Positions 1 to 64,000 of a stretch of DNA of 64,000 nt are shown here, in pieces (position 1 is the first letter of the stretch; each line of letters opens with the position of its first letter). Position numbers and translations under genes: made by a program. The stretch lies in the NCBI RefSeq assembly GCF_027257155.1, contig NZ_JAPWDU010000003.1:434001-498000 (forward strand), read 5' to 3'. The notes below the pieces were generated by a model that ran no database searches, was not told the DNA's origin, and saw only the letters and a list, made by a program, of their open reading frames with translations. The DNA comes from Cerasicoccus sp. TK19100. GTDB lineage: Bacteria; Verrucomicrobiota; Verrucomicrobiia; Opitutales; Cerasicoccaceae.

Positions 1-703
1 CCTCGCGAATCGCGGCTGCAGCCGCAGATTGGTGGGCCGCGCGGTTGAGCAGCTGATTGACATCGACTGGCTCCTTGGCGGCGGCTTCACTGCTGCCCTC
101 GGCGATGGCCAGGCGGAGCAGGCCCTGGATCAGCTCCAGTTGTTCCCGGGCGGTCGCGTCAATGTCGGACAGCAGGCCGTTGCGCTCTTCTTCGGACATG
201 TTGTCGCCCTCGAGTTTGAGTAGCATGCAGGCATCGTTGATGCTCGCCAGCGGGGAGCGCAGATCGTGCGAAAGTGTGCGGAAAAAGCGGTTCTTGAGCC
301 CCAGCAGTTCGGCCTGGGCCGTGAGGCAGCGTTGGGTCTCGGCCATGAGCACGCCCACCTCGTCCTCGTAATTTACGGGCAGGTGCGGGGCTTTGCGGCT
401 GGAGTTGAAGTCCTTGAGCGCTTCGGAGGTGCGGCGGACGGGGGCCAGCATCTTAGACTGCACCAGCAGCGTGAGCCCGGTGCCAACCAGCGTCGCCAGC
501 AGGCAGGTGATCACGATCATCACCGGAAACGGATTATCGCGCATGCTAATGACCGCAAAGCCGACGGTGGCGATGAGTGGGATGTGCACCCCGACAAACG
601 CCACCACCATCAGCTTCCCGGTGAAGCTTTTGGGCCAGGGAAGCCGGCTGATGATTGCGTATAACTTGAAGGCCGGCGAATGCGCGTTGGGGGAAGTTGC
701 CAT
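1..703 (-). CDS. Sensor histidine kinase, 3' part missing at window edge
   Basis: The reverse strand reads as an open frame from ATG at 703 to the left edge, so the catalytic ATPase domain lies outside the window. The visible 234 residues hold two hydrophobic helices (about residues 31-52 and 59-80) with only a very short loop between them, then a HAMP-like linker and a HisKA dimerisation region. The H-box RTLSHDLRSPLASI supplies the phospho-accepting His. The minimal periplasmic part suggests sensing in the membrane or cytoplasm. No partner response regulator is visible. The start has no clear Shine-Dalgarno sequence. The family is clear; the signal is unknown. Confidence 0.88.
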   Translation of the reverse strand, partial: MATSPNAHSPAFKLYAIISRLPWPKSFTGKLMVVAFVGVHIPLIATVGFAVISMRDNPFPVMIVITCLLATLVGTGLTLLVQSKMLAPVRRTSEALKDFNSSRKAPHLPVNYEDEVGVLMAETQRCLTAQAELLGLKNRFFRTLSHDLRSPLASINDACMLLKLEGDNMSEEERNGLLSDIDATAREQLELIQGLLRLAIAEGSSEAAAKEPVDVNQLLNRAAHQSAAAAAIRE

Positions 704-776
704 TTGGGGACATGATGCAGACTTGATACATGAATAATCAAGCGCATAGGGACCAGTTGATCCACTGATACGGCTA

Positions 777-812
777 TAAAACAGCCCCCAGCGCCAGGTG
801 ACGCGGGGGGCT
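777..812 (-). terminator. Rho-independent terminator of the methyltransferase gene
   Basis: Read on the minus strand, a GC-rich stem (AGCCCCC paired with GGGGGCT, with inner GCG/CGC) is followed by TTTT. It lies 27 bases after the stop of the methyltransferase gene at 839 and separates it from the histidine kinase gene. Confidence 0.85.
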
Positions 813-838
813 GATATTCGCGCAACGACGTTCTGCGC

Positions 839-1921
839 TTACACCTGCATGAGGAAGTAGGCGTTTTGGATGTCGTGCTCGAAGCGGTGGATGTCCACCT
901 GGTCAAAGCCGGCTTCGGTGAGCATGCTCTGGGCCTTCTGCACGCCCCAGGCCGCGCCCAGGCCCATGCCGCCCTGCGCGAGGGAAACCGTCATGCAGTG
1001 CATGCAGGAGATCGCGTAAAACAACGGGCCGAGCGGGTGGCCGATGTTGTCATTGGGCTCGGAGGAGGCGTCGATATCCTGCATGAGGAAACGGCCACCG
1101 GGCTTGAGCGCTTCGCGGATGTTGGCCAGCACCATGTCGGGCCGACCCTGGTCATGGATGGCGTCCAGCGCGGTAATCCAGTCGAAAGTCTTGGGCTCGC
1201 GCCAGTGCGTGAGGTCCTTCACTTCGAAGTGGACGTTGCCCAGCCCCTTTTCCATGGCGCGGTTGCGGGCGAAGTCGAGCGCCTCAAGGCTCAGGTCGTA
1301 GCCGCGGAAATGGCTCTGGGGGAAGGCTTCGGCGAGCTGGATCAGCGCCATGCCACGGCCGCACCCGATGTCGAGCACCTCAATGCCGGCCTCGAGATCC
1401 GCGCGCAAGCCGGGAAAGAGGTCCACCACCTGATCGGCGATGATCGGCACAATGGACTGCCCGCTGTCTTCCGCCATCACGGCGTGGAAGCGTGGATACT
1501 TCGAGTAAGGCACGCCGCCGCCGTTGCGGAAGCAGTCGATCACGTCGTCTTCCACGCCCGCGAGCACCGGCAGAAACTGCGCGAAGATGGCCAGGTTGTC
1601 CTTGGCCGACTGGCGGCTGAGCCAGTGCGCGTGCTCCGGCGGCAGGCGATGGGTGGAGAGCTCGGCGTTGCGCTCGACGATCTCCGCCGCGATCAGGCAG
1701 CCTAGCCATTCGCGCACGTAGCGTTCGTTGAGGCCGGCGTCGTCGGCCAGCTGTTGGCTGGTGCGCCACTCACCGTCGGCCATGGCGTCAAACAGCCCCG
1801 TGCGGTGGCCGATGGAGATCATCAGCATGGTCATGCCGCCATTGAGCATGCCCAGGTATTTCTCCGCGAAGGCCTCCTGCTTGGGGAGATCGCGGCTTAT
1901 CGTATTGCAGACTTTACACAT
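839..1921 (-). CDS. SAM-dependent methyltransferase with N-terminal winged-helix-like domain
   Basis: The 360-residue protein has an N-terminal helical region resembling the dimerisation/winged-helix part of O-methyltransferase-like enzymes, then a Rossmann methyltransferase domain with the SAM-binding loop EVLDIGCGRG near residue 183. The conserved-looking stretch around TALDAIHDQ and the LKPGGRF motif fit class I methyltransferases. The ATG at 1921 (MCKVCN) is chosen because the upstream extension would run through the operator palindrome at 1944-1961. The gene follows a TetR-family regulator on the same strand, and identical operator arms precede both genes, so the regulator probably represses it. 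The substrate cannot be told. The N-terminal CxxC is unexplained. Confidence 0.85.
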   Translation of the reverse strand: MCKVCNTISRDLPKQEAFAEKYLGMLNGGMTMLMISIGHRTGLFDAMADGEWRTSQQLADDAGLNERYVREWLGCLIAAEIVERNAELSTHRLPPEHAHWLSRQSAKDNLAIFAQFLPVLAGVEDDVIDCFRNGGGVPYSKYPRFHAVMAEDSGQSIVPIIADQVVDLFPGLRADLEAGIEVLDIGCGRGMALIQLAEAFPQSHFRGYDLSLEALDFARNRAMEKGLGNVHFEVKDLTHWREPKTFDWITALDAIHDQGRPDMVLANIREALKPGGRFLMQDIDASSEPNDNIGHPLGPLFYAISCMHCMTVSLAQGGMGLGAAWGVQKAQSMLTEAGFDQVDIHRFEHDIQNAYFLMQV

Positions 1922-1943
1922 GTTGTTTTCGTAGTTGAGAGAT

Positions 1944-1961
1944 AGACAGACAGGTCTGTCT
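1944..1961 (-). promoter_or_regulatory. Putative TetR operator before the methyltransferase gene
   Basis: A perfect palindrome, GACAGAC-AG-GTCTGTC with one further matching base on each side, lies 23 bases upstream of the methyltransferase start codon. The same two 7-base arms with a 2-base spacer recur before the TetR gene at 2627-2642. TetR proteins usually bind such short palindromes. Binding itself is inferred. Confidence 0.75.
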
Positions 1962-2016
1962 GTTGTGGGAGAATGAAAAAGACAGGCAGTGGAGTGGTGC
2001 CCCTGGGTTGCCGCCT

Positions 2017-2610
2017 TTAGTAGGCGACAGGCTCGACCAGGCTCTTGACGGTTTTCACCGCCTGATCGATGGGCCAATTGTCACGGTAGGCGACGGCGGC
2101 GGCGATGGCACCGTCCATCAGCACGACGAAGAGACGCGCCAACTGCTCGTTGTCCACCGGCTTGAGCGAGGGATTCGCCGCCTGGTAGTCCTCCAGGAGC
2201 TCGCGGGCGAGGTCGATCATCAGCTCGTGGTGGCGCTTGGCCACGGCGTGCAGCCGCTCATCGCCCGAGGGGGCTTCGGCCAGAATGATTTGAAACGGGC
2301 AACCGCGAAAATCATACTCCTGCAGCCACCCGGGCAAGAGCGTGAAGAGCCCGTAAAAGCGGTCGCGCGGGGTGTCGAGCGTCGCCAGGCCCGCCCGCAT
2401 TTCGGCCATTTCCTTGGCGGAGATCGCCTCGGCGTAGGCTAGCAGCAAGTCGTCCTTCGACGGAAAATTCGCGTAAAACGACGCCTTCGCCACGCCAGCC
2501 TCGGCAATGATCTGGTTGATGCCGGTGGCCTGATAGCCCTGCCGGTAAAACAGATCGATCGCCGTGTTCAGAATCCGCTCGCGCGGACTGGACTGGGTGG
2601 TGGTGGTCAT
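2017..2610 (-). CDS. TetR/AcrR family transcriptional regulator
   Basis: The 197-residue protein has a typical TetR helix-turn-helix at about residues 10-55 (RERILNTAIDLFYRQGY, then GVAKASFYANFPSKDDLL) and a C-terminal ligand-binding helical domain. The motifs GCPFQ and LARLFVVLMDGA resemble the AcrR/YxaF type that often controls detoxification genes. The ATG at 2610 is used because a longer frame would cross the operator at 2627-2642. The gene lies upstream of the methyltransferase on the same strand, with 95 bases between them that hold a second operator. Autorepression together with repression of the methyltransferase is the simplest reading. The ligand is unknown. Confidence 0.93.
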   Translation of the reverse strand: MTTTTQSSPRERILNTAIDLFYRQGYQATGINQIIAEAGVAKASFYANFPSKDDLLLAYAEAISAKEMAEMRAGLATLDTPRDRFYGLFTLLPGWLQEYDFRGCPFQIILAEAPSGDERLHAVAKRHHELMIDLARELLEDYQAANPSLKPVDNEQLARLFVVLMDGAIAAAVAYRDNWPIDQAVKTVKSLVEPVAY

Positions 2611-2626
2611 GAAGCGACCGACACTA

Positions 2627-2642
2627 GACAGACTTGTCTGTC
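2627..2642 (-). promoter_or_regulatory. Putative TetR operator before the regulator's own gene
   Basis: GACAGAC-TT-GTCTGTC is a perfect palindrome 16 bases upstream of the TetR start codon. Its arms are identical to those of the site at 1945-1960 and only the two spacer bases differ, which supports both as sites for the same protein. Confidence 0.75.
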
Positions 2643-2704
2643 CGTCAAGCGCGGATGTCGTTAAGGATTTGTAAGAAAGCCGTCGGCGGCCTATTCCAAT
2701 CTCA

Positions 2705-3061
2705 ATGAAACCTCTCTTTGTCATTAATACGAAAACAGAACTTCTTGCGCTCCATCGGGTATTTATTGAGGCAAAGTTTTCGCTCGATCCAAATGATTTT
2801 GATATTGGTCCATCTTCAATTGTTTCAGCTCTCTATGATAGCATCTTCCAGGCTCTGAAAAAGGATGGGCAAAATTGGGATAAGTGGTTGGAAAATCAAA
2901 GACCACGTATCTTAAAAGCTGTGAAGCTCGGTGTTGCTCGAATACAAGAATGTGAGTGGCAGAAATGGAGCCATGAGCGTCGAGTAGAATATGTAAGTGA
3001 TTATGCGTCGCCACTGACACTTTCTTCTGCTGAAATCGAAATGCTAATATCAAAGAAATAA
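2705..3061 (+). CDS. Hypothetical protein of low GC content
   Basis: This 118-residue frame starts with ATG and ends TAA. It is clearly more AT-rich than its neighbours, which suggests recent transfer. The protein is rich in Trp, Lys and Glu, has no signal peptide or membrane segment, and I do not recognise a domain. It sits between the TetR gene and the remnant of an esterase gene, so the whole 2.7-3.3 kb stretch looks like an accessory patch. No good ribosome-binding site is visible. It is probably a real gene, because amphipathic helices run evenly through it, but this is not certain. Confidence 0.5.
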   Translation: MKPLFVINTKTELLALHRVFIEAKFSLDPNDFDIGPSSIVSALYDSIFQALKKDGQNWDKWLENQRPRILKAVKLGVARIQECEWQKWSHERRVEYVSDYASPLTLSSAEIEMLISKK

Positions 3062-3072
3062 AATTTGAGTCT

Positions 3073-3257
3073 ATGCTCACAACCATCTTCATGATCGGCG
3101 ACTCCACCATGGCGAACAAGACGGAGCCCGACATCAACCCCAGCATGGCTGGGGCCAGCTGCTGCCCGAGCGGATCGATGACTCCGCGACCGTCGGCATC
3201 CACGCCGCCAATGGCCGCAGCACGCTGAGCTTTATCGAGGAGGGCGCTGGGCGGTGA
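3073..3257 (+). pseudogene. Remnant of a GDSL/SGNH (rhamnogalacturonan acetylesterase-like) gene
   Basis: The first frame reads TTIFMIGDSTMANKTEPD, the block I motif of SGNH esterases related to rhamnogalacturonan acetylesterase, with GDS as nucleophile motif. After codon 24 the homology jumps to another frame (WGQLLPERIDD, then HAANGRSTLSF and EEG), which is block II of the same family, before a TGA stop. The remaining two thirds of the enzyme, including the catalytic Asp and His, are absent. A frameshift and a 3' truncation therefore both affect this gene. The family is recalled from its motifs, not searched. Confidence 0.75.
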
Positions 3258-3480
3258 CAGGGGCTGGCGTTTCCCCTTTGCGCGGCGGATGTGTAATGCG
3301 TTCGGCGCGCTGAAGTTAGCCGCTTTCATCGAAGTCATGAAAAGCTTTCACGCCAGCGTGCTGGGCGGGCGGTGCGCTTTTTTATTGCAGAATCAGGTTG
3401 GCCGGTGACAATGGCCCGCTGTCAGTCTTAACGCGGTTTGCCGCGATTTCCACCCACTACCAAACACGTGTAAGTTTATC

Positions 3481-4983
3481 ATGCCAGAAGCAAGCTCCGA
3501 CATCGGACTCATCGGCCTCGCCGTCATGGGTCAGAACCTCGCGCTCAACATCGCCGACCACGGCTTCCAGATCTCGGTTTACAACCGTACGACCGCCAAG
3601 ATGGAAGAATTCGTGGCTAAGCACCCGGACACCCCCGGTGGCCTCGTCGGCAGCCCCACTCTGGAAGAGTTCGTGGCCAGCCTCAAGCGCCCCCGCAAGA
3701 TCATCATCCTCGTGCAAGCCGGTCGCGCGACTGACGCCGTGATCGACGGCCTCATCCCGCTGCTCGAAAAGGACGACATCATTATCGACGGCGGCAACGC
3801 CTACTGGATGGACACGATCCGCCGCGAAAAGGACCTCAACGACAAGGGCCTGCGCTTCATTGGCAGCGGTGTTTCCGGTGGTGAAGAAGGCGCGCGCTTC
3901 GGCCCGAGCCTCATGCCCGGCGGTAAGGAATCCGCCTACAAGGAACTTCAGCCGATCTGGGAAGCGGTCGCTGCCAAGGTCGACGCCGAGACCGGTAAAC
4001 CGCTCGAAGGCGCTGCCCCCGGCAAGCCCGTCGAAGGCGGCGTGCCTTGCACCGCTTACATTGGTGAGAACGGTGCTGGCCACTACGTGAAGATGGTTCA
4101 CAACGGCATCGAATACGGCGACATGCAGATGATCTGCGAAGCCTACGACCTGATGAAGAATCTCCTCGGCCTCTCCGCTCCGGAGATGGCGGAAATCTTT
4201 AAGAAGTGGGACGACGGCCTGCTCGACTCCTTCCTCATCGAGATCACCGCTGAGGTGCTCGCCCAGAAGGACCCTGCGACCGGCGCTGACTTCGTGGACA
4301 TCGTGCTCGACACCGCTGGCCAGAAGGGCACCGGTAAGTGGACCTCCATCAGCGCGCTCGACATGGGTGTGCCTTCGCCGACCATCGCTGAGGCCGTCTT
4401 TGCCCGTTGCGTATCCGCGATCAAGGAAGAGCGCGTGGCCGCCAGCGAGATCCTCTCCGGCCCGAACAAGAAGTATGAAGGCGACAAGCAAGCGCTGATC
4501 GACGCCATTCACGACGCACTTTACTGCTCCAAGATTTGCTCCTACGCGCAAGGTTTCCAACTGATGCGCGCCGCCCAGGAGGAATACGACTGGAAGCTCA
4601 ACTTCGGCGAAATTGCGCAGATCTGGCGTGGCGGTTGCATCATTCGTGCCGGCTTCCTGCAGAAGATCACCGACGCATTCGACGGCAACCCCGAGTTGGC
4701 CAACCTCCTGCTCGACCCGTATTTCAAGGATACCGTTGCCAAGTTCGAAGGCAGCTGGCGCAAGGTCGTTGCCACGGCTTGCGAATACGGCATCCCGGTC
4801 CCCTGCTTCGGCAGCGCGCTGTTCTACTTCGACAGCTATCGCAGCGCCCGCCTTCCGCAGAACCTCCTGCAGTCGCAGCGTGACTTCTTCGGTGCCCACA
4901 CCTACGAGCGCACCGACACGCCGCGCGGCAAGTTCTTCCACATCGACTGGCCCGACCCAGCCCGCCCCCAACTCGACGCCTAA
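3481..4983 (+). CDS. gnd: 6-phosphogluconate dehydrogenase, decarboxylating
   Basis: The enzyme oxidatively decarboxylates 6-phosphogluconate to ribulose 5-phosphate with NADP in the pentose phosphate pathway. The nucleotide-binding loop [17 protein letters not shown] lies at residues 12-28, the substrate-binding block [12 protein letters not shown] near residue 103, and the family signature [19 protein letters not shown] near residue 130. Downstream, [10 protein letters not shown] carries the catalytic-site residues. At 500 residues it is about 30 longer than the E. coli enzyme. Part of the excess is a Gly/Pro-rich insertion near residues 165-182, before the [20 protein letters not shown] block. 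A strong terminator follows at 5128-5157, so the gene is probably transcribed alone. Confidence 0.98.
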
Positions 4984-5007
4984 GGCAGCGTGCCGCTGCA
5001 CCCAGAG

Positions 5008-5026
5008 ATTTGCACATTGTGCAAAT
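5008..5026. repeat. 19-bp palindrome, copy 1
   Basis: ATTTGCACATTGTGCAAAT is a perfect palindrome with a single central base, 25 bases after the gnd stop. An identical copy lies at 5930-5948, and palindromes of the same shape but different sequence are at 6042, 9549 and 34163. Confidence 0.85.
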
Positions 5027-5063
5027 GCTGAGGGGCAACGGCGGCAGGTAGGCCTTCAGTTAA

Positions 5064-5105
5064 AGGTAGGGCGCAGCTTACAAGCAAGCCGCCACGCCTC
5101 GCTGG
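5064..5105 (+). repeat. 42-bp direct repeat, copy 1
   Basis: A 42-base stretch beginning AGGTAGGGCGCAG and ending CGCCTCGCTGG is repeated without mismatch at 5968-6009. Both copies follow the same 19-bp palindrome. A shorter relative, with a different centre, is at 34211-34248. It contains a small internal inversion, GCTT-AC-AAGC. Confidence 0.9.
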
Positions 5106-5127
5106 CAAACCAGTCCATCATTTCCCA

Positions 5128-5157
5128 AACCGCCGGGTTCGCGCCCGGCGGTTTTTT
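5128..5157 (+). terminator. Rho-independent terminator of gnd
   Basis: AACCGCCGGG and CCCGGCGGTT form a perfect GC-rich stem with a short loop, followed by a T run (GGTTTTTTATT). It lies 145 bases after the gnd stop, beyond the repeat copy. Confidence 0.9.
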
Positions 5158-5207
5158 ATTGGCATAGCCGGTAGTTTTCCTAGGTTGTATCCAGCTACTC
5201 TACGATT

Positions 5208-5867
5208 ATGGAAAAGGTAACGCCTGCTTACTACGCGACGAACCTGCGCGCACTCACCTTTGGGGAAATGATGCGGTTGGGTGGATTGGTTAACGGATTG
5301 CTCGGCTTTGTGATCGGGCGTTTCATGCCGCCGCAAGGCCGGGAGCTGATGCCCACAAGTTATGAGGAGATCGAGGCGCAGCGTACCGATATTGCGCCGC
5401 ACATTCTAAGCGTCTTGGAGAAAATTGGTGAGCCTTTCATGGCGGCCGGTTTTCGCGAGATCGGCTATCAAGTGATGCCCAACGCACCGGACGACAGTGG
5501 TAGCATTATCTACCTGTCGGACTGCGGCGAGATCGTTGGGCTGGCGACAGTGGCCAAGAAAAACGCACCAGAGACCGGCCACGTAAAAGTCGGCGCACTT
5601 TGCAGCTACGACCGCGAGGGGCATTGCCTGTCCGTGGGAAATTCCAGGATCTCGCTCGACCCGGCCCCGGGCAATGTGGTCCATCGCCTGCCGGACAAGG
5701 CCCCACAAGATCTACTGCCGATCTTTCGTAAATACAAACAAGCTTCGCGCCAGGAGTTTATCTGCTTCCGCGATTGGCCTCAGGTGCGCGCCAGCATGGA
5801 GCACGACGATGCCCGCTCATTTATCCACCGCCGCGACGTCCGCAAGCTCTTTGTCCCCGTCCCCTAG
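5208..5867 (+). CDS. Hypothetical protein
   Basis: The 219-residue protein begins at ATG 5208. It has a mildly hydrophobic N-terminal helix (LGGLVNGLLGFVIGRF, about residues 25-40) that could associate with the membrane, followed by a soluble region. I do not recognise the family. The gene lies between two copies of a 42-bp direct repeat and matching 19-bp palindromes, so it may have been moved or duplicated as a unit with them, although no transposase is nearby. Even codon use matching the neighbourhood supports a real gene. Confidence 0.75.
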   Translation: MEKVTPAYYATNLRALTFGEMMRLGGLVNGLLGFVIGRFMPPQGRELMPTSYEEIEAQRTDIAPHILSVLEKIGEPFMAAGFREIGYQVMPNAPDDSGSIIYLSDCGEIVGLATVAKKNAPETGHVKVGALCSYDREGHCLSVGNSRISLDPAPGNVVHRLPDKAPQDLLPIFRKYKQASRQEFICFRDWPQVRASMEHDDARSFIHRRDVRKLFVPVP

Positions 5868-5870
5868 TGC

Positions 5871-5932
5871 AGCGTCCCGTGCTCGACTGAGCTTGTCGAA
5901 GTCTGCACCGTCGGATGCTTTGCATCCGGATT
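5871..5932 (+). repeat. Dispersed intergenic repeat, shared with 29555-29617
   Basis: The segment contains GCGTCCCG, TGAGCTTGTCGAAGTCTG and ACCGTCGGATGC and ends in the small hairpin GGATGCTTTGCATCC. It aligns over about 60 bases with the stretch just after the permease gene at 29555-29617, with scattered mismatches. Both copies start a few bases after a stop codon. Confidence 0.7.
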
Positions 5933-5948
5933 TGCACATTGTGCAAAT
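5930..5948. repeat. 19-bp palindrome, copy 2
   Basis: This is identical to 5008-5026 (ATTTGCACATTGTGCAAAT) and is followed after 19 bases by the second copy of the 42-bp repeat. Confidence 0.85.
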
Positions 5949-5967
5949 GGCCTATCTAACTAATTAG

Positions 5968-6009
5968 AGGTAGGGCGCAGCTTACAAGCAAGCCGCCACG
6001 CCTCGCTGG
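5968..6009 (+). repeat. 42-bp direct repeat, copy 2
   Basis: It matches 5064-5105 at all 42 bases and lies 904 bases further on. The two copies bracket the hypothetical gene at 5208-5867. Confidence 0.9.
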
Positions 6010-6041
6010 TAACCCACCAACCAGCCCCCTGCCCTCACCGC

Positions 6042-6060
6042 ATTTCGCCAATGGCGAAAT
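6042..6060. repeat. 19-bp palindrome, variant sequence
   Basis: ATTTCGCCAATGGCGAAAT is a perfect palindrome with one central base. It lies 25 bases past the stop of the minus-strand gene ending at 6086, the same spacing as the gnd copy. Its arms differ from the other copies at several positions, but both arms change together. Confidence 0.8.
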
Positions 6061-6085
6061 CTATCGATGCAACCGGAGGTTGCCT

Positions 6086-6778
6086 TCAGTTGGGGCCGTC
6101 CTGGCCCATGAAGGTGAGCGTTTCGGCGACGTAGTTGAGTGCGCGGCGCGCCTCGGTGAAGCGGGTGCCGAGGGCCTGATAGCAATCGCTCAGGCAATAC
6201 TCCTGGGCAAGGTGATGGTCGCCGGCGACGCGGTAGTGCGACTGCCCGATGTTTTCATAATAGCTCAGGTTCGGCGCGCCGCGATAAGCAGCGCGGTAGT
6301 CCAGATGCGGGCGGAACAGGCCGGTGACGACCAGTGATTTCTCCGCCAGGCATACGGTCAGCCAGAAGCGCTCGCAGAAGCCGGCCTGCTGTATGTGGGC
6401 CATCTCGTCCATCGCGTAAAACGCCGCTTGGCGCGCACTGCCGCTGCCCGCGCGAAACAGGCTGGAGTGCGCCATGGAATTTGCCATCAGCGAGGCCACA
6501 TAGTCGGCCAATCCGCGGTCATCGAGGCCGCATTCGTTGAAGCGATGGCGCACGAGGACGTAAAAATACAGGCGCGGCGATATGTTGATCGGCAATGGCT
6601 GTTCGAGCACGGCTTGGAAAACCGCCGGTTCATCCAGCAGCTGGTCCCGCATGGGCGGGTCAGCGAGTAAATTTAGCAGAGCCTCGACGGCGGAACCGTC
6701 GGGAGCCAGGACCGACTGCAAAAACGCTAGGTCATTGTTCGTCAGCCCGTCGCGACAGATTGGTTGCACGAGCTTCAT
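6086..6778 (-). CDS. Hypothetical protein
   Basis: The 230-residue protein starts at ATG 6778 and has no signal peptide or membrane helix. It is mostly helical with conserved-looking aromatic and His residues (YFYVLVRHRFNECGL and YAMDEMAHIQQ). I do not recognise the family. The His/Glu content of the second half could fit a helical-bundle metal or cofactor binder, but this is speculation. It stands alone, and the divergent or convergent neighbours give no functional hint. Confidence 0.8.
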   Translation of the reverse strand: MKLVQPICRDGLTNNDLAFLQSVLAPDGSAVEALLNLLADPPMRDQLLDEPAVFQAVLEQPLPINISPRLYFYVLVRHRFNECGLDDRGLADYVASLMANSMAHSSLFRAGSGSARQAAFYAMDEMAHIQQAGFCERFWLTVCLAEKSLVVTGLFRPHLDYRAAYRGAPNLSYYENIGQSHYRVAGDHHLAQEYCLSDCYQALGTRFTEARRALNYVAETLTFMGQDGPN

Positions 6779-6854
6779 TTCATAGATGTCTCAGCATAGG
6801 TTATGCCAGCAATCAGCATTTGGCAAGTCTGCAACTGTCAGCTACTTGGGCAGC

Positions 6855-6888
6855 AAAAAGCCCGGCAGACTCGCGCCATGCCGGGCTT
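6855..6888 (-). terminator. Rho-independent terminator of the coiled-coil protein gene
   Basis: On the minus strand AAGCCCGGCA and TGCCGGGCTT form a perfect 10-bp stem, followed by TTTTTGC. It lies 22 bases after the stop of the gene ending at 6910. Confidence 0.9.
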
Positions 6889-6909
6889 AATGAGGGTATG
6901 ATGAGAAAA

Positions 6910-7305
6910 TTAAATCGCGTCGTATTCGCCCTTGCAGATCTTGGACACGACGGAGTAGCTGATTTCGCGGGCCTTGGCGACCTGGTTCATCGAGGTGCCG
7001 CCTTCGACTTCAGCCTTGATCGCGTCGCGCAGCTCAGCAGTTACCTTGGTACGGCGGCGGCGGGGTGCGCCGTCAGCCTTCTTTTTTACGCTGCCCTTCT
7101 TACGGCCACGGAAGGTAATACCGAAGTGCTCAATGAGTGCCTCTACGAGCGCCTTTGGCGTTTCATAGTCGCTGGACTTAAAGAGCTGTTCCAGCTTTTG
7201 AGCAGCGGCCTTTTGTTCTTTGGCCAATTCCTTGAGTTCTTTTTCGCGCGCAGCGAGAGCTTTTTTTTCCGCTTCAAGCGCTTTTAATTCGTCGGCAATT
7301 TCCAT
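6910..7305 (-). CDS. Small coiled-coil/helix-turn-helix protein, possibly nucleoid-associated
   Basis: The 131-residue protein has an N-terminal coiled coil rich in Lys, Glu and Ala (residues 1-40), a basic linker (GRKKGSVKKK, then RRRRTK) and a C-terminal helix-turn-helix-like segment, TSMNQVAKAREISYSVVSKI. This layout of an oligomerisation coil plus a small DNA-binding end recalls H-NS-like or other nucleoid proteins, but I see no sequence match to H-NS. The gene has its own terminator and an AT-rich upstream region, consistent with independent expression. The function is inferred from architecture only. Confidence 0.8.
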   Translation of the reverse strand: MEIADELKALEAEKKALAAREKELKELAKEQKAAAQKLEQLFKSSDYETPKALVEALIEHFGITFRGRKKGSVKKKADGAPRRRRTKVTAELRDAIKAEVEGGTSMNQVAKAREISYSVVSKICKGEYDAI

Positions 7306-7415
7306 GGTATCTATAAATCTATTTACTGTGTAGAATGTAGATGCAAATGGCGCAGGATGCTGCGTGCAAGTGTTTTTTTAAACTATAGCGAATTAATTAT
7401 TCCGCTAGTTTAACA

Positions 7416-9248
7416 TTATTCACATTCTGAAACGGGAATGCGAATATGTACCATGCCATCGGAGATGCCTCCAACGCGCTTGCCGTGATACTTCTCAAAC
7501 AGGCGCAGCATCGGTATGTTGTCCGGGGCCACGAGCGCCCATAGGCACTGTAATCCACGGCGATGCGCAATGGACATCATCCGTTTTAAAAGGAGGCTGC
7601 CCAGGCCATGGCGGCGCATGGTTTCATCTACCACAAAGGCGACTTCCGCGCTGCTTTCATCTTCTTCCAGATAGTAGCGGCCAACGGCGCGCAAACGCTG
7701 GCGGGGCCCACGACGCTCGAAAACGCCCAGCGCCAGGTCTTGTTCCTGATTGACGCCAACGAGCTCACTGGCGCGTTCACGTGACATTCGTTGCACGCTA
7801 TAACCATAGCGTTTTTGAATCGTCTCGGCCGTGTGTGAATAAAAGAACTCTTGCAAATTGCGTTCGTCAGACGGGTGCAGCGGGCGCAATACATAGTCCT
7901 TGTCTTGAATGCGGATGCGTTGAAATTCCACGCCGCCGATTTCTTTTACCGGGCGCGGAACGACTTTTTCATACGCGGCAATGAGTTTTCTTTCCCGCGC
8001 CGAGCGCAGTAATTCTTCGCGGAATTTAGGATCGGCGACCTGAATTAATTCCAAGGCGCGCTCCCGGACATTGCGACCGCGCAGCGTGGCAATGCCATGC
8101 TCGGTCACGACAAAATGGACGTCCGCGCGACTGCCCACCAGGCCCGCGCCTTGCGATAAGAACGGCACAATGCGGGAGCGCTCGCCGTTTTGCGCGGTCG
8201 ACGGCAGCGCGATGATCGGCAGGCCGTCAGAGCTCAGCACGGCACCGCGGGTAAAGTCCATCAGCCCGCCAATGCCGCTGTAAAATTTCCCCTGCACGGA
8301 CGCGGCAACCTGGCCAGTCATATCGACTTCCATGGCGCTGTTGATGGCGACCACTTTGCGGTTTTTGGCGATCTGCGCGATGTTGTTGGTGTATTCCGTC
8401 GGGCGAAAACTGATGTGGGCGTTCTCGTGGACGAAGTCATACAGCGCCCGCGAACCCACACAAAACGACGCCACTGTATGCCCGCGATTGAGCTGTTTGC
8501 GGGAGTTGTCCACCGCGCCGGCTTCGATCAGCTCGCGCACGCCGTCGCTAAACATCTCGGTATGAATGCCCAGGTGGCGGTGGTCCTTCAGCGCGCGGAT
8601 TGCCCGATCGGCGATGTCGCCAATGCCGACTTGGAGCGTCGATCCGTCCTCCACGAGCTGGGCGAGGTACTCGCCAATTTTATCGGCGACAGCGGCGTCT
8701 TCCTCATCGGGAGACCACTCCGGGAGCTCGGCTTCCGCCTCCAGGCAGTAGTCGATCTCGCTCACATGCAGGAAGGTTTCGCCAAACGTGCGTGGCAAGC
8801 GGGGGTTAATCTGCGCGACGACAACCTGCGCCGCCCGGCATGCCGCATGGACGACATCCACGCTGACGCCGAGCGAGCAGTAGCCCTGGTTGTCCGGCGG
8901 GGAGACCATGACTAGTGCTGCGCGCAGCGGCACTACGCCCTCCAGAAACAGGGACGGCAACTCACTTAAAAAACACGGCGTATAGTCGGCGACCCCCGCG
9001 TTTACCGCTTCGCGAATACCCGGCCCCATGAAAAACGCATTAGCCTTAAAGGTGTCGCGGCGCTTTTCGTCGATCCAAGGCGTGGGCCCGTAGGTACGAA
9101 TGTGGGCGAGCTCGATATCGGCCAGGGTGTTTTGCGCCGCCAACATATGTGCGACCAAGGCCTGCGGGCAGGCGGCGCCACTGCCGATAAAAACACGGCT
9201 ACCCGGCAGCGCTATCCGCGGCCAATCTTTTGCGGTCAAGGGCTTCAC
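7416..9248 (-). CDS. Acetyl-CoA hydrolase/CoA-transferase family protein fused to a GNAT domain
   Basis: The 610-residue protein begins with an acetyl-CoA hydrolase/4-hydroxybutyrate CoA-transferase module (about residues 1-430). It includes the repeated CoA-transferase folds, the stretch VGIGDIADRAIRALKDH and a segment near GIHTEMFSDGV. The C-terminal part from about residue 445 is a GNAT acetyltransferase, with acetyl-CoA loop RRHGLGSLLL. Such fusions are known among CoA-transferase family proteins and may couple acyl-CoA metabolism to acylation of a protein or small molecule. The acceptor is unknown. It is monocistronic as far as visible. Confidence 0.88.
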   Translation of the reverse strand: MKPLTAKDWPRIALPGSRVFIGSGAACPQALVAHMLAAQNTLADIELAHIRTYGPTPWIDEKRRDTFKANAFFMGPGIREAVNAGVADYTPCFLSELPSLFLEGVVPLRAALVMVSPPDNQGYCSLGVSVDVVHAACRAAQVVVAQINPRLPRTFGETFLHVSEIDYCLEAEAELPEWSPDEEDAAVADKIGEYLAQLVEDGSTLQVGIGDIADRAIRALKDHRHLGIHTEMFSDGVRELIEAGAVDNSRKQLNRGHTVASFCVGSRALYDFVHENAHISFRPTEYTNNIAQIAKNRKVVAINSAMEVDMTGQVAASVQGKFYSGIGGLMDFTRGAVLSSDGLPIIALPSTAQNGERSRIVPFLSQGAGLVGSRADVHFVVTEHGIATLRGRNVRERALELIQVADPKFREELLRSARERKLIAAYEKVVPRPVKEIGGVEFQRIRIQDKDYVLRPLHPSDERNLQEFFYSHTAETIQKRYGYSVQRMSRERASELVGVNQEQDLALGVFERRGPRQRLRAVGRYYLEEDESSAEVAFVVDETMRRHGLGSLLLKRMMSIAHRRGLQCLWALVAPDNIPMLRLFEKYHGKRVGGISDGMVHIRIPVSECE

Positions 9249-9349
9249 TCACGTCAACTTACGCTGACTTGCCGCGTTTTTCACGCATATAGTTATCTTA
9301 GAAATCATCGAGCGAAATTCATTTTGATAACTTATGGAAATCGGGAAGC

Positions 9350-9484
9350 TTACTTAAACAAGGGCTTTTCGCGCTCGTACTTTTCCATGTCAGTAATGCT
9401 GAGGAAAAATTGTTTGCGCTTATAGGCACGGGTGAGAAAGACCACCGCGGCTGCGCTCAGAACGGTGAGGGCAATCCAAATCAT
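9350..9484 (-). CDS. Small single-pass membrane protein
   Basis: A 44-residue frame from ATG 9484 to TAA encodes a strongly hydrophobic helix (MIWIALTVLSAAAVVFLT) followed by a charged tail (RAYKRKQFF, ending EREKPLFK). The positive residues directly after the helix fit an N-out, C-in orientation. No Shine-Dalgarno sequence is visible. The coherent membrane-protein layout suggests a real gene, but its size leaves doubt. It fills the otherwise empty stretch between the CoA-transferase gene and queG. Confidence 0.5.
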   Translation of the reverse strand: MIWIALTVLSAAAVVFLTRAYKRKQFFLSITDMEKYEREKPLFK

Positions 9485-9548
9485 GGGTATATATATAACA
9501 TCGGCTTAGGGCTTTGCGACTTAAGTCCGTGCTTTTATACATCCTTTA

Positions 9549-9567
9549 AACTTTGCAATGCAAAGTT
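9549..9567. repeat. 19-bp palindrome, variant sequence
   Basis: AACTTTGCAATGCAAAGTT is a perfect palindrome with one central base. It sits in the gap upstream of queG and has the same length and odd centre as the copies at 5008, 5930, 6042 and 34163. Confidence 0.75.
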
Positions 9568-9641
9568 AATTCGCTGGCCGGCATTGAATAATGTGTGAAT
9601 TCCCTTTTTCCTTTAACCTTTTTCCTTTAAGCTTCACCGCC

Positions 9642-10649
9642 ATGTCCACCGAACACAAAGAGCGACTCCGCGGATTGGTCGAAGCCGAAGGTTTCGAAGC
9701 CTTTGGCGTGGCCCCGGTGGATGTCGAGCTGCGGCGCAGCTATTACCTGGAGTGGATTTCCGGCGGGCAGCATGGCGAGATGGCTTGGCTGGAGCGCAAC
9801 AACGACCGCCGCCTCGAGCCGGAGCAAATTATCCCGGAGGCGCGAAGCATCATTTGTGTGGGTCTGAATTACTACCAGCCGGACCCGCCGCGCCGCGGAC
9901 GTATTGCCAAATATGCGCTCGGCAAAGATTACCATAAGGCGATGACGCAGAAGCTAAAACGCGTTTGCCGCGCGATGCGCGAAGAGTTTGGCAGCGCGCA
10001 ACGCCCCTATGTCGACACTGGGCCCGTGATGGAAAAACCGATCGCGGCGACCGCGGGCCTTGGCTGGCAAGGCAAAAGCACCATCCTGCTAAACAAAGAC
10101 AACGGCACCTGGCTTTTCCTCGGATTCATTTTCACCACGCTTGAGCTGCCTGCTGACGAACCGGCGCGCTCACACTGTGGCAAGTGCACGCGCTGCATCG
10201 ACGCCTGCCCGACTAACGCGATTGTCGGCCCGTATCAGTTAGACGCGCGTCGCTGCATTTCCTACCTGACCATTGAGCACAAGGGGGCCATTCCCCTGGA
10301 ATTCCGTCGCGCGATGGGCGACCGTATTTACGGGTGCGACGAGTGCCTGGATGTATGCCCGTGGAACCGATGGGCCAAGCAAACGCAGGAAACGAAATTC
10401 GCAGCCCGGCCCTACCCCGATCTCACGGAGATGCTCCGGTGGACGGAAGATGATTTTGCCGAAACTTTTGCCGGCACACCGATCAAGCGAGCCGGCCTGA
10501 GTCGTTGGCGTCGCAATGTATGCGTCGCGTTGGGGAATATTGGCGAAGCGGATGATTTGCCCAGCTTGCGCGAGGTCGCCGCATCCGATGATGCACTCGC
10601 GGCAGAGCATGCCCTGTGGGCGATTAGCGAAATCGAAGCGCGCAGCTAA
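9642..10649 (+). CDS. queG: Epoxyqueuosine reductase
   Basis: QueG carries out the last step of queuosine synthesis in tRNA, reducing epoxyqueuosine with a cobalamin cofactor and two 4Fe-4S clusters. The protein contains the ferredoxin-like cluster motif CGKCTRCIDACPTNAI near residue 187 and the second set GCDECLDVCPWN near residue 231, and ends with HEAT-like helices (LPSLREVAASDDALAAEHA). At 335 residues it is slightly shorter than E. coli QueG. ATG 9642 is preferred because residues added by an upstream start would come from a pyrimidine-rich leader (TTTTTCCTTTAA repeats) and do not fit the family N-terminus. Confidence 0.96.
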   Translation: MSTEHKERLRGLVEAEGFEAFGVAPVDVELRRSYYLEWISGGQHGEMAWLERNNDRRLEPEQIIPEARSIICVGLNYYQPDPPRRGRIAKYALGKDYHKAMTQKLKRVCRAMREEFGSAQRPYVDTGPVMEKPIAATAGLGWQGKSTILLNKDNGTWLFLGFIFTTLELPADEPARSHCGKCTRCIDACPTNAIVGPYQLDARRCISYLTIEHKGAIPLEFRRAMGDRIYGCDECLDVCPWNRWAKQTQETKFAARPYPDLTEMLRWTEDDFAETFAGTPIKRAGLSRWRRNVCVALGNIGEADDLPSLREVAASDDALAAEHALWAISEIEARS

Positions 10650-10783
10650 AAACTGACGAATGATATAGAAAAATAAAATACGGGACAAAATGCCCTTAGA
10701 TCAAACGACGAGATTATTCGATTTTGCGCGGTGTTGCATGTATCGGGTCTCGTCGAAAGTGAAAACGTGGCTATGGCTTTGCT

Positions 10784-11269
10784 TTAGGCCTTCTCGCCGT
10801 TGGCGGTTTTTTCCAGCTCGGCGATGTCGATTTTCATCATCGTCATCATTGATTCCATCGCGCGCTTGGCTTTGGCGGAGTCCGGATCGTTGATTAGCTC
10901 CAGTAAGCGAGTTGGGACGATCTGCCAAGTGAGCCCCCAGCGGTCTTTTATCCAACCGCATGCCATTGGCTGGCCTCCGTCGAGGAGTGCGTCCCAGACT
11001 CGGTCGACTTCTTCCTGGTTGTCGCAATGAATTTGAAACGAAACCGCCTCGCTGAACTTAAACATTGGACCGCCGTTTAGGCCTACGTAGCGCTGGCCGG
11101 CCAAGGTGAAATCCACTGTAAGCACGGAATCGCTCGGCCCGCTATGCGTGTCGGTCGGGGAGCGAAATTTGCTTTCGATGCGGGAGTCCGGAACCAGGCT
11201 CACGTAAAATTCGGCGGCTTCCTCCGCATCGCCATCAAACCATAAGCAGGGGGTGATTTTGTTTTTCAT
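10784..11269 (-). CDS. PhnB-like VOC family protein
   Basis: The 161-residue protein starts ITPCLWFDGDAEEAAEFYVSL, the hallmark of PhnB-like members of the vicinal-oxygen-chelate superfamily. It continues through QIHCDNQEEVDRVWDALLDGG and CGWIKDRWGLTWQIVP, also typical of that family. Some of these were once labelled 3-demethylubiquinone methyltransferases, but that activity is unproven and should not be assumed. The C-terminal MMTMMKIDIAELEKT helix is usual for the group. The gene stands alone. Confidence 0.9.
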   Translation of the reverse strand: MKNKITPCLWFDGDAEEAAEFYVSLVPDSRIESKFRSPTDTHSGPSDSVLTVDFTLAGQRYVGLNGGPMFKFSEAVSFQIHCDNQEEVDRVWDALLDGGQPMACGWIKDRWGLTWQIVPTRLLELINDPDSAKAKRAMESMMTMMKIDIAELEKTANGEKA

Positions 11270-11422
11270 GGGTGTTCATTAAGCGATTTGTCCTGGTTTG
11301 GAAAGTGAGACTTGCGAAACTAGGGAATACTTGTCACCGACGAAAAATGGGCCTGGCTTGCAGGTTGTGGTTGAGGATTTCGCAAAGCGTGTTCTGCTGT
11401 AAGCGTGAACGCGAACCCCACG

Positions 11423-11866
11423 ATGTCTACCACCAGCATGTCAAATCCAGGAGAAGTAACCGAGCAAACGCTGAAAGGACTGCGCTACACCCGCGCGATC
11501 GGCGTGGCAACGGGTGCCTTCCTCATCGGATGGATACCGTTTAACGCTTCGCGATGGATGGGCCAGGCACCGGGAGGATTGCTGGAGTTGGAGGCGCTGT
11601 ATTTTATGATTTTTGGGGTGATGCTGATGCTGCCGTGGAGCCGTATTCAAAGCCCAAAAGCCTGGAAGCCTTTGTTTATCATCTTTTGCGTGCTAACGCT
11701 CGGCTTCGGTTTCCTGATGGTCGTCGATCTGATGTTCCTCTACATGCTCGCTGCGGGTGCCGGGCAAAAGATCGCACCCCCCGCTTTTCAGAGCCTCCTT
11801 TTGTTCACGGCGCTGATTCAGGCACCGACGGTCTACTTCGTTCGCAAGCCGCACGCACTGAATTAG
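11423..11866 (+). CDS. Hypothetical membrane protein, four predicted helices
   Basis: The 147-residue protein has hydrophobic segments at about residues 27-42, 52-72, 80-104 and 117-133, giving a small four-helix inner-membrane protein. I do not recognise a specific family. ATG 11423 is used; an in-frame GTG at 11405 would add six residues. A short polar N-terminus (TTSMSNPGEVTEQTLKG) precedes the first helix. It lies just upstream of recA on the same strand with about 118 bases between them, enough for a separate recA promoter. Confidence 0.75.
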   Translation: MSTTSMSNPGEVTEQTLKGLRYTRAIGVATGAFLIGWIPFNASRWMGQAPGGLLELEALYFMIFGVMLMLPWSRIQSPKAWKPLFIIFCVLTLGFGFLMVVDLMFLYMLAAGAGQKIAPPAFQSLLLFTALIQAPTVYFVRKPHALN

Positions 11867-11984
11867 CCCTAAAAACTAATGCACATAAAAATATGTGAAC
11901 AATAACGCATAATGAACTTGCGTTTCCCACTGAACCTGATTTTCTCCTGAATAATCAACTTTAATAAAGAACCGACTAGCACTC

Positions 11985-13073
11985 ATGGCCGCAAAGAAAT
12001 CCACAAAATCCGCTCCCACTCCCGACAAACGCGACAATAAAGCGCTCGATCTGGCAATTTCCGCCATCAACAAGCAATTTGGCGATGGTGCCATCATGAA
12101 GCTTGGGGAATCCGCCAAGAAGAACATTGATGTGATTTCTACCGGCTCGGTTGCCCTCGATCTGGCGCTGGGTGTGGGTGGTTTGCCCAAGGGCCGCATC
12201 TGCGAAATCTACGGTCCGGAGTCGTCGGGTAAGACCACTTTCTGTCTGAGCGTGATCGCTGAATGCCAGCGCCAAGGTGGTAACGCGGTCTTCGTCGACG
12301 TCGAGCACGCGCTCGATCCCCGCTATGCTAAGGTCGTGGGTGTGGACCTGGAAAACCTGATGGTCGCTCAGCCGGAATCCGGTGAAGACGCGCTTAATAT
12401 CACCGAAACGCTGATCCGCTCTGGCGCGGTCGACGTGATCGTGATCGACTCGGTTGCCGCGCTTGTCTCCAAGAACGAGCTGGATGGCCAGTTTGGCGAT
12501 TCCACTGTGGGCCTGCAGGCCCGTATGATGAGCCAAGCCATGCGCCGCCTGACGGCCGCCATTAACCGCACGCAGTGCATCTGCCTGTTTACCAACCAGA
12601 TACGCGAAAAGATCGGCGTCATGTTCGGTAGCCCGGAAACCACGCCAGGTGGCCGCGCATTGAAGTTTTTCTCGTCCATTCGCATGGACATCCGCCGCAT
12701 TGGCCAGATCAAGGCCACCGACGGTGTCGTTATTGGTAACCGCACACGCCTGAAGGTCGTGAAAAACAAGGTGGCTCCGCCCTTCACTGAGTGTGAGTTC
12801 GACATCATGTATAACGAGGGCATCTCGCGCACTGGTTCTGTGCTGGACCTCGGTATCGAGCATAAATTGCTCGAAAAGAAGGGTGCCTGGATCAGCTATA
12901 AGGGTGATTTGATTGGCCAAGGGCGTGAAAACGCGAAGGAATATCTGGGCGAGCATCCCGAGGTAATGCAGGAGATTACGGACACGATTCTTGGCAAGGT
13001 CGAAGTCCATGGCGGTGATACCATCGGCTCTGACGATGTTGAAGACGAATTGGATGCCGAAAAGGGGGAATAA
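11985..13073 (+). CDS. recA: Recombinase RecA
   Basis: RecA forms filaments on single-stranded DNA, catalyses strand exchange and stimulates LexA cleavage. The 362-residue protein shows Walker [10 protein letters not shown] at residues 77-85, Walker [12 protein letters not shown], the L2 loop region [14 protein letters not shown] and the [10 protein letters not shown]-terminal domain. The tail is acidic ([13 protein letters not shown]), as is usual. It begins with a Lys/Ser-rich extension of about 18 residues before the conserved core. A terminator lies just downstream. I could not find a convincing LexA box in the upstream region. Confidence 0.99.
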
Positions 13074-13095
13074 CTGCCTCCGGTAATCCCCTCAT

Positions 13096-13136
13096 AAAGA
13101 ACGGCAAATTCAACGCTTTTGAATTGCCGTTTCTTT
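13096..13136 (+). terminator. Rho-independent terminator of recA
   Basis: AAAGAACGGCAA pairs with TTGCCGTTTCTTT around an inner ATTCAA/TTGAAT stretch with one bulge. It begins 22 bases after the recA stop and could work in both directions. Confidence 0.75.
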
Positions 13137-13162
13137 ATATTACGGTTTAGGTTGTAATTAAC

Positions 13163-13477
13163 ATGAATGCAGTTGCCACGAAGCATCCTTTCCCGCTGAC
13201 GCCCCGGCCTAATCAGTGGTTTCTTCCTGCGATGCTTGCACCGAGCCTCTACATCATGGTCAGCTTTGCCTTTTATTGGGGCTCAGGGAATCCGGTGCTT
13301 TGCTCCCCTGCCCTGCTGCTGATTACGGGATTTATATCGCTGGCTTACTGTGGGCGGGCTATTTACCGCGACTCACGCGAGCCACGCCACCGGCAGATCT
13401 CTCTCTTCGTGGGCATTGTATTTCTGATTTACTTGCAACAGTTGCTACCCCGCCTGTGGGGTTGGCCTGTGCATTAA
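13163..13477 (+). CDS. Small hypothetical membrane protein
   Basis: The 104-residue protein has three hydrophobic segments (about residues 20-38, 45-62 and 79-98) separated by short loops, one of them basic (RAIYRDSREPRHRQ). No family is recognised. It starts at ATG 13163, immediately after the recA terminator, and ends 78 bases before mnmE on the same strand, so it could be the first gene of a transcript continuing into mnmE-mnmG. Confidence 0.7.
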   Translation: MNAVATKHPFPLTPRPNQWFLPAMLAPSLYIMVSFAFYWGSGNPVLCSPALLLITGFISLAYCGRAIYRDSREPRHRQISLFVGIVFLIYLQQLLPRLWGWPVH

Positions 13478-13555
13478 TGCCCCAAAGCGGCTCCGCAATG
13501 GGGCTGGAGTGCTTTTTGCGTGAACTTTCCGCCAGCGATGCTTTAATGCGCGGCC

Positions 13556-14914
13556 ATGTCATTGATAGACACCATCGTTGCACCAGCCACGCCTTATGGA
13601 GAGTCTGCGCTTGCGGTCGTCCGCGTGTCCGGCCCGCTGTGCGCTGAGCTGGCGAACTCCTGCCTGGGTGCTGGCGTGGCTGAAACGCCCCGCAAGGCCT
13701 TCGTTCGAAACTACAAGGCGTTGGATGGCAACGTGTTGGACAATTGTTTGGCCGTGTTTTTTGCCGGAAAGCGCAGCTACACCGGTGAACCGCTGCTGGA
13801 GCTGTCGCTGCATGGCAATCCACTGATCGTTCAGCGGGTCACGGAAGACTTGCTGGCGCGTGGCTGCCGGATGGCGGAGCCGGGTGAGTTTACCAGGACG
13901 GCGTTCCTTAACGGCAAGCTGGACCTCAGCCAAGCCGAGGCGGTGACCGACCTGATCTCTGCGCGCAGCGAGCAAGCGCTGCAGGTTGCGCAGCGTCAGC
14001 TGGATGGCTCCATCGGCCGTAAGATGGCGGAGCTGACGGATCGGCTGTTGGGGATCATTGCCTCCGTCGAGGCCTATATTGATTTCCCGGAGGAAGATTT
14101 GCCGCCAGAGGATCAGGCGGGTCCGGCGGCGGAATTGGCCGCCCTCTCCCGTGAGCTTAGTGAGCTCATTGAAACCAGCCACTACAAGACCCTGCTCCAT
14201 GAGGGCATCCGCACGGTGATCATGGGTGAGCCAAACGCGGGCAAGAGTAGCTTGCTCAATGCGCTTATGGGCGAAGACCGCGCGATCGTGAGTGCCGAAC
14301 CCGGCACCACGCGTGACTTCCTGACCGAGCGTGTGATGATCGGCAGCTACGGCCTCCAGCTCGTCGATACGGCCGGGATTCGCGAGTCCGATGCGGATAT
14401 TGAGCGTCAGGGCATCGAGCGCACGCTCAAGCAGGTCAAGGATGCGGATTTCCTCTTGGTCGTCGTGGACCAAGCCGCCCTACCCCCGCATTTTCCAAAA
14501 GTCGTCGAGGAGCGATTGGCGCAGCACCGCGTATTGGTCGTGGAGAATAAAATCGATTTGCCGCCCCACCCTGCTTTCCACGATGTGCTGCCCGGGCATC
14601 CCCGGGTGCGGATTTCCCTGGCTAAGGGTGACGGACTGCCGGAGCTGCGGGCAAAGATTCAGGAGACCCTGGAGGCGGACCGCGTGGTTCCGGCTGCCGA
14701 TGAGCTGATGGTCTCCGCTCGCCATGCTGACGCCCTGGCCCGCGCCCGGGCCTCCGTGGATGAAGCGCGCGTAGGACTGCGCGACGGGATCGCTGAGGAG
14801 CTCGCGGCCGCCGGCCTGCGTGATGCCTTGGCGGCCTTTGGGGAAGTCATCGGGAAGATCGACAACGAGGATATGCTGGATAAGCTGTTTGCCAACTTTT
14901 GTATCGGGAAATGA
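13556..14914 (+). CDS. mnmE: tRNA modification GTPase MnmE
   Basis: MnmE works with MnmG to install the 5-carboxymethylaminomethyl group on wobble uridine of certain tRNAs. The 452-residue protein has an N-terminal formyl-THF-binding domain (ATPYGESALAVVRVSG at the start), a helical domain, and an inserted Ras-like GTPase domain with G1 GEPNAGKSS near residue 223, G3 DTAGI, and G4 NKID. It ends FCIGK, the conserved C-terminal Cys motif of MnmE. Its stop codon overlaps the mnmG start (ATGA at 14911), showing translational coupling. Confidence 0.98.
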   Translation: MSLIDTIVAPATPYGESALAVVRVSGPLCAELANSCLGAGVAETPRKAFVRNYKALDGNVLDNCLAVFFAGKRSYTGEPLLELSLHGNPLIVQRVTEDLLARGCRMAEPGEFTRTAFLNGKLDLSQAEAVTDLISARSEQALQVAQRQLDGSIGRKMAELTDRLLGIIASVEAYIDFPEEDLPPEDQAGPAAELAALSRELSELIETSHYKTLLHEGIRTVIMGEPNAGKSSLLNALMGEDRAIVSAEPGTTRDFLTERVMIGSYGLQLVDTAGIRESDADIERQGIERTLKQVKDADFLLVVVDQAALPPHFPKVVEERLAQHRVLVVENKIDLPPHPAFHDVLPGHPRVRISLAKGDGLPELRAKIQETLEADRVVPAADELMVSARHADALARARASVDEARVGLRDGIAEELAAAGLRDALAAFGEVIGKIDNEDMLDKLFANFCIGK

Positions 14915-16842
14915 AGCCACCATTGAAATTTGGACCAGAGCAGCGCTACGATGTCATCGTCTGCGGTGCCGGACACGCTGGCGTGGAAGCCGCCCTCGCT
15001 GCGTCGCGCCGTGGCGCTGATGTGCTGCTGCTGACGGGGAATGTCGACACGATCGGCCAGATGAGCTGTAATCCGGCCATTGGTGGCCAGGCCAAGGGGC
15101 ACATGGTCCGCGAGATTGATGCGCTCGGCGGCGAGATGGGCGTGAATACCGACACGACGGCCATTCAGTTTCGCCTGCTGAATGCCTCCAAGGGCCCGGC
15201 CGTGCGTGGACCGCGTGCGCAGTGCGATAAGAAGGCCTACCAGTTCCGCCTGAAGCACGTGATCGAGCTCCAGCCGAATCTCACCTTATTCCAGGCGATG
15301 GTTGAGGGACTGATTTTTGAGAGCGACGGTGTGGCGGGTGTTAAGACCAGCTTTGGGATCGACTTCTACGGCAAAACGGTGGTCGTGACCACGGGCACTT
15401 TTCTGCGTGGCCTGATGCATATCGGGGATAAGAAGAATGAAGGCGGGCGCCTGGGCGACTTTTCGGCCCGGGGTTTGTCCGGGAGCTTTCTGGAGGCCGG
15501 GATTGAGCTACAGCGATTGAAGACGGGCACGCCGCCGCGCATTCTTGGCTCCAGTATCGATTTCTCGCAGTGTGAGCGGCAGGATGGTGATGCCGATCCG
15601 ACTTTCTTTGGGTTTTACGATACGCGACTCGGCGAGGAAATGTTCCACGTGGAACAATTGCCGGATGATTCGCCCGCGTTGAACCGATTGTTCCACGTGG
15701 AACAATTCGGGCAGCGTAAGCTGGGTTGGCGTCCCGGGCAGGATCAAGTTAGCTGCTGGACGACGGAGACCACGGAGCAGACCGCGGATACGGTGCGGAC
15801 GAATCTGCATCGCTCGGCGCTGTATGCTGGTGAGATCGAAGGCGTTGGCCCGCGCTACTGCCCAAGCATCGAGGACAAGTTCGTGAAGTTTGCCGATAAG
15901 GCCACGCACAAGGTTTACCTGGAGCCCGAGGGGCGCAATACCGACGAATGGTATGTAAACGGGGTTAGCACCAGCTTGCCCTTCGATGTGCAGCTGGACA
16001 TGATGCGCAGCATTCAGGGGCTGGCCAATGTGGTGATGCTCCGCCCGGCCTATGCGGTGGAGTATGATTTCGCGCCGCCCACGCAGCTGTTCCCGTCGTT
16101 GGAGTCCAAGAAGGTCGCAAACCTGTTCTTTGCCGGTCAGATCAATGGCACCTCAGGCTATGAAGAGGCTGCAGGGCAGGGGCTGGTTGCGGGTGTGAAT
16201 GCCGTGGCCAAGGTCCGCGGGGAAGACCCGCTCGTGATCGGCCGAGACGAGGCCTACATCGGTGTGTTGATTGATGACCTGGTGACCAAGGGCACACGGG
16301 AGCCGTATCGGATGTTTACGAGTCGCGCCGAGCACCGGCTGCTCTTTAATCACGGCAGTGCGGAGATTCGCCTGCTGGAGAAGGTGAAAGCTTTTGGCCT
16401 CGTCGATGCCGAGCGGTTGGCACGCATGGAGGACAAGGCGACTGCGGTCAAATTCTGGACCGAGGAGCTGGAGCGTGTCCGCATTCGCGGCGGGCTGGCC
16501 GGTGACATGGTCCGCAAGCATGATGACTTGTCGGATGTCGAGCTGCCGCCCAATTTCCTCGCGCAAAGCGAGCCAGTGCAGCAAGAGGTGCTCAATCGCG
16601 TGAAATACAAGGGTTACTTGGAGCGCGAGGAGAAGCACATCGCGCGTTTACGAAATCTGGAGAAGGTGAAGGTGCCCGCCGGGTTGGACTTCCTCCAGGT
16701 GCGTGGTTTGCGCAAGGAGAGCGCGATTAAGCTGAACGAAGTGCAGCCTCGCACACTGGCGCAGGCGGGCCGCATTAGCGGCGTTAACCCAGCGGATATC
16801 AGCTTGCTCTTGGTGGCATTTCAGTCGGCGTCTTCGAAGTAG
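14911..16842 (+). CDS. mnmG: tRNA uridine-5-carboxymethylaminomethyl modification enzyme MnmG
   Basis: This FAD-dependent partner of MnmE has the dinucleotide loop GAGHAGVEA at residues 19-27, the signature NPAIGGQAKGHMVREIDALGG, and the second signature GQINGTSGYEEAAGQG. The start at 14911 overlaps the mnmE stop by four bases. At 643 residues it is longer than E. coli MnmG. The surplus sits around residues 236-275, in a linker before the CWTTETTEQT block, and it encodes FHVEQ twice because two parS-like palindromes lie in the DNA there (15641-15656 and 15689-15704). The insertion therefore looks shaped by a DNA-level function. Otherwise the enzyme appears intact. Confidence 0.98.
   Translation: MKPPLKFGPEQRYDVIVCGAGHAGVEAALAASRRGADVLLLTGNVDTIGQMSCNPAIGGQAKGHMVREIDALGGEMGVNTDTTAIQFRLLNASKGPAVRGPRAQCDKKAYQFRLKHVIELQPNLTLFQAMVEGLIFESDGVAGVKTSFGIDFYGKTVVVTTGTFLRGLMHIGDKKNEGGRLGDFSARGLSGSFLEAGIELQRLKTGTPPRILGSSIDFSQCERQDGDADPTFFGFYDTRLGEEMFHVEQLPDDSPALNRLFHVEQFGQRKLGWRPGQDQVSCWTTETTEQTADTVRTNLHRSALYAGEIEGVGPRYCPSIEDKFVKFADKATHKVYLEPEGRNTDEWYVNGVSTSLPFDVQLDMMRSIQGLANVVMLRPAYAVEYDFAPPTQLFPSLESKKVANLFFAGQINGTSGYEEAAGQGLVAGVNAVAKVRGEDPLVIGRDEAYIGVLIDDLVTKGTREPYRMFTSRAEHRLLFNHGSAEIRLLEKVKAFGLVDAERLARMEDKATAVKFWTEELERVRIRGGLAGDMVRKHDDLSDVELPPNFLAQSEPVQQEVLNRVKYKGYLEREEKHIARLRNLEKVKVPAGLDFLQVRGLRKESAIKLNEVQPRTLAQAGRISGVNPADISLLLVAFQSASSK
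15641..15656. promoter_or_regulatory. parS-like centromere site 1
   Basis: TGTTCCACGTGGAACA is a perfect 16-base palindrome. It matches the known form of bacterial chromosomal parS sites, which are bound by ParB near the replication origin (consensus close to TGTTTCACGTGAAACA, with CC/GG variants). It falls within mnmG, reading MFHVEQ in frame. Confidence 0.8.
15689..15704. promoter_or_regulatory. parS-like centromere site 2
   Basis: A second TGTTCCACGTGGAACA lies exactly 48 bases after the first, in the same codon phase (LFHVEQ). Its palindrome extends two bases further on each side (AT...AT). Two perfect copies so close together make a chance origin very unlikely. Confidence 0.8.
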
Positions 16843-16880
16843 GGACTGCCGCAGAAAGTGGTAAAATGCTCTAGTAATCG

Positions 16881-16909
16881 CTGTCACAATTGCGTAACCT
16901 ATGCGTAAC
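16881..16909 (+). promoter_or_regulatory. Pho-box-like direct repeats upstream of phoB
   Basis: Three 7-base units, CTGTCAC, GCGTAAC and GCGTAAC, are spaced exactly 11 bases apart, the spacing of Pho boxes bound by PhoB-type regulators. The units resemble the TGTCAYA-type consensus only partly. They lie 151 bases before the response-regulator start, which would suit autoregulation. Two TTGTAAC elements occur closer to the gene. Confidence 0.45.
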
Positions 16910-17059
16910 AGTAAATTTGCGAAGGCGAATTTGATGCGCAGGTACTTGTATTTCAGTGGTTTAGGGGATTGTGTTGCGTTGTTTGTAACGCGAATGGGAC
17001 CGATTGTAACTTTCGTTGTTGGCCCATGAGAGTGGTTCTATCTATTTCAGGAGGTAATT

Positions 17060-17761
17060 ATGAGCCAGGAAGGTGAAAAACGCATTCTCGTAGTCGATGA
17101 TGAACCCGATGTCACCGAGCTGGTGGAATATAAGCTGCGGCAAGCCGGTTTCAAGGTGGCGACGATTAACGACCCGTTGCTAATTATGGGCACTGCCCGT
17201 GAATTCCAGCCGGACTTGATCATCCTCGACATTATGATGCCCGAACTGAGCGGCATTCAAATCTGCCGGATGCTTCGGGCGGATCCCAGCATGTGCGAGA
17301 TTCCGATCGTCTTCCTGACCGCGCGCGGTGAGGCCGAAGACCGGGTGAAAGGGCTGGAGACCGGTGCGGATGACTACATCGGCAAGCCGTTTGACTCGCG
17401 GGAACTGCTGCTGCGTGTGTCGGCGGTGTTGCGCCGACTGGAGCGCCCGAGCGACGAGCCCGGCAGCACGCTGAGTATTTCCAACGTGACGCTGGATGTC
17501 GAGAAGCACCGCCTCACGCTCTGTGGCACCCCTGTGGAGCTGACCGCGACGGAGTTTAAATTGCTGCGCCTCTTGATGGAGCGCAAAGGGCGCGTGCAGA
17601 GCCGCGAGCACCTGCTGGTGAATGTATGGAACTACGAGGCCGACATCGAGACGCGCACGGTGGATACCCATATCCGGCGGTTACGCGAAAAGCTTGGCAC
17701 TGAAGCGGGAATTATTGAAACGGTTCGGGGAGTGGGCTACCGTGCGGTTGATGGGCAATAG
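17060..17761 (+). CDS. phoB: PhoB-type response regulator (OmpR family)
   Basis: The 233-residue protein has a receiver domain (residues 8-122) with the acidic pair DDEPD, the phospho-acceptor Asp in LIILDIMMPELSG, the Thr in FLTARGE and the Lys in GKPFDSREL. A winged-helix DNA-binding domain follows (TATEFKLLRLLMERKG, with recognition helix near DTHIRRLREKLG). A strong Shine-Dalgarno sequence (AGGAGGT) fixes the start. The histidine kinase gene follows after 12 bases. PhoB-PhoR assignment rests on the pair's architecture. No pst or phoU genes are visible, so a different signal is possible. Confidence 0.88.
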   Translation: MSQEGEKRILVVDDEPDVTELVEYKLRQAGFKVATINDPLLIMGTAREFQPDLIILDIMMPELSGIQICRMLRADPSMCEIPIVFLTARGEAEDRVKGLETGADDYIGKPFDSRELLLRVSAVLRRLERPSDEPGSTLSISNVTLDVEKHRLTLCGTPVELTATEFKLLRLLMERKGRVQSREHLLVNVWNYEADIETRTVDTHIRRLREKLGTEAGIIETVRGVGYRAVDGQ

Positions 17762-17773
17762 TCCGCGCCGCAC

Positions 17774-19090
17774 ATGATTACATTTCTCTGCATATTTTTT
17801 GCCGCTACGGCGGCTTTCTTCTACCTCCGTCACCGGAAGGTGCGTAATATTTTGCGAACCATGGTGGCTGCTGTGGAGGAGCGGCGCGCTTATCTGTTTG
17901 AGGAGGATGCCGGCTGGGTGAAAGATATGGGGCTTTGCCGACTGGCGCTGCAGCTGAATGAACTGCTCGCCGAGCATGAGCGCTCCTCGAAGCAGGAGCT
18001 TGGCTACCTGCGCCAAATCGAGACTACGCTGAGCAATCTGACTGAGGCCGTGCTGATCGTGGATGACCGCAGCCTGCTCGTCATGGCCAACAGCGCAGCC
18101 CGCGAGTTGTTGGGGCTGGGGCCGGATTGCGAGGGCCGTCGATTGGAGGGCGTGCTGAAGAGCGCGGGCTTCCTGGAGTTTATGGAGCTGGCCGAGGAGG
18201 GCTCCGCACCCGCCTGGCAGGAGATCGAGATCGTGCGCGGCCGCGATAGCTTGTTCGTTGAGGTGACCGGCGCGCGCATCCCTGAGAGTGATTCCGAGGG
18301 GCGGCCGTTGACGCTCTTTGTGCTGCACGACATTAGCCGACTCAAGAAGCTGGAGAACGTCCGCCGGGACTTCGTGGCAAACGTGTCGCACGAGCTGCGG
18401 ACTCCGGTGACGGTCATTAAGGGCTTCACCGACACCCTGATCGAGGACCACGAACACCTCAAAAGCGAGGAGCAGATCCGCTTCCTGCAAAAGATTTATA
18501 AGAACGTCGAGCGCCTGCACCTGCTGTTGGAGGACTTGCTGACGCTCTCGCGCCTGGAAGGGGAGGCGATCAATCTCAACCGGCAGCCGTGCTCGCTGCG
18601 CAAGCTGATTCACGACATCACGGAGAACTTTCTGCCGCGCTTGAATCTGGACGAGCAAACGCTGGTCTGCGACCTCGACCCCGAGCTGGACATTGTGAAT
18701 GTGGACCAGATTAAGATGTCGCAAGTGCTGCAAAATACCCTGGATAACGCCTTGCGCTATGCCAAGGGGTTTTCGCGGATCATTGTTCGCACGAGCCGCG
18801 ATGGGAACTACTTCCTGATCGAGGTGGAGGACGATGGTTGCGGCATTCCGGAGAAGGATATGGCGCACATTTTTGAGCGTTTTTACCGGGTGGACAAGGG
18901 GCGTTCGCGTGAGCTGGGAGGCACGGGCCTGGGCCTGAGCATCGTTAAGCACGTGGTGCAGCTGCATGGTGGCACCGTGGCGGCGCGAAACGTTTCCGGT
19001 GGCGGGCTTTGCATCACTTGTCGTATCCCGATCAAGCCGCCAGCGATTAAAGGACACCTCGGTCTAGTCGGAGAGAGCGTTGCCCAGTAG
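17774..19090 (+). CDS. phoR: PhoR-type sensor histidine kinase
   Basis: The 438-residue kinase has one N-terminal membrane helix (residues 1-18), a PAS domain at about residues 85-195 (EAVLIVDDRSLLVMANSAAR), a HisKA domain with H-box FVANVSHELRTPVTVIKGF, and an HATPase_c domain with N-box QNTLDNALRYA, G1 EDDGCGIP, F-box FERFYR and G2 GGTGLGLSIVKH. It lacks a periplasmic sensing domain, as in many PhoR proteins. It lies 12 bases after the response-regulator gene and is surely co-transcribed with it. Confidence 0.9.
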   Translation: MITFLCIFFAATAAFFYLRHRKVRNILRTMVAAVEERRAYLFEEDAGWVKDMGLCRLALQLNELLAEHERSSKQELGYLRQIETTLSNLTEAVLIVDDRSLLVMANSAARELLGLGPDCEGRRLEGVLKSAGFLEFMELAEEGSAPAWQEIEIVRGRDSLFVEVTGARIPESDSEGRPLTLFVLHDISRLKKLENVRRDFVANVSHELRTPVTVIKGFTDTLIEDHEHLKSEEQIRFLQKIYKNVERLHLLLEDLLTLSRLEGEAINLNRQPCSLRKLIHDITENFLPRLNLDEQTLVCDLDPELDIVNVDQIKMSQVLQNTLDNALRYAKGFSRIIVRTSRDGNYFLIEVEDDGCGIPEKDMAHIFERFYRVDKGRSRELGGTGLGLSIVKHVVQLHGGTVAARNVSGGGLCITCRIPIKPPAIKGHLGLVGESVAQ

Positions 19091-19167
19091 CGCCCAAATC
19101 GCAGGGCAGGGGAGGGTGCCGGCACTTTAGTCTTTAATCTTTTCGCGATAGGGTTACTCCATCCCAC

Positions 19168-19758
19168 ATGTCCGAAGGATATCAAGAAGCTTTAAGGCAG
19201 CGCGCAGAGCGCATTGTGCGGCTGCGTGAATGGCAGCAGGAACACCTGGCGCGTGCGGAGCGGCGCGTGCTGGAGATCGGCTGTGGGCACGGCCACTTTC
19301 TCACCACCTACGCCACCGCGAACCCGGAGCAAAGCTGTGTGGGGATCGACCTGGTAACGAAGCGCATCGACAAGGGGAACGCCAAGGCGGAAAAGCGCAA
19401 TCTGGGCAATCTTCGCTTTCTGAAGGCCGAGTTAAGTGAGTTCCTGGAGGCGCTGCCCGAGGGCCTGCTCTTCGAGCGGGTGTTCATGCTTTTCCCGGAC
19501 CCCTGGCCGAAGAAGCGTCATTTTAAAAACCGCATGCTGCAGCCGGCGTTTCTTGAGCGCTTGGCGGAGATCACGACTGCGGATGCCGACTTCTGCTTTC
19601 GCACGGACCACGAGGGCCTGTTCGCATGGGGCGTGGAGCACATTGAGGCGAGCCCGCAGTGGGCGATTAAGGCCGATGCGGAGTGGCCGCTGGAGGAGCG
19701 CTCTTACTTCCAGGATCTGATGGACTCCTGGCAGTCGCTGATCGCTGTGAAGGCTTAG
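19168..19758 (+). CDS. trmB: tRNA (guanine-N7-)-methyltransferase
   Basis: TrmB methylates G46 of tRNA. The 196-residue protein has the SAM-binding loop LEIGCGHGHFL near residue 35, VGIDLVTKRIDKGNAKA, and the family signature FPDPWPKKRHFKNRM near residue 110, followed by FRTDHEGLF. It is somewhat shorter than the E. coli protein because it lacks most of the N-terminal extension. It is on the same strand as phoR, 77 bases downstream. Confidence 0.96.
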   Translation: MSEGYQEALRQRAERIVRLREWQQEHLARAERRVLEIGCGHGHFLTTYATANPEQSCVGIDLVTKRIDKGNAKAEKRNLGNLRFLKAELSEFLEALPEGLLFERVFMLFPDPWPKKRHFKNRMLQPAFLERLAEITTADADFCFRTDHEGLFAWGVEHIEASPQWAIKADAEWPLEERSYFQDLMDSWQSLIAVKA

Positions 19759-19761
19759 ATG

Positions 19762-19796
19762 CTTTGCAGCGCAAAGTAGCTTTGTAGTGCAAAGCT
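19762..19796. repeat. Pair of short palindromes after trmB
   Basis: CTTTGCAGCGCAAAG is followed directly by the imperfect partner AGCTTTGTAGTGCAAAGCT. Both are built on the CTTTG/CAAAG arms seen in the 19-bp palindrome at 9549. They lie between the convergent trmB and secreted-protein genes and may help end both transcripts. Confidence 0.5.
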
Positions 19797-19799
19797 ATG

Positions 19800-20465
19800 T
19801 TAGCGGTCGTCTTTAATGAGTTGGCCGTTCATGGCGATCATGGCCGCCTGTTGGCCATTGCGGATTTCTTCGTAGGCTTCCACCTTGATCGCGGGTTGTC
19901 CGTCGACGGTGGTAAAGCTTTCGCGTGTGGATGAGCTCAGCTTGTTGGTGGCAAAGGCAATGCTCCAGTTCACGGACTTGCCATCTTCGGAGATGATGCC
20001 GAGGAAAATGCGCTTCTTGTCATCCTGTTCAACTTCGGTGACCAGATAACCCTCCCAAAAATAGGTGACCGACGACGAGTAGCCGATGACGTCACCGGAG
20101 GCATAGACGGATTGGTTTTTGAGCACGCGGGTTTTGTCCACGAGATCCCATTCGTAATTGGCCTGGGCTTCCATGCGGGTGAGCACATCGCCGCGCATGG
20201 TGGCGATTTTGTAGGTGCCTTGCCACGTGCCGACGAATTGGTTGAGGAAGTTTTCAACGACTTCTTCGGAATAAGAGCCGTAGGCTTGGCCGGGCTTAAA
20301 TTCTGAACTGTCGATCTTGTCGATTGCGGTGAGGTCATCTGCAGTCAGGCCGGTATCATGGTCGCGCAGCACCGGCGGAGCGCTGCTGGTGGCGTCCTGG
20401 GCGTGAAGCGTGGCGGCGATGAGGGCCATTGTCCAAATGGCAAAATGAGCGCAGAGGGATTTCAT
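19800..20465 (-). CDS. Secreted hypothetical protein, possibly calycin-like
   Basis: The 221-residue protein starts with a clear signal peptide (KSLCAHFAIWTMALIAATLHAQ, cleavage after AQ). The mature part contains VGTWQGTYKIATMRG, and beta-strand-like alternation follows to the end, a pattern seen in small lipid-binding barrels and DUF1579-like proteins. This is only a structural guess. It is convergent with trmB and stands alone. Confidence 0.75.
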   Translation of the reverse strand: MKSLCAHFAIWTMALIAATLHAQDATSSAPPVLRDHDTGLTADDLTAIDKIDSSEFKPGQAYGSYSEEVVENFLNQFVGTWQGTYKIATMRGDVLTRMEAQANYEWDLVDKTRVLKNQSVYASGDVIGYSSSVTYFWEGYLVTEVEQDDKKRIFLGIISEDGKSVNWSIAFATNKLSSSTRESFTTVDGQPAIKVEAYEEIRNGQQAAMIAMNGQLIKDDR

Positions 20466-20532
20466 GGGTCGATGTGATACCCGACACGTTCCGGCATTGC
20501 AAGTTCCGCCATAGAGGCTTAGCGATTATAGC

Positions 20533-20898
20533 ATGAACGACAGCACGGCCACGGTTTCGACCCTTAAGCAGCAGGTGCACGCGTTTGCCGAAGAGCGTGA
20601 TTGGCTGCAGTTTCATTCGCCTAAAAACCTGAGTATGGCGCTGGCGGCAGAGTCGGGGGAGCTAATGGAGCACTTTCTCTGGACGGATTCCCCGGCCTCG
20701 CATGAGCGGGCGGCGGATGCTAAGCGACGCGCCGATATCGAGGACGAGTTGGCCGATATCGTAATCTACGCGCTGGAGTTTGCTAACGTGACCGGTATCG
20801 ATCTCGCCTCCGCTATCGAGGCGAAGATGGCGCAGAACGCGGCGAAGTATCCCGTGGAGAAGGCGAAGGGCCGCTCGGATAAATACACGGAGCTTTAG
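20533..20898 (+). CDS. MazG-like nucleotide pyrophosphohydrolase (dCTPase type)
   Basis: The 121-residue protein resembles the single-domain MazG-like/dCTP pyrophosphatase (DCTPP1, RS21-C6) family. FAEERDWLQFHSPKNLSMAL starts the fold, AAESGELMEHFLW provides the first metal-binding Glu pair (ExxE), and EDELADIVIYALEFAN the second acidic set. These enzymes clear non-canonical or excess dNTPs. The substrate here is inferred from the family. The gene is followed by a long palindromic intergenic element. Confidence 0.9.
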   Translation: MNDSTATVSTLKQQVHAFAEERDWLQFHSPKNLSMALAAESGELMEHFLWTDSPASHERAADAKRRADIEDELADIVIYALEFANVTGIDLASAIEAKMAQNAAKYPVEKAKGRSDKYTEL

Positions 20899-21210
20899 TA
20901 GGAAAAAGGAAAAAGATTAAAGGAAAAAGGGGAGGGTGTAGGCTGTGCGTAAGCTTGGTTATGGAGTGCGCGAGATTGGTTATGAGTGCGCCAGCCCTCT
21001 GGCGCTTTAGCATTTTCTACGAAGCAAAGAAAACTGAAGCGCAGTCTTATGGTGAGCAGCCAACAGAATCGCGCCCACAAAATTCTGAAAGCGCCAGAGG
21101 GCTGGCGCACTCCATATCCTAACAATTCGAGGATTCATGCGCGCTGTTGTCTGTAAGATTGTGCTCACGTCATCCTCAACTTTTTCCTTTTTCCTTTAAT
21201 CTTTAATCGC
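20899..21210. repeat. Palindromic intergenic element with perfect 25-bp arms
   Basis: This 324-base gene-free gap holds a nested inverted structure. Inner arms at 20984-21008 (from GAGTGCGCCAGCC) and 21088-21112 are perfect 25-base reverse complements around a 79-base centre. Outer arms are purine/pyrimidine tracts: a 19-base match, AAAGATTAAAGGAAAAAGG, on the left returns inverted on the right as TTTTTCCTTTAATCTTT. A short tandem duplication of TTGGTTATG-AGTGCGC precedes the left arm. No open frame in it looks like a protein gene. It resembles a MITE or a large REP-type element. Confidence 0.75.
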
Positions 21211-21222
21211 TACACCTCAACC

Positions 21223-21693
21223 ATGCGTAAGGCCCATCAATGTCTCGTCCTGCTATTCTTAGCCATCGCTGCCACCGCCACCGCCCATGCTGCATCGACG
21301 GCGGAGGTCGCCGCGCGTAAGCAGGTGGACGAGTGGCTGGCCGTCGTTGACCAGGGGCAGTATGGTGAAGCCTGGGCGCAGTGTGCGCCGTTTTTCCGCC
21401 TGCAGATACCGCGCGAAGAGTTTTCCAAGTCGCTGGCGCAAGTGCGTGATTCGCTGGGAGCCGTGGAGAAGCGTGAGCTGTTGAAAATTTTTTATGCGAC
21501 TACGCTGCCCGACGCACCCGAGGCGCATTACGTGATCGTTCAGTTTAAGACGAAATTCGCCGGTCGCGCGGAGCCGGCGATTGAGATCGTTACCCCGATG
21601 TTGATCGACCCCGAGGGGGACCCGGTGCCGGTGATTGAAGACCCCCTGACGGCGGCTGGCCAGTGGCAGGTGTCGGGCTACTACATCCAGTAG
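21223..21693 (+). CDS. Secreted DUF4019-type protein
   Basis: The 156-residue protein has a signal peptide (CLVLLFLAIAATATAHA, cleaved near residue 23), followed by VDEWLAVVDQGQYGEAWAQC and an FRLQIPREEFSKSLAQVR helix, which I recognise as the DUF4019 pattern. It ends with a WQVSGYYIQ strand, usual for that fold. The function of the family is unknown. It is followed closely by the HAD phosphatase gene. Confidence 0.8.
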   Translation: MRKAHQCLVLLFLAIAATATAHAASTAEVAARKQVDEWLAVVDQGQYGEAWAQCAPFFRLQIPREEFSKSLAQVRDSLGAVEKRELLKIFYATTLPDAPEAHYVIVQFKTKFAGRAEPAIEIVTPMLIDPEGDPVPVIEDPLTAAGQWQVSGYYIQ

Positions 21694-21747
21694 ACGGCGA
21701 TCCCGTTTGCCATTTTGGCCAGCTTTGGTATGGTTGAAGCTGGAGAA

Positions 21748-22506
21748 ATGAGCGAGATGTTCACGGATTGCCAGGCGGTGTTTTTTGACCTCAGTGGGGT
21801 GCTCTATGAGGGGGAGGACGTGTTTCCCGGCGCGTTGGGCGCGGTGCAGGCCGCATTGGATCAAGACAAGACCGTGCGCTTTGTTACCAACACCGCCACG
21901 CGCAGCGCCGACGATATTTTAAAGAAGCTGCAGCGGCTCGGCTTTCCGGCAGAGGCGGACATGCTCTTCACCGCGCCCATGGCGGCTCGGGCCTACGTAG
22001 CCGAACGCAACTTGCGGCCGTTGTGCATTGTCCACCCGGCGATTGAGGGCTGCTTTGACGGGCTCGCTACGGAGGACAATCCGGACTGCGTCATCCTCGG
22101 CGATGCGCGTGAGGGCCTGCACTATGAATCGCTCAACCGCGCCTTCCGGCTGTGCATGGAGGGCGCGCCGCTGATCGGCATTGGCCGCAATAAATACTTT
22201 AGCAGCGACGGCCAGCTGATGCTCGATGCGGGGGCGTTTATTCATGCGCTGGAGTGGGCGGCGGGTGTCGAGGCGGTCATTATGGGCAAGCCGGGCCAGG
22301 CGTTTTTTGAGCAGATTGTGGCGTCAACCGAGTTTGAGGCTGCGCAATGCCTGATGATCGGCGACGACGTGCAGGGCGACGTGGTGGGTGCGGTCAACGC
22401 CGGGCTCCAGGGCTGCCTGGTGCGCACTGGAAAATACCGGCCCGAGGACGAGGCTGAGCTGCCGCAAGAGGCGAAGGTTATCGATTCCATCGCGGACTTA
22501 TCTTAG
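21748..22506 (+). CDS. HAD-superfamily IIA phosphatase, LHPP-like
   Basis: The 252-residue protein has the HAD motif I as FFDLSGVLY (residues 12-20), where the usual second Asp is Ser, exactly as in LHPP (phospholysine phosphohistidine inorganic pyrophosphate phosphatase) relatives. Motif II is VTNTA, the Lys is in GKPGQAFF, and motif III is MIGDDVQGDVVGA. The inserted cap is of type IIA. ATG 21748 is preferred over upstream frames because GGAG lies six bases before it. The substrate is unproven. Confidence 0.88.
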   Translation: MSEMFTDCQAVFFDLSGVLYEGEDVFPGALGAVQAALDQDKTVRFVTNTATRSADDILKKLQRLGFPAEADMLFTAPMAARAYVAERNLRPLCIVHPAIEGCFDGLATEDNPDCVILGDAREGLHYESLNRAFRLCMEGAPLIGIGRNKYFSSDGQLMLDAGAFIHALEWAAGVEAVIMGKPGQAFFEQIVASTEFEAAQCLMIGDDVQGDVVGAVNAGLQGCLVRTGKYRPEDEAELPQEAKVIDSIADLS

Positions 22507-22534
22507 GTAAATAGGTCAAGTATGATGAATATTC

Positions 22535-23383
22535 ATGCGGCAATTCTTCGTTGCGCGCACGGTTTCATTCGCCCAACTTGGCGGCGTGAACTCCCCAAAA
22601 CTATCCTACCGTTACTTTGGCGGCGAAGGCAAACCGCCTCTTGTCCTGTTGCATGGCCTGCTCGGCTCGTCGCGCAACTGGGTGAGCGCGGGCAAGGAGC
22701 TGACGAACGACTACGAAGTCTTTGCGCTCGACCTGCGCAATCACGGAGACTCGCCGCATTGCGACTCGATGGACTTCGGTGATCTCGCGGCGGATGTGTT
22801 GCGCTTTCTCGACGAGCAGGACTTGGGCAAGGTTCACCTGCTGGGCCACAGCCTTGGCGGGAAGGTTGCCATGCGCGTGGCGATGGAGGCAGCTGGCCGA
22901 CTGGAAAGCCTCGTCGTCGTGGACATCGCTCCGCGCGAATACGCACCGCACCACCAGCGGGATTTCGACGCCATGAACAGCCTGCCCCTGGCCGAGCTGG
23001 AGAGCCGCAAGGACGCCGATGCCCGTATGACCGAGCTGGTGCCCGACTGGGCGCAGCGCCAATTTCTGCTGACCAATCTTGGCCGTAATGGCGACGCCTT
23101 CGCGTGGACCGTTAACTTGCGCGCGCTGACCAAGGCGCGTGACACCATGCGCCAAAGTTCGATTGGCCCGGATGACGCCTTTGCCGGGCCGACGACCTTC
23201 ATCCTCGGTGGTCAGTCGCGCTTCGTGCTGCCCGAGGATTGGCGCATCATCAACAAGCACTTTCCCAAGGCCCGCATCGAGGTGATTGATGAGTCCGGGC
23301 ACAACCCGCACATCGAAAAGCGCGACGCCTTTTTGGCCGCGATTGAGCGCCACCGGGATGCGGACTGGGGCATCGTCGTATGA
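22535..23383 (+). CDS. Alpha/beta hydrolase, YbfF-like esterase
   Basis: The 282-residue protein has the oxyanion region LVLLHGLLGSSRNW (HG at residues 40-41), the RNHG motif near residue 68, the nucleophile elbow GHSLGGK with Ser at about 106, VVDIAPREY after it, and the catalytic His in ESGHNPH near 258. This set matches the YbfF group of esterases. Its stop overlaps the start of the next gene by four bases. The physiological ester is unknown. Confidence 0.9.
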   Translation: MRQFFVARTVSFAQLGGVNSPKLSYRYFGGEGKPPLVLLHGLLGSSRNWVSAGKELTNDYEVFALDLRNHGDSPHCDSMDFGDLAADVLRFLDEQDLGKVHLLGHSLGGKVAMRVAMEAAGRLESLVVVDIAPREYAPHHQRDFDAMNSLPLAELESRKDADARMTELVPDWAQRQFLLTNLGRNGDAFAWTVNLRALTKARDTMRQSSIGPDDAFAGPTTFILGGQSRFVLPEDWRIINKHFPKARIEVIDESGHNPHIEKRDAFLAAIERHRDADWGIVV

Positions 23384-23739
23384 ACCGGGATGCGGTCATC
23401 ATCTGGGGCGTGATCCTGCTGGGTGCGATTGGCCTGGGTGCCTACAAGCTGAAGATGTTCCTGGATTTTAGCGCGGACTACCGCGAGGCCGAGCCGCTGG
23501 TTGAGCAAGTGTGGCCGCTCGCGGAGGCTAGCAAAAAGTTCTACGTGGAACATCAGCGCCGCCCGGTTTCGCTGGATGAGGCCGTGGCGTTCGACAACGC
23601 ATTAGCCGTAGATTTGATCCGCCCTTACCCCCATCAGTTCTTTGCTGAGGGCCCTGAAGTGTTTCGCGTGGACATTAACGACATGCACTCGCTCGTGATC
23701 GACGGCGATTTCCGGCCAAACTGGGGCAAGCCGGAGTAA
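23380..23739 (+). CDS. Hypothetical protein with N-terminal membrane anchor
   Basis: The 119-residue protein starts with a single hydrophobic helix (IIWGVILLGAIGLGAYKL) and continues as a soluble domain of about 90 residues. The gene start overlaps the hydrolase stop (ATGA), so the two are translationally coupled. The anchor and the short alpha/beta tail recall pseudopilin-like or periplasmic single-pass proteins, but no prepilin-peptidase site is present. A 14/16 match to parS lies at 23537 in this gene and is probably chance. Confidence 0.75.
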   Translation: MNRDAVIIWGVILLGAIGLGAYKLKMFLDFSADYREAEPLVEQVWPLAEASKKFYVEHQRRPVSLDEAVAFDNALAVDLIRPYPHQFFAEGPEVFRVDINDMHSLVIDGDFRPNWGKPE

Positions 23740-23782
23740 GGCGGGCGGAACACTGGTTTGGCAAGGCAGTCAAACAACCTCG

Positions 23783-24349
23783 ATGAGAGCCTTCCTTTTT
23801 CTGTGTTTGCATCTGCTTACACAATGCGCCAACGCCGATACGGAGATCCTTCCTGAGTGGCCAGAACTGTCGATGGATTACAAGCTGCAAGCTGGCGACA
23901 TTGTATTTGCTCAGGGTAGCAACAGCTCTAAGTGGGATGATTACGTTTTTACCGTTCCGGAATCATTGGATGCATCCTGCATTTATCAGAAAAAGCCCGG
24001 AATTTTGGTTAATGAGCTCAATGAGCAACTGAAGGACCGTTTCAACTCAGAAAATAGGACTTTCCGCTTTTTCAAAGTCACGACGCACACAGGTGTTGTC
24101 CATGCTCACGGGATGTTCAATTTTCCTGCGACCTATCTGATACCTCCGGAGGGAACAATGCTGACAGCTGTTATGCTGCAATGTGCAGGCCTTACGCGGA
24201 TTTCTGACGATGTGGTGCATGTTTCGCGAGCAAATGTTAAGGAGCCCACGCTGATCAAAGTCAGCGTTACAGCACTTCTTGAAGGGGAGATTGAGGATGT
24301 CCCGATTTACAACGGCGATACGATCACTGCATTTGAGCGGGAGCAATAG
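23783..24349 (+). CDS. Orphan SLBB-domain protein related to polysaccharide export proteins
   Basis: The 188-residue protein has a signal peptide (MRAFLFLCLHLLTQCANA). It starts like the export family with MDYKLQAGDIVF and carries an SLBB-type beta-grasp segment at about residues 103-185 (VHAHGMFNFPATYLIPPEG, then LTAVMLQCAGLTR). These patterns also occur in the Wza-like protein at 40948, so the two are distant paralogues. It lacks a normal middle domain and is lower in GC than its neighbours. It stands far from any kinase gene. A role in envelope polysaccharide is a guess. Confidence 0.7.
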   Translation: MRAFLFLCLHLLTQCANADTEILPEWPELSMDYKLQAGDIVFAQGSNSSKWDDYVFTVPESLDASCIYQKKPGILVNELNEQLKDRFNSENRTFRFFKVTTHTGVVHAHGMFNFPATYLIPPEGTMLTAVMLQCAGLTRISDDVVHVSRANVKEPTLIKVSVTALLEGEIEDVPIYNGDTITAFEREQ

Positions 24350-24356
24350 CCCCAAT

Positions 24357-24519
24357 GGTGGCGGCCGATATCCTTATCGGCCAGAGGCGTGACAGAGTGA
24401 TGGAATCAGTCCGCGCTATGCTTTATCCGCGAATTGAGGCTATTGGATAGCCACTCACATTTGGCCTACACTGTGGCCGATAGGGATCACCGCTCAGCGG
24501 GACAGGCATCGCCGCCACC
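24357..24519. repeat. Palindromic intergenic element with GGTGGCGGC arms
   Basis: GGTGGCGGC at 24357-24365 returns inverted as GCCGCCACC at 24511-24519, extended by GAT/ATC with one bulge. Between them lie the hairpin GGCCGATATCCTTATCGGCC and the module TCACCGCTCAGCGGGACA, which also occurs in the elements at 32.4 and 34.3 kb. The rest of the 284-base gap between the SLBB gene and the glgP terminator shows nothing recognisable. Confidence 0.6.
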
Positions 24520-24560
24520 TTGAGCCGCTTTGCGTGTGGACAGAGCGATCGCCCCAAAAG

Positions 24561-24593
24561 AAAAACCCCGCTCGCACGGGGCAAGCGGGGTTT
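24561..24593 (-). terminator. Rho-independent terminator of glgP
   Basis: On the minus strand AAACCCCGCT pairs with AGCGGGGTTT and is followed by TTCTTTTGG. It lies 41 bases after the glgP stop at 24634. Confidence 0.85.
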
Positions 24594-24633
24594 GTGAAAT
24601 GTATCGTGGCGAACGCTTCGACAGGCTGGCCTC

Positions 24634-27144
24634 TTAGCCGGTGATGGCGTCAAGGGACCAGATCTCCTTGGCGTATTGGTGGATGGTGCGGTCGCTGGAG
24701 AACTTGCCGACGCAGGCGGTGTTCATGATCGCCATCTTGGCCCACTTCTTTTGGTCGCGGAAGGCTTCGTCGACTTTCTTTTGGGTGTCGATGAAGGCCT
24801 GGTAGTCTGCGCAAACCAGGAAGGGGTCGCCGCCGTCGAGCAGGCTCTTGCGGGTCGCCGCCAGTGCATTGGGATCGCCGGGGGTGAAGTAATCCGAGGC
24901 GAGCCAATCGAGCGCGGACTTCAGCTTGTCGTTACTGTTGTAGTAATTGTAGCTGTTGTAGCCGCTAGCGCGCAGGCGGTCGACTTCTTCCACCGTCAGG
25001 CCGAAGATGAAGATGTTGTCATCGCCGACTTCCTCACCGATTTCCACGTTGGCACCGTCGAGCGTGCCGATGGTCAGCGCGCCGTTCAGGGCGAGCTTCA
25101 TGTTGCCAGTGCCGGAGGCTTCCTTACCGGCAGTGGAGATTTGCTCGGACAAGTCGGCAGCCGGGATGATTTTCTCGGCCAGCGACACGCGGTAGTTCGG
25201 CAGGAAGACGACCTTCAGCTTGTCGCCGACGCGCTCGTCGTTGTTGATCTTTTCGGCGACCTTGTTGATCGCAAAAATGATCTCCTTGGCCAGGACGTAG
25301 CCCGGGGCGGCCTTGGCACCGAAGAGGATGACGCGTGGCACGAAATCGCCTTCCGGATTGTCCAGGATTTCCCGGTAGCGCGTCAGGATGTGCAAGAGCT
25401 GCAGGTGCTGGCGCTTGTATTCGTGGAGACGCTTGATCTGGATGTCGAACAGGGCGTCGGGGCTGACCTTAATGCCGCAGTCCTTCTCGATGATCTCGGC
25501 GAGGACGACTTTGTTGTCCCGCTTGATCTTCATGAATTTCTCTTGGAACTTCGAGTCGTCGGCGTACTTGGTGAGGCCCTGGAGCTTGTCGAGGTCAGTC
25601 GGCCAGTCGTCGCCGATGGTGTCGTCGATCAGTTCGGAGAGCTCCGGGTTGCAGGCCTTCAGGAAGCGGCGCGGCGTGATGCCGTTGGTCTTGTTCTGAA
25701 TCTTGCCGGGATACAGGTTGTCGAAGCTGTTGAAGAGGTGCTGCTTGAGCAGCTCGGTGTGGAGCGCGGCGACGCCGTTGACCGTGTGGCTGCCGATGAC
25801 GGCCAGGTAGGCCATGCGGATCATCTTGGGCGTGCCTTCCTCGATGATGGAGAGCTCCATCTTCTTGCGGCCATTGCCCGGCCACTTGGCCTCGACTTCC
25901 TCTTCCAGGAAGCGGCGGTTGATCTCGTAAATGATCTGTAGATGGCGCGGCAGGACCTTCTCAAATAGCGGCACGGACCACTTCTCGAGCGCTTCGGGCA
26001 GGAGGGTGTGGTTGGTGTAGGCGAAGCAGGCGCGGCAGATGCCCCAGGCTTCATCCCAGTCGATGCCTTCCTCGTCGATCAGGATGCGCATCAGCTCGGG
26101 GACGGCCACGGCGGGGTGGGTGTCGTTGAGCTGGATGGCGGCCTTCTTCGGGAAGTCTTGCCAGTCGCTGTTCTTCTTTTTGAAGCGGCGGATGATGTCA
26201 TGCAGCGAGCAGGTGACGAAGAAATACTGCTGCACCAGGCGCAGCTCCTTGCCGGACTCGGTGGCGTCATTCGGGTAAAGCACCTTGCTGATGGTTTCGC
26301 TGATCGCCTTTTCGCGAACCGCCTCGGTGTAGCCGCCGCGGTTAAAGGCTTCCAGGTCGAACTCGGTCGAGGCCTTGGATTCCCACAGGCGCAGGAAGTT
26401 GACCGTCTGCGCGCCGTAGCCGACGATCGGGATATCCCACGGCACACCGATGATTTCTTTGGCGCCGACCCAGGCCGGGGCCCAGTCACCGCTGCCGTTG
26501 GCCTTGTATTCGACGTGGCCGTAAATCGGCACCTTCACCTGGTATTCCGGGCGGACGATGTGCCACGGGTTGCCGTGCTGCAGCCAGTTGTCCGGGCGCT
26601 CGTTCTGGCGACCGTTGACGAACTCCTGGCGAAAGAGGCCAAACTCGTAGTGGATGCCATAGCCGACTGCCGGGTAGTCCAGCGTGGCGAGGGAGTCCAG
26701 GAAGCACGCGGCGAGGCGGCCGAGGCCACCGTTGCCCAGGCCCATATCGACCTCGGCATCGCTGATGTCGCGCAGGTCCATGCCGAGCTCCTTGAGGGCC
26801 TTTTCCGCGATATCGAACATCCCGCAATTGACGAGGTTGTTCTCCATCAGGCGGCCCATCAGATACTCCAGGGACAGGTAATAGACGCGGCGCACATTGT
26901 TACTGTTGTGCACGCCCTGCGTGGCGATGTAGCGCTCGAGAATGCGGTCGTTGAGCGCGTGGCACGTGGCCAGCCACCAGTCGCGCGGTGTGGCGGTCTC
27001 GGTGTCGCGCGCCAGCTCGTGAACGAGGTTTTCCTCGATCCGCTTCTTGAACTTTTCCACCGTGGTATCGATGGCGAAAGTGGACTTAGACGCAGTTGCT
27101 TTGGCGGCCTTCTTGGTCGCCTTTTTCTTTTTGGTAGCGGGCAT
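24634..27144 (-). CDS. glgP: Glycogen/starch phosphorylase
   Basis: The enzyme releases glucose 1-phosphate from glycogen or maltodextrin using pyridoxal phosphate. The 836-residue protein shows the N-terminal [11 protein letters not shown] and [15 protein letters not shown] blocks, [14 protein letters not shown], and the PLP signature [14 protein letters not shown] with the Schiff-base Lys at about residue 683. The first 20 residues are a Lys/Ala-rich extension ([18 protein letters not shown]), rare in the family and possibly a nucleic-acid or polymer contact. The gene is single, with its own terminator, and no glgB or glgX is next to it. Confidence 0.97.
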
Positions 27145-27256
27145 AGTCTGTGTTTAGTGGTGGTGAAAAATTTAACGACAGGGACGTCGTTGAAGCAGGC
27201 GTTATGCCGTGATTTCGCCCCCACGTCAATTGTAGGAAAACAGAGTGACGCGATAA

Positions 27257-28126
27257 TTACATCGACCCACCCGGCAGTGGCGGCGGTGTCTTCTTTTGGG
27301 GGCGACACAAGCCGAACAGAATAAACGCCAGCAGCGCCAGGACGCCCAGTGGAATTCCCGCTCCGAGGGCTAGGTTTCTTGAGATATTTGGCGAAACGGG
27401 GACAGTGCTGGGCGAGGCCTTGTCGAGGATCATGATGGGGGAGGTGATGAGGGCGATGTCGACCATGGCTTGATTGTAATTGCCCGCCATGTCCACATAT
27501 AGATCATAGTTCACTTTGTAGTCGGCCTGGTAGATTGGATCATCCATGGCGTTCTCCCGCAGCATTTCTTCACGTATTTCCACTACCTTACCCATCCGAT
27601 GCTCAGCGCGGTTTCTGAGATCTTCGATGTAGCGAATTCTCATATCTAACGCGGTTCGCACGTAATAGTTGATGGTCTCGTCGGCGAAGTAGTTAGCGAC
27701 TTTCGCGGCAATGATGCGATCCGAGTGCTGGTAGGCAACAAATAGCACGTTGGTTTCGGGGTCGATGTAGGCCTCGCGGTGAGAATCCAATACTTCCTCC
27801 AAGGTCATTGGGCCGGACATTTTTATCTCTTCTTTGTAAGCGGCCATCAGGGTTTGTCGGTCCTCTTCCTTGATGCGATTCGCGACTTGGTTGAGCAGCG
27901 AATCACTCCGAATGACACCGAGCACGTCCTCAATGGCGATGTCGTCCTTGATCACCAGTGGGTTCATGTACTTCGGGCTCATGACAACGCTCGCCCTCGA
28001 CTCGTAGATCGGCGAAACATTAAACGTGTAGAGCAGCGTCAACGTAAACACCGGCACGACGGCGGCTACAGCCAGCGCGATGATGACGATTTTCCAAGTG
28101 GAGCCTTTGCGGGATTTTGGATTCAT
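27257..28126 (-). CDS. Wzz-like chain-length determinant domain protein without kinase
   Basis: The 289-residue protein has two membrane helices (about residues 12-33 and 252-272) around a periplasmic Wzz-like domain, with the typical MILDKASPSTVPVSP before the second helix. It ends in a short Pro-rich tail (KKTPPPLPGGSM). The stretch VANYFADETINYYV...IEDLRNRAEHR closely matches the tyrosine kinase at 41599-43917, so it is a paralogue that has lost, or never had, the ATPase domain and most of the coiled coil. It stands away from the export cluster and could pair with another kinase or set chain length. Confidence 0.85.
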   Translation of the reverse strand: MNPKSRKGSTWKIVIIALAVAAVVPVFTLTLLYTFNVSPIYESRASVVMSPKYMNPLVIKDDIAIEDVLGVIRSDSLLNQVANRIKEEDRQTLMAAYKEEIKMSGPMTLEEVLDSHREAYIDPETNVLFVAYQHSDRIIAAKVANYFADETINYYVRTALDMRIRYIEDLRNRAEHRMGKVVEIREEMLRENAMDDPIYQADYKVNYDLYVDMAGNYNQAMVDIALITSPIMILDKASPSTVPVSPNISRNLALGAGIPLGVLALLAFILFGLCRPQKKTPPPLPGGSM

Positions 28127-28211
28127 TAGGAAATACTAGATGCTATCCAAATAGCCCGGTCAAAGCAAACTTTGGCGAATGCTAGGGGTGCGCGAAAATT
28201 TATGCGTCCGC

Positions 28212-28292
28212 CTACAGGCTAGCCCAGAGCGTATCAGTGAAGCGCATGGAACGGAAGCCGTCGGCGAAGCTGTTGAGACAGGGCTCGGGTTT
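28212..28292 (-). pseudogene. 3' remnant of a Gfo/Idh/MocA oxidoreductase gene
   Basis: The minus strand reads NSFADGFRSMRFTDTLWASL and a stop. This matches the last residues of the intact oxidoreductase at 30907-31932 (TSFADGVRYMRFTDMVWEAA) over about 25 codons. No start or upstream domain remains, so it is a decayed copy. The rest of this 304-base gap (28127-28430) is AT-richer and probably holds the promoter of the next two genes, but I see no clear boxes. Confidence 0.75.
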
Positions 28293-28430
28293 GCGAAAAA
28301 TACCCAAAGTATTATTTGTATTTCATCGAATATGCACCTATTGGTATATTGGAGCAAGGCATCATGACTAGTGAGACAAAAGCAGCCACGGTGTTCTCCA
28401 AGCCATTCCCATTTTTGACACCGATATACC

Positions 28431-28604
28431 ATGAGCAACGAAAAGCAAAATCCAACCGCCAAACACCCCGAAGCCAAACCGGGCTTCTTTACCCGTATGG
28501 TGAACAAGCTCGATTCCTCAATGAAGGAAAAGGCCGACGCCAAAGCCAAGGAGCAGAGTAGCTGCTGCTCGGGTGACGACGGTAAGGGCGGTAAATGCTG
28601 CTAG
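28431..28604 (+). CDS. Small Cys-rich protein encoded just before the permease
   Basis: The 57-residue protein starts at ATG 28431 and has a Lys-rich middle ([15 protein letters not shown]) and a C-terminal Cys cluster, [13 protein letters not shown]. Two CC pairs separated by nine residues resemble metal-thiolate or disulfide motifs. Its last ten bases overlap the permease start, so translation is coupled, and a shared role in metal or metalloid handling is plausible. I know of no named family. The overlap and the non-random Cys pattern argue that it is a real gene. Confidence 0.72.
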
Positions 28605-29551
28605 AGCAGGCGCTCAATACAGTCGTCTTCGATTGGTTCGGACTCGACCCGGAGTCGCGCTTCGGCGGAGCAGTCCATTTCTTCCTGTACGATACGATTA
28701 AGATCTTCCTGCTGTTGGCGGTGATGATCTTTGTGATCGGCGTGGTGCGCACCTGGTTGCCCGAGCACAAGCTGAAGCGCTGGATGAGCAAGGGCGGTCT
28801 GTGGGGAAACGTGGTGGCGGCGGTCTTTGGTGCAGTCACGCCGTTTTGCTCCTGTTCGTCGATCCCGATTTTTATCAGCCTGCTCAAGGCCGGTGCGCCG
28901 CTTGGGGTGACGTTTTCCTTCCTCGTCACCTCGCCGATTATCAATGAGTACCTGGCCATCCTGATGATTGGCGAATTTGGCCTGCCGATTACCATTGCCT
29001 ACGTGGGCAGCGGCCTGCTGGTGGGCGTTTTTGCCGGGGCCCTCATCGGGCGGCTGGGGCTGGAACGTTATTTGGAAACAGACATGATCGCCGGCGCCGA
29101 GGATGAGGCAACCGAGCGCCGCTACACGTGGAAATCGCGGCTCAAATTTGGCGTCGACGAGTCGGTGGACGTGATCAAGCAAATCTGGCTCTGGGTGCTC
29201 GTTGGGGTAGGCATCGGCGCGTTTATCCACAACTATGTGCCGCAGGAGGTGATTCAAAACGCCATTGGCAAGACGGGCATCTTCGGTGTGCCGATTGCGA
29301 CGATCCTCGGCGTGCCAATGTATGGCAGCTGCGCGGCAATTGTGCCGGTGGCCGTGGTGCTTTTTGAGAAGGGCATCCCGTTGGGCACGGCTTTGGCCTT
29401 TATGATGGCGATGGCCGCGCTCAGCCTGCCGGAGGCCATCATGCTGCGCCGCATCATCAAGCTCCCGCTGATCGCGATCTTCTTTGGCGTCACGACCCTG
29501 GCCATCACCGCCACGGGCTACCTCTTGAATTTCCTGGCGCAGTTTCTCTAA
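28595..29551 (+). CDS. Permease of the DUF318/ArsP-like family
   Basis: The 318-residue membrane protein has about eight hydrophobic segments and the motif [17 protein letters not shown] near residue 85, followed by TSPIINEYL. Its second half repeats the pattern with [22 protein letters not shown]. This duplicated layout with Cys motifs is typical of the family that includes ArsP organoarsenical efflux permeases and putative metal permeases. No arsR or thioredoxin gene is adjacent, but a Cys-rich peptide gene overlaps it. The substrate is not certain. Confidence 0.9.
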
Positions 29552-29554
29552 CCT

Positions 29555-29617
29555 AGCGTCCCGCCCAGGAGTGAGCTTATTGAATCTCTGGACCGTCGGA
29601 TGCGTTGCACCCGGATT
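29555..29617 (+). repeat. Dispersed intergenic repeat, shared with 5871-5932
   Basis: The first 60 bases after the permease stop align with 5871-5932, sharing GCGTCCCG, TGAGCTT, ACCGTCGGATGC and CCGGATT in order. The copies have diverged by substitutions, and the terminal hairpin is imperfect here. Confidence 0.65.
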
Positions 29618-29664
29618 GGCGCCTTGCCCACGGGTTGGATAAAACCGTGACGCGATAATTGCAT

Positions 29665-29782
29665 TTACTCGCCCGGCAGGGGTGGCGGCGCGGCTGTCTT
29701 GCGCTGGCCAAACCCTAAATAAAGCAATGGCAAGCAGCGCCAGAACGCCCAGTGGAATTCCCGATCCGAGGAGTAGTGCTAA
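29665..29782 (-). pseudogene. 3' remnant of a second Wzz-like gene
   Basis: The minus strand reads LALLLGSGIPLGVLALLA, matching the second membrane helix of the Wzz-like protein at 27257-28126 (LALGAGIPLGVLALLA). It then shifts frame and ends FGQRKTAAPPPLPGE-stop, matching its Pro-rich tail. Even the DNA after the stop (GTGACGCGATAATT) is shared with the intact gene. Nothing remains upstream. This is a decayed segmental duplicate. Confidence 0.85.
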
Positions 29783-29828
29783 AGGTTCGTATTGCCGAAT
29801 AGAGTATATCTTGTAGTACAGGGCGGCA

Positions 29829-30881
29829 ATGAGGCGTCACATCCCTAACTTAGATGGTCTACGGGCATTCGCCATTCTGCCGGTATTGGGGCAACACGCC
29901 TCGTATGGCCTGATTGGCGGCGGATTTCTAGGCGTGGATCTCTTTTTCGTCCTGAGCGGCTTTCTGATCACGGGCATCTTGTTTGACGAACTTCAAAATG
30001 CTCATGCCATTGGTTATCGTAACTTCTATGTCCGCCGCGCTTTGCGTCTACTTCCAGCAATGGTGATCTCATTATTGCTCGCTGCTGCATTGTGGCCTTT
30101 GACCTTTAGTGAAGGTAACCATTTTGCCCTGGCGGCAACCTCAGTCGTATTTTACTTTTCAAATTTCGTTAATCCCGGCGCGCTGGGATCTCTTGAATCG
30201 GCTTGGTCGCTTTCCTTGGAAGAGCAATTCTATCTCATTTGGCCGTTGGCGTTGGCGCTGCTTTTTGCTCAGCGCAAAGCAAATGTTCGGCAGATGATGT
30301 GGTTGTTGGTTACCGTGGTAGCTTTGGTAGCAATTGGTCGAATAGTCGCGCTAGCGACATTCGCATCGCCCGAATGGGTTTACCGCTTCACCCTGACTAG
30401 AGCTGATTCCTTGATTATGGGTGCCCTTGCTGCCCTCTTCGTGAGAGATGGTTTTCAATTCAAACCTGCGTTCAGGCAAATAGTCGTGATGATCAGTGGC
30501 GTCCTCTTCTTCTGTGGTGTCATCTGGTGCTCTTGGCAGTCTCCGATCATGGGAAATGGCGGATTTACATTCTCCACGTTTGTTTTTGCGGCATGGATCA
30601 TCGCATTAACCCAATCACCACCTTTGCGGCCATTTTCAAATAGAATTTTCAAATGGATTGGGCACAGGTCATATGGGCTCTACATTTACCATCTACCAAT
30701 ATTCCTGGCCCTTGAGCACTTACGGGCACACGATGACTTGGCAAATTTCTTATGGGTATCCCTCTTGCGCTTTGGCCTGACATTTCTGGTGGCAGATTTA
30801 TCGTATCGATATATTGAACAACCGGTTCTTAAGCTTAAAAGGCTATTTCCAACGCTGGAAAAGGGCCAAGGCAGAGGCTAG
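29829..30881 (+). CDS. Acyltransferase 3 family (OafA/YrhL-like) membrane protein
   Basis: The 350-residue protein starts with the family signature HIPNLDGLRAFAILPVL followed by GQHAS, carries GVDLFFVLSGFLITGIL and the SLSLEEQFYLIWPL motif near residue 125, and has about ten hydrophobic segments. These enzymes O-acylate cell-surface sugars or other extracellular acceptors. The gene has lower GC than the genome around it, a sign of transfer typical for surface-modification genes. The acceptor is unknown. It lies between a Wzz-like gene remnant and an oxidoreductase, which suggests a former polysaccharide locus. Confidence 0.93.
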   Translation: MRRHIPNLDGLRAFAILPVLGQHASYGLIGGGFLGVDLFFVLSGFLITGILFDELQNAHAIGYRNFYVRRALRLLPAMVISLLLAAALWPLTFSEGNHFALAATSVVFYFSNFVNPGALGSLESAWSLSLEEQFYLIWPLALALLFAQRKANVRQMMWLLVTVVALVAIGRIVALATFASPEWVYRFTLTRADSLIMGALAALFVRDGFQFKPAFRQIVVMISGVLFFCGVIWCSWQSPIMGNGGFTFSTFVFAAWIIALTQSPPLRPFSNRIFKWIGHRSYGLYIYHLPIFLALEHLRAHDDLANFLWVSLLRFGLTFLVADLSYRYIEQPVLKLKRLFPTLEKGQGRG

Positions 30882-30906
30882 TCAGCTATATTGAGTGACG
30901 CTCGTC

Positions 30907-31932
30907 CTACTCCCTTTCGGCCATCGCCGCTTCCCAGACCATGTCCGTGAAGCGCATGTAGCGGACGCCGTCGGCAAAGCTGGTGAGGGACACGGGTTTG
31001 CCGTCGCGGATGGAGTCGACGAAGTCCTGCTCGACACGCCAGCCAATGGCTGTGCCTGCATCCGGGGTGATGGCTTCTGGTGCGTGGCCGGCCCGGGTGA
31101 GGTGTAGCTTGTTGTCGTTCATGCAGAAATGTAGGCCGCCGCGCTCGCATTGCACGTCGATGAACCACACCGGGAAGCCGTGGTCGACGCAAGAGAAGTG
31201 GCCGAACAGCTGGGCACCGGTATTATAGCGACCCAGGAAGCTGAGGGTGTCCGGGATGGTGACCGGGGCGTGGCCTTTGCCGGAGGCGGTGGGGCGCTCG
31301 GCAATGGCGGTTGCGGCGTCGGCCTTGACCCAGTCCACATCCACGCCCTGGCCAAGCCAGCGTTGCGCGGTTTCGAACAGGATGCCCATGGTCATGATGT
31401 TGTGGCCGGAGAGGTCGCTGCGCTGCCGCCAGGTAAGGGGGGCGGTCGGGTCGGCTGCGCTGCCGCCAATGTGGACCAGCCGGACTTGGCGGATGGGGCC
31501 GAGCTCACCCAGCAGACGTTGGATGGTGGCGTCGTATTCCAGGGTAAAGGGGGCGGGGACGATTTGCGCGACCAGCTCGGGCTTAGCTTGGGCGGCGGCG
31601 ATCATTTTCTTGGCCTCGTCGAGGTTCATCGCCATGCGGGCCTCGGTGAGCACGTGTTTGCCGGCGGCAAGGGCGTCGATGGTGGCCTCGGCGTGGAGAT
31701 AGGGCCAGGTGCCGATGCAGACGGCGTCGACCGCGTCATCCGCGATCACGTCCTGCCAGCGCTTGCTGATGCGGGGGACGCCAAACTCGTCGGCCACGCG
31801 CTGCGCGGACTCCGGCGTGCGGTTGGCGATGGTAACGACTTCCACGCCGTCGATGGCCTGAAAGCCGGGAATGTGCTTGCTGCGGGTGTTGCCGCCCGCG
31901 CCGATGATGCCAATGCGTAGTGGGTTTGCCAT
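30907..31932 (-). CDS. Gfo/Idh/MocA family oxidoreductase
   Basis: The 341-residue protein has the NAD(P)-binding loop RIGIIGAGGNTRSKHIPG at its start, the GTWPYLHAEATIDALAAGKHVLTE block (residues 85-110) with the expected PYLHAE and GKHVL, and a C-terminal alpha/beta domain ending SFADGVRYMRFTDMVWEA. The conserved Lys of the EKP motif is replaced here: the sequence is TEARMAMN, so catalysis or substrate may differ. ATG 31932 is chosen; a longer frame adds 13 residues before the conserved start. The substrate is probably a sugar derivative. A remnant of a paralogue is at 28212. Confidence 0.92.
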   Translation of the reverse strand: MANPLRIGIIGAGGNTRSKHIPGFQAIDGVEVVTIANRTPESAQRVADEFGVPRISKRWQDVIADDAVDAVCIGTWPYLHAEATIDALAAGKHVLTEARMAMNLDEAKKMIAAAQAKPELVAQIVPAPFTLEYDATIQRLLGELGPIRQVRLVHIGGSAADPTAPLTWRQRSDLSGHNIMTMGILFETAQRWLGQGVDVDWVKADAATAIAERPTASGKGHAPVTIPDTLSFLGRYNTGAQLFGHFSCVDHGFPVWFIDVQCERGGLHFCMNDNKLHLTRAGHAPEAITPDAGTAIGWRVEQDFVDSIRDGKPVSLTSFADGVRYMRFTDMVWEAAMAERE

Positions 31933-32043
31933 GGGGCAAGTTAGCCATTTATCAGAGCCAAGTGGCAACATGATTTAAACAGGAAGATCGGGAAGATGGG
32001 GAAGGGGCGCACCTCCGGGGCGTCCGCCGACATCCTGTTGGAC

Positions 32044-32123
32044 TGGCGTAGGTCGGTCTCTTTAGAGGCCGACACTTATCGCCGGCCATGCACGCGGATG
32101 GCTAAAGCCAACCGCCTACGCCA
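32044..32123. repeat. Palindromic element with inner hairpins
   Basis: TGGCGTAGGTCGGT on the left returns inverted as ACCGCCTACGCCA on the right, with one extra base. Between the arms are two smaller hairpins (GGTCTC-TTTA-GAGGCC and GGCT-AA-AGCC), giving a cloverleaf-like fold. It fills part of the 568-base gap between the oxidoreductase and IclR genes. The rest of the gap before 32196 shows nothing else clear. Confidence 0.6.
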
Positions 32124-32195
32124 AGCAAACGTTTGTGGCTTCGCTCATTGTAGGCTAACAAGTCAGTGCGTCATGATTGGCTCCCAGCAACCTCT

Positions 32196-32418
32196 AAGGT
32201 AGCGCAGGCGCGTCTCGCGCCGCATCCCAGCGGAGTGGCTACGGTCATCATGTAGGGCTCGCGCTTGCGCGATGCCGCATCCGCTCAAGCCTCCCCCCGG
32301 ATAGCCACCTATTGCGGCATCGCGCAAGCGCGAGCCCTACATTCCAACGACCTTTACCGTCAGCATGGGTGCGGCGCGAGATCACCGCTTAGCGGGACAG
32401 GCGCGCCTGCGATACCTT
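32196..32418. repeat. Large palindromic element, copy A
   Basis: Outer arms begin AAGGTAGCGCAGGCGCG on the left and end CGCGCCTGCGATACCTT on the right. Perfect 29-base inner arms (32251-32279 and 32313-32341, starting TGTAGGGCTCGCG) enclose a 33-base core. The right shoulder carries the module TCACCGCTTAGCGGGACA (32382-32399). Copy B at 34277-34495 has the same shoulders in the same orientation, but the core is reversed and the module lies on the opposite side. Confidence 0.85.
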
Positions 32419-32440
32419 TTAAGGTGCTTGCACTGTAAGC

Positions 32441-32457
32441 GTTCTAATATGCAGAAC
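32441..32457 (+). promoter_or_regulatory. Putative IclR operator 1
   Basis: GTTCTAATATGCAGAAC has 5-base inverted arms around a 7-base centre. It matches the next site at 32477 in length and in most centre positions. It lies 44 bases before the IclR start codon. Confidence 0.5.
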
Positions 32458-32476
32458 AAAAATCCTTGACTTGTGT

Positions 32477-32493
32477 GTTCCATATACTAGAAC
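32477..32493 (+). promoter_or_regulatory. Putative IclR operator 2
   Basis: GTTCCATATACTAGAAC repeats the GTTC/GAAC arms with a 9-base AT-rich centre and ends seven bases before the start codon of the IclR gene. The pair, 36 bases apart centre to centre, would allow autoregulation. Confidence 0.5.
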
Positions 32494-32500
32494 GGTTGCC

Positions 32501-33280
32501 ATGAACAACACCTTAACCAACGGCTTGGCCTTGCTGACGCTGGTTGCCAATGAGGCCCGGCCACACGGGGTCACTGAGCTGGCGCGGATGGCGGACTTGC
32601 CCAAGAGCCACGTGCACCGGCTGTTGCAGTCGCTGGTGGAGGCGCGGTATTTGGACAAAGATTCCCGCGGGCGCTACATGATCAGCGTCGGCGCACTGCG
32701 CTTGGGGCGTGAGCTGCTGCGGAATTTCCCCATTCGCCGCTTGGCGCTGTCGGAGATGATGCGCCTGGCGGTCGAGCAGATGGTCGCTTTTTCGCTGGCC
32801 GCGCCGTTTGGCAATGAGGCCATTTCCATCGCGCACTTCACGCATGATGGTAATCTGCGCGACTCGCCGGAGACGCTGGGCTCGGTGCTCGCTGCGCACT
32901 CTTCGGCCAGTGGAAAGTTGTTCCTGGCGCATTTGCCAGAGGATGAGGTTGACGCCGTACTGGCAGGCATCGACTACGAGCCACGCGGCCCCAATACTCA
33001 TCGGGACGCTGCGAGCCTGAAGGCCGAACTGCCCAAAATTCGCCAGCAGGGCTACAGTATCAACGACCGTGAGAATGGCCCCGGCGGTTCCAGTATTGCC
33101 GTGCCGATCTTTAACCCCGACGGAGCGGTGATCGCCGCGCTGGGCGCTTCCGGATTGGCGAAAGACTTGAACCCCCGTCGCCTCGATGAGCTGGCCACCG
33201 TGTTGGGCGAAGCCGCCGGGCGCATTGAAACCCTTTACCAAGAACACCTTAAGGAGGAACCCGAATATGTTAACCGCTGA
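32501..33280 (+). CDS. IclR family transcriptional regulator
   Basis: The 259-residue protein has an N-terminal winged helix (NGLALLTLVANE to GVTELARMADLPKSHVHRLLQSLVEARYLDKD) and a C-terminal effector-binding domain containing AHSSASGKLFLAHLPE and GYSINDRENGPGGSSIAVPIF. The latter matches the IclR signature around the conserved Ser/Gly residues. ATG 32501 is preferred because the longer frame runs through the operator at 32477. It overlaps the next gene by 14 bases, so the two are one transcript. The effector is probably a metabolite linked to the dioxygenase. Confidence 0.94.
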   Translation: MNNTLTNGLALLTLVANEARPHGVTELARMADLPKSHVHRLLQSLVEARYLDKDSRGRYMISVGALRLGRELLRNFPIRRLALSEMMRLAVEQMVAFSLAAPFGNEAISIAHFTHDGNLRDSPETLGSVLAAHSSASGKLFLAHLPEDEVDAVLAGIDYEPRGPNTHRDAASLKAELPKIRQQGYSINDRENGPGGSSIAVPIFNPDGAVIAALGASGLAKDLNPRRLDELATVLGEAAGRIETLYQEHLKEEPEYVNR

Positions 33281-34139
33281 ACCACAAACCAACGACCTGA
33301 TGACCGCGGACCACATCCGCCAATACTGGGAGGAGGGCTATACCGTCGTGCGCGGCGTCTTCAGCGAGGCTGAGCTCGACCAAATGCGCACCGCCTGCGA
33401 TCGCTGGAAATTCACTGGCGATCTGCTCGGCCGCACTTGGCGCAAGCAAAACACCGTGATCTGGGTCGATGAGGACGCCGACACCGGCACCACCGTGCGC
33501 GGTATGCAGTGGCCGTCTTACCACGATGCGGTGATGGACAAATTTCGCACCGATCCGCGCATGCTGATGATCATCGAGCCGCTCATTGGCAACAGCATCA
33601 GGCAGATCATCAACCAGGTGCACTGGAAGCGCCCGGGCTCGCAGACCAGTTGGGCGCTCCACCGCGACGTGCGCAGCCGCCGCCCGAGCAACGCCTTTAC
33701 CGATCTCTACACCTCATGGGTGCAGACGGGCATCGCGATCGACCCGCACATGAAGGAGAACGGCGCGATGCAAATCGTCCCGGGCAGCCATCTGGATATC
33801 GAGCACGATCCGGAGGACAAGTCAGCCTGGATGGCCCCGCAGTACGCCGAGGATGCGCGCATCAAAGACATGGTCCTGGAGCCGGGCGACGTCGGCCTGT
33901 GGTCGGCCTACACCGTGCATGGCGGCGGGTTTAACACCACGAAATACCTGGATCGCCGACTTTACATCAATGGCTTCGTGAAGGCCGAGAAATGCGCGCG
34001 CGGCGAGTGGGCTTGGAAGGACGGCCGCACTTGTGGCCTCTACGGCGAGCAGGCCCTGGTGCAATTTGAAGAAATCGAGGAAATCCGCCACGCCTTCTAC
34101 GCCTCCGAGCTCAACCGCAAAGAAGTCATCCGCGACTGA
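33267..34139 (+). CDS. Phytanoyl-CoA dioxygenase (PhyH) family protein
   Basis: The 290-residue protein is a likely Fe(II)/2-oxoglutarate-dependent dioxygenase. It begins with the family pattern IRQYWEEGYTVVRGVFSEAELDQMR and has the metal triad candidates in LHRDVRSR (His and Asp) and TVHGGGFNTT (distal His), plus AMQIVPGSH. A ribosome-binding site AAGGAGG fixes the start at 33267, inside the IclR gene's last codons. PhyH-family enzymes act on many small molecules. With only an IclR regulator beside it, the substrate cannot be named. Palindromic elements flank the pair. Confidence 0.92.
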   Translation: MLTAEPQTNDLMTADHIRQYWEEGYTVVRGVFSEAELDQMRTACDRWKFTGDLLGRTWRKQNTVIWVDEDADTGTTVRGMQWPSYHDAVMDKFRTDPRMLMIIEPLIGNSIRQIINQVHWKRPGSQTSWALHRDVRSRRPSNAFTDLYTSWVQTGIAIDPHMKENGAMQIVPGSHLDIEHDPEDKSAWMAPQYAEDARIKDMVLEPGDVGLWSAYTVHGGGFNTTKYLDRRLYINGFVKAEKCARGEWAWKDGRTCGLYGEQALVQFEEIEEIRHAFYASELNRKEVIRD

Positions 34140-34162
34140 CCAGCCTCCGGCTGGACCGGTAG

Positions 34163-34181
34163 ATTTGCCCATTGGGCAAAT
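34163..34181. repeat. 19-bp palindrome, variant sequence
   Basis: ATTTGCCCATTGGGCAAAT is a perfect palindrome with one central base, 23 bases after the dioxygenase stop. It differs from the copies at 5008 and 5930 by A-to-C changes on one arm matched by T-to-G changes on the other. Confidence 0.85.
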
Positions 34182-34210
34182 GGGCGTGAGTCGCGGGTAG
34201 GGCGCATAAA

Positions 34211-34248
34211 AGGTAGGGCGCAGTCCCGCTCAGCGGGACAAGCCGCCT
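34211..34248 (+). repeat. Short relative of the 42-bp repeat with a different centre
   Basis: AGGTAGGGCGCAG and AAGCCGCC, which begin and continue the 42-bp repeat, here surround the palindrome GTCCCGCTCAGCGGGAC instead of the CTTACAAGC core. The sequence is therefore modular, with an exchangeable hairpin between fixed ends. Confidence 0.65.
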
Positions 34249-34276
34249 CGGTGGAGTGGTCTTGGCCATCTCTTGG

Positions 34277-34495
34277 GGTAGCGCGGGCGCGCCTGTCCCG
34301 CTAAACGGTGATCTCGCGCCGCATCCCAGCGGAGTGGCTACGGCCATCATGTAGGGCTCGCGCTTGCGCGATGCCGCAATAGGTGGCTATGCGGGGGAGG
34401 CTTGAGCGGATGCGGCATCGCGCAAGCGCGAGCCCTACATTCCAACGACCTTTACCATCAGCATGGGGTGCGGCGCGAGACGCGCCTGCGCTACC
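34277..34495. repeat. Large palindromic element, copy B
   Basis: Shoulders and the 29-base inner arms (34350-34378 and 34411-34439) match copy A at 32196-32418 in the same orientation. The 32-base core (34379-34410) is the reverse complement of copy A's core, with one substitution and one indel. The TCACCGCTTAGCGGGACA-type module appears on the left shoulder, inverted (34294-34311, one mismatch). The rest of this 468-base gap holds the two smaller repeats before it. Confidence 0.85.
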
Positions 34496-34607
34496 TTTGG
34501 CCAGATGGATTATAGGCGAACACAGAGGTTCGCGTTCCATTGGGCGTTCCGCCACGCCGGTGCCATTCAATCTTGCCAATCATGGCATTGCCCAAACGCT
34601 GGTTGGA

Positions 34608-35003
34608 ATGAAGCCGCCAACGCACATTATCGAGACCTGTCTTTACGCGGAAGATGTCGAAGCTGCCGAGCGATTTTACTCCGACGTGATGGGGCTGGAG
34701 TTGTTTAGCAAAGCCGAGGGCAAGTTTGTCTTCTATAAGATGGCTGAGGCAATGCTGCTGATCTTTGACCCCGACGCCAGTGACGGCTCTCAGCACAAGC
34801 TGCCCGACCACGGTGCGAAGGGCCCGGGCCATGTCTGCTTTCGAGTGGATGAGGCTGAGTTCCCGGCTTGGCGCGAGCACTTGGCCAGCCACGGCGTGGC
34901 GATCGAGTCCGAGCATGTCTGGCCCAGTGGTGTGAGGTCGCTCTATTTTCGCGACCCGGCGGGCAACAGTCTGGAGCTGGCCCCATGGAAGCTGTGGGCC
35001 TAG
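34608..35003 (+). CDS. VOC superfamily (glyoxalase/dioxygenase-like) protein
   Basis: The 131-residue protein is a single VOC module. HIIETCLYAEDVEAAERFYSD at the start has the first fold unit with a metal-ligand-like Glu, and HVCFRVDEAEFPAWREHL and RSLYFRDPAGNSLELAPW complete the second unit. The DPxGNxxEL end is the common VOC signature. It may be a glyoxalase, dioxygenase or resistance protein; the sequence does not decide. ATG 34608 follows GGTTGGA, a weak ribosome-binding site. Confidence 0.9.
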   Translation: MKPPTHIIETCLYAEDVEAAERFYSDVMGLELFSKAEGKFVFYKMAEAMLLIFDPDASDGSQHKLPDHGAKGPGHVCFRVDEAEFPAWREHLASHGVAIESEHVWPSGVRSLYFRDPAGNSLELAPWKLWA

Positions 35004-35072
35004 CAGGGGCGTGTTACTTTAATGTCACTGGAAAATTTTGTTATCGCCTCCTCCAGTGTGAATTATCAATTT

Positions 35073-35981
35073 ATGTTTAACGTGAAGACCATTCTTCTGT
35101 ATTCTGTTCTCATTCTTTTTCTGGCCGCCCATTCCTTTGGGGCGGAGTCGGTTTTCTTAAAAGGTGCCAATGGCCGTATCGTAGAGTTTGCCGGTGTGCG
35201 TTCCGCCGGTCCGCAGGGGTTAATACTGCTGATGCAGGCCGATGGCGACGAGATGCTCGTTGGGTGGGACAAGATTGACCTCGAGGACTTGAAAAAACAC
35301 GACAAGATTTACAGTGCCTACCAGAATGCGCAAAGCGGCCGCAAAACCACGCTGAATCTTGGCGTTTACGAAGGGGCGATGTCGCAGGACCAGTTCTTGC
35401 GGAACTTGAAAGCCATGCTTCTTAAGGAAGATGCTTACAAAGCACCGCGCATGACTGATATCGAGTTTGATCGAGATCTATTCAACTATGAGAATCGTCC
35501 TGGGGATTACGTAAAGGCCCAGCGCAAGACTGAAAAGATTTATCTGGAATACAGGTTGTTGATGGAGGAGTTCTTTGGGGTCAAAGAAGATCAGCTTAAA
35601 ACTCGTATAACCACAATACCTTATGGCGATGAGACCTACCGTGTCATTGACTTTTCATCCCTGGCAGACCGCAGTAAAGTGAATGTAAGCCGTTTGAGTG
35701 TGATCAAATATTTTGCGGACTCAGGTCATGAATCCTATCATGACGCCATAGACTGGTTTACTGGCAATGATCTGGAGTTTCAGGGGATCGTCCGGGAGTT
35801 GAGGGATCAACAAAAGGTCGTCAATCAGCAACTGTTGGCCAGCGACAATGTAAAGCTTCGCTATTCCTATTTGCTGGGGCAGTTGCAGAAGCACTTCACC
35901 AATCTTGGTGATTCCTCCACCATGGAAAAGTCTTTGCCGACAGATATGCGTGCATTTCTCGAAGAAATGCAGCTCAGGTGA
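35073..35981 (+). CDS. Secreted hypothetical protein
   Basis: The 302-residue protein has a signal peptide (MFNVKTILLYSVLILFLAAH, cleavage after SFG near residue 24). A small beta-rich domain follows at residues 26-66 (VFLKGANGRIVEFAGVRSAG, ending MLVGWDKIDLEDL) like SHD1-type domains common in verrucomicrobia and planctomycetes. A long helical part comes next. No function can be assigned. ATG 35073 is preferred over one at 35022 because it gives an ordinary signal sequence. Confidence 0.75.
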   Translation: MFNVKTILLYSVLILFLAAHSFGAESVFLKGANGRIVEFAGVRSAGPQGLILLMQADGDEMLVGWDKIDLEDLKKHDKIYSAYQNAQSGRKTTLNLGVYEGAMSQDQFLRNLKAMLLKEDAYKAPRMTDIEFDRDLFNYENRPGDYVKAQRKTEKIYLEYRLLMEEFFGVKEDQLKTRITTIPYGDETYRVIDFSSLADRSKVNVSRLSVIKYFADSGHESYHDAIDWFTGNDLEFQGIVRELRDQQKVVNQQLLASDNVKLRYSYLLGQLQKHFTNLGDSSTMEKSLPTDMRAFLEEMQLR

Positions 35982-35987
35982 GTGATT

Positions 35988-36362
35988 TTAGCGTGACCGC
36001 TTCCGCGCCGCCTTGCGCTTGCGGGGTGGCGGGTGGACGCCAAAGCGCGGATCTCCCTGACGAATTGCTTCGATAATGGCCTCGGCGACCGGCTCGAAGT
36101 CATCGTGTTCCTCGGGCAGATAAAGCCATTTGGGCAGGATGGCGTGAGGTGCCAGCGGTGGGAAATCCGCGATGATGGCCTCGTGCTGCTCGCGGTCCAC
36201 CGTGACCAGTAGGCCGCGCCAGGGCTCCTCCCGGGCGGAGAGCACGCAGACCATTTTGCCATTCAGGTAGCATCCCACCGCGCCAAACATCGGCTTGCGC
36301 ACAAAGGAGGGGTCATCGGCGATGGGCTCAATCAGCCAGTCGTAGGGATGCGGTTTCGGCAT
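35988..36362 (-). CDS. TfoX N-terminal-like domain protein
   Basis: The 124-residue protein contains FVRKPMFGAVGCYLNGKMVCVL, resembling the start of the TfoX N-terminal domain (RxMFGxxGxY), then LPKWLYLPEEHDDFEPVAEAI and a strongly basic tail (RKRKAARKRSR). TfoX proteins influence competence in some bacteria, but this domain alone is widespread and its role unknown. The basic C-terminus suggests nucleic-acid contact. It is convergent with the secreted protein gene and ends six bases from it. Confidence 0.65.
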   Translation of the reverse strand: MPKPHPYDWLIEPIADDPSFVRKPMFGAVGCYLNGKMVCVLSAREEPWRGLLVTVDREQHEAIIADFPPLAPHAILPKWLYLPEEHDDFEPVAEAIIEAIRQGDPRFGVHPPPRKRKAARKRSR

Positions 36363-36533
36363 GAGGGGGAGAATAAAGTGAGCCAATGAAAAATGAAAGA
36401 TCAGGTTTGGCATTCGATTCGCCGCGTTGGGCGCAAATCGTTACCCGCTTGAATTTGCCCACTGTAATATTTAATCTACACCGGCTATCGCCGTGATTGA
36501 CTTGTGATCCCGCAAGCAGCGTAATAGCTCCCC

Positions 36534-37541
36534 ATGTTCGTCGACGAAGTCACAGTAAAACTCAAGGCGGGAGATGGCGGCAACGGCTGCCTGAGCTTCC
36601 GGCGGGAGAAGTATGAGCCCATGGGTGGCCCCAACGGGGGTAACGGCGGACGCGGGGGTAACGTCGTGCTCGTGGGGGATGAGAACACCGCGGATTTGGT
36701 CGACTACAAATTCATGCCGCACGCCAAGGCGCAAAATGGCGAGCCGGGCCGTGGCTCGGATCAACACGGAGCCTGGGGTGATGACAAGCGCTTGCGCTTG
36801 CCACTGGGCACACAGGTGTTCGATGTGGTCAGCGGCTTGATGGTCTGCGAGCTCCTTGAGCACGAGCAGGAGGTGACGTTGCTCAACGGTGGCCGGGGTG
36901 GCCTGGGCAATCTGGTCTTCAAATCCTCGGTTAACCAGGCACCGCGCAAAATTACGCCCGGTAAGCCCGGAGAGGAAGGCGAATACCGTTTTGTGCTCAA
37001 GACTATCGCCGATTGCGGGTTGGTGGGATTCCCTAATGCCGGCAAGTCGTCGATCATGGGCATCATGACCAAAAATCAGCCCAAGGTCGGTCATTATGCC
37101 TTTACCACGATCAATCCGAGCGTTGGCGTGGTGCTTTATCCTGATACCTACGAACGACTTACAATTGCCGATATCCCCGGGCTGATTGAGGGCGCTCATG
37201 AAAACCGTGGCCTGGGCCACCGTTTTCTGCGGCACGTTGAGCGATGCCGAATCCTGCTTTTCATGCTGGATATGTCGGGTGAGGAGGGGCGCGATCCGCT
37301 GGATGACTACGCTCAGCTGTGCCACGAACTGGAGCTGTATGAAGAGGAGCTCGCGGAACGCGACCGTATCTTGATCGCTAACAAGATGGACGAAGAAACT
37401 TCGGCAGAGAATTTAAAACGTCTGCGCGCTGCCTACCCGGATTTGAAAATTTGCCCAATTTCCTGCCTGAGCGAAGAAGGCATTCCGGAACTGCGCGAGG
37501 CGCTCTACGATGCGGTTATCCGCAGTGCCGCCACGGAGTAA
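36534..37541 (+). CDS. obgE: Obg family GTPase (ObgE/CgtA)
   Basis: Obg GTPases act in late ribosome assembly and stress control. The 335-residue protein has the glycine-rich Obg fold at residues 1-158 (VKLKAGDGGNGCLSFRREKY, and MGGPNGGNGGRGGNVVL), then the G domain with G1 GFPNAGKSS, G3 DIPGLIEGAHENRGLG and G4 NKMD. The G2 region reads YAFTTINPSVGVV. It lacks a long C-terminal OCT extension, as in many bacteria. No rplU-rpmA genes lie upstream, unlike in many genomes. Confidence 0.97.
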   Translation: MFVDEVTVKLKAGDGGNGCLSFRREKYEPMGGPNGGNGGRGGNVVLVGDENTADLVDYKFMPHAKAQNGEPGRGSDQHGAWGDDKRLRLPLGTQVFDVVSGLMVCELLEHEQEVTLLNGGRGGLGNLVFKSSVNQAPRKITPGKPGEEGEYRFVLKTIADCGLVGFPNAGKSSIMGIMTKNQPKVGHYAFTTINPSVGVVLYPDTYERLTIADIPGLIEGAHENRGLGHRFLRHVERCRILLFMLDMSGEEGRDPLDDYAQLCHELELYEEELAERDRILIANKMDEETSAENLKRLRAAYPDLKICPISCLSEEGIPELREALYDAVIRSAATE

Positions 37542-37632
37542 GCCGCAGCTTGGTCGCTTGCTGAGCCTGTTTGGGGCAGGGCTGTGCTCACATGGCCGCC
37601 CTGTGTGGGCTTTGCGCACTTAGTGCCTGAAG

Positions 37633-39276
37633 CTAGCCAGCCTGCTCGGTCGGATTGAGCACGCCGTTGAGCTCGATGAGGAGATTTTCCCGGTCTGGCG
37701 TGAAGATGAAGCGGTCGCTACCCAGCTTTTCGTAGGCCTGCTGGAGAATGTCGGCCGACGGGCGGCGCATTTGGAGCAGCTTTTTAAGGTAGTTCCCGAG
37801 TTCGGCGGCGTTGCCGGTTTTGATCTCGATTTCGATCAGGTTGGACAGCGCAGCTTGGTTCTTGGGATTGTTCTCGTAGGCCTGCTTGAGCACGCGACGG
37901 GAAAATTCATCGCCTCCCAGCTGGGAGAAGCGGCGGGAAACCGCCATGAGCGATTCGGCGCGCAGGTTGGGCTCCTGCAAGAACTGGTCGACATAGATTT
38001 CAGCCAGGTTCATGTTGCCGACGCCGTAGTAAGCCACGGAGCGAAGGCTGTTGAAAATTGGCAGGTTGCTTTCCAGCCAGTCTGGGCGCTCCTTGGCGAG
38101 CTCTTCGCTAAAGCTGATGGCACCTTCGAAATCACCCGCAGTGATGTGAGACTCGATCAGCAGGAGTGCGAAGGGCGCGATGGGGAAGTCATTTTCGAGC
38201 GCTTGCTCGTAGATGCGGCGGGCGAGGTCGATTTGGCCTTCGTCGGTGGCGTAATTGGCCAATTTGAGCATGGCCTTCTCATCGTTGCGGAATTGGCGCA
38301 GGATGGCGTCGGCCTCGGCTTGGGCGCGTTCATCCTGGTCGGTCAGGCTGAGCGTGTAAAGCAGGTCGACGCGGGGCGAGACGGCCAACGGGGCATCGAT
38401 GTTGCGCAAAACGGCATACTGGCGGGCTTTTTCATACTCCTCCAGGTCGCGATAATACTGGCTAAGCTGCGCGTAGAGTGGCTCGTTGGTCTTGTATTTG
38501 CCGATGCTGTTTTCCAGCTTGTCGATGGCAGTGCGCTGGGCACCGCGTTCCCAGGAAATCTTTGCGGAGAGCAGCAGGCCTTCCAAGCCGGTTTCCAGCT
38601 CATACTCTTTCACGAAGTCTTCGGCCTCATCAAAATTGCCCCGATAGAGGTGAGCGGTAGCTGCTGCAGTGGAGAGCAGTGTGGTCACGTCTTCGTTGTT
38701 GGTGTCGGCGAGAATCTCCTCGGAAAGGCTAATGACTTCCTCGTCCTCCTGCTGGCTGATCAGTAGCTGAACGTAGCGCTTGAGGTAAGCCGGGTTATCA
38801 TGGGCGTAGGGCACGCCTTCACGTAAGAGGTCGAGCGCGCGGTCGATATCGCGCAGATTGGGGATGTAGAGGAAGTATTCGCTAACCAGGAGGCGACCCT
38901 CGAGGTTGGTGGGGGATCGCTGCACGCCCTCGCGCAGGAATTTAAAGGCATCACGGTAATTGCCCTCTTCGAGCATCTCCTTGGCCATTTCAATCTGGTA
39001 GTCGCCGACTTTGGCGCGGTGTTCATCCATGTGAAGCCAGATGGTAAACATGTCCGCGTATTGCACGTCTTCGAATTTTTGCACTTTCTTAAAGAACACA
39101 AACAACGCGGTCGCTAAGCCAATATAGCCCACGATGGCCAAGCCCGCAAAGACGCCAAGTATGCGCCCCCAGCGAAAATGAATATGCCAACGGCCACTGG
39201 GCCCCCGCTTCCGGACCGCGAAGCCAAGCAAAACGCTTCTTTGCTGGTTTTGAGACGATGGGGAGGCCTTTTTCAT
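37633..39276 (-). CDS. Membrane-anchored TPR-like protein
   Basis: The 547-residue protein has a basic cytoplasmic N-terminus (about 35 residues), one membrane helix (residues 38-62, ILGVFAGLAIVGYIGLATALFVFF) and then many helix-turn-helix pairs of TPR type throughout. Examples are YRDAFKFLREGVQRSP, YEKARQYAVLRNIDAP and LARRIYEQALENDFP. It is probably a periplasmic scaffold. It lies divergently from the export cluster with a 281-base gap between starts, so a role in polysaccharide export is possible but not shown. Confidence 0.85.
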   Translation of the reverse strand: MKKASPSSQNQQRSVLLGFAVRKRGPSGRWHIHFRWGRILGVFAGLAIVGYIGLATALFVFFKKVQKFEDVQYADMFTIWLHMDEHRAKVGDYQIEMAKEMLEEGNYRDAFKFLREGVQRSPTNLEGRLLVSEYFLYIPNLRDIDRALDLLREGVPYAHDNPAYLKRYVQLLISQQEDEEVISLSEEILADTNNEDVTTLLSTAAATAHLYRGNFDEAEDFVKEYELETGLEGLLLSAKISWERGAQRTAIDKLENSIGKYKTNEPLYAQLSQYYRDLEEYEKARQYAVLRNIDAPLAVSPRVDLLYTLSLTDQDERAQAEADAILRQFRNDEKAMLKLANYATDEGQIDLARRIYEQALENDFPIAPFALLLIESHITAGDFEGAISFSEELAKERPDWLESNLPIFNSLRSVAYYGVGNMNLAEIYVDQFLQEPNLRAESLMAVSRRFSQLGGDEFSRRVLKQAYENNPKNQAALSNLIEIEIKTGNAAELGNYLKKLLQMRRPSADILQQAYEKLGSDRFIFTPDRENLLIELNGVLNPTEQAG

Positions 39277-39557
39277 GGGTTTGAAATTTACACGCCGACC
39301 ACTGGGGTCAATCTAAAATGGAAGCCGGGAATAAGTATTCACTTAACTGCATGTGATTGTTTTCCCCTTACGTAGAGCGGGCGTTAACGTGATTGTCACA
39401 TTTGGAAAGAGTTGATGGGGAAAAATTTGGAATTTTTAGATTCTAGGCCGTTCTTGGGCTTGATTTTTATAATTCTTTTGCCCACAGTAGCAATCAACGC
39501 CTTTACCAGACGAAGTAAACCTATCTTCGGAAATCATCCAGCTACACAGATATAAAT

Positions 39558-40853
39558 ATGAAATCCTTTACCCAAAAATCTCTAATTGCTGCTTCGATTC
39601 TCGGTGCCGGCGCAGCTCTTAATGCTGCCCCTCTCGTATCGATCGGCGACTCCGTTGACATTTTCTTCAACGGTAGCACCAATGTTCAATGGCGATCCAA
39701 CCTTTTCTACGCTGACGGTATCGAGGGCACGACCCCTCCCACAGCCTTGGCTCCCGCCGGTGTCACTATCAATCGCCCTAAGGAATCTGCTTTCGTCTTC
39801 TACGTATCGCCGGGTTTGGAAATCCAGATTGGCCGTAACAGTAATGCCAACGTTACCATCTATTTCCGTGAGGACTTCTTGTTCTACTCGAAGTATAGCA
39901 GCCAACTGAATACGGAACTGGCGAACCTCTACGTCGATGGCGTTTACGACTGGGGCAACCTGAGCACCTCTGCTGGCTTCTCCTTCGTCCAGTCACAGCA
40001 GAACACGCCAACCACTTCCGGCGGCGTTTTTCAAGCAGATCTGGTTGAAACTAACAACTACAATGCCTACATCGATGCTGACTACGACATCTCTCCGAAG
40101 GCATGGTTGAGTGGAGGCTTTAACTGGACTCGTAGGGACTATACCAACAATCAGAATTTTGGTAACCGCTACTCGGACGTTGATTACTATCAAGCTCCGA
40201 TCACTTTCTTCTGGCGTGTCACACCGAAGCTCAGCGTTGGTCCTAGTTTCCGTTATCGCTACACCGATCCGAGCAGCACGCCGACCACTATCCCTGCTGA
40301 TTACAATGATTATTTCTTCAACGTTGCAGTCAAGGGTGAGGTTATGCCCAAGCTGAATGTTGGGCTTAACGTTGGTTACCAGCTCCGCGATCCCAATCGT
40401 GATCGCATCAATCGGGTTACCAACACGGCGATCTCTCAGGACACCCGCGGTCAGTTCAGCATCATTGGTGATGTCGAATACGAAATCACTCCGAAACTAC
40501 TTGGTTACGCCTCGCTTTACAATGAGTTTGGCGTCGGTGCAGAGGGTCAAACCACCACGGACCTCGGCGGTGACATCGGTGCGATCTATCAATTCAACAG
40601 CTACATTTCTGCAGTCGCAGAATTCGGAATGGAAAACTCGGAGTATCAAAATTCCAATGGTCGTGAAGATCTCACCACCACTGCTGACTTCTCCATCAAT
40701 TATACACCCAATGCATATTGGCAGCTGAGCGCAGGTTACTATTACATCAACAACAACTCTGATGGTAACTTCAACCCGATCATAGGCTCAGACAATACGG
40801 GTGCTAGCTTTAATTCTCATACGGTGAATTTACAGGCGACCTTCCGCTATTAA
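39558..40853 (+). CDS. Outer-membrane beta-barrel protein (putative porin-like)
   Basis: The 431-residue protein has a signal peptide (residues 1-23, ending LNA) and a long run of alternating beta-strands ending in the typical C-terminal aromatic (VNLQATFRY). Repeated strand-turn units such as ANVTIYFREDFLFYSKYSS and GVYDWGNLSTSAGFSFVQ suggest a barrel of at least 16 strands. It resembles the putative beta-barrel porin 2 group found in front of export genes in verrucomicrobia. It precedes the Wza-like and kinase genes, so it may be the outer-membrane part of that system. A terminator follows. Confidence 0.85.
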   Translation: MKSFTQKSLIAASILGAGAALNAAPLVSIGDSVDIFFNGSTNVQWRSNLFYADGIEGTTPPTALAPAGVTINRPKESAFVFYVSPGLEIQIGRNSNANVTIYFREDFLFYSKYSSQLNTELANLYVDGVYDWGNLSTSAGFSFVQSQQNTPTTSGGVFQADLVETNNYNAYIDADYDISPKAWLSGGFNWTRRDYTNNQNFGNRYSDVDYYQAPITFFWRVTPKLSVGPSFRYRYTDPSSTPTTIPADYNDYFFNVAVKGEVMPKLNVGLNVGYQLRDPNRDRINRVTNTAISQDTRGQFSIIGDVEYEITPKLLGYASLYNEFGVGAEGQTTTDLGGDIGAIYQFNSYISAVAEFGMENSEYQNSNGREDLTTTADFSINYTPNAYWQLSAGYYYINNNSDGNFNPIIGSDNTGASFNSHTVNLQATFRY

Positions 40854-40886
40854 GGGAGGCATTCTCAAAGTTCATTTGAACAATTC

Positions 40887-40930
40887 CGGGAAAGGAAGGT
40901 CTATTGAAGTGCCTTCCTTTCCTCTTTTTA
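40887..40930 (+). terminator. Rho-independent terminator after the beta-barrel gene
   Basis: GGAAAGGAAGG (40889-40899) and CCTTCCTTTCC (40912-40922) form a perfect 11-bp stem with a 12-base loop, then TCTTTTTA. It ends 18 bases before the next start codon, so the downstream genes depend on readthrough or on a promoter within this small gap. Confidence 0.88.
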
Positions 40931-40947
40931 CCAAACCAGTTTTCACC

Positions 40948-41553
40948 ATGAACCGTTTTACCTGTCTTTGTTTTTTGGCTATAACATGCTTTTTCGCGAC
41001 CTTTGCTCAGGCACAAAACACTGCTGAAGCGAAGAACCGCGGGCTCATTGGTTCGAATTACACGTTGCAGCCGTTGGATATCGTCCAGATGACGGTTTAC
41101 AAAGAGCCGGAGTTAGAGCAGCAGGTTCGTGTTAGTCAGGAAGGCACAGTGATATTACCCTTGGTCGGAGAAGTGCAGGTGGGCGGTATGACCATTACCA
41201 ATGCAACTCGATTGATCACTGATTTGTACAATCGAGATTATTTGGTGAATCCTCAGGTGACTCTTCTTCTCATATCCTACACCGAGCGCCGAGCTTATGT
41301 GCATGGACAAGTGAACCGACCCGGTCCGGTCATTATTCCACCTGAAGAAACAATGACGCTTTCACAGGTCATTAGTGCCGCAGGTAGCACTACACGTCTA
41401 GCCAGTGACACCATTCGCGTTACAAGGACAGAATCTAACGGTAAGAAGACCGTTTATGAACTGGAGTTCGATGAGATTCTGGAAGATCCAGACGCCAAAG
41501 ATATCATTATTATGGATGGCGATTCTATTTATGTGCCAGAGCGCATCATCTAG
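40948..41553 (+). CDS. Polysaccharide export protein (Wza/KpsD-like)
   Basis: The 201-residue protein has a signal peptide (FLAITCFFATFAQA), the poly-export domain (NYTLQPLDIVQMTVYKEPEL, near residues 38-58, with SQEGTVILPLVGEVQVGG) and one SLBB domain (RRAYVHGQVNRPGPVIIPPE, TLSQVISAAGSTTRLASD). It lacks the C-terminal helix that closes the outer-membrane ring in E. coli Wza, as many short family members do. There is no lipobox Cys at the expected position. With the following tyrosine autokinase it forms the core of a Wzx/Wzy-type or exosortase-type export system. Confidence 0.93.
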   Translation: MNRFTCLCFLAITCFFATFAQAQNTAEAKNRGLIGSNYTLQPLDIVQMTVYKEPELEQQVRVSQEGTVILPLVGEVQVGGMTITNATRLITDLYNRDYLVNPQVTLLLISYTERRAYVHGQVNRPGPVIIPPEETMTLSQVISAAGSTTRLASDTIRVTRTESNGKKTVYELEFDEILEDPDAKDIIIMDGDSIYVPERII

Positions 41554-41598
41554 TTAGCGTTTATCAGTTAACTAATTTATCACTCACTACTTTTGAAT

Positions 41599-43917
41599 AT
41601 GAGCGACGACGATAAGCGTAACGTTTCAAATGAGTCTGCCGGAAGTTACGGCGGTTATCAGGGGTATGGTTCCTATGGAAACTACGGCGGTGGCTACTAT
41701 TATGGTTATGGCTATAATTACGGTGGCTACGGCGGTAATGAACAAGGTCCTTCGCGTTCGATCAAAGATTATCTGGTTATTCTGCGTGAGCGTATCTGGT
41801 ATCTTGTTGTCACGTTTTTTATTATTTTTACCGCTACGTTGCTCTATACGTTCAACGTAACAGAGGAATATGTGTCGACCGCCACTATCCAAGTGTTGCG
41901 CGATGATCCAAAGATTCTTCAAGATGACATGGATGTCTTGGATAACTCAATTCGTGGGATTGAAGACTTTCAGACTCAAGTTAGCATTTTGCAGAGTGGC
42001 TCGCTAATTAGTGCGGTAGCAGATCGCATTAAGGATGAAGATCGTGCGATCTTCATGGCACCTTACAAGGACCAGTTTAGCCTTTCGGGACCGCTATCAC
42101 TAGAAGAGGTTCTAGCAAAAAACTTGTCTATAAGTCCGTTACGCATGACGTGGATTGTTGCAGTCTCATACATGCACCCGGATGCATCCATGGCTGCGAA
42201 GGTAGCTAATTACTTTGCGGATGAATACATAAATTATAATGTTAAACTTAACATTGAAACCTCGATGCGTGCGGTGGAAGATTTGCGCAATCGGGCAGAG
42301 CATCAACGACAAAAAGTCGAGGAGATACGTGAGGAGATCAATGAGTATCGTAAAAGGTTTAAACGGCTAGGATTTTCTCCTGAGGAAAATGCTGGGTTTG
42401 AAGCCCAGGAGTTGCTTTCTCTCAAAGCTGCAGTGATCGAAGATCAGCGAATGCTTTCAATGGCTGAGCGTCATTGGACATTGGTTCAAGAGTATCAGGA
42501 ATCTGGCAGACCATTATGGGACATTCCTTTTATTTCTGACATGCCGAGAATATCGGAACTCCTTTCCCAGCAATCACAACAGAACATCACGGTTGCCTCA
42601 TTGAAGAAGCGTTACCGCGATAAGCACCCTAGCATGATAGAGGCTGTGCGCGCTGTGGAAGAGACCACGAAGGAATTGGATAAGGCTGTGGCCTCGGCGA
42701 TTGAGAAAACGCGCATTTCTTATGAACAGGCCAAGAAGCAATTTGAAACAGCTAGCAATCGCTTGGCGGAAAAAGAGCTGGATATGATGGATCTTGGCGA
42801 AATCGCTGTGAAATACAACTCGATGACTGATGAGCTCGAAGTTAATAACTCGCTTTACCAAGCGATGATGGCCCGCTACCAAACCGAAATGGCGCAAGTG
42901 GCTTTGGTTACTGCTAATGCCCGCATTATCGATAAGGCTGCACCCTCCAGTAAGCCGGCCAAGCCCAAAATCTTTCTCAATCTGGTGATCGGGGTTTTCG
43001 GGGGCATCGTCTGCGGTGCTAGCCTCGTGTTCCTCATCGCAATCCTGGACGACCGGATTAAGAGCGCCTACGACATTGAGAACGCCGTTGGACTGCCGTT
43101 GATTGGCATTATTCCTCGCATCAAGCGCCTAAACTCTCCGGAAAAAGCACAAGCCGTGGCCTCCAATGCTGAGCGTCGGGTCACTGAGGCATTCCGGGCT
43201 ATTCACTCAGCGCTGAAGTTGAATGAGGCCAGTAAGAAGGCGAAGATTATTCTAACCACTTCGACTTCACCGTCCGAAGGTAAGTCCTTTGTGTCGACGA
43301 ACTTGGCCATCACATTTGCGATCCATGGTGAGCGCACGCTGATTTTGGATGGTGACTTGCGCATGCCGAATGTGGCCAAGTCGATGAATCTTGAGGATCG
43401 CACGGATGGCGTCGTGAAATATTTTGCCGGTGAGTGCTCACTGGATGACGCGATCATCACGGAGCTTTATCCCAACCTTGACGTATTACCTGCCGGCACC
43501 AAGGCAAAGAATCCCACGCAGATTCTTAACAGCCCGGACTTCGAGGCCCTGCTTGCCACTTTGAGTGAGCGTTATGACCGTATCTTCATCGATACGCCGC
43601 CGATCGCGGTGGTCAGTGACGTGCTTACGGTTCTGCCATTCGCTGACGGCATCATTTACGTCATCAAGTTTAATGCGGTTAAGCGCAAGACTGCCAAGTC
43701 GAACCTGCGCCGCATCATTGAGTCCAACACTCCAGTCTTTGGCGCGATCCTTAACCAGATCAGTGTCAACGTGGCCTCTTACTATTACGCCAATTATTAC
43801 GACAAGTCGTATGCTGGCTATTATGGCCATGATGAAGACGGTGATTCGTTGGACGTGCCGATCAAGCGAACCAGCAAGGCGCGATCTGAGGACGGGCAAG
43901 CGCTTCCCCGCAGTTAA
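41599..43917 (+). CDS. Polysaccharide co-polymerase with tyrosine autokinase domain (Wzc-like)
   Basis: The 772-residue protein begins with an unusual Tyr/Gly-rich region (about residues 12-50) before the first membrane helix near residue 70. A Wzz domain with coiled coil, the second membrane helix near residue 465, and a BY-kinase domain follow. The kinase has Walker A TSTSPSEGKSFVSTNLA (about 555-570), Walker A' LDGDLRMPN and Walker B IFIDTPP. A C-terminal tyrosine cluster (SYYYANYY, then YAGYYG) is the expected autophosphorylation site. It follows the Wza-like gene by 45 bases. The extra N-terminal tyrosines on the cytoplasmic side might also be targets. Confidence 0.95.
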   Translation: MSDDDKRNVSNESAGSYGGYQGYGSYGNYGGGYYYGYGYNYGGYGGNEQGPSRSIKDYLVILRERIWYLVVTFFIIFTATLLYTFNVTEEYVSTATIQVLRDDPKILQDDMDVLDNSIRGIEDFQTQVSILQSGSLISAVADRIKDEDRAIFMAPYKDQFSLSGPLSLEEVLAKNLSISPLRMTWIVAVSYMHPDASMAAKVANYFADEYINYNVKLNIETSMRAVEDLRNRAEHQRQKVEEIREEINEYRKRFKRLGFSPEENAGFEAQELLSLKAAVIEDQRMLSMAERHWTLVQEYQESGRPLWDIPFISDMPRISELLSQQSQQNITVASLKKRYRDKHPSMIEAVRAVEETTKELDKAVASAIEKTRISYEQAKKQFETASNRLAEKELDMMDLGEIAVKYNSMTDELEVNNSLYQAMMARYQTEMAQVALVTANARIIDKAAPSSKPAKPKIFLNLVIGVFGGIVCGASLVFLIAILDDRIKSAYDIENAVGLPLIGIIPRIKRLNSPEKAQAVASNAERRVTEAFRAIHSALKLNEASKKAKIILTTSTSPSEGKSFVSTNLAITFAIHGERTLILDGDLRMPNVAKSMNLEDRTDGVVKYFAGECSLDDAIITELYPNLDVLPAGTKAKNPTQILNSPDFEALLATLSERYDRIFIDTPPIAVVSDVLTVLPFADGIIYVIKFNAVKRKTAKSNLRRIIESNTPVFGAILNQISVNVASYYYANYYDKSYAGYYGHDEDGDSLDVPIKRTSKARSEDGQALPRS

Positions 43918-43931
43918 TTCTGCGGCGGGGC

Positions 43932-44924
43932 TTAGCGTTTGCTGGCGCGGCCTAGTCGATCCCGGATCGCGTTAGCGATTCCGGGGCCGGGCGGAGGCTG
44001 CTCGCAATGAATCGCCTGAATACCTTCGAGTGCATCCAAGGTGCGCAATAGGCTAAAGAGATTTTTGGCAACTTCAGGCAGTTCGCCGGATTCACTTAGC
44101 CAGTAGTCATGCTTACCGTCGGAAAATGGCGGGCGCTTAAGGTAAATACGAGCTTCTACCTCACTCACGCTCGGCAATTGGCCGGCGGGATGAAGCAGTA
44201 GACGCGTCGTCGGGCTGTAGTGCCGCTCCAACATGCCAGGGGCCAGGCTGCTATCGCTGGTTGGGGCAGGGAGCGATACTTCAACGCCGAGCACGGATTC
44301 AATCATCTCTTTGCCGATCGGTCCTGGGCGGAGTAGGATGGGTCTTTCTGGTTCGCGTAAATCGACAATGGTTGATTCTAGGCCACTTTCGCAAGGGCCA
44401 CCATCGAGAATATGCGGGCAGCGTTCATTCAGTGAATCACGAACGTGTTGAGCGGTGGTCGGGCTGATGTAGCCAAAGGGATTTGCGCTTGGCGCGGCGA
44501 GGTATAATTTACTGGCCTCCAAGAGCTTGCGCATGATGGGGTGCGCCGGGCGGCGGATGGCTACGCTGTCGCGATTGGCGGTGACCAAGTCGTGTACGCG
44601 CTCATGCTTGGGCAATACCAAAGTCAATGGACCAGGCCAGAACGCTTCATCTAGGCGTCGGGCGGCGGTCAGTTGAGACTCATTGAGCTGTGTCAGGTCG
44701 TGCAGCTGGTCGAAATCGTGGAGGTGCACGATCAGCGGATCAATGAATGGCCGGCTCTTAATGGCGAAAATTTGGCGAACGGCAGCCTCATTCATGGCAT
44801 CTCCCGCCAGGCCATATACGGTTTCGGTAGGTACGGCGACGCAATGGCCGGACTGTAGTAGCTGGGCCGCTTGCTGGATCCCGGCCTCGCTGCCGGAGAT
44901 GAATGCTGGGAGGGCTGCGTCCAT
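43932..44924 (-). CDS. L-threonylcarbamoyladenylate synthase (Sua5 type)
   Basis: The enzyme makes threonylcarbamoyl-AMP for the t6A modification of tRNA. The 330-residue protein has the YrdC/TsaC domain (GHCVAVPTETVYGLAGDAMN, AIKSRPFIDPLIVHL) and the C-terminal Sua5 domain (LAPGMLERHYSPTTRLLL onward). It is thus the longer Sua5 form. Its ATG at 44924 lies right after the T run of the rpsR terminator, leaving no room for a ribosome-binding site. It may be read from an mRNA that escapes termination, or leaderless. Confidence 0.94.
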   Translation of the reverse strand: MDAALPAFISGSEAGIQQAAQLLQSGHCVAVPTETVYGLAGDAMNEAAVRQIFAIKSRPFIDPLIVHLHDFDQLHDLTQLNESQLTAARRLDEAFWPGPLTLVLPKHERVHDLVTANRDSVAIRRPAHPIMRKLLEASKLYLAAPSANPFGYISPTTAQHVRDSLNERCPHILDGGPCESGLESTIVDLREPERPILLRPGPIGKEMIESVLGVEVSLPAPTSDSSLAPGMLERHYSPTTRLLLHPAGQLPSVSEVEARIYLKRPPFSDGKHDYWLSESGELPEVAKNLFSLLRTLDALEGIQAIHCEQPPPGPGIANAIRDRLGRASKR

Positions 44925-44950
44925 AAAAAAAGCGCCATATGGCGCTTTTC
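44925..44950 (-). terminator. Rho-independent terminator between rpsR and the Sua5-type gene
   Basis: On the minus strand AAAAGCGCCATATGGCGCTTTTTTT is a perfect stem followed by seven Ts. It starts 31 bases after the rpsR stop, and the T run abuts the next ATG. Confidence 0.88.
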
Positions 44951-44980
44951 GAGGGTTTCGGGTTTTCTAGGCCGACACGC

Positions 44981-45172
44981 TTACTTCATCAGAAGCATGT
45001 TGCGCGCGCGCTTGATGGCCTTGGTGACGCGGCGCTGCTGAAGGGCGGTGAGTCCAGTAATACGACGTGGAAGAATCTTACCCGTGTCAGTGACATAACG
45101 GGAAAGTTGTTCGACATCATTGAAATCGAAATCCAGCGGCGTGCGGCTTTGCTTTTTTGCTTCTTCGCTCAT
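44981..45172 (-). CDS. rpsR: 30S ribosomal protein bS18
   Basis: The 63-residue protein contains the bS18 core: [20 protein letters not shown], then [20 protein letters not shown], with the typical ending ARNMLLMK-like. It is short at the N-terminus compared with E. coli (75 residues). ATG 45172 matches the family's usual start. It is not in the common rpsF-ssb-rpsR-rplI order: the upstream gene is on the other strand. Confidence 0.96.
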
Positions 45173-45407
45173 GGTGATAAATTGGAAAACGTCCCAGCAA
45201 AGCGTTTTCAATAGGCATTGCAAGGAAAAATTTAAACTCCCTTTGCTTAACTTTAGGCACTAATCACTAGCTTAAAATAAGCTCCCTTCAAATGTGGAAG
45301 CTTTACTCCTTTCATTTAATCTCGCTAACATGCGTAATTGCTAGTCAATTCGTGCAACCACCATGGTGCTACCTGAGCCATCGAGTTAATATTCAACGAT
45401 AACGACG

Positions 45408-46352
45408 ATGATGAAACTACTGTCTAAATCTAACCACGTATTATTGGGTAAATTAATCAGCGCATTGCCGCTGTTGGTTGTGGTGGCACCGTTGCACGGT
45501 GTGGTCTACTCTTATTCGCTGAATACATCGGGTGCGGGTTGGCTCGATCAGCATAGCTTGCCGGTTATTGGAGACGAGGCCTGCGTGCCCACTTCAGCGA
45601 CAAACGCCATGACCTACCTGCAAAGCGTGGCACCCGGTTATTTGGGGACTTCGCTGACGGGAAGTAGTTACACGGATTGGACCAACGCCGCGCTAACGGT
45701 GGCTGGCCCTAATTATTTAAACACTTCGGCGAGTGACGGCACCGACCTTGATTATCTTCCGCAAGCGATAGATAAGTATATTCGCCAGGACAATGGCTTC
45801 ACTGGTGTGCAATTGAGCGGCGTGTTGCCATCTGATATCTGGGTAGACTCACCATTTACGAAACCCAGCTACATTACCGATGGGGTGCCGTTGGCTAGCT
45901 ACTTTCTAGACGCTATCATGAATGGCGCGGCAACGATGTTTTCCATTCAATACACGGATGCGCAAGGTGGTGGCGGCCATGAGCTTTTCGCGACAGGCAT
46001 CGATTGGAATGACGCCAACAACGACGGCATCGCTCAGGAGTCCGAGAGTGCGATGCTTCACTTTATCGATCCACTGGATCCGGCATTATATGATGGCAGC
46101 GGTTCTCCCTCTTCCGGCCCGAGGATCACCAGTGGCAGCTTTCACTATGACGAAACGGATGAGGTGCTGCGATTCTCCTACTCCCAGTATACGGGCGGGC
46201 TTCCCTATGATGGCAGCGAATATGGTGATGTGATCGATAGCTACATCGTTGGTGCCTTCACCATGCAGGTGCCGGAACCGAGCGATTACGCGATCATCGC
46301 TGGCGCGCTTGCTTTGGCCGGCGCGATGATTCGCCGCCGAATGCAGGCTTAG
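45408..46352 (+). CDS. PEP-CTERM protein with possible C39-like cysteine-peptidase features
   Basis: The 314-residue protein has a signal peptide (residues 1-31) and a C-terminal PEP-CTERM signal (VPEPSDYAIIAGALALAG followed by RRR), which marks exosortase substrates in exopolysaccharide producers. The mature start holds DEACVPTSATNAMTYLQ, resembling the catalytic Cys motif of papain-like C39 peptidases. GGHELFATGIDWND about 120 residues later could supply the His and Asp. This reading is only partial evidence: the spacing and general look fit, but no family search was possible. It might equally be an adhesin or an inactive relative. Confidence 0.8.
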   Translation: MMKLLSKSNHVLLGKLISALPLLVVVAPLHGVVYSYSLNTSGAGWLDQHSLPVIGDEACVPTSATNAMTYLQSVAPGYLGTSLTGSSYTDWTNAALTVAGPNYLNTSASDGTDLDYLPQAIDKYIRQDNGFTGVQLSGVLPSDIWVDSPFTKPSYITDGVPLASYFLDAIMNGAATMFSIQYTDAQGGGGHELFATGIDWNDANNDGIAQESESAMLHFIDPLDPALYDGSGSPSSGPRITSGSFHYDETDEVLRFSYSQYTGGLPYDGSEYGDVIDSYIVGAFTMQVPEPSDYAIIAGALALAGAMIRRRMQA

Positions 46353-46615
46353 TCGGCCTTGGGCCGGTAAAATGCCGCGGTCTTGCCGACACTGCCCACG
46401 CACTCGCTGTCCGTGCGTTGCTCGATATCCGCGATGGCGGTCTTGATGCCCTCGCGGTCGAGGACGAACTTCACCTTCACCAGCTCGTCGCGCTTGAGCA
46501 GTTGATCCAGCTCGGCGATAAGGGTGTCGGTCAGGCCCTGCTTGCCGACATGGACGCCGGCAGCCAGTCGTTGGGCGACGCCACGGAGGTGTTTCTTTTC
46601 TGCGGAATTGAGCAT
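46349..46615 (-). CDS. yhbY: YhbY-family RNA-binding protein (CRM domain)
   Basis: The 88-residue protein contains the CRM pattern: LRGVAQRLAAGVHVGKQGLT (GxxG loop), then LLKRDELVKVKFVLDREG and a C-terminal SVGKTAAFYRPK. YhbY binds pre-50S ribosome particles. ATG 46615 gives the usual N-terminus (SAEKKHLRG); the longer frame lacks similarity. It ends tail to tail with the PEP-CTERM gene, overlapping four bases. Confidence 0.95.
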   Translation of the reverse strand: MLNSAEKKHLRGVAQRLAAGVHVGKQGLTDTLIAELDQLLKRDELVKVKFVLDREGIKTAIADIEQRTDSECVGSVGKTAAFYRPKAD

Positions 46616-46725
46616 GTTTGTGTGAGTATAAAACAGGAAGATCGGGCTTTCGACAAGCTCAGGCCTCGGAAGAACGGGCAGCCGACGCAATGTTATTCTC
46701 CGAAGTGGACTTGGCTTACCCGAAT

Positions 46726-47133
46726 TTAGGGCTGTTCATTAAACGGGGGAAGCAGCTTCTTAGCCCTTGGGAAGATATAGATGCCCCAATAGCCGGAGAG
46801 CAGGCAGCAACAGGCTCCGAACAGCACAAATAGCCGGATGTCCCCCAAGGCGATCGCCAAGCCGGCATAGACGATGACGAGCGCGAGAACTGGCCGAAAG
46901 ATTCCCGGGTGCCCGGCATTGAGTAGCGCTCGCCGACGTTTACTTTCTTGGTAGTTGATGTCCTCATCCCCGTTTAGGCCCAGGGTAGAGTAAGTGACGA
47001 CGGCGGGCACCGACGCTAACGCGCAAAGGATAAAGAGCGCCGCCACCTGACCCATCGTCGAGATCGCCGGAAGCAGGGCGATCAGGGTGATGCACAAACC
47101 CAGGACTAAGCAGAAGTAACCGTATGCTTTCAT
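46726..47133 (-). CDS. Hypothetical membrane protein
   Basis: The 135-residue protein has four hydrophobic segments (about residues 4-23, 26-46, 79-97 and 101-121), with a basic/polar loop GDEDINYQESKRRRALLN between the second and third. A short basic tail follows (FPRAKKLLPPFNEQP). I do not recognise the family. It lies between yhbY and the STAS-like gene on the same strand, separated from both by more than 100 bases. Confidence 0.75.
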   Translation of the reverse strand: MKAYGYFCLVLGLCITLIALLPAISTMGQVAALFILCALASVPAVVTYSTLGLNGDEDINYQESKRRRALLNAGHPGIFRPVLALVIVYAGLAIALGDIRLFVLFGACCCLLSGYWGIYIFPRAKKLLPPFNEQP

Positions 47134-47237
47134 TGCGCGTTAAACTGGTTGTGCGCGATTATGCCAGCAACGGATGCTTAGTCGCGAGAAAGAAATGGGC
47201 ATGGGTTAAGGCAAATGCTTAGCGGGCTCCAGCAGCG

Positions 47238-47642
47238 CTATTTTTTAAATGCCTGTTCTTCGAAATGGGCGACAGCGTCGGCCTCGGTTTCAAAATATTC
47301 ATGCTGTGCGATATTCAAGACTTGCCGAATATGAGGGCTCACGGGGGAGCATACTGCGGCGTCACCTCCCTTGTTGTTAAGGTGTTTTGTTAGAGCACGA
47401 ATCAAGACTGGGCCATTATCAGTATAAATTTTCAGGCCGCAGAGGTCGGCAATGATCCAATCGAACTCCCAGGCCTTTCGTATTAGGTATTGTTCGACGT
47501 GACCGGTTTCGTTCTCTTCAAATCCCCAAAATTCGCCGTGTAATTTGATTCGCAGGTACGCTAATCCTCTAGGCGATTCAGATGGATATTCTTCCACACC
47601 CAAGTAGCAGCGGGTGTTGTCTTTGATGCGGAAGATTTCCAT
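47238..47642 (-). CDS. STAS-like protein downstream of alaS
   Basis: The 134-residue protein resembles anti-sigma-factor antagonists in its second half: DWIIADLCGLKIYTDNGPVL, then GGDAAVCSPVSPHIRQVLNI and EYFETEADAVAHF. In a normal STAS domain the sequence DSSG carries a phosphorylated Ser; here it reads TDNG, so this Ser is missing and phosphorylation control probably lost. The gene starts nine bases after the alaS stop and is likely co-transcribed with it. Its partner is unknown. Confidence 0.7.
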   Translation of the reverse strand: MEIFRIKDNTRCYLGVEEYPSESPRGLAYLRIKLHGEFWGFEENETGHVEQYLIRKAWEFDWIIADLCGLKIYTDNGPVLIRALTKHLNNKGGDAAVCSPVSPHIRQVLNIAQHEYFETEADAVAHFEEQAFKK

Positions 47643-47651
47643 CAGGTTGCT

Positions 47652-50477
47652 TTACGCCACCACTTCCTTCAGCGCGCCGTCGAGGGCTGAGGCGTCGGAG
47701 CCGCCGCCCATGGCGAAGTCGGGCTTGCCGCCGCCTTTGCCGCCAAGCTTGGCTGTCAGGTCGCGGATGATGTCACCCGCCTTGTGGCCGGCTGCGATGG
47801 CTTCGGGGGAGCAGAGCGCGAGCACCGTCACCTTGGGGCCGAAGACGCCGCCAAGGATCACTACGCTCGGGCCGAGCTTTTTCTGGAGGTCCACGCCGAG
47901 GCCGCGCATGTCGTTCGGGTTTGCTACGGAGACCTTGCCAGCGAGCCACTTCAGGCCGTCCTTTTCCACGGCGGTGTCGATCAGGTTGCCGCCTTGGGCT
48001 GCGGCCTGTTTCTGCTCCATGGCGCGGAGCTGCTTCTCCAGATCCTTGTTCTGGTTGAGCAGTTTTTCGAGGCGCTCCTCGATCTCGGCCGGTTTGCAGG
48101 AAAGCTTGTTGGCCATGTGGTGGAGCTCGGCAAAGTTCTGCGTGGCCAGCTCGAAGGCGGACTCACCGCAGACGGCCTCAATGCGGCGCGTGCCAGCGGC
48201 GATGGCCGACTCGTGCTTGATCTTGAACAGGCCCAACTCACCGGTGGCGCGCACGTGGGCACCGCCGCAAAGTTCCTTGGAGTAGCCGCCGATGTCGACC
48301 ACGCGGACCACGGAGCCATACTTCTCGCCGAAGACCGCGACGACGTCGTCGGGCTTGTCGGAGAAGGGCACCTCGAACCAGTTGACGCCGGCGTTGGCGA
48401 TGATCTGCTCATTGACCATGCGCTCGATCTGGGCGAGCTCGTCCGGCGTGATTGCGGCGTGGTGGCGGAAGTCGAAGCGCAGGTGGTCGGGCGCGACAAG
48501 CGAGCCCGCCTGCTGCACATGGTCGCCCAGCGTTTCGCGCAGGGCCCAGTTGAGCATGTGCGTGGCGCTGTGGTGGCGCTGAATCTTGCGGCGGCGGGCA
48601 ACGTCCACATCCATGGTGACGTGGCTGCCGACCTTCTCCTCATAATTGCCCTTGGCGACTTGATGTAGGTGGTGGCCAACGCCGTCGGTGATGGTGTCGG
48701 TCACGGCGACCTTGGTGCCATCGGCAAAGGTAATGGTGCCGGTGTCGCCCTTTTGACCGCCCATCTCGGCGTAGAACGGGCTCTGCGCGGTGACGAGGAA
48801 GTCTGAGTCGTCGCCGCTGAAGGTGCCGACCAGCTCGGTGGTGAAGCCGGTCAGGTCATTCAGGTCAAAGCCGGCAAACTGCGTGCTGTGGAGCTTTTCG
48901 TCCTGGTCGACGACGCTGACGATGGTCTTGACCTGGGCCTTGCGCGCGCGATCGCGCTGCTTTTCCATCTCGGCCTCGAAGCCGACAAGGTCGATCACGA
49001 GGTTACGCTCGCGGGCGAGTAGCTCGGTCAGGTCGAGCGGGAAACCGTAGGTGTCGTAAAGCTCGAACGCCTCGGTGCCGTAGATGACGCCGTTGGACGG
49101 GCCTTCGTAGAGGCGCTTGATCTCGGCAAGGTCGCTGTGGCCGTAGCGTTCGGCGTAAATGGCGTCCACATCACCGTCTTCCCCGGCTTCTTTTTGGATG
49201 TCGGCAATGATGCCCTCGAAGTGTTCGAGATCGCGGACCAGGGCGCGGTCGTTGATGCGGTCAAAGAGCTGGAGGCCGCGGTCGATGGTGCGGTCGAAGG
49301 ATTTTTCCTCACCGGCGATGACCTCGCGAATGACGTCGCGGCGTTTCTCCAGTTCGGGGAAGAAGGGGCCCATCTTGTCGACGAGCGGGTCGACGAGCTT
49401 GGTGAAGAAGCCGGGCTTGAGGTCCAGACGGCGTCCAAACATCACCGCGCGGCGCAGGATGCGGCGCAGTGTGTAGTTGCGGTCGGCGTTGCCGGGCAGA
49501 ATGCCATCGGCGATCGAGAAGCTGAGCGTGCGGATGTGGTCGGCGAGCACGCGGAAGATGACGTCGTTCATCTCCTCGCCGGACAGGTCGTCACGGTTCT
49601 CCGGCATGGTGTAGCCGTAGCTGCGGCCGCTCATGTTGGAGATGTGCTTAAAGATGTCCAGGAACAGGTCGCTGTTGTAGTTGCTCGGCGGCTGCGAGTA
49701 GTCCGTAAAATTCTTGGTCGTGGCGATGATCCCGGCCACGCGCTCAAAGCCCATGCCGGTGTCGACGTGGCGCTGCTTCAGCGTCTTAAAGGAACCGTCG
49801 GCCTCGGCGTTGAACTGGATGAAGACGAGGTTCCAGATCTCGATGCAGTAGGGGCTGTCGGCGTTGACGAGCTTGCCCTGCGTGTCGCCGGCGGGCGTCA
49901 GGTCGATGTGGAGCTCCGAGCAGGGGCCGCAGGGGCCGGTGTCGCCCATCATCCAGAAGTTGTCCTTCTTGTTGCCGTTGAGGATGTGGACCTTGGGATC
50001 GAGGCCTTCCTTTTCGAAAATGGCGGCCCAGTGGTCGTAGGCTTCCTGGTCGAACTCGGCCGGATCGCCCTCGCCGGGCTGGTAAACGGTCGCGTAAAGG
50101 CGCTCCTTGGGCAGGCCCCAGACGTCGGTCAGCAGCTCCCAGGCCCAGGCGATGGCTTCGGCCTTGAAGTAGTCGTTAAACGACCAGTTGCCAAGCATCT
50201 CAAAGAAGGTGTGGTGGTAGGTGTCGAAGCCGACGTCCTCCAGGTCGTTGTGCTTACCACCGGCGCGGATGCACTTCTGGGTGTCGGCCGCGCGTGGCCA
50301 GGGGGCCGCTTGTTCGCCCAGGAAGTAGGGCACGAACTGGTTCATGCCCGCATTGGTGAACTGCAGGTTCGGGCTGCTCGGCATAAGCGATGCCGAGGGC
50401 ACGATCTGGTGCTCCTTCGATTTGAAGAAATCGAGGAACGACTGGCGGAGTGCGGCGCTGTCCATCATCTGACTCAT
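47652..50477 (-). CDS. alaS: Alanyl-tRNA synthetase
   Basis: The 941-residue enzyme charges tRNA-Ala. It contains the class II aminoacylation core (FTNAGMNQFVPYFLGE; HHTFFEMLGNWSFNDYF), the tRNA-recognition region, the editing domain with the zinc-ligand motif HSATHMLNWALRE and the CGGAHVRATGELGLFKI block, then the C-Ala coiled region and a Gly-rich end (LGGKGGGKPDF). It is 65 residues longer than the E. coli enzyme, without an obvious foreign insert. The start could be one of three nearby Met codons. ATG 50477 is taken as the outermost. Confidence 0.97.
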   Translation of the reverse strand: MSQMMDSAALRQSFLDFFKSKEHQIVPSASLMPSSPNLQFTNAGMNQFVPYFLGEQAAPWPRAADTQKCIRAGGKHNDLEDVGFDTYHHTFFEMLGNWSFNDYFKAEAIAWAWELLTDVWGLPKERLYATVYQPGEGDPAEFDQEAYDHWAAIFEKEGLDPKVHILNGNKKDNFWMMGDTGPCGPCSELHIDLTPAGDTQGKLVNADSPYCIEIWNLVFIQFNAEADGSFKTLKQRHVDTGMGFERVAGIIATTKNFTDYSQPPSNYNSDLFLDIFKHISNMSGRSYGYTMPENRDDLSGEEMNDVIFRVLADHIRTLSFSIADGILPGNADRNYTLRRILRRAVMFGRRLDLKPGFFTKLVDPLVDKMGPFFPELEKRRDVIREVIAGEEKSFDRTIDRGLQLFDRINDRALVRDLEHFEGIIADIQKEAGEDGDVDAIYAERYGHSDLAEIKRLYEGPSNGVIYGTEAFELYDTYGFPLDLTELLARERNLVIDLVGFEAEMEKQRDRARKAQVKTIVSVVDQDEKLHSTQFAGFDLNDLTGFTTELVGTFSGDDSDFLVTAQSPFYAEMGGQKGDTGTITFADGTKVAVTDTITDGVGHHLHQVAKGNYEEKVGSHVTMDVDVARRRKIQRHHSATHMLNWALRETLGDHVQQAGSLVAPDHLRFDFRHHAAITPDELAQIERMVNEQIIANAGVNWFEVPFSDKPDDVVAVFGEKYGSVVRVVDIGGYSKELCGGAHVRATGELGLFKIKHESAIAAGTRRIEAVCGESAFELATQNFAELHHMANKLSCKPAEIEERLEKLLNQNKDLEKQLRAMEQKQAAAQGGNLIDTAVEKDGLKWLAGKVSVANPNDMRGLGVDLQKKLGPSVVILGGVFGPKVTVLALCSPEAIAAGHKAGDIIRDLTAKLGGKGGGKPDFAMGGGSDASALDGALKEVVA

Positions 50478-50735
50478 GGGAAAAGCGGAGACAATGTCAG
50501 GCGTTGGCGCGTGATTAAAGTCTAAAGATTGGGTGATTGTCGGGGGGTGTATCTGGAAATTAAGCCGAATGGCGGCAGGCTAGGGAGAGTGGCGGACTAC
50601 GGGGTTGACCCTGGGTGCGACAGAATTATCAATATAAGTAGTTTACCCACCCCCTGATTCGCCATTTCCCTCACGCACGAACAAGTCTCCCAATTCTGCC
50701 GAGCTTCGGAAGCACTGCTGAAGCCGGACCTCGGC

Positions 50736-51488
50736 TTGGCCAATTATCCGGAGCGCGCCTATGCATTCATCGAGCAGTTGGCACCCTGCGAGTTTGTGGC
50801 GTTTGGCTCGCTGGATTTGGTCAATGGCAACCTGGAGATTGGTGCGAGTCGCGATGTGCCGGGATTTGCTGGAGCCATGGAAAACTTCGGCCAGTTGATG
50901 ACCCAGTATGAGCTCTACAGCTGGGACCCAAGCATTAATGATGGGCAGCCCTTTACGCGCAGTGATTATTTTTCCCGTCGGCAGTTTCGGGACACGGACA
51001 TCTACGCGGAGGTTTACCAGCCGCTGGGCATTGATGACCATTGTGCGGTGCACGTGAGTGGGACCGATAGCGAAGTCGCCTTTTTCGGCATCGAGCGTCA
51101 CCGTGGGCCGGACTACTCGGACGACGAGCGTGATCTGCTGCAAATGGCGCAATCCATCCTCGGCAGTGCGCGCAACCTCGCCCGGGCGCGGGATCGCCAA
51201 TCGGCCAGCGAGGCCAACCCGGCCGCCCTTTGCCGTGCGGGGCTTAGCCCCCGGGAGGCCGATGTGCTGGCACTCGTAGCCGATGGTAAAACAAACGACG
51301 AGATCGGGTTGATACTCGGGATTCAGTCGTCGACGGTTAAAGATTACCTCAAGCAGACTTTCCTCAAATCCGGCTGCCCCAACCGACTGGCCGCTACGAT
51401 GTGGGCCCTGCGGATCACGCAGATAGACGCCTCCCGTCGGCAACGGGTGCTGCTGCCCAATGTCACGGTGCCGGTGGCCGGCCTGTAG
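50736..51488 (+). CDS. LuxR-type transcriptional regulator with unclear start
   Basis: The C-terminal LuxR helix-turn-helix (LSPREADVLALVADGKTNDE, then STVKDYLKQTFLKSGCPNRL) is complete. The N-terminal 170 residues form an alpha/beta sensor-like domain resembling autoinducer-binding or GAF folds, without recognisable ligand residues. The first ordinary start is TTG 50736, but the same frame stays open back to a stop at 50655, and the residues there (SLTHEQVSQFCRASEALLKP) look like a natural helix. ATT at 50664 is the only plausible start-like codon there. The true start may therefore lie upstream, or an ATG may have been lost. Confidence 0.82.
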   Translation: MANYPERAYAFIEQLAPCEFVAFGSLDLVNGNLEIGASRDVPGFAGAMENFGQLMTQYELYSWDPSINDGQPFTRSDYFSRRQFRDTDIYAEVYQPLGIDDHCAVHVSGTDSEVAFFGIERHRGPDYSDDERDLLQMAQSILGSARNLARARDRQSASEANPAALCRAGLSPREADVLALVADGKTNDEIGLILGIQSSTVKDYLKQTFLKSGCPNRLAATMWALRITQIDASRRQRVLLPNVTVPVAGL

Positions 51489-51557
51489 CCCCTAGGCCAA
51501 TCAGCCCCCTCCAAAAGTGGGATACCTCTACATTGCCTTATCGGGTAAGCTGGGAGC

Positions 51558-52184
51558 ATGTTTAATGCTGCTCATCATCACCGCTACTCGGGCTTTGCCC
51601 AGGGCGTTCTCCTCCGGATATTTGTTTTGGTCGGTTTGCAGGCGACGGTATCTATCGCGGATGCGGCGGTCGTTATTAACGCCGCGGAAGTTGGCGGTGA
51701 CGTAGTCTTCACGGGCTCGGGGACACTGGATACGACGGGCCTGACCAAAGACATCACCGGCGGCTATGCGAGTATCCTCGTACCTGCACAAGGTATCTTT
51801 GTCTCTACTACCGGGACCATGGATTTCTATTTCATCAATGGTCCGTTGGTGGCGTTTGGCTCGAGCCTTGGCACTGCCGCTAGCTCGCAGACGGGGGATT
51901 CCTTAGGGGTGCTCAATTCTGGGGGCCAAAACTACTTCTTAGTGCCGACGGGATATGGCGGCAGCGCACTGGCATTCTCTTCCACTTATAGTGGGCAGAA
52001 TATGACCAGCCTTGGCCTGACCCCGGGCACTTACCAATGGACGCTCCCCAGTGACACCGTCACCTTAAACGTGGGCGCGGCCGTGGTGCCCGAGCCGACA
52101 ACCTACATTGCGATGGCAGGCTTTGCGGGACTGGGTGTCTTCGTTTGGCGTCGCCGTAGCGCCAGGTCGAAGAAGGCGCAATAA
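51558..52184 (+). CDS. PEP-CTERM surface protein
   Basis: The 208-residue protein has a signal peptide (residues 13-36, VLLRIFVLVGLQATVSIADA), a beta-rich Gly/Ser/Thr middle without Cys, and the C-terminal signal VPEPTTYIAMAGFAGLGVF followed by RRR. The signal marks it for exosortase processing. No enzymatic motif is visible. It might be a surface adhesin or matrix protein. Confidence 0.88.
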   Translation: MFNAAHHHRYSGFAQGVLLRIFVLVGLQATVSIADAAVVINAAEVGGDVVFTGSGTLDTTGLTKDITGGYASILVPAQGIFVSTTGTMDFYFINGPLVAFGSSLGTAASSQTGDSLGVLNSGGQNYFLVPTGYGGSALAFSSTYSGQNMTSLGLTPGTYQWTLPSDTVTLNVGAAVVPEPTTYIAMAGFAGLGVFVWRRRSARSKKAQ

Positions 52185-52247
52185 ACTTTGGCTACTACAT
52201 ACCTCCCCGCGGGGCGTCCTCCTTTGGTCGGGAGGGCGCCTCTTGCT

Positions 52248-53595
52248 TTACGCCAGGTCTTCCGTGGCCGACTGGTTGTCCGGGTGCAGGGCGAGGAGGC
52301 GTCGGGAGAGCAGGCGGTTTTCGATCTTGCGGCATAGGCTGTTGCTCTGCTCCAGGAAGATGGAAAACATGCGGTCGCCGATGAGGTCGTCGCCAGTCAG
52401 CTCCGTTAGCGCGAGGTGCTGGAGCTCGGTGGTTTTGCGATGCAGGGCGCGGAGCTCCTCGGTGCAGGTGGTGTCGTTGAGCTCTTTATCCAGCTCGAGC
52501 GTGCGGTTGACGAAAATATCCAGGCGCTCCTTTTGAATTTGCAGGCTTTCTTTGCGCTCTTCTTCGCGGAGCTGGCGGTAGCGCTGCCAGCCGAGCCAGA
52601 ACAAGGCGATAAATGCCACGATCAGCTCCTTAGCGGCGGAAAGGGACTCGAGGAAGCTGGCCACGGTGTCGATGCCGGCGTAGGGCTGCAGGTAATTGTG
52701 GCTGGCCGGGTGCCAGTTGGGCGCAAGGCGTTCCTCGGCCTCGGTTTGGCTGAGTAATCCGGGGAACTCCCGCTGCAGGCGCTCGCCAAAGACGACATCC
52801 AGCGTGGCGTCGATCAGGGGCTTGGGCGCGCTGCGGAGGACGGCGAGCCGCGCGGTGCTGGAGAGGGTTTCCACTGGCACCGGCGGAATGCCCCGCATGC
52901 CGGAGTAAATGCCGCGCGGGATTTCGTTAACCGTGTAAAAGTTGTGGTCGAAGGCGATGGCGCGGGCGTCGTCAATGGGCAGCAGGCGATAGCCGCCGCT
53001 GTTCAACATTTGCCGCAGGCCGGGGCTGCTCATGCTGGTGATCTCGATGGCGGCCTCGACTTCGGGCAGGAGCGGCATCTCGTATGTCTCGCCCCACTGG
53101 GTGGACTCCGGCGAGGGCGTGATCCCGTAGTGCTCGAAGATGACCTCCGCATGCGCGTGGTCGGCGGAGCCCGGCGGCCCGTAGATGATGTGTTTGCCGT
53201 TTAGGTCGGTGATGCGGCGGACATTCGAGGTCGTGGCGGACAATGACATGGACGAATTCATCGTAAACCGGTGCCACGACCGCCATCTGCGCGGTGAGCA
53301 AGGTGTCCGCCGAGACCATGGCCAAGTCGACCTTACCGCTGGCGAGCAGCTCGCGGTTGGCGATGGAGCCGTCGGTGTAAATGACCTCCACCTCGGCCCC
53401 GGTCGCAGCGCGGAGCTCTTCAGCGATCATCTGAGTCAACTGGTTAAAGGAGCCCCCGCGAATACCGCCGGCAATGGTGACCTTGTCCGGCATGCGCTCC
53501 CGCGTCCCGAACCAGACGGCGAGGGAGAGGATCAGCAGGGCCAGCATCAGCAGCGCAATGCTTCGGCGGACCGTGGCGGTTTTAATTTTACTCAC
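52248..53595 (-). pseudogene. TAXI-family TRAP solute-binding protein, frameshifted
   Basis: The first frame (GTG 53595) has a membrane/signal helix and TAXI motifs: KVTIAGGIRGGSFNQLTQMI, then SGKVDLAMVSADTLLTAQ and VYDEFVHVIVRHD. The second frame continues the same protein from ITDLNGKHIIYGPPGSADHA to the end. The joint is near 53224-53225, where one extra T on the plus strand breaks the frame. After the binding domain comes an unusual C-terminal membrane helix (ELIVAFIALFWLGW) and a long coiled coil. It may be a true pseudogene or a sequencing error. No TRAP permease gene is adjacent. Confidence 0.8.
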
Positions 53596-53622
53596 GTAGC
53601 GGCGTTGTTGGGGTGTATCACA

Positions 53623-54741
53623 ATGGGTCGTGGCGGAAATGTCGAGCCCGGCCTTGCCAGCGCGCCGCTGGGCCACCAAGTTGGGCGCATGCAGGCGGGA
53701 TCTCTACCTCTGACTCTGGCCCCCGGATGGAAGAACGTTCCACCGCAGGCCACCGGGCGACACTTGGTCTGGAAAAAAGACCGCCGATGGCGCGCCTCGG
53801 ACACGGATTTCAACAACCCCGGCGACCTCGGCCCATGCAGCCCGATCGACTGCCCCGTGGCCTACGACCCGACCCGCGAGCTCATTTACCGCTACCACTG
53901 CGCCCAGTGGGGCGATCGCCGCGACGCCAGCGAGCTGCGCCAAATCCGCGCCGATGGCAGTGGCGACGACAGGCTCTTTGGCTTGGGTCTGAATAAGTGG
54001 GCGCTGTGGCTGTGCCGGTTTTTGCCGGACCGGGATGCCCTGGCGGCCCTCGTTGCCACCGAGATGCCGAGCAAGGCCGACGGCACGGTCGTGATCCAAC
54101 ACCAGCTGGCGTGGTTCGATGTCGCCAAAAAACAGTCCCTGCTGGTGAATTTGCCCCGCGACTGCTTTTACCCGCTGGACCTTCACCCCGGCGCGAAGCG
54201 GGTCCTTTTTCATGGGGCGGAGGGCTACCAGGTCGTCGATTTCTCCGGCCGGCGGTTGTATCGCCTTGGGCCCAAAGGCCTGCCCGAGGGGCGCGGCGGC
54301 AGCTTTAACCCCAACAACCCGGACGAGCTGGTCCTCGGTGGCGGGGGCATCATGCTGGTCCGCCGCGACGCCACCTTCATCCGCCTGCGCGACCGCGGCG
54401 TGAACCCCGTCTGGTCGCCCGATGGGCAGGATTTGTTCTTCGCCGAGAGCAGCAGCGATCTCTGGCACCGTGCGGCGGATGGCTCCATCGAGCGCTTGCT
54501 CTCAGTCGCCGGCAACCGCTATTCCGAGGTAAATCGCGCGCGCCCGGTGCAGATTACCCGTGATGGGCGATACCTGGCGCTCGCGATCACGCGTCGTGTT
54601 CGTCGACAGGCCGTCGAAGGGGCCTACACTCAGGGCGAATCCAGCGGCTGGGCCGAAATACCGGCCGTCTGCATTCTTGATTTGGTCGAGAAAATCGCCT
54701 GGCAAACCTCTGCGAATGGCCCGGTTTGCTGGCTGGAGTAA
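53623..54741 (+). CDS. Beta-propeller-like (PD40/TolB-type) protein
   Basis: The 372-residue protein contains at least one clear WD40-like PD40 repeat (VNPVWSPDGQDLFFAES) and weaker ones (ITRDGRYLALAIT, and LHPGAKRVLFHGAEG). It is probably a beta-propeller of six or so blades. It lacks a signal peptide. ATG 53623 is only 27 bases from the divergent TAXI gene start. ATG 53689 gives a more usual gap and may be the real start. The function is unknown. Confidence 0.78.
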   Translation: MGRGGNVEPGLASAPLGHQVGRMQAGSLPLTLAPGWKNVPPQATGRHLVWKKDRRWRASDTDFNNPGDLGPCSPIDCPVAYDPTRELIYRYHCAQWGDRRDASELRQIRADGSGDDRLFGLGLNKWALWLCRFLPDRDALAALVATEMPSKADGTVVIQHQLAWFDVAKKQSLLVNLPRDCFYPLDLHPGAKRVLFHGAEGYQVVDFSGRRLYRLGPKGLPEGRGGSFNPNNPDELVLGGGGIMLVRRDATFIRLRDRGVNPVWSPDGQDLFFAESSSDLWHRAADGSIERLLSVAGNRYSEVNRARPVQITRDGRYLALAITRRVRRQAVEGAYTQGESSGWAEIPAVCILDLVEKIAWQTSANGPVCWLE

Positions 54742-54957
54742 AAAATATGGAATAATTTTCTCCGTTAACGTCTCTTTAATGAGTCACGTGATATTAACTC
54801 TCTCGTAACCAAGAGGATGATCTAAGCCTGAGTCCGTTAGGTTATGAGTCTTAATGTCATACGAGTTCCTAAAAAAAAAGTTGCGCTCAAACCTATTTGA
54901 GCACATGCTTCGATCAAAATCCACTTACCTGGCCTCACACATCTCCTTAAACTTGTC

Positions 54958-55887
54958 ATGAAACTACTTTCCAAACTTTCCATCATTGCAGGTGCTGCCG
55001 CACTCGCGACCCCGATGCTCACCGCCCAAACGACCGAGGTCGCCACCATCCCGGTAGGTGTTGTGGAGATGACGATTCCCGCAGGGAACACGGTTGTTGC
55101 TCCAATTTTTGTCAATGCCAATGACTTTCAAGGGAATTCAACTTCACTAGTAGAAGGATCTGGTGTTACGACAGTGAACTTTGGTTCTTCCGTGTTTACT
55201 GCTGGTTCATTTAACGAAGGTGATTTTCCCGCATACTACCTAGAGGTTGTTGCTGGAGATGCGGAAGGCTACGCTTTTGATATTATTTCAAACACTGGCA
55301 GTTCTGTTGTTGTTGCTGGTCTGCTTAAGACGGACATCATGCTCGACGATGTGGAAACTTTTGCTATTCGTAAGCATATTACGCTCGGCCAGTTTTTTGG
55401 ACAAGCCGATGCTATTGCACGTCGTGATGAAGTTAAGTTCTTTAATTCCGATGGCAGCATCACAATTGCTTCCTACACGGGCAGTTCATGGGTGTCTTCA
55501 GCGGGTACTGTAGATGAAAAGCCCATCTATGCAGGGACTGGCTTTATTAGCACGTTGAGCAACGACATCGCAGTTACTGCCACTGGTACTGTGAAGTCCA
55601 CTAAAACCGTGGTTCCTATCTATCTATTGGCTCAGCTTAATCTAGTTGCCACTGGCAGCCCCGTCGAAATGTCTGTCGCATATAGTGGGTTGGGTGATCA
55701 GCTTGCACGCCGCGATGAAATCAAGTTTTTGGCTCCTGGAACATTAGACACAGTAGCTATTATCAGCGCTAACGGAAGTGGTGGATTTAGTGGCAGTGAC
55801 GTGACGGAGCTGCCTGCAGGTGAGGCTTACATCTTCACCGTTTCGAATGACACTCACGTCACACTTCCTAGCATTCTTGACAATTAA
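54958..55887 (+). CDS. Secreted TIGR02597-like protein
   Basis: The 309-residue protein has a signal peptide (LSIIAGAAALATPMLTAQ). The mature part carries the pattern VAGLLKTDIMLDDVETFAIRK-HITLGQFFG that I associate with the TIGR02597 family of verrucomicrobial secreted proteins. Two related segments, IARRDEVKFF (near 160) and LARRDEIKFL (near 250), indicate an internal duplication. There is no PEP-CTERM tail. The upstream gap of 216 bases has a hairpin at 54885-54902. The biochemical role is unknown. Confidence 0.75.
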   Translation: MKLLSKLSIIAGAAALATPMLTAQTTEVATIPVGVVEMTIPAGNTVVAPIFVNANDFQGNSTSLVEGSGVTTVNFGSSVFTAGSFNEGDFPAYYLEVVAGDAEGYAFDIISNTGSSVVVAGLLKTDIMLDDVETFAIRKHITLGQFFGQADAIARRDEVKFFNSDGSITIASYTGSSWVSSAGTVDEKPIYAGTGFISTLSNDIAVTATGTVKSTKTVVPIYLLAQLNLVATGSPVEMSVAYSGLGDQLARRDEIKFLAPGTLDTVAIISANGSGGFSGSDVTELPAGEAYIFTVSNDTHVTLPSILDN

Positions 55888-55931
55888 CTTTTGTCTGTTA
55901 TCTGCTAATTACATTCTATTGAATCTTTACT

Positions 55932-56525
55932 ATGAAAAAAATAGCCGCACTCCTTTCTCTTGCAATTGCGCCAGCCTTTAGCTTCGGGGCCATCACAATC
56001 AGTATTTATGCTGAAACACTCGATGGTGTATATCTGAATCCGGATTTGTCGCCTGTTAATCAGACCTATACAATCTCCATTGGTACACTCTCTGGTCTTA
56101 CTACTTTCTCCGACTTCACCAATCTTTCGGCGTCTGAACAAGCCGATTATTTAGTGAATATTGGTTCTAATTTCGAACCGGTTGGCACTTATAATTTTGA
56201 AGCGAATGGGCAGTTGGTCCTCATTCCGGCTTACAATGGTGATGCACCAGCACCACAAGGCACTCAGCTTTATACTTTTGTGAAAGATGCCCTTGGGACT
56301 GTTCAAGGTCTCTTCACTAGCGAAGGTACCAATGATTGGATCGTTCCAGCTGAAAACGGTAGTGCGCGTCTCTTTCTCAATGCAGGGACACCTACAGCAC
56401 TGATCGGTGGCATCAGCGGCGACAATGCAGTTCTTCAAGCAGTTCCCGAGCCTTCCACCTACGCGCTGCTTGCCGGTGTGATGACGCTGGGTCTGGTGGC
56501 ATATCGCCGTCGTCAGAAGGCGTAA
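55932..56525 (+). CDS. PEP-CTERM surface protein
   Basis: The 197-residue protein has a signal peptide (KKIAALLSLAIAPAFSFGA), a beta-rich middle and the C-terminal signal VPEPSTYALLAGVMTLGLVA followed by RRR. It follows the TIGR02597-like gene by 44 bases on the same strand, so the two are probably co-expressed. A strong terminator follows. No enzyme motif is seen. Confidence 0.9.
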   Translation: MKKIAALLSLAIAPAFSFGAITISIYAETLDGVYLNPDLSPVNQTYTISIGTLSGLTTFSDFTNLSASEQADYLVNIGSNFEPVGTYNFEANGQLVLIPAYNGDAPAPQGTQLYTFVKDALGTVQGLFTSEGTNDWIVPAENGSARLFLNAGTPTALIGGISGDNAVLQAVPEPSTYALLAGVMTLGLVAYRRRQKA

Positions 56526-56545
56526 GTATTGCCAATTAATTTTTC

Positions 56546-56578
56546 CTGTCCCCCTGGCGTAAGTCAGGGGGATTTTTA
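56546..56578 (+). terminator. Rho-independent terminator after the PEP-CTERM gene
   Basis: CCCCCTG and CAGGGGG form a short GC stem followed by ATTTTTATT. It ends 82 bases before the gspG start and so separates the secreted-protein pair from the secretion operon. Confidence 0.88.
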
Positions 56579-56659
56579 TTGTCTGAATCAGGCAGCTGGC
56601 CTAGTTAGGTTATATTAAATCGGTAGGAACTTTCTTGGCCGAACCACCTCTTACATACC

Positions 56660-57118
56660 ATGGAAATGACTTCTCATCGCTTGAATCGTGGGGCTCCGAA
56701 GCGTGCTGCCGGTTTTACTCTTTTGGAAATTATCATCGTTGTTGGCTTGATCGCCGCCTTGGCTGGCGCGTTGATCGTCGGTTTGCAGGGCACCGGAACG
56801 GCGGGCCAAGTCCAGATTGAGAAGCAATTTGTCACGACTGGAGTGAAGGCTCCGCTGATGGCCTACCGGCTAAACATGGGCGATTATCCTTCTACGGACC
56901 AAGGCTTGGCGGCGTTGGTCACGGCTCCCGCTGGTGTCGGCGGCAAATGGGTCGGCCCGTATTTGGACAAGGCAGCCGTGGATTCCTGGGGACAACCTTA
57001 CAACTACCGTTACCCGGGCACGAACAACAAGAACGGCACGCCCGACATTTGGTCCAACGGGCCAAACCGCCAAAATGAAGAAGGCGGCGGTGACGACGTA
57101 AACAATTGGGATCAGTAA
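56660..57118 (+). CDS. gspG: Type II secretion major pseudopilin GspG
   Basis: The 152-residue protein has the prepilin leader ending AAGFTLLEIIIVVGLIAAL, where the peptidase cuts after Gly. The rest shows the GspG signature YPSTDQGLAALVTAP and a C-terminal calcium-binding-like loop (DIWSNGPNRQNEEGGGDD). GspG builds the pseudopilus. It is the first gene of the visible T2SS operon, and the next pseudopilin gene follows after 25 bases. Confidence 0.95.
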   Translation: MEMTSHRLNRGAPKRAAGFTLLEIIIVVGLIAALAGALIVGLQGTGTAGQVQIEKQFVTTGVKAPLMAYRLNMGDYPSTDQGLAALVTAPAGVGGKWVGPYLDKAAVDSWGQPYNYRYPGTNNKNGTPDIWSNGPNRQNEEGGGDDVNNWDQ

Positions 57119-57143
57119 TTCTGACCCCGGGTCTTAGCAGTTC

Positions 57144-57782
57144 ATGATCCGCCATTCGCGCCAGCTACAGACTCATCGCGGGCGCGCGTTTACGCTGATT
57201 GAAATAGTCTTCGCACTGAGCCTGATTGCGCTCATGGCGGGCTTCGTGGCGTCGTATAATTTCGAGAGTCTGCTCAACAACGCCGGGACCAAGCCCGCAT
57301 ACGAGATCTTCCGCGAGGCCACGCACGAAGCGCGACTACAGGCCATCAACGAGGCCAGCGTTGTTTATCTGTCCTACGATCCGGAGTCGCAAAAGTTCCT
57401 GCTGCGGACGGATGCGGCCCCCGCCATTCAGGAGGAAGACTCCGGCTTTGGCACGCTGCCCACGGTCAACCGCTATGGTTACCTTGAAGACGAGGAGGAC
57501 GATGAAGCGGTGGTGGAGCCAGCGTCGCGGACCGAGTTTCAGGTTTACGATGAAGACCTGGAGGTCATTTTTCGCGGGTTAAAGGCTGAAAGCGACGGGG
57601 TTGCGGACTTTTCGGGCGAGTATTTTGAGGAGCCGCTTCCATATTTGGTATTTCACCCGAGCGGGGTATCGAGCCTCGCGGAGGTCATTTTGCGCGATGC
57701 CAATGGCGATGAATTAGTCCTGACTTTGGATGCTTTTTCAAATGGTCCACAACTTTCTCTGGATGAAGGGGTTGGATTTTAA
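57144..57782 (+). CDS. Minor pseudopilin, GspH-like
   Basis: The 212-residue protein has a prepilin motif RAFTLIEIVFALSLIALMAG, where the residue before the Phe is Ala instead of the usual Gly. The helix is followed by a beta domain with an acidic insert (EDEEDDEAVVEP). It matches GspH by position and size. The Ala at the cleavage site is unusual: prepilin peptidases strongly prefer Gly but accept Ala in some cases. Confidence 0.82.
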   Translation: MIRHSRQLQTHRGRAFTLIEIVFALSLIALMAGFVASYNFESLLNNAGTKPAYEIFREATHEARLQAINEASVVYLSYDPESQKFLLRTDAAPAIQEEDSGFGTLPTVNRYGYLEDEEDDEAVVEPASRTEFQVYDEDLEVIFRGLKAESDGVADFSGEYFEEPLPYLVFHPSGVSSLAEVILRDANGDELVLTLDAFSNGPQLSLDEGVGF

Positions 57783-57834
57783 AGTTTCCGGAAACAACTA
57801 GCTATGCCCGCAGTCATTAATGCGGGCCATCTCC

Positions 57835-58290
57835 ATGAACACCTGTCGCCAAAATCGCCGTGACGGCTTTACCTTGATTGAAGCAATCTTGGCGATTGGC
57901 TTGTTTGCGGTGGCCTCGGGCATGCTGATTCAGGCGGCGGTTAACTCGGTTTTCGCCTACGAAGCGGTTAAATCCAACTCCGACCAGAGCCAGATTTACC
58001 GTTACCTGCTGCGCTCCATTGCGGCCATTGAGGACCAGGAAGAAATGGAGGATGGCGGCGATTGGCAACTACCCGATGACACGACTGCGAACTGGGAAGT
58101 GGTCATCGAAGACACCGAAATGGTGGACCTCTTTCACGTTACGGTGGAGATTGAACTGGAAGATGATGATGAGCCGACTTCCTTCGAGCTCTACCTTTAC
58201 CGGCCGGACTGGTCTTCGGTCGATACCGACCGCGAAACGCTGATCAACGACCGCCGCGAAAACCTGGAGGACCGACGAGATGGATTCTAG
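57835..58290 (+). CDS. Minor pseudopilin, GspI-like
   Basis: The 151-residue protein starts with a short leader and the motif DGFTLIEAILAIGLFAVASG, then a small periplasmic domain. Size and place fit GspI, which helps start the pseudopilus tip. ATG 57835 is used; an earlier Met at 57820 would add five residues. It overlaps the next gene by 11 bases. Confidence 0.85.
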   Translation: MNTCRQNRRDGFTLIEAILAIGLFAVASGMLIQAAVNSVFAYEAVKSNSDQSQIYRYLLRSIAAIEDQEEMEDGGDWQLPDDTTANWEVVIEDTEMVDLFHVTVEIELEDDDEPTSFELYLYRPDWSSVDTDRETLINDRRENLEDRRDGF

Positions 58291-58954
58291 GCCACGCAGC
58301 GCACGAGGATTCACGCTGATTGAGATGGTCCTGGTGATTGGCTTGTCAGGCTTTTTGCTGATGGGGGCCGTGTCGCTTATCTTTGGGCTGATGATGCTGA
58401 AAACCAGTGCTGAAGCCGCGCCTCAGGAGTCGGAACATATTGCCAATGTGCGGCGTTTTCTGGAGTATGTCTTCGCCGAAGCCGAGCCGATCCAGAACCT
58501 TGGCGACGAGGGCGGGGAGCCGCCCGAAGAGCCCGTCTCGTGGCGCAACATGCCGGGCAATAGTAATTTAAATGAATTCCTGCTGGCATTTCGCCTGCCG
58601 GGCAAGATCCCGCTTTTTGCCGACGACGAGCTCTACGCGCCGGAGGTGGATTGCTACCTGCGGCTGATCGACGACGAGGGGCTTTATCTGTATTGGCAGT
58701 CCGACGATATGGCCGACGAGAACATCGATGATTTTCGCCGGAGCCGCATCTCGCCACTGGTGACCAAGCTGGAGTATCTCTGGTATGACGCCGAGGACGA
58801 GCGTTGGGATGTGTCCGAGGAGATGGAGGAAAACGACGAAGGCGGCAACGATGTCCCGCAGTTCATTCGGCTGACTTTCGGGCAGGATGAGGACACGGCG
58901 ACGACGGCGCTTCTGCTGTTGCCACCGGGAGAAGAGGGGGTGCCGCGGTTATGA
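58280..58954 (+). CDS. Minor pseudopilin, GspJ-like
   Basis: The 224-residue protein has the prepilin motif RGFTLIEMVLVIGLSGFLL and a larger acidic periplasmic domain (EENDEGGND near the end). GspJ joins GspI and GspK at the pseudopilus tip. It overlaps gspI at the start and gspK at the end (four bases, GGTTATGA), so the three are translationally coupled. Confidence 0.85.
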   Translation: MDSRPRSARGFTLIEMVLVIGLSGFLLMGAVSLIFGLMMLKTSAEAAPQESEHIANVRRFLEYVFAEAEPIQNLGDEGGEPPEEPVSWRNMPGNSNLNEFLLAFRLPGKIPLFADDELYAPEVDCYLRLIDDEGLYLYWQSDDMADENIDDFRRSRISPLVTKLEYLWYDAEDERWDVSEEMEENDEGGNDVPQFIRLTFGQDEDTATTALLLLPPGEEGVPRL

Positions 58955-60144
58955 AATTAAGCGTCCATTCCCAGGCCACTCGCCGCCAAGGATTCCTGCT
59001 GCTCGTGGTGTTGGTATTTCTATTTATGGCCGCGGCGCTGGTAGTGTCGTTGTCCGAAAGCATGTTGCGCAACATTCGTTCCACGGCGACGGCCTCAGCG
59101 CGGGATGACCTGCGGATCACGGCGTTTTCCGCGATGGAAATTGCCCTCGCGACGCTGGCGGAGATCAAGGAGCTCGATGGAAAGCTGCACAGCCCGTCCC
59201 AAGGCTGGGGCAATCCGATGAGCTACGCCCCGGTGCAGTGGCCGGCGAACACGACCGTCACCGTGACGATCACCGACGAGACCGGCAAGATTCCGCTCAA
59301 CCCGCCCAATCGCGAGCGCATCCAGCAGCTGCTGGACTCGCTCGGCGTGGATTTCAGCCAGGGCGAGGAGCTGATCGATGCCTACATGGACTGGATCGAC
59401 GAGGACGATTTGGAGCGGCTCAACGGCGCGGAGGAGGACTATTACCGGAATATGACACCGCCTCGCAAACCGCCGAACCAGCCCATTACTTCGCATGACG
59501 CCTTCCGCTACATCAAGGGGTTTGACGAGTTGTTCTTCACTGAAAGCGGCGCGCCCAACGCCCTGTTTAAGCGTTTCAAGGACTCGACATCCTTTTACCA
59601 CGAGCACGAAGTAAACATCAATACCGCCTCGGATGCCATCTTGGGCATGTTGGAGGAAAACGCGGGCCTCGATCGCCACGCGCTGGACGATCTCAAGCTG
59701 GGCCTCGACCAAAAGGCGGGCACGGAAGACGATGGCTGGCCGGCCAGTGCGGACGATATCACCATCAACTCCGATGCGCCAGTGGGCTATGAGGCGCACG
59801 TTTTCCGCATTACCGTGCAGGTGGAGCAGGGGGACAAGCAGTTCCAGCTCGCCGCGCTGATCGACGATGAAGGCGGCTCCGACTCCAGCAACGGCGGGAA
59901 CAATGGCGGCAATGGCGGAGGCAACAACGGCGACGTCGCAGGTGAGGGCAATGGTCAGTCGGGCAACGGCCTACTCATCCCAGGCGAGGTTAACGTCGAG
60001 CCCAATCCGCAGTCGGATGATGAGGAATCGAAAACGGGTGATTCCGGCGGCTCCAGCAGTCAGAGCGTCGAACATTCTGTTGTTTACACTAATGGCCAAT
60101 GGCGCTTCTTGGAGCTGAATGAGAATCGACCGGAAGACGGTTGA
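58951..60144 (+). CDS. Minor pseudopilin, GspK-like, with disordered tail
   Basis: The 397-residue protein has a prepilin motif RRQGFLLLVVLVFLFMAAAL, lacking the Glu at position five as GspK often does, and the GspK signature DETGKIPLNPPNRERIQQLL, later NINTASDAILGMLEE. From about residue 310 the protein adds a Gly/Asn-rich and Ser/Glu-rich low-complexity tail that ordinary GspK lacks. GspK caps the pseudopilus. The tail might contact substrates or the secretin, but this is speculation. Confidence 0.88.
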   Translation: MKLSVHSQATRRQGFLLLVVLVFLFMAAALVVSLSESMLRNIRSTATASARDDLRITAFSAMEIALATLAEIKELDGKLHSPSQGWGNPMSYAPVQWPANTTVTVTITDETGKIPLNPPNRERIQQLLDSLGVDFSQGEELIDAYMDWIDEDDLERLNGAEEDYYRNMTPPRKPPNQPITSHDAFRYIKGFDELFFTESGAPNALFKRFKDSTSFYHEHEVNINTASDAILGMLEENAGLDRHALDDLKLGLDQKAGTEDDGWPASADDITINSDAPVGYEAHVFRITVQVEQGDKQFQLAALIDDEGGSDSSNGGNNGGNGGGNNGDVAGEGNGQSGNGLLIPGEVNVEPNPQSDDEESKTGDSGGSSSQSVEHSVVYTNGQWRFLELNENRPEDG

Positions 60145-60183
60145 TTTCTTGTGCACATGTCTTGATACTTCGCAATTTTCCCG

Positions 60184-61407
60184 ATGCTGAAACTCCCCGA
60201 CAATTTAATCCGTGTGGCAGAAGCCCGAGCACCTGAGGTGCTGCTGGCTCCCGGCGGGTATTTTTTCAGTCGGTTGGTTCCATTGCCGGAAGAGGTGGCG
60301 CGGCCGGAGTTCGCTCAAATTGCCGAGCTGACCTTGGAGGAGTGCGCCCCGTTTCCGTTGGAGCAATTGGCCTGGGGATTCATGGTCGATGAAGCGCGCC
60401 GCGAGCTGTGGCTTTTTGCGGCCTGCCGCCCGCGGATCGGTCTGCACGCCATTGAAGAGTGGGACGACGCAGAGCATGTCTTTCCGGCATTTTTGCCGCT
60501 GCTGCTCGCTTTCCCGAAGCCACCGAAGCACTTGGTTTGGCGCTCGGAGGAAGAAGTGCTGCTCCTGGAGTTTGATGACGGTGCCCGCTTTCCGAAGCGC
60601 CTGCGGCATCGCAAATTGATCGAGCCCGTTGAAGACGAGGAGACCACCCCGGCCGTGGAGGACCTTGTTGCCGACTTCCTGCGTAGCCAGGGGCTGAGCC
60701 CGGATGAGACGCCGGTTTACACGCTGGAGGATACCCAGGTGAGCGCTGACCGGCAGGTCTCGTTTATCATTCGGCGGGATGAAGAAGGTGCCGCGCCGGA
60801 GGAGCCGGTTGACATGACCGACATCGAGGCCAGTTGGTGGGCGGACCTGCGATCGCCGGAGTTCATCGAGTCGGAGAAGCGTTCCCGCCGTTGGCAAAAC
60901 AATCTTTGGACGGCGTTAACGTGGTCTGGCTGGGCGGCGATCTTTTTGATTTTTATGGTGCTGTTCAACTTCGTGGGCAATGTGCTCGTGGAGCGGCGGC
61001 AGGATAAGATTGTGGCGCAGCAGCCGGGCGTCATCGCAGTGCAGCAAAATGGCGAGTTCCTCATTAATCTGCGCCAATCGACCGACCGTCCGCTGAAACC
61101 CTACGAGGTGCTGGGGCTGACGAATCTCAACCGCCCGATTAAAAACATCTGGTATCGCGCGGCGGAGGTCGACAACAAGGACGGCGTCACGATCCAGGGT
61201 TACGCGAATAGCGTGAACGAGGTGAATGACTTCTGGCGCACGCTGGTCAACACCGGGCAGTTCAAGCTGCGCCAGCCGGCCAACGTCCGGAAGAAGGGCA
61301 ACGTTTACGAGTTCACGCTGCGTATGGATTACATTGGCTCGACGGATGACGTTAGTGAATCCGTGGCGGCGATGGATGCGCCGCAAAGCGAAGGAGGTGC
61401 CCAATGA
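60184..61407 (+). CDS. GspL-like T2SS inner-membrane protein
   Basis: The 407-residue protein has a cytoplasmic N-terminal part (about 240 residues) with LTLEECAPFPLEQLAWGF, resembling the actin-like portion of GspL/PilM. One membrane helix follows near residues 248-267 (AAIFLIFMVLFNFVGNVLV), then a periplasmic ferredoxin-like domain. It is rich in acid residues. Its position between GspK and the GspM-like gene, with a four-base overlap to the latter, supports the assignment. Overall similarity to classical GspL is weak. Confidence 0.78.
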   Translation: MLKLPDNLIRVAEARAPEVLLAPGGYFFSRLVPLPEEVARPEFAQIAELTLEECAPFPLEQLAWGFMVDEARRELWLFAACRPRIGLHAIEEWDDAEHVFPAFLPLLLAFPKPPKHLVWRSEEEVLLLEFDDGARFPKRLRHRKLIEPVEDEETTPAVEDLVADFLRSQGLSPDETPVYTLEDTQVSADRQVSFIIRRDEEGAAPEEPVDMTDIEASWWADLRSPEFIESEKRSRRWQNNLWTALTWSGWAAIFLIFMVLFNFVGNVLVERRQDKIVAQQPGVIAVQQNGEFLINLRQSTDRPLKPYEVLGLTNLNRPIKNIWYRAAEVDNKDGVTIQGYANSVNEVNDFWRTLVNTGQFKLRQPANVRKKGNVYEFTLRMDYIGSTDDVSESVAAMDAPQSEGGAQ

Positions 61408-61949
61408 ACCTGCGTCAGCTTTTTCAGCGCATGACGTCCCGAGAAAAGACGCTGCTCGTCGCCTTCGTGTGGGTGATCCTGATCATTTTGTTTAGCTTCA
61501 CGCTGAAGGATTTTCGCACCTTCCTGAGCGGCTGGTCGGCGACAGGGCGTGAGTTGAAGCAGCAGCAGACGTTCTTAAATCAGGCGGCGGATATTAACAG
61601 CGGCCTGGATCAAGAATTGGAATTCTACAACTCGGAGCGCATTTACGATTTGGCTTCGTTGACCGGGCGTGTGGACCAGTTGGCCAAGCAGGCGGGTATT
61701 TCGAACTTTACGTTCAACACCAACAGCGAGGAGCAGGACATCCACGTGGAACACACCATCCGCCTGAATGTCCGTGATACACCTATTGACAAATTAATGG
61801 CTTTGGACGCCGCGCTCAATCTGGAGTCGCCGTATATTAACAAGGCCGGAGTCAGCCTGAAGTCAGACACGCGCAATACGGAGCTGCTCGACGCCACCAT
61901 CATTTTAAACTCTTTTGAACTAAAACCCGGCGGCATTACCGCCAACTGA
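61404..61949 (+). CDS. GspM-like T2SS inner-membrane protein
   Basis: The 181-residue protein has a short cytoplasmic start, one membrane helix (residues 17-34, LLVAFVWVILIILFSFT), a coiled region and a periplasmic domain ending ILNSFELKPGG. This layout and its place after the GspL-like gene (ATGA overlap at 61404) fit GspM, which anchors GspL. Sequence conservation in this family is low, so the label depends on context. Confidence 0.75.
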   Translation: MNLRQLFQRMTSREKTLLVAFVWVILIILFSFTLKDFRTFLSGWSATGRELKQQQTFLNQAADINSGLDQELEFYNSERIYDLASLTGRVDQLAKQAGISNFTFNTNSEEQDIHVEHTIRLNVRDTPIDKLMALDAALNLESPYINKAGVSLKSDTRNTELLDATIILNSFELKPGGITAN

Positions 61950-61955
61950 TAAACT

Positions 61956-64000
61956 ATGTTCCTGAGCGCCATCGCAAACCCCTTCGCTCGCATTTGGCTG
62001 GTTTTTACCACGCTCGGCCTGATGGCTGGCGCGCCGCTTCTCGCGCAAAATGACCCCGAACCGGAGCCGCCTGTCGCCGGTGAGATGCCACTGCTTACCG
62101 CCCCTGGCGGTAGGGGGGCGCCCATGCGCAGCCCGGCTCAGTCCCGCGCCGAGCCCGTGGTCGCAACGTCGACCCAGGAAGTCGAGCTGATGATGGTCGA
62201 CATGGAGCTGAACGATGTGCTCCTCAACCTGGAAAAGCTGACGAAGAAGCCCATCATTCGCTCCCAGTCGTTGCCCGCGGTGAAGATCAATTTCGATGGC
62301 CTTGGCCCGATGACCAAAGATGAGGCGATCCTGGCCATTAAGAGTTTGCTCGCGCTCAACGGCGTCATCATCACGGACATGGGTGACGGCTTTTTAAAGG
62401 CGGTCAATGCGGCCGGCCAGGGTGGTGCAACGGCGCAGGTGCCGGAGTTTATCCACGGCTCCGCGCTGGAGATGCAGCCCAGCCAGGCCTACTACACGAA
62501 GTTTTTTAAGTTCAACTACCTGGATGCAGAGAAGGAGGGCACGGTCGTCGTGCAGTCGCTGAGCTCCGGCGGTGTGAACCCGGTTGTGTTTCCGAAGAAC
62601 AACGCACTGCTCGTCACGGACATGCTCGTGAACCTTCAGCGTATGGAGGAGGTGCTCGATACCGCCGATACGCCCAACTACGACAATGAGCGCATCTTCT
62701 TTTTCTCGCTGCGGCACATCAAGGCACCGGACCTGGCGCAGCGCCTAACGAAGCTCACCACCGGCACGTCCGGCATCGCGCGTTACTTTAATAACAACAC
62801 CATCTTCGAGGCCGATGAGCGCACGAATCAACTGATCGCGATCACGCACCCATCGAACAAGCCGATCCTCGACAACCTGATCGAAGAGCTCGACAAGGAC
62901 GTGGAGCCGATTACCTCCAGTGAGGTCTTCTATATCAAGCATGCGCAGGCCACCGAGATCGATGCGCTGCTGGAAGAGGTCATCACTGGTCAGCAAAATG
63001 CGCGCGACAAATCCGAGAGCGCCAAAAAGCAAAACACCGGTTCGCCGGAGTCCAACACCGCACCCGGGGCGGGTGGCCAGGATGCGCTCGTTGCCGACAC
63101 CGCGCCGCTGCCCACGCCCACTCAGGGCCTTGCCGTGGCGGAGATTGGCAAGAACCTTCAATTTTCCGACTTCGTAACCGTCGTCGCAGATGAGCGTTCC
63201 AACGCGATTGTTGCCTACGGCACGAAGACAGACCTCATCCAGATCGAGCGCCTCATTGAGCAGATCGACGTGTTGCTCGCACAGGTGTTCATCGAGGTGC
63301 TGATTGCCGAAGTGACTTTGACCGATGACGCCGTCAGCGGCTTCAGCTCATTTAGCCTCACCGGCTCAAGCGCAGTTGGCGGCTCGGTGCTCGACCCTGC
63401 CGCAACGTCGAGCTGGGCGCTGGGGGGCACCGGTAATTCCAATGCCAACCTCGCTTCGCCGTTTTCCTTTACCGCCTCGTTGAATCCCGATGAGTTCCGC
63501 GTGATCATCCAGCAGGCCGCGGCTAATTCCAATATCCGCATCCTCTCGGTGCCCAACATCGTGACGACGCACAACCAGGAGGCGAACGTCAACGTCTCGC
63601 AGTCCCAGCCGATCATCACCAGCTCGGTGACCAACCTCGCCACCGGTGCCACCAACGGCACGACATCCAACGACGTGCAATACCGCGACATCGGCATCCA
63701 GCTGACGGTCAAGCCGCTCATCGGAAGCAACGGCATCATCCAAATGGAGATCGAGCAGATCGTGGAAAACGTTGTTTCGACGACTCAGGTCAATGGCTCT
63801 GAGCAGCCGATCATCGGTAAGCGCGAGGCGACGTCGTTTGTCAGCGTATCCGATGGCGAGGTGATTGTCTTGGCGGGTTTGCAGGCCACGCAGTTTAGCA
63901 ACGGTGACGGCAAGCTGTGGCTCTTGGGCTACATTCCGTTGATCGGCGACTTGCTCAACCCGGAGTCCGAAACCAACGAGCGCCGCGAGCTGATGATCTT
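61956..64000 (+). CDS. gspD: Type II secretion system secretin GspD, 3' end beyond window
   Basis: From ATG 61956 the frame stays open to the right edge, giving 681 complete codons. A signal peptide (residues 10-31) is followed by N0/N1-type secretin repeats (VDMELNDVLLNLEKLTKKPI, FFFSLRHIKAPDLAQRL) and an Ala/Gly/Ser linker. The secretin core follows, with VFIEVLIAEVTLTDDAVSGF, ILSVPNIVTTHNQEANV and VSVSDGEVIVLAGLQ. It forms the outer-membrane channel. It lies seven bases after the GspM-like gene, in an operon order with gspD last. The missing end should hold only the final strands. Confidence 0.95.
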   Translation, partial: MFLSAIANPFARIWLVFTTLGLMAGAPLLAQNDPEPEPPVAGEMPLLTAPGGRGAPMRSPAQSRAEPVVATSTQEVELMMVDMELNDVLLNLEKLTKKPIIRSQSLPAVKINFDGLGPMTKDEAILAIKSLLALNGVIITDMGDGFLKAVNAAGQGGATAQVPEFIHGSALEMQPSQAYYTKFFKFNYLDAEKEGTVVVQSLSSGGVNPVVFPKNNALLVTDMLVNLQRMEEVLDTADTPNYDNERIFFFSLRHIKAPDLAQRLTKLTTGTSGIARYFNNNTIFEADERTNQLIAITHPSNKPILDNLIEELDKDVEPITSSEVFYIKHAQATEIDALLEEVITGQQNARDKSESAKKQNTGSPESNTAPGAGGQDALVADTAPLPTPTQGLAVAEIGKNLQFSDFVTVVADERSNAIVAYGTKTDLIQIERLIEQIDVLLAQVFIEVLIAEVTLTDDAVSGFSSFSLTGSSAVGGSVLDPAATSSWALGGTGNSNANLASPFSFTASLNPDEFRVIIQQAAANSNIRILSVPNIVTTHNQEANVNVSQSQPIITSSVTNLATGATNGTTSNDVQYRDIGIQLTVKPLIGSNGIIQMEIEQIVENVVSTTQVNGSEQPIIGKREATSFVSVSDGEVIVLAGLQATQFSNGDGKLWLLGYIPLIGDLLNPESETNERRELMI

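Follow-up and report, generated by a model that had tools for sequence, protein, structure and literature searches.

The Wzc-type BY-kinase encoded in a 64,000-nucleotide stretch of the Cerasicoccus sp. TK19100 genome (contig NZ_JAPWDU010000003.1, positions 434,001 to 498,000; hereafter the window) has a disordered N-terminal tail, rich in glycine and tyrosine, ahead of its first membrane helix. A tyrosine-rich tail was found in every one of the 69 orthologues that we tabulated from the order Opitutales, and comparison with congeners indicates that the peptide itself is under constraint. We suggest, tentatively and with our opinion nearly evenly divided, that the tail may be a second, N-terminal tyrosine-rich acceptor region of this putative co-polymerase and kinase.

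The kinase gene and its N-terminal tail

Assignment of the window protein to the Wzc-type BY-kinases is well supported by sequence and by predicted fold; kinase activity and an octameric state are putative. The protein scores 152.2 bits against the NCBIfam model for polysaccharide biosynthesis tyrosine autokinases (TIGR01007, cut-off 108.05) and falls below the cut-offs for the exopolysaccharide transport protein family (TIGR01005, 175.4 against 411.7 bits) and the XrtA-associated tyrosine autokinases (TIGR03018, 113.1 against 230.65 bits). The Pfam Wzz domain, above its cut-off, covers residues 55-142 and is followed by the C-terminal P-loop kinase part, and the Wzz and GNVR regions lie between two transmembrane helices that the model places at residues 66-86 and 458-483. 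Among solved structures, CapAB and the E. coli K30 Wzc are closest in sequence, and the top fold match is Wzc 7nhr. The AlphaFold2 model was made from an alignment of 63 sequences and has a pTM of 0.43, so its overall arrangement is uncertain. Walker A, A' and B patterns are matched by the window kinase and by all 69 orthologues. The gene is present in the named close relatives Cerasicoccus frondis, C. maritimus and C. arenae, whose kinases are 83-88% identical to that of the window.

The kinase probably governs the export of a slime polysaccharide. A Wza-like gene lies beside the kinase in all 46 orthologous loci with flanking sequence (about 1.5 kb), and an outer-membrane barrel-like gene is found in 39 of them. 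A TPR protein gene on the minus strand (37633-39276), divergently transcribed, adjoins the export cluster in all seven named loci. Also near the cluster, the gene at 45408-46352 (plus strand) encodes a protein with the C-terminal sequence VPEPSDYAIIAGALALAGAMIRRRMQA, which we take to be a PEP-CTERM-like tail.

Nucleotides 41599-41760 encode residues 1-54 of the kinase (MSDDDKRNVSNESAGSYGGYQGYGSYGNYGGGYYYGYGYNYGGYGGNEQGPSRS). The pLDDT of the AlphaFold2 model is below 50 across residues 1-52, which are followed by helices at residues 55-64 and 66-86. Lysine and arginine are scarce in the tail. In 2000 shuffles of the kinase, the best 31-residue stretch never exceeded 13 glycines plus tyrosines (26 observed) or 10 tyrosines (12 observed), and the runner-up stretch of this length in the window, among stop-to-stop frames of at least 100 amino acids, scores 14 with no tyrosine at all. 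The initial annotation had described a Tyr/Gly-rich N-terminus of about 38 residues; the enrichment is real, lying beyond all of the shuffles, and its extent is corrected here to about 52 disordered residues, including a GY-rich part of about 31. The C-terminal tyrosine cluster that it reported on the same kinase is indeed present, with tyrosines that are near-invariant in 63 sequences. Its placement of both tyrosine sets on the same side of the membrane fits the two transmembrane helices, the position of the kinase after the second of these, and the Wzc structures as described in the cited passages of PMC8285477. In the TK19100 genome, one pattern search and one 31-residue search turned up no other protein that carries a tail of this kind.

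Table 1. Positions in the window of the kinase gene, its parts and related genes
Feature	Position	Strand	Basis
Kinase-less Wzz/GNVR-like paralogue, 289 aa, without GY tail	27257..28126	-	46% identical to the kinase over residues 76-247
Outer-membrane beta-barrel-like gene, upstream	39558..40853	+	OMP_b-brl, below its cut-off
Wza-like polysaccharide export gene, directly upstream of the kinase	40876..41553	+	Poly_export above cut-off, SLBB_2
Wzc-type BY-kinase gene, 772 aa, ATG 41599	41599..43917	+	Pfam Wzz, GNVR, AAA_31; TIGR01007; sequence and fold matches
Disordered N-terminal tail, residues 1-52, presumed cytosolic	41599..41754	+	AlphaFold2 pLDDT; orthologue tables
Gly/Tyr core, residues 16-46	41644..41736	+	12 Tyr and 14 Gly in 31 residues; kept in orthologues
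Helix preceding the first transmembrane helix (RSIKDYLVILRER), likely counterpart of Wzc alpha1	41755..41793	+	Helix 55-64 in model; R63, E64 invariant
First transmembrane helix, residues 66-86	41794..41856	+	Helix in AlphaFold2 model
GNVR domain, residues 409-479	42823..43035	+	Pfam, above cut-off
Walker A (SPSEGKS)	43267..43287	+	Pattern match
Walker A' (LILDGDLR)	43339..43362	+	Pattern match
Walker B (FIDTPP)	43585..43602	+	Pattern match
C-terminal Tyr cluster YYYANYYDKSYAGYY	43780..43824	+	Y729, Y738, Y741, Y742 nearly invariant (63 sequences)

Constraint on the tail and its distribution

The initial annotation had itself named a start downstream of the region as an objection. The tail would be an artefact of annotation if the true start lay at or after the helix of residues 55-64, and by eye there is no clear ribosome-binding site upstream of the ATG at 41599. 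The frame is open through the tail, the start candidates ahead of it (ATG, GTG or TTG) being TTG 41593 and ATG 41599, and the ATG is found at the same position in three congeners. The first methionine is invariant in 63 aligned orthologues, which is weak evidence because a script set each start at the first in-frame ATG (five starts, those of L042, L050, L083, L086 and L089, were set by hand). A comparison of four congeners shows silent change in the tail close to saturation (pS 0.68-0.97), whereas pN there is 0.04-0.10; the periplasmic region has a pN of 0.09-0.16 and the kinase region one of 0.03-0.07. Eleven of the 12 tyrosine columns are invariant among these congeners, and the codon differs at 21 of the 25 invariant glycine or tyrosine columns. 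Low pN combined with changed codons at invariant columns indicates that the peptide has been kept and not a DNA repeat. We therefore reject a downstream start, which this peptide-level constraint, together with the tails of all 69 orthologues, makes extremely improbable. The variation in tail length, from 28 to 92 residues, might suggest instead a functionless low-complexity expansion by repeat slippage. This is contradicted by the mixed codons, by the silent changes and by the low pN, and also by the occurrence of tails in all tabulated orthologues and in a second clade, and we regard a neutral origin of this kind as very improbable.

Our searches covered 88 genomes of the order, 69 of which gave a match of some kind, and 288 of the phylum, 249 of them with a match, and a wide gap in score separated orthologues from paralogues. 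The tails of the 69 tabulated orthologues, which represent 16 families of the order, have 4-17 tyrosines (median 8), and a 70th orthologue (L180, genome G167) has a weak tail with three tyrosines ahead of helix alpha1. None of the 11 scored paralogues of the order is tailed, each having 0 or 1 tyrosine at that place. The paralogues are the 14 matches of at most 350 bits, of which L003, L073 and L074 lack an anchor and were left unscored; no GY tail is visible in these three. The initial annotation had suggested comparing the N-termini of verrucomicrobial homologues, with lack of conservation as an argument against its proposal, and in that comparison the region proved to be conserved. Orthologue rows left out of the table were L062 (genome G071, gene in two frames), L090 (a duplicate of L038) and that of G045 (match cut by a contig end). 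The L062 kinase gene (G071:C6:285949-289005) is split over two frames, and its genome is small, at 1.7 Mb. Between families, residue order and tail length change freely and composition is kept. R63 and E64 in the helix that follows are invariant in the alignment of 63 orthologues, and the columns of Tyr 39 and Tyr 44 are at least 90% conserved in 63 sequences, with the caution that this part of the alignment is a low-complexity stretch.

No GY tail was found in nine kinase-less Wzz-like loci, one of which is the window paralogue at 27257-28126, which begins MNPKSRKGSTWK directly ahead of its membrane helix. About five of the nine have a comparable N-terminus, because some are parts of longer unrelated proteins. 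The window paralogue adjoins the gene at 24634-27144, whose product presumably resembles glycogen phosphorylase. In L076 (C6:364800-368200 of the TK19100 genome) and L246 (genome G003), a segment 42-43% identical to the Wzz region of the kinase lies within a long ORF that we take to be YfbK/von Willebrand-like and whose remainder has no evident connection with polysaccharide export, an apparent reuse of the Wzz segment.

A scan of 103 genomes of the order for GYGxYxxYG found the pattern at 31 places, spread over 19 genomes. Nine of these loci were read and the others placed by coordinates; 26 places fall in the N-terminal tail of the orthologous kinase, one in the C-terminal cluster of the paralogue L234, and four elsewhere in sequence that is not GY-rich. 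Raw counts of the pattern prove nothing on their own, because a reversed control pattern also scored 0-4 per genome, and the pattern is strict, only 15 of the 103 genomes showing it in a BY-kinase. With 27 of the 31 places in BY-kinases, a general fashion for GY-rich sequence in genomes of the order is unsupported.

Elsewhere in the phylum, four of 71 BY-kinases among the matches listed are tailed (L106, L107, L113 and L171), and all four belong to one distinct family (FAM2, L183-L212). The denominator derives from 80 loci read as lying outside the order, of which four proved to belong to it, three were unparsed (L130, L147, L148) and two had a miscalled transmembrane helix (L162, L182). Among the best 30 matches to one tailed query from this second clade, four lacked a usable first transmembrane helix, and 25 of the other 26 have at least four tyrosines, counted up to that helix. 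In a FastTree phylogeny of 175 kinases with the tails removed, the 68 order sequences formed one clade and the 26 second-clade sequences another, each with a support of 1.0. Fourteen untailed kinases of the order were sister to the order clade, nearer to it than the second clade. Two gains of the tail, or one gain and one loss, would explain this tree equally well. The second clade resembles the order kinases in its tyrosine-rich tail before the first transmembrane helix and in its kind of kinase, but many of its tails contain YYGG or SPxYYG rather than GYG. A GY-rich N-terminal tail was absent from five kinases of other phyla, taken from six plasmid regions chosen from 40 of the 783 records listed.

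Residue choice in the tail and in the C-terminal cluster

The tail cores of the 69 orthologues, from first to last tyrosine, contain 593 tyrosines, three phenylalanines and no tryptophan, and the whole tails contain 11 phenylalanines. Tyrosine and phenylalanine make up 3.6% and 3.5%, respectively, of the remainder of these proteins. The cores also hold asparagine (110), serine (93) and aspartate (36), each of which, like phenylalanine, is one base change from tyrosine. The scarcity of phenylalanine is consistent with a need for the hydroxyl group, as in phosphorylation. Tyrosine-rich sticker domains of the FUS type also typically lack phenylalanine. The stretch behind the kinase domain has a bias like that of the tail, with 521 tyrosines and 11 phenylalanines in 67 proteins of the order. 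In fixed 35-residue windows for the C-terminal clusters, which extend into the kinase domain, the corresponding counts are 522:55 in the order, 175:38 in the second clade and 580:6 in the other kinases of the phylum, a weaker bias in the first two groups than in the third.

The tail cores of the order are 33.5% tyrosine and about 40% glycine, as compared with 6-11% glycine in the C-terminal clusters, and their tyrosines are mostly 2-4 residues apart. YxY is present in 64 of the 69 tails and occurs 164 times, against 149.2 expected (sd 8.7), a count reached by 104 of 2000 shuffles. The excess is at best marginal, and YxY as a selected unit is unsupported. YxxY is over-represented (179 against 144 in shuffles) and YY under-represented (60 against 154), and the second clade shows the reverse pattern for these motifs. 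YGY is found in one of 67 C-terminal clusters of the order and in 6 of 17 from paralogues; the remaining two sets give 4 of 69 and 5 of 28. Four of the five kinases from other phyla have it within their final 40 residues, and it is also seen near the C-terminus of the paralogues L002 (of the TK19100 genome), L070 and L234. In the BY-kinase paralogue L234 (G048:C14, minus strand), the C-terminal tyrosine cluster is itself GY-rich (YGNYGYGQYGGYGYGYNYKYTY).

The numbers of tyrosines in the N- and C-terminal tails are uncorrelated in the 60 of 69 order proteins compared (Spearman 0.05), so that the order shows no trade-off between them. In family f44 of the second clade (L201, L204, L207, L209, L212), the C-terminal tail has 3-4 tyrosines and the N-terminal tail 10-14, suggesting at most that the acceptor role may have been handed over from one to the other. 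Judged by the commonest residues at its position, the residue aligned with E675 of Wzc, an acid of the tyrosine pocket, is non-acidic in these kinases, tailed or untailed; since it is missing from the untailed kinases of the phylum too, we have dropped it as support.

Possible roles of the tail

The window kinase shares with E. coli K30 Wzc (PDB 7nhr) the Wzz periplasmic part, two transmembrane helices, the Walker A, A' and B motifs, a C-terminal tyrosine cluster and a helix before the first transmembrane helix. The cytosolic N-terminus of K30 Wzc is short, alpha1 beginning at Ile17, and no tyrosine is mentioned there in the cited passages, whereas the window kinase has about 52 further residues with 12 tyrosines in their core. 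In K30 Wzc, according to the same passages, alpha1 (Ile17-Arg30) packs on the helix leading into the C-terminal tyrosine tail, and stepwise phosphorylation alters this contact and displaces both alpha1 and the membrane helix, until the octamer comes apart (PMC8285477, PMC11986026). The tyrosines phosphorylated in K30 Wzc, as located in those passages (PMC8285477, PMC11986026), lie in a stretch that reads HYGYSYY in our alignment, so sequence of the YGY type is already known as a site of BY-kinase action. In Lactobacillus rhamnosus, Wzd, the partner of the BY-kinase Wze, is phosphorylated on tyrosine by its kinase (PMC4340800), and thus a membrane co-polymerase part is modified, as we propose for the window kinase. 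Unlike the window kinase, Wzd and Wze are two separate proteins, and the cited passages of PMC4340800 mention no GY-rich tail.

Attached as it is to the likely equivalent of alpha1, the tail would bring a dozen additional tyrosines into each chain, at the point where the Wzc relay receives its input. It would lie in the cytosol next to the ring of kinase domains, where an octamer with 12 core tyrosines per chain would gain 96 tyrosines, and neighbouring kinase domains may phosphorylate some of them. Since the attached helix matches the one through which phosphorylation is relayed to the membrane in E. coli, the added charge would be expected to shift the stability of the octamer, and hence chain growth or export. 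The tail would then be a second input to the known cycle of assembly and disassembly, undone by a low-molecular-weight phosphatase.

An acceptor role agrees with the presence of the tail in all 69 orthologues, each with the three Walker motifs, and its absence from the scored paralogues and the kinase-less relatives. It also agrees with a tyrosine bias shared with the stretch behind the kinase domain, with constraint on the peptide despite near-saturated silent change, with YGY as a BY-kinase site that recurs in C-termini of other phyla and of some paralogues, with the Wzd precedent, and with four LMW-PTP matches above the cut-off in the TK19100 genome. A tyrosine-specific role is favoured by three points: phenylalanine is almost wholly excluded, none of nine kinase-less relatives has the tail, and the tail is attached to an alpha1-like helix. 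The proposal of the initial annotation, that the region might serve in phosphorylation or self-association, is thus partly supported. Against an acceptor role, the YxY ratchet motif is at best marginally enriched with YxxY in excess and YY avoided, the glycine content is far above that of the C-terminal clusters and YGY is nearly absent from those of the order, the tyrosine numbers of the two tails are uncorrelated, the E675 equivalent is non-acidic, and phenylalanine is typically excluded from FUS-type stickers as well.

The marginal YxY, the glycine-rich core and the uncorrelated tyrosine numbers fit a chain of spaced stickers about as well, which makes self-association the main rival, and a serious one. 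The tail would then be a FUS-like G/S-Y-G/S sticker that gathers octamers, or octamers and partner enzymes, into membrane clusters with no need for phosphorylation. Like the FUS and EWS low-complexity domains, which have tyrosine without phenylalanine, the tail combines this composition with predicted disorder, and its spacing, its avoidance of YY and its variable length at constant composition suit such a chain. FUS and EWS are eukaryotic nucleic-acid-binding proteins and not membrane kinases; the likeness is one of composition and we claim no homology. Tyrosine contributes to phase separation of the FUS low-complexity domain, as the cited passages report (PMC5927716). A general sticker need not track kinases, and yet the pattern places lie overwhelmingly in BY-kinases with the others not GY-rich, the kinase-less relatives have no tail, and the searches of the TK19100 genome found no second such protein, so that we consider self-association on its own rather unlikely. 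The tail could also be a docking lure that binds a cytosolic partner (a flippase, glycosyltransferase or phosphatase) or the surface of the kinase itself, with the tyrosines as contacts. Its order-wide retention in a gene adjoining a Wza-like gene, and the conserved columns of Tyr 39 and Tyr 44, subject to the caution above, would agree with docking; the free turnover of length and residue order between families fits multivalent chemistry better than a single docking motif, and we judge docking improbable. Phosphorylation and self-association might also be combined, which we think unlikely. The kinase would write phosphotyrosine on its own FUS-like tail, with unphosphorylated tails gluing octamers into membrane condensates and autophosphorylation dissolving them, a clustering switch under the control of the kinase, which one phylum would have gained or retained in two of its BY-kinase clades.

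Judged by titles and the beginnings of abstracts, the open-licence literature yielded no report of a Tyr/Gly-rich N-terminal tail on a BY-kinase, and the cited passages of PMC8285477 and PMC11986026 describe regulation of these kinases through the C-terminal tyrosine tail. If the acceptor role is correct, polysaccharide assembly would gain a further point of control: a second tyrosine tail, retained across the order and borne by the very helix through which the phosphorylation signal passes to the membrane. These bacteria would then offer a simple case of a kinase whose substrate is its own low-complexity tail.
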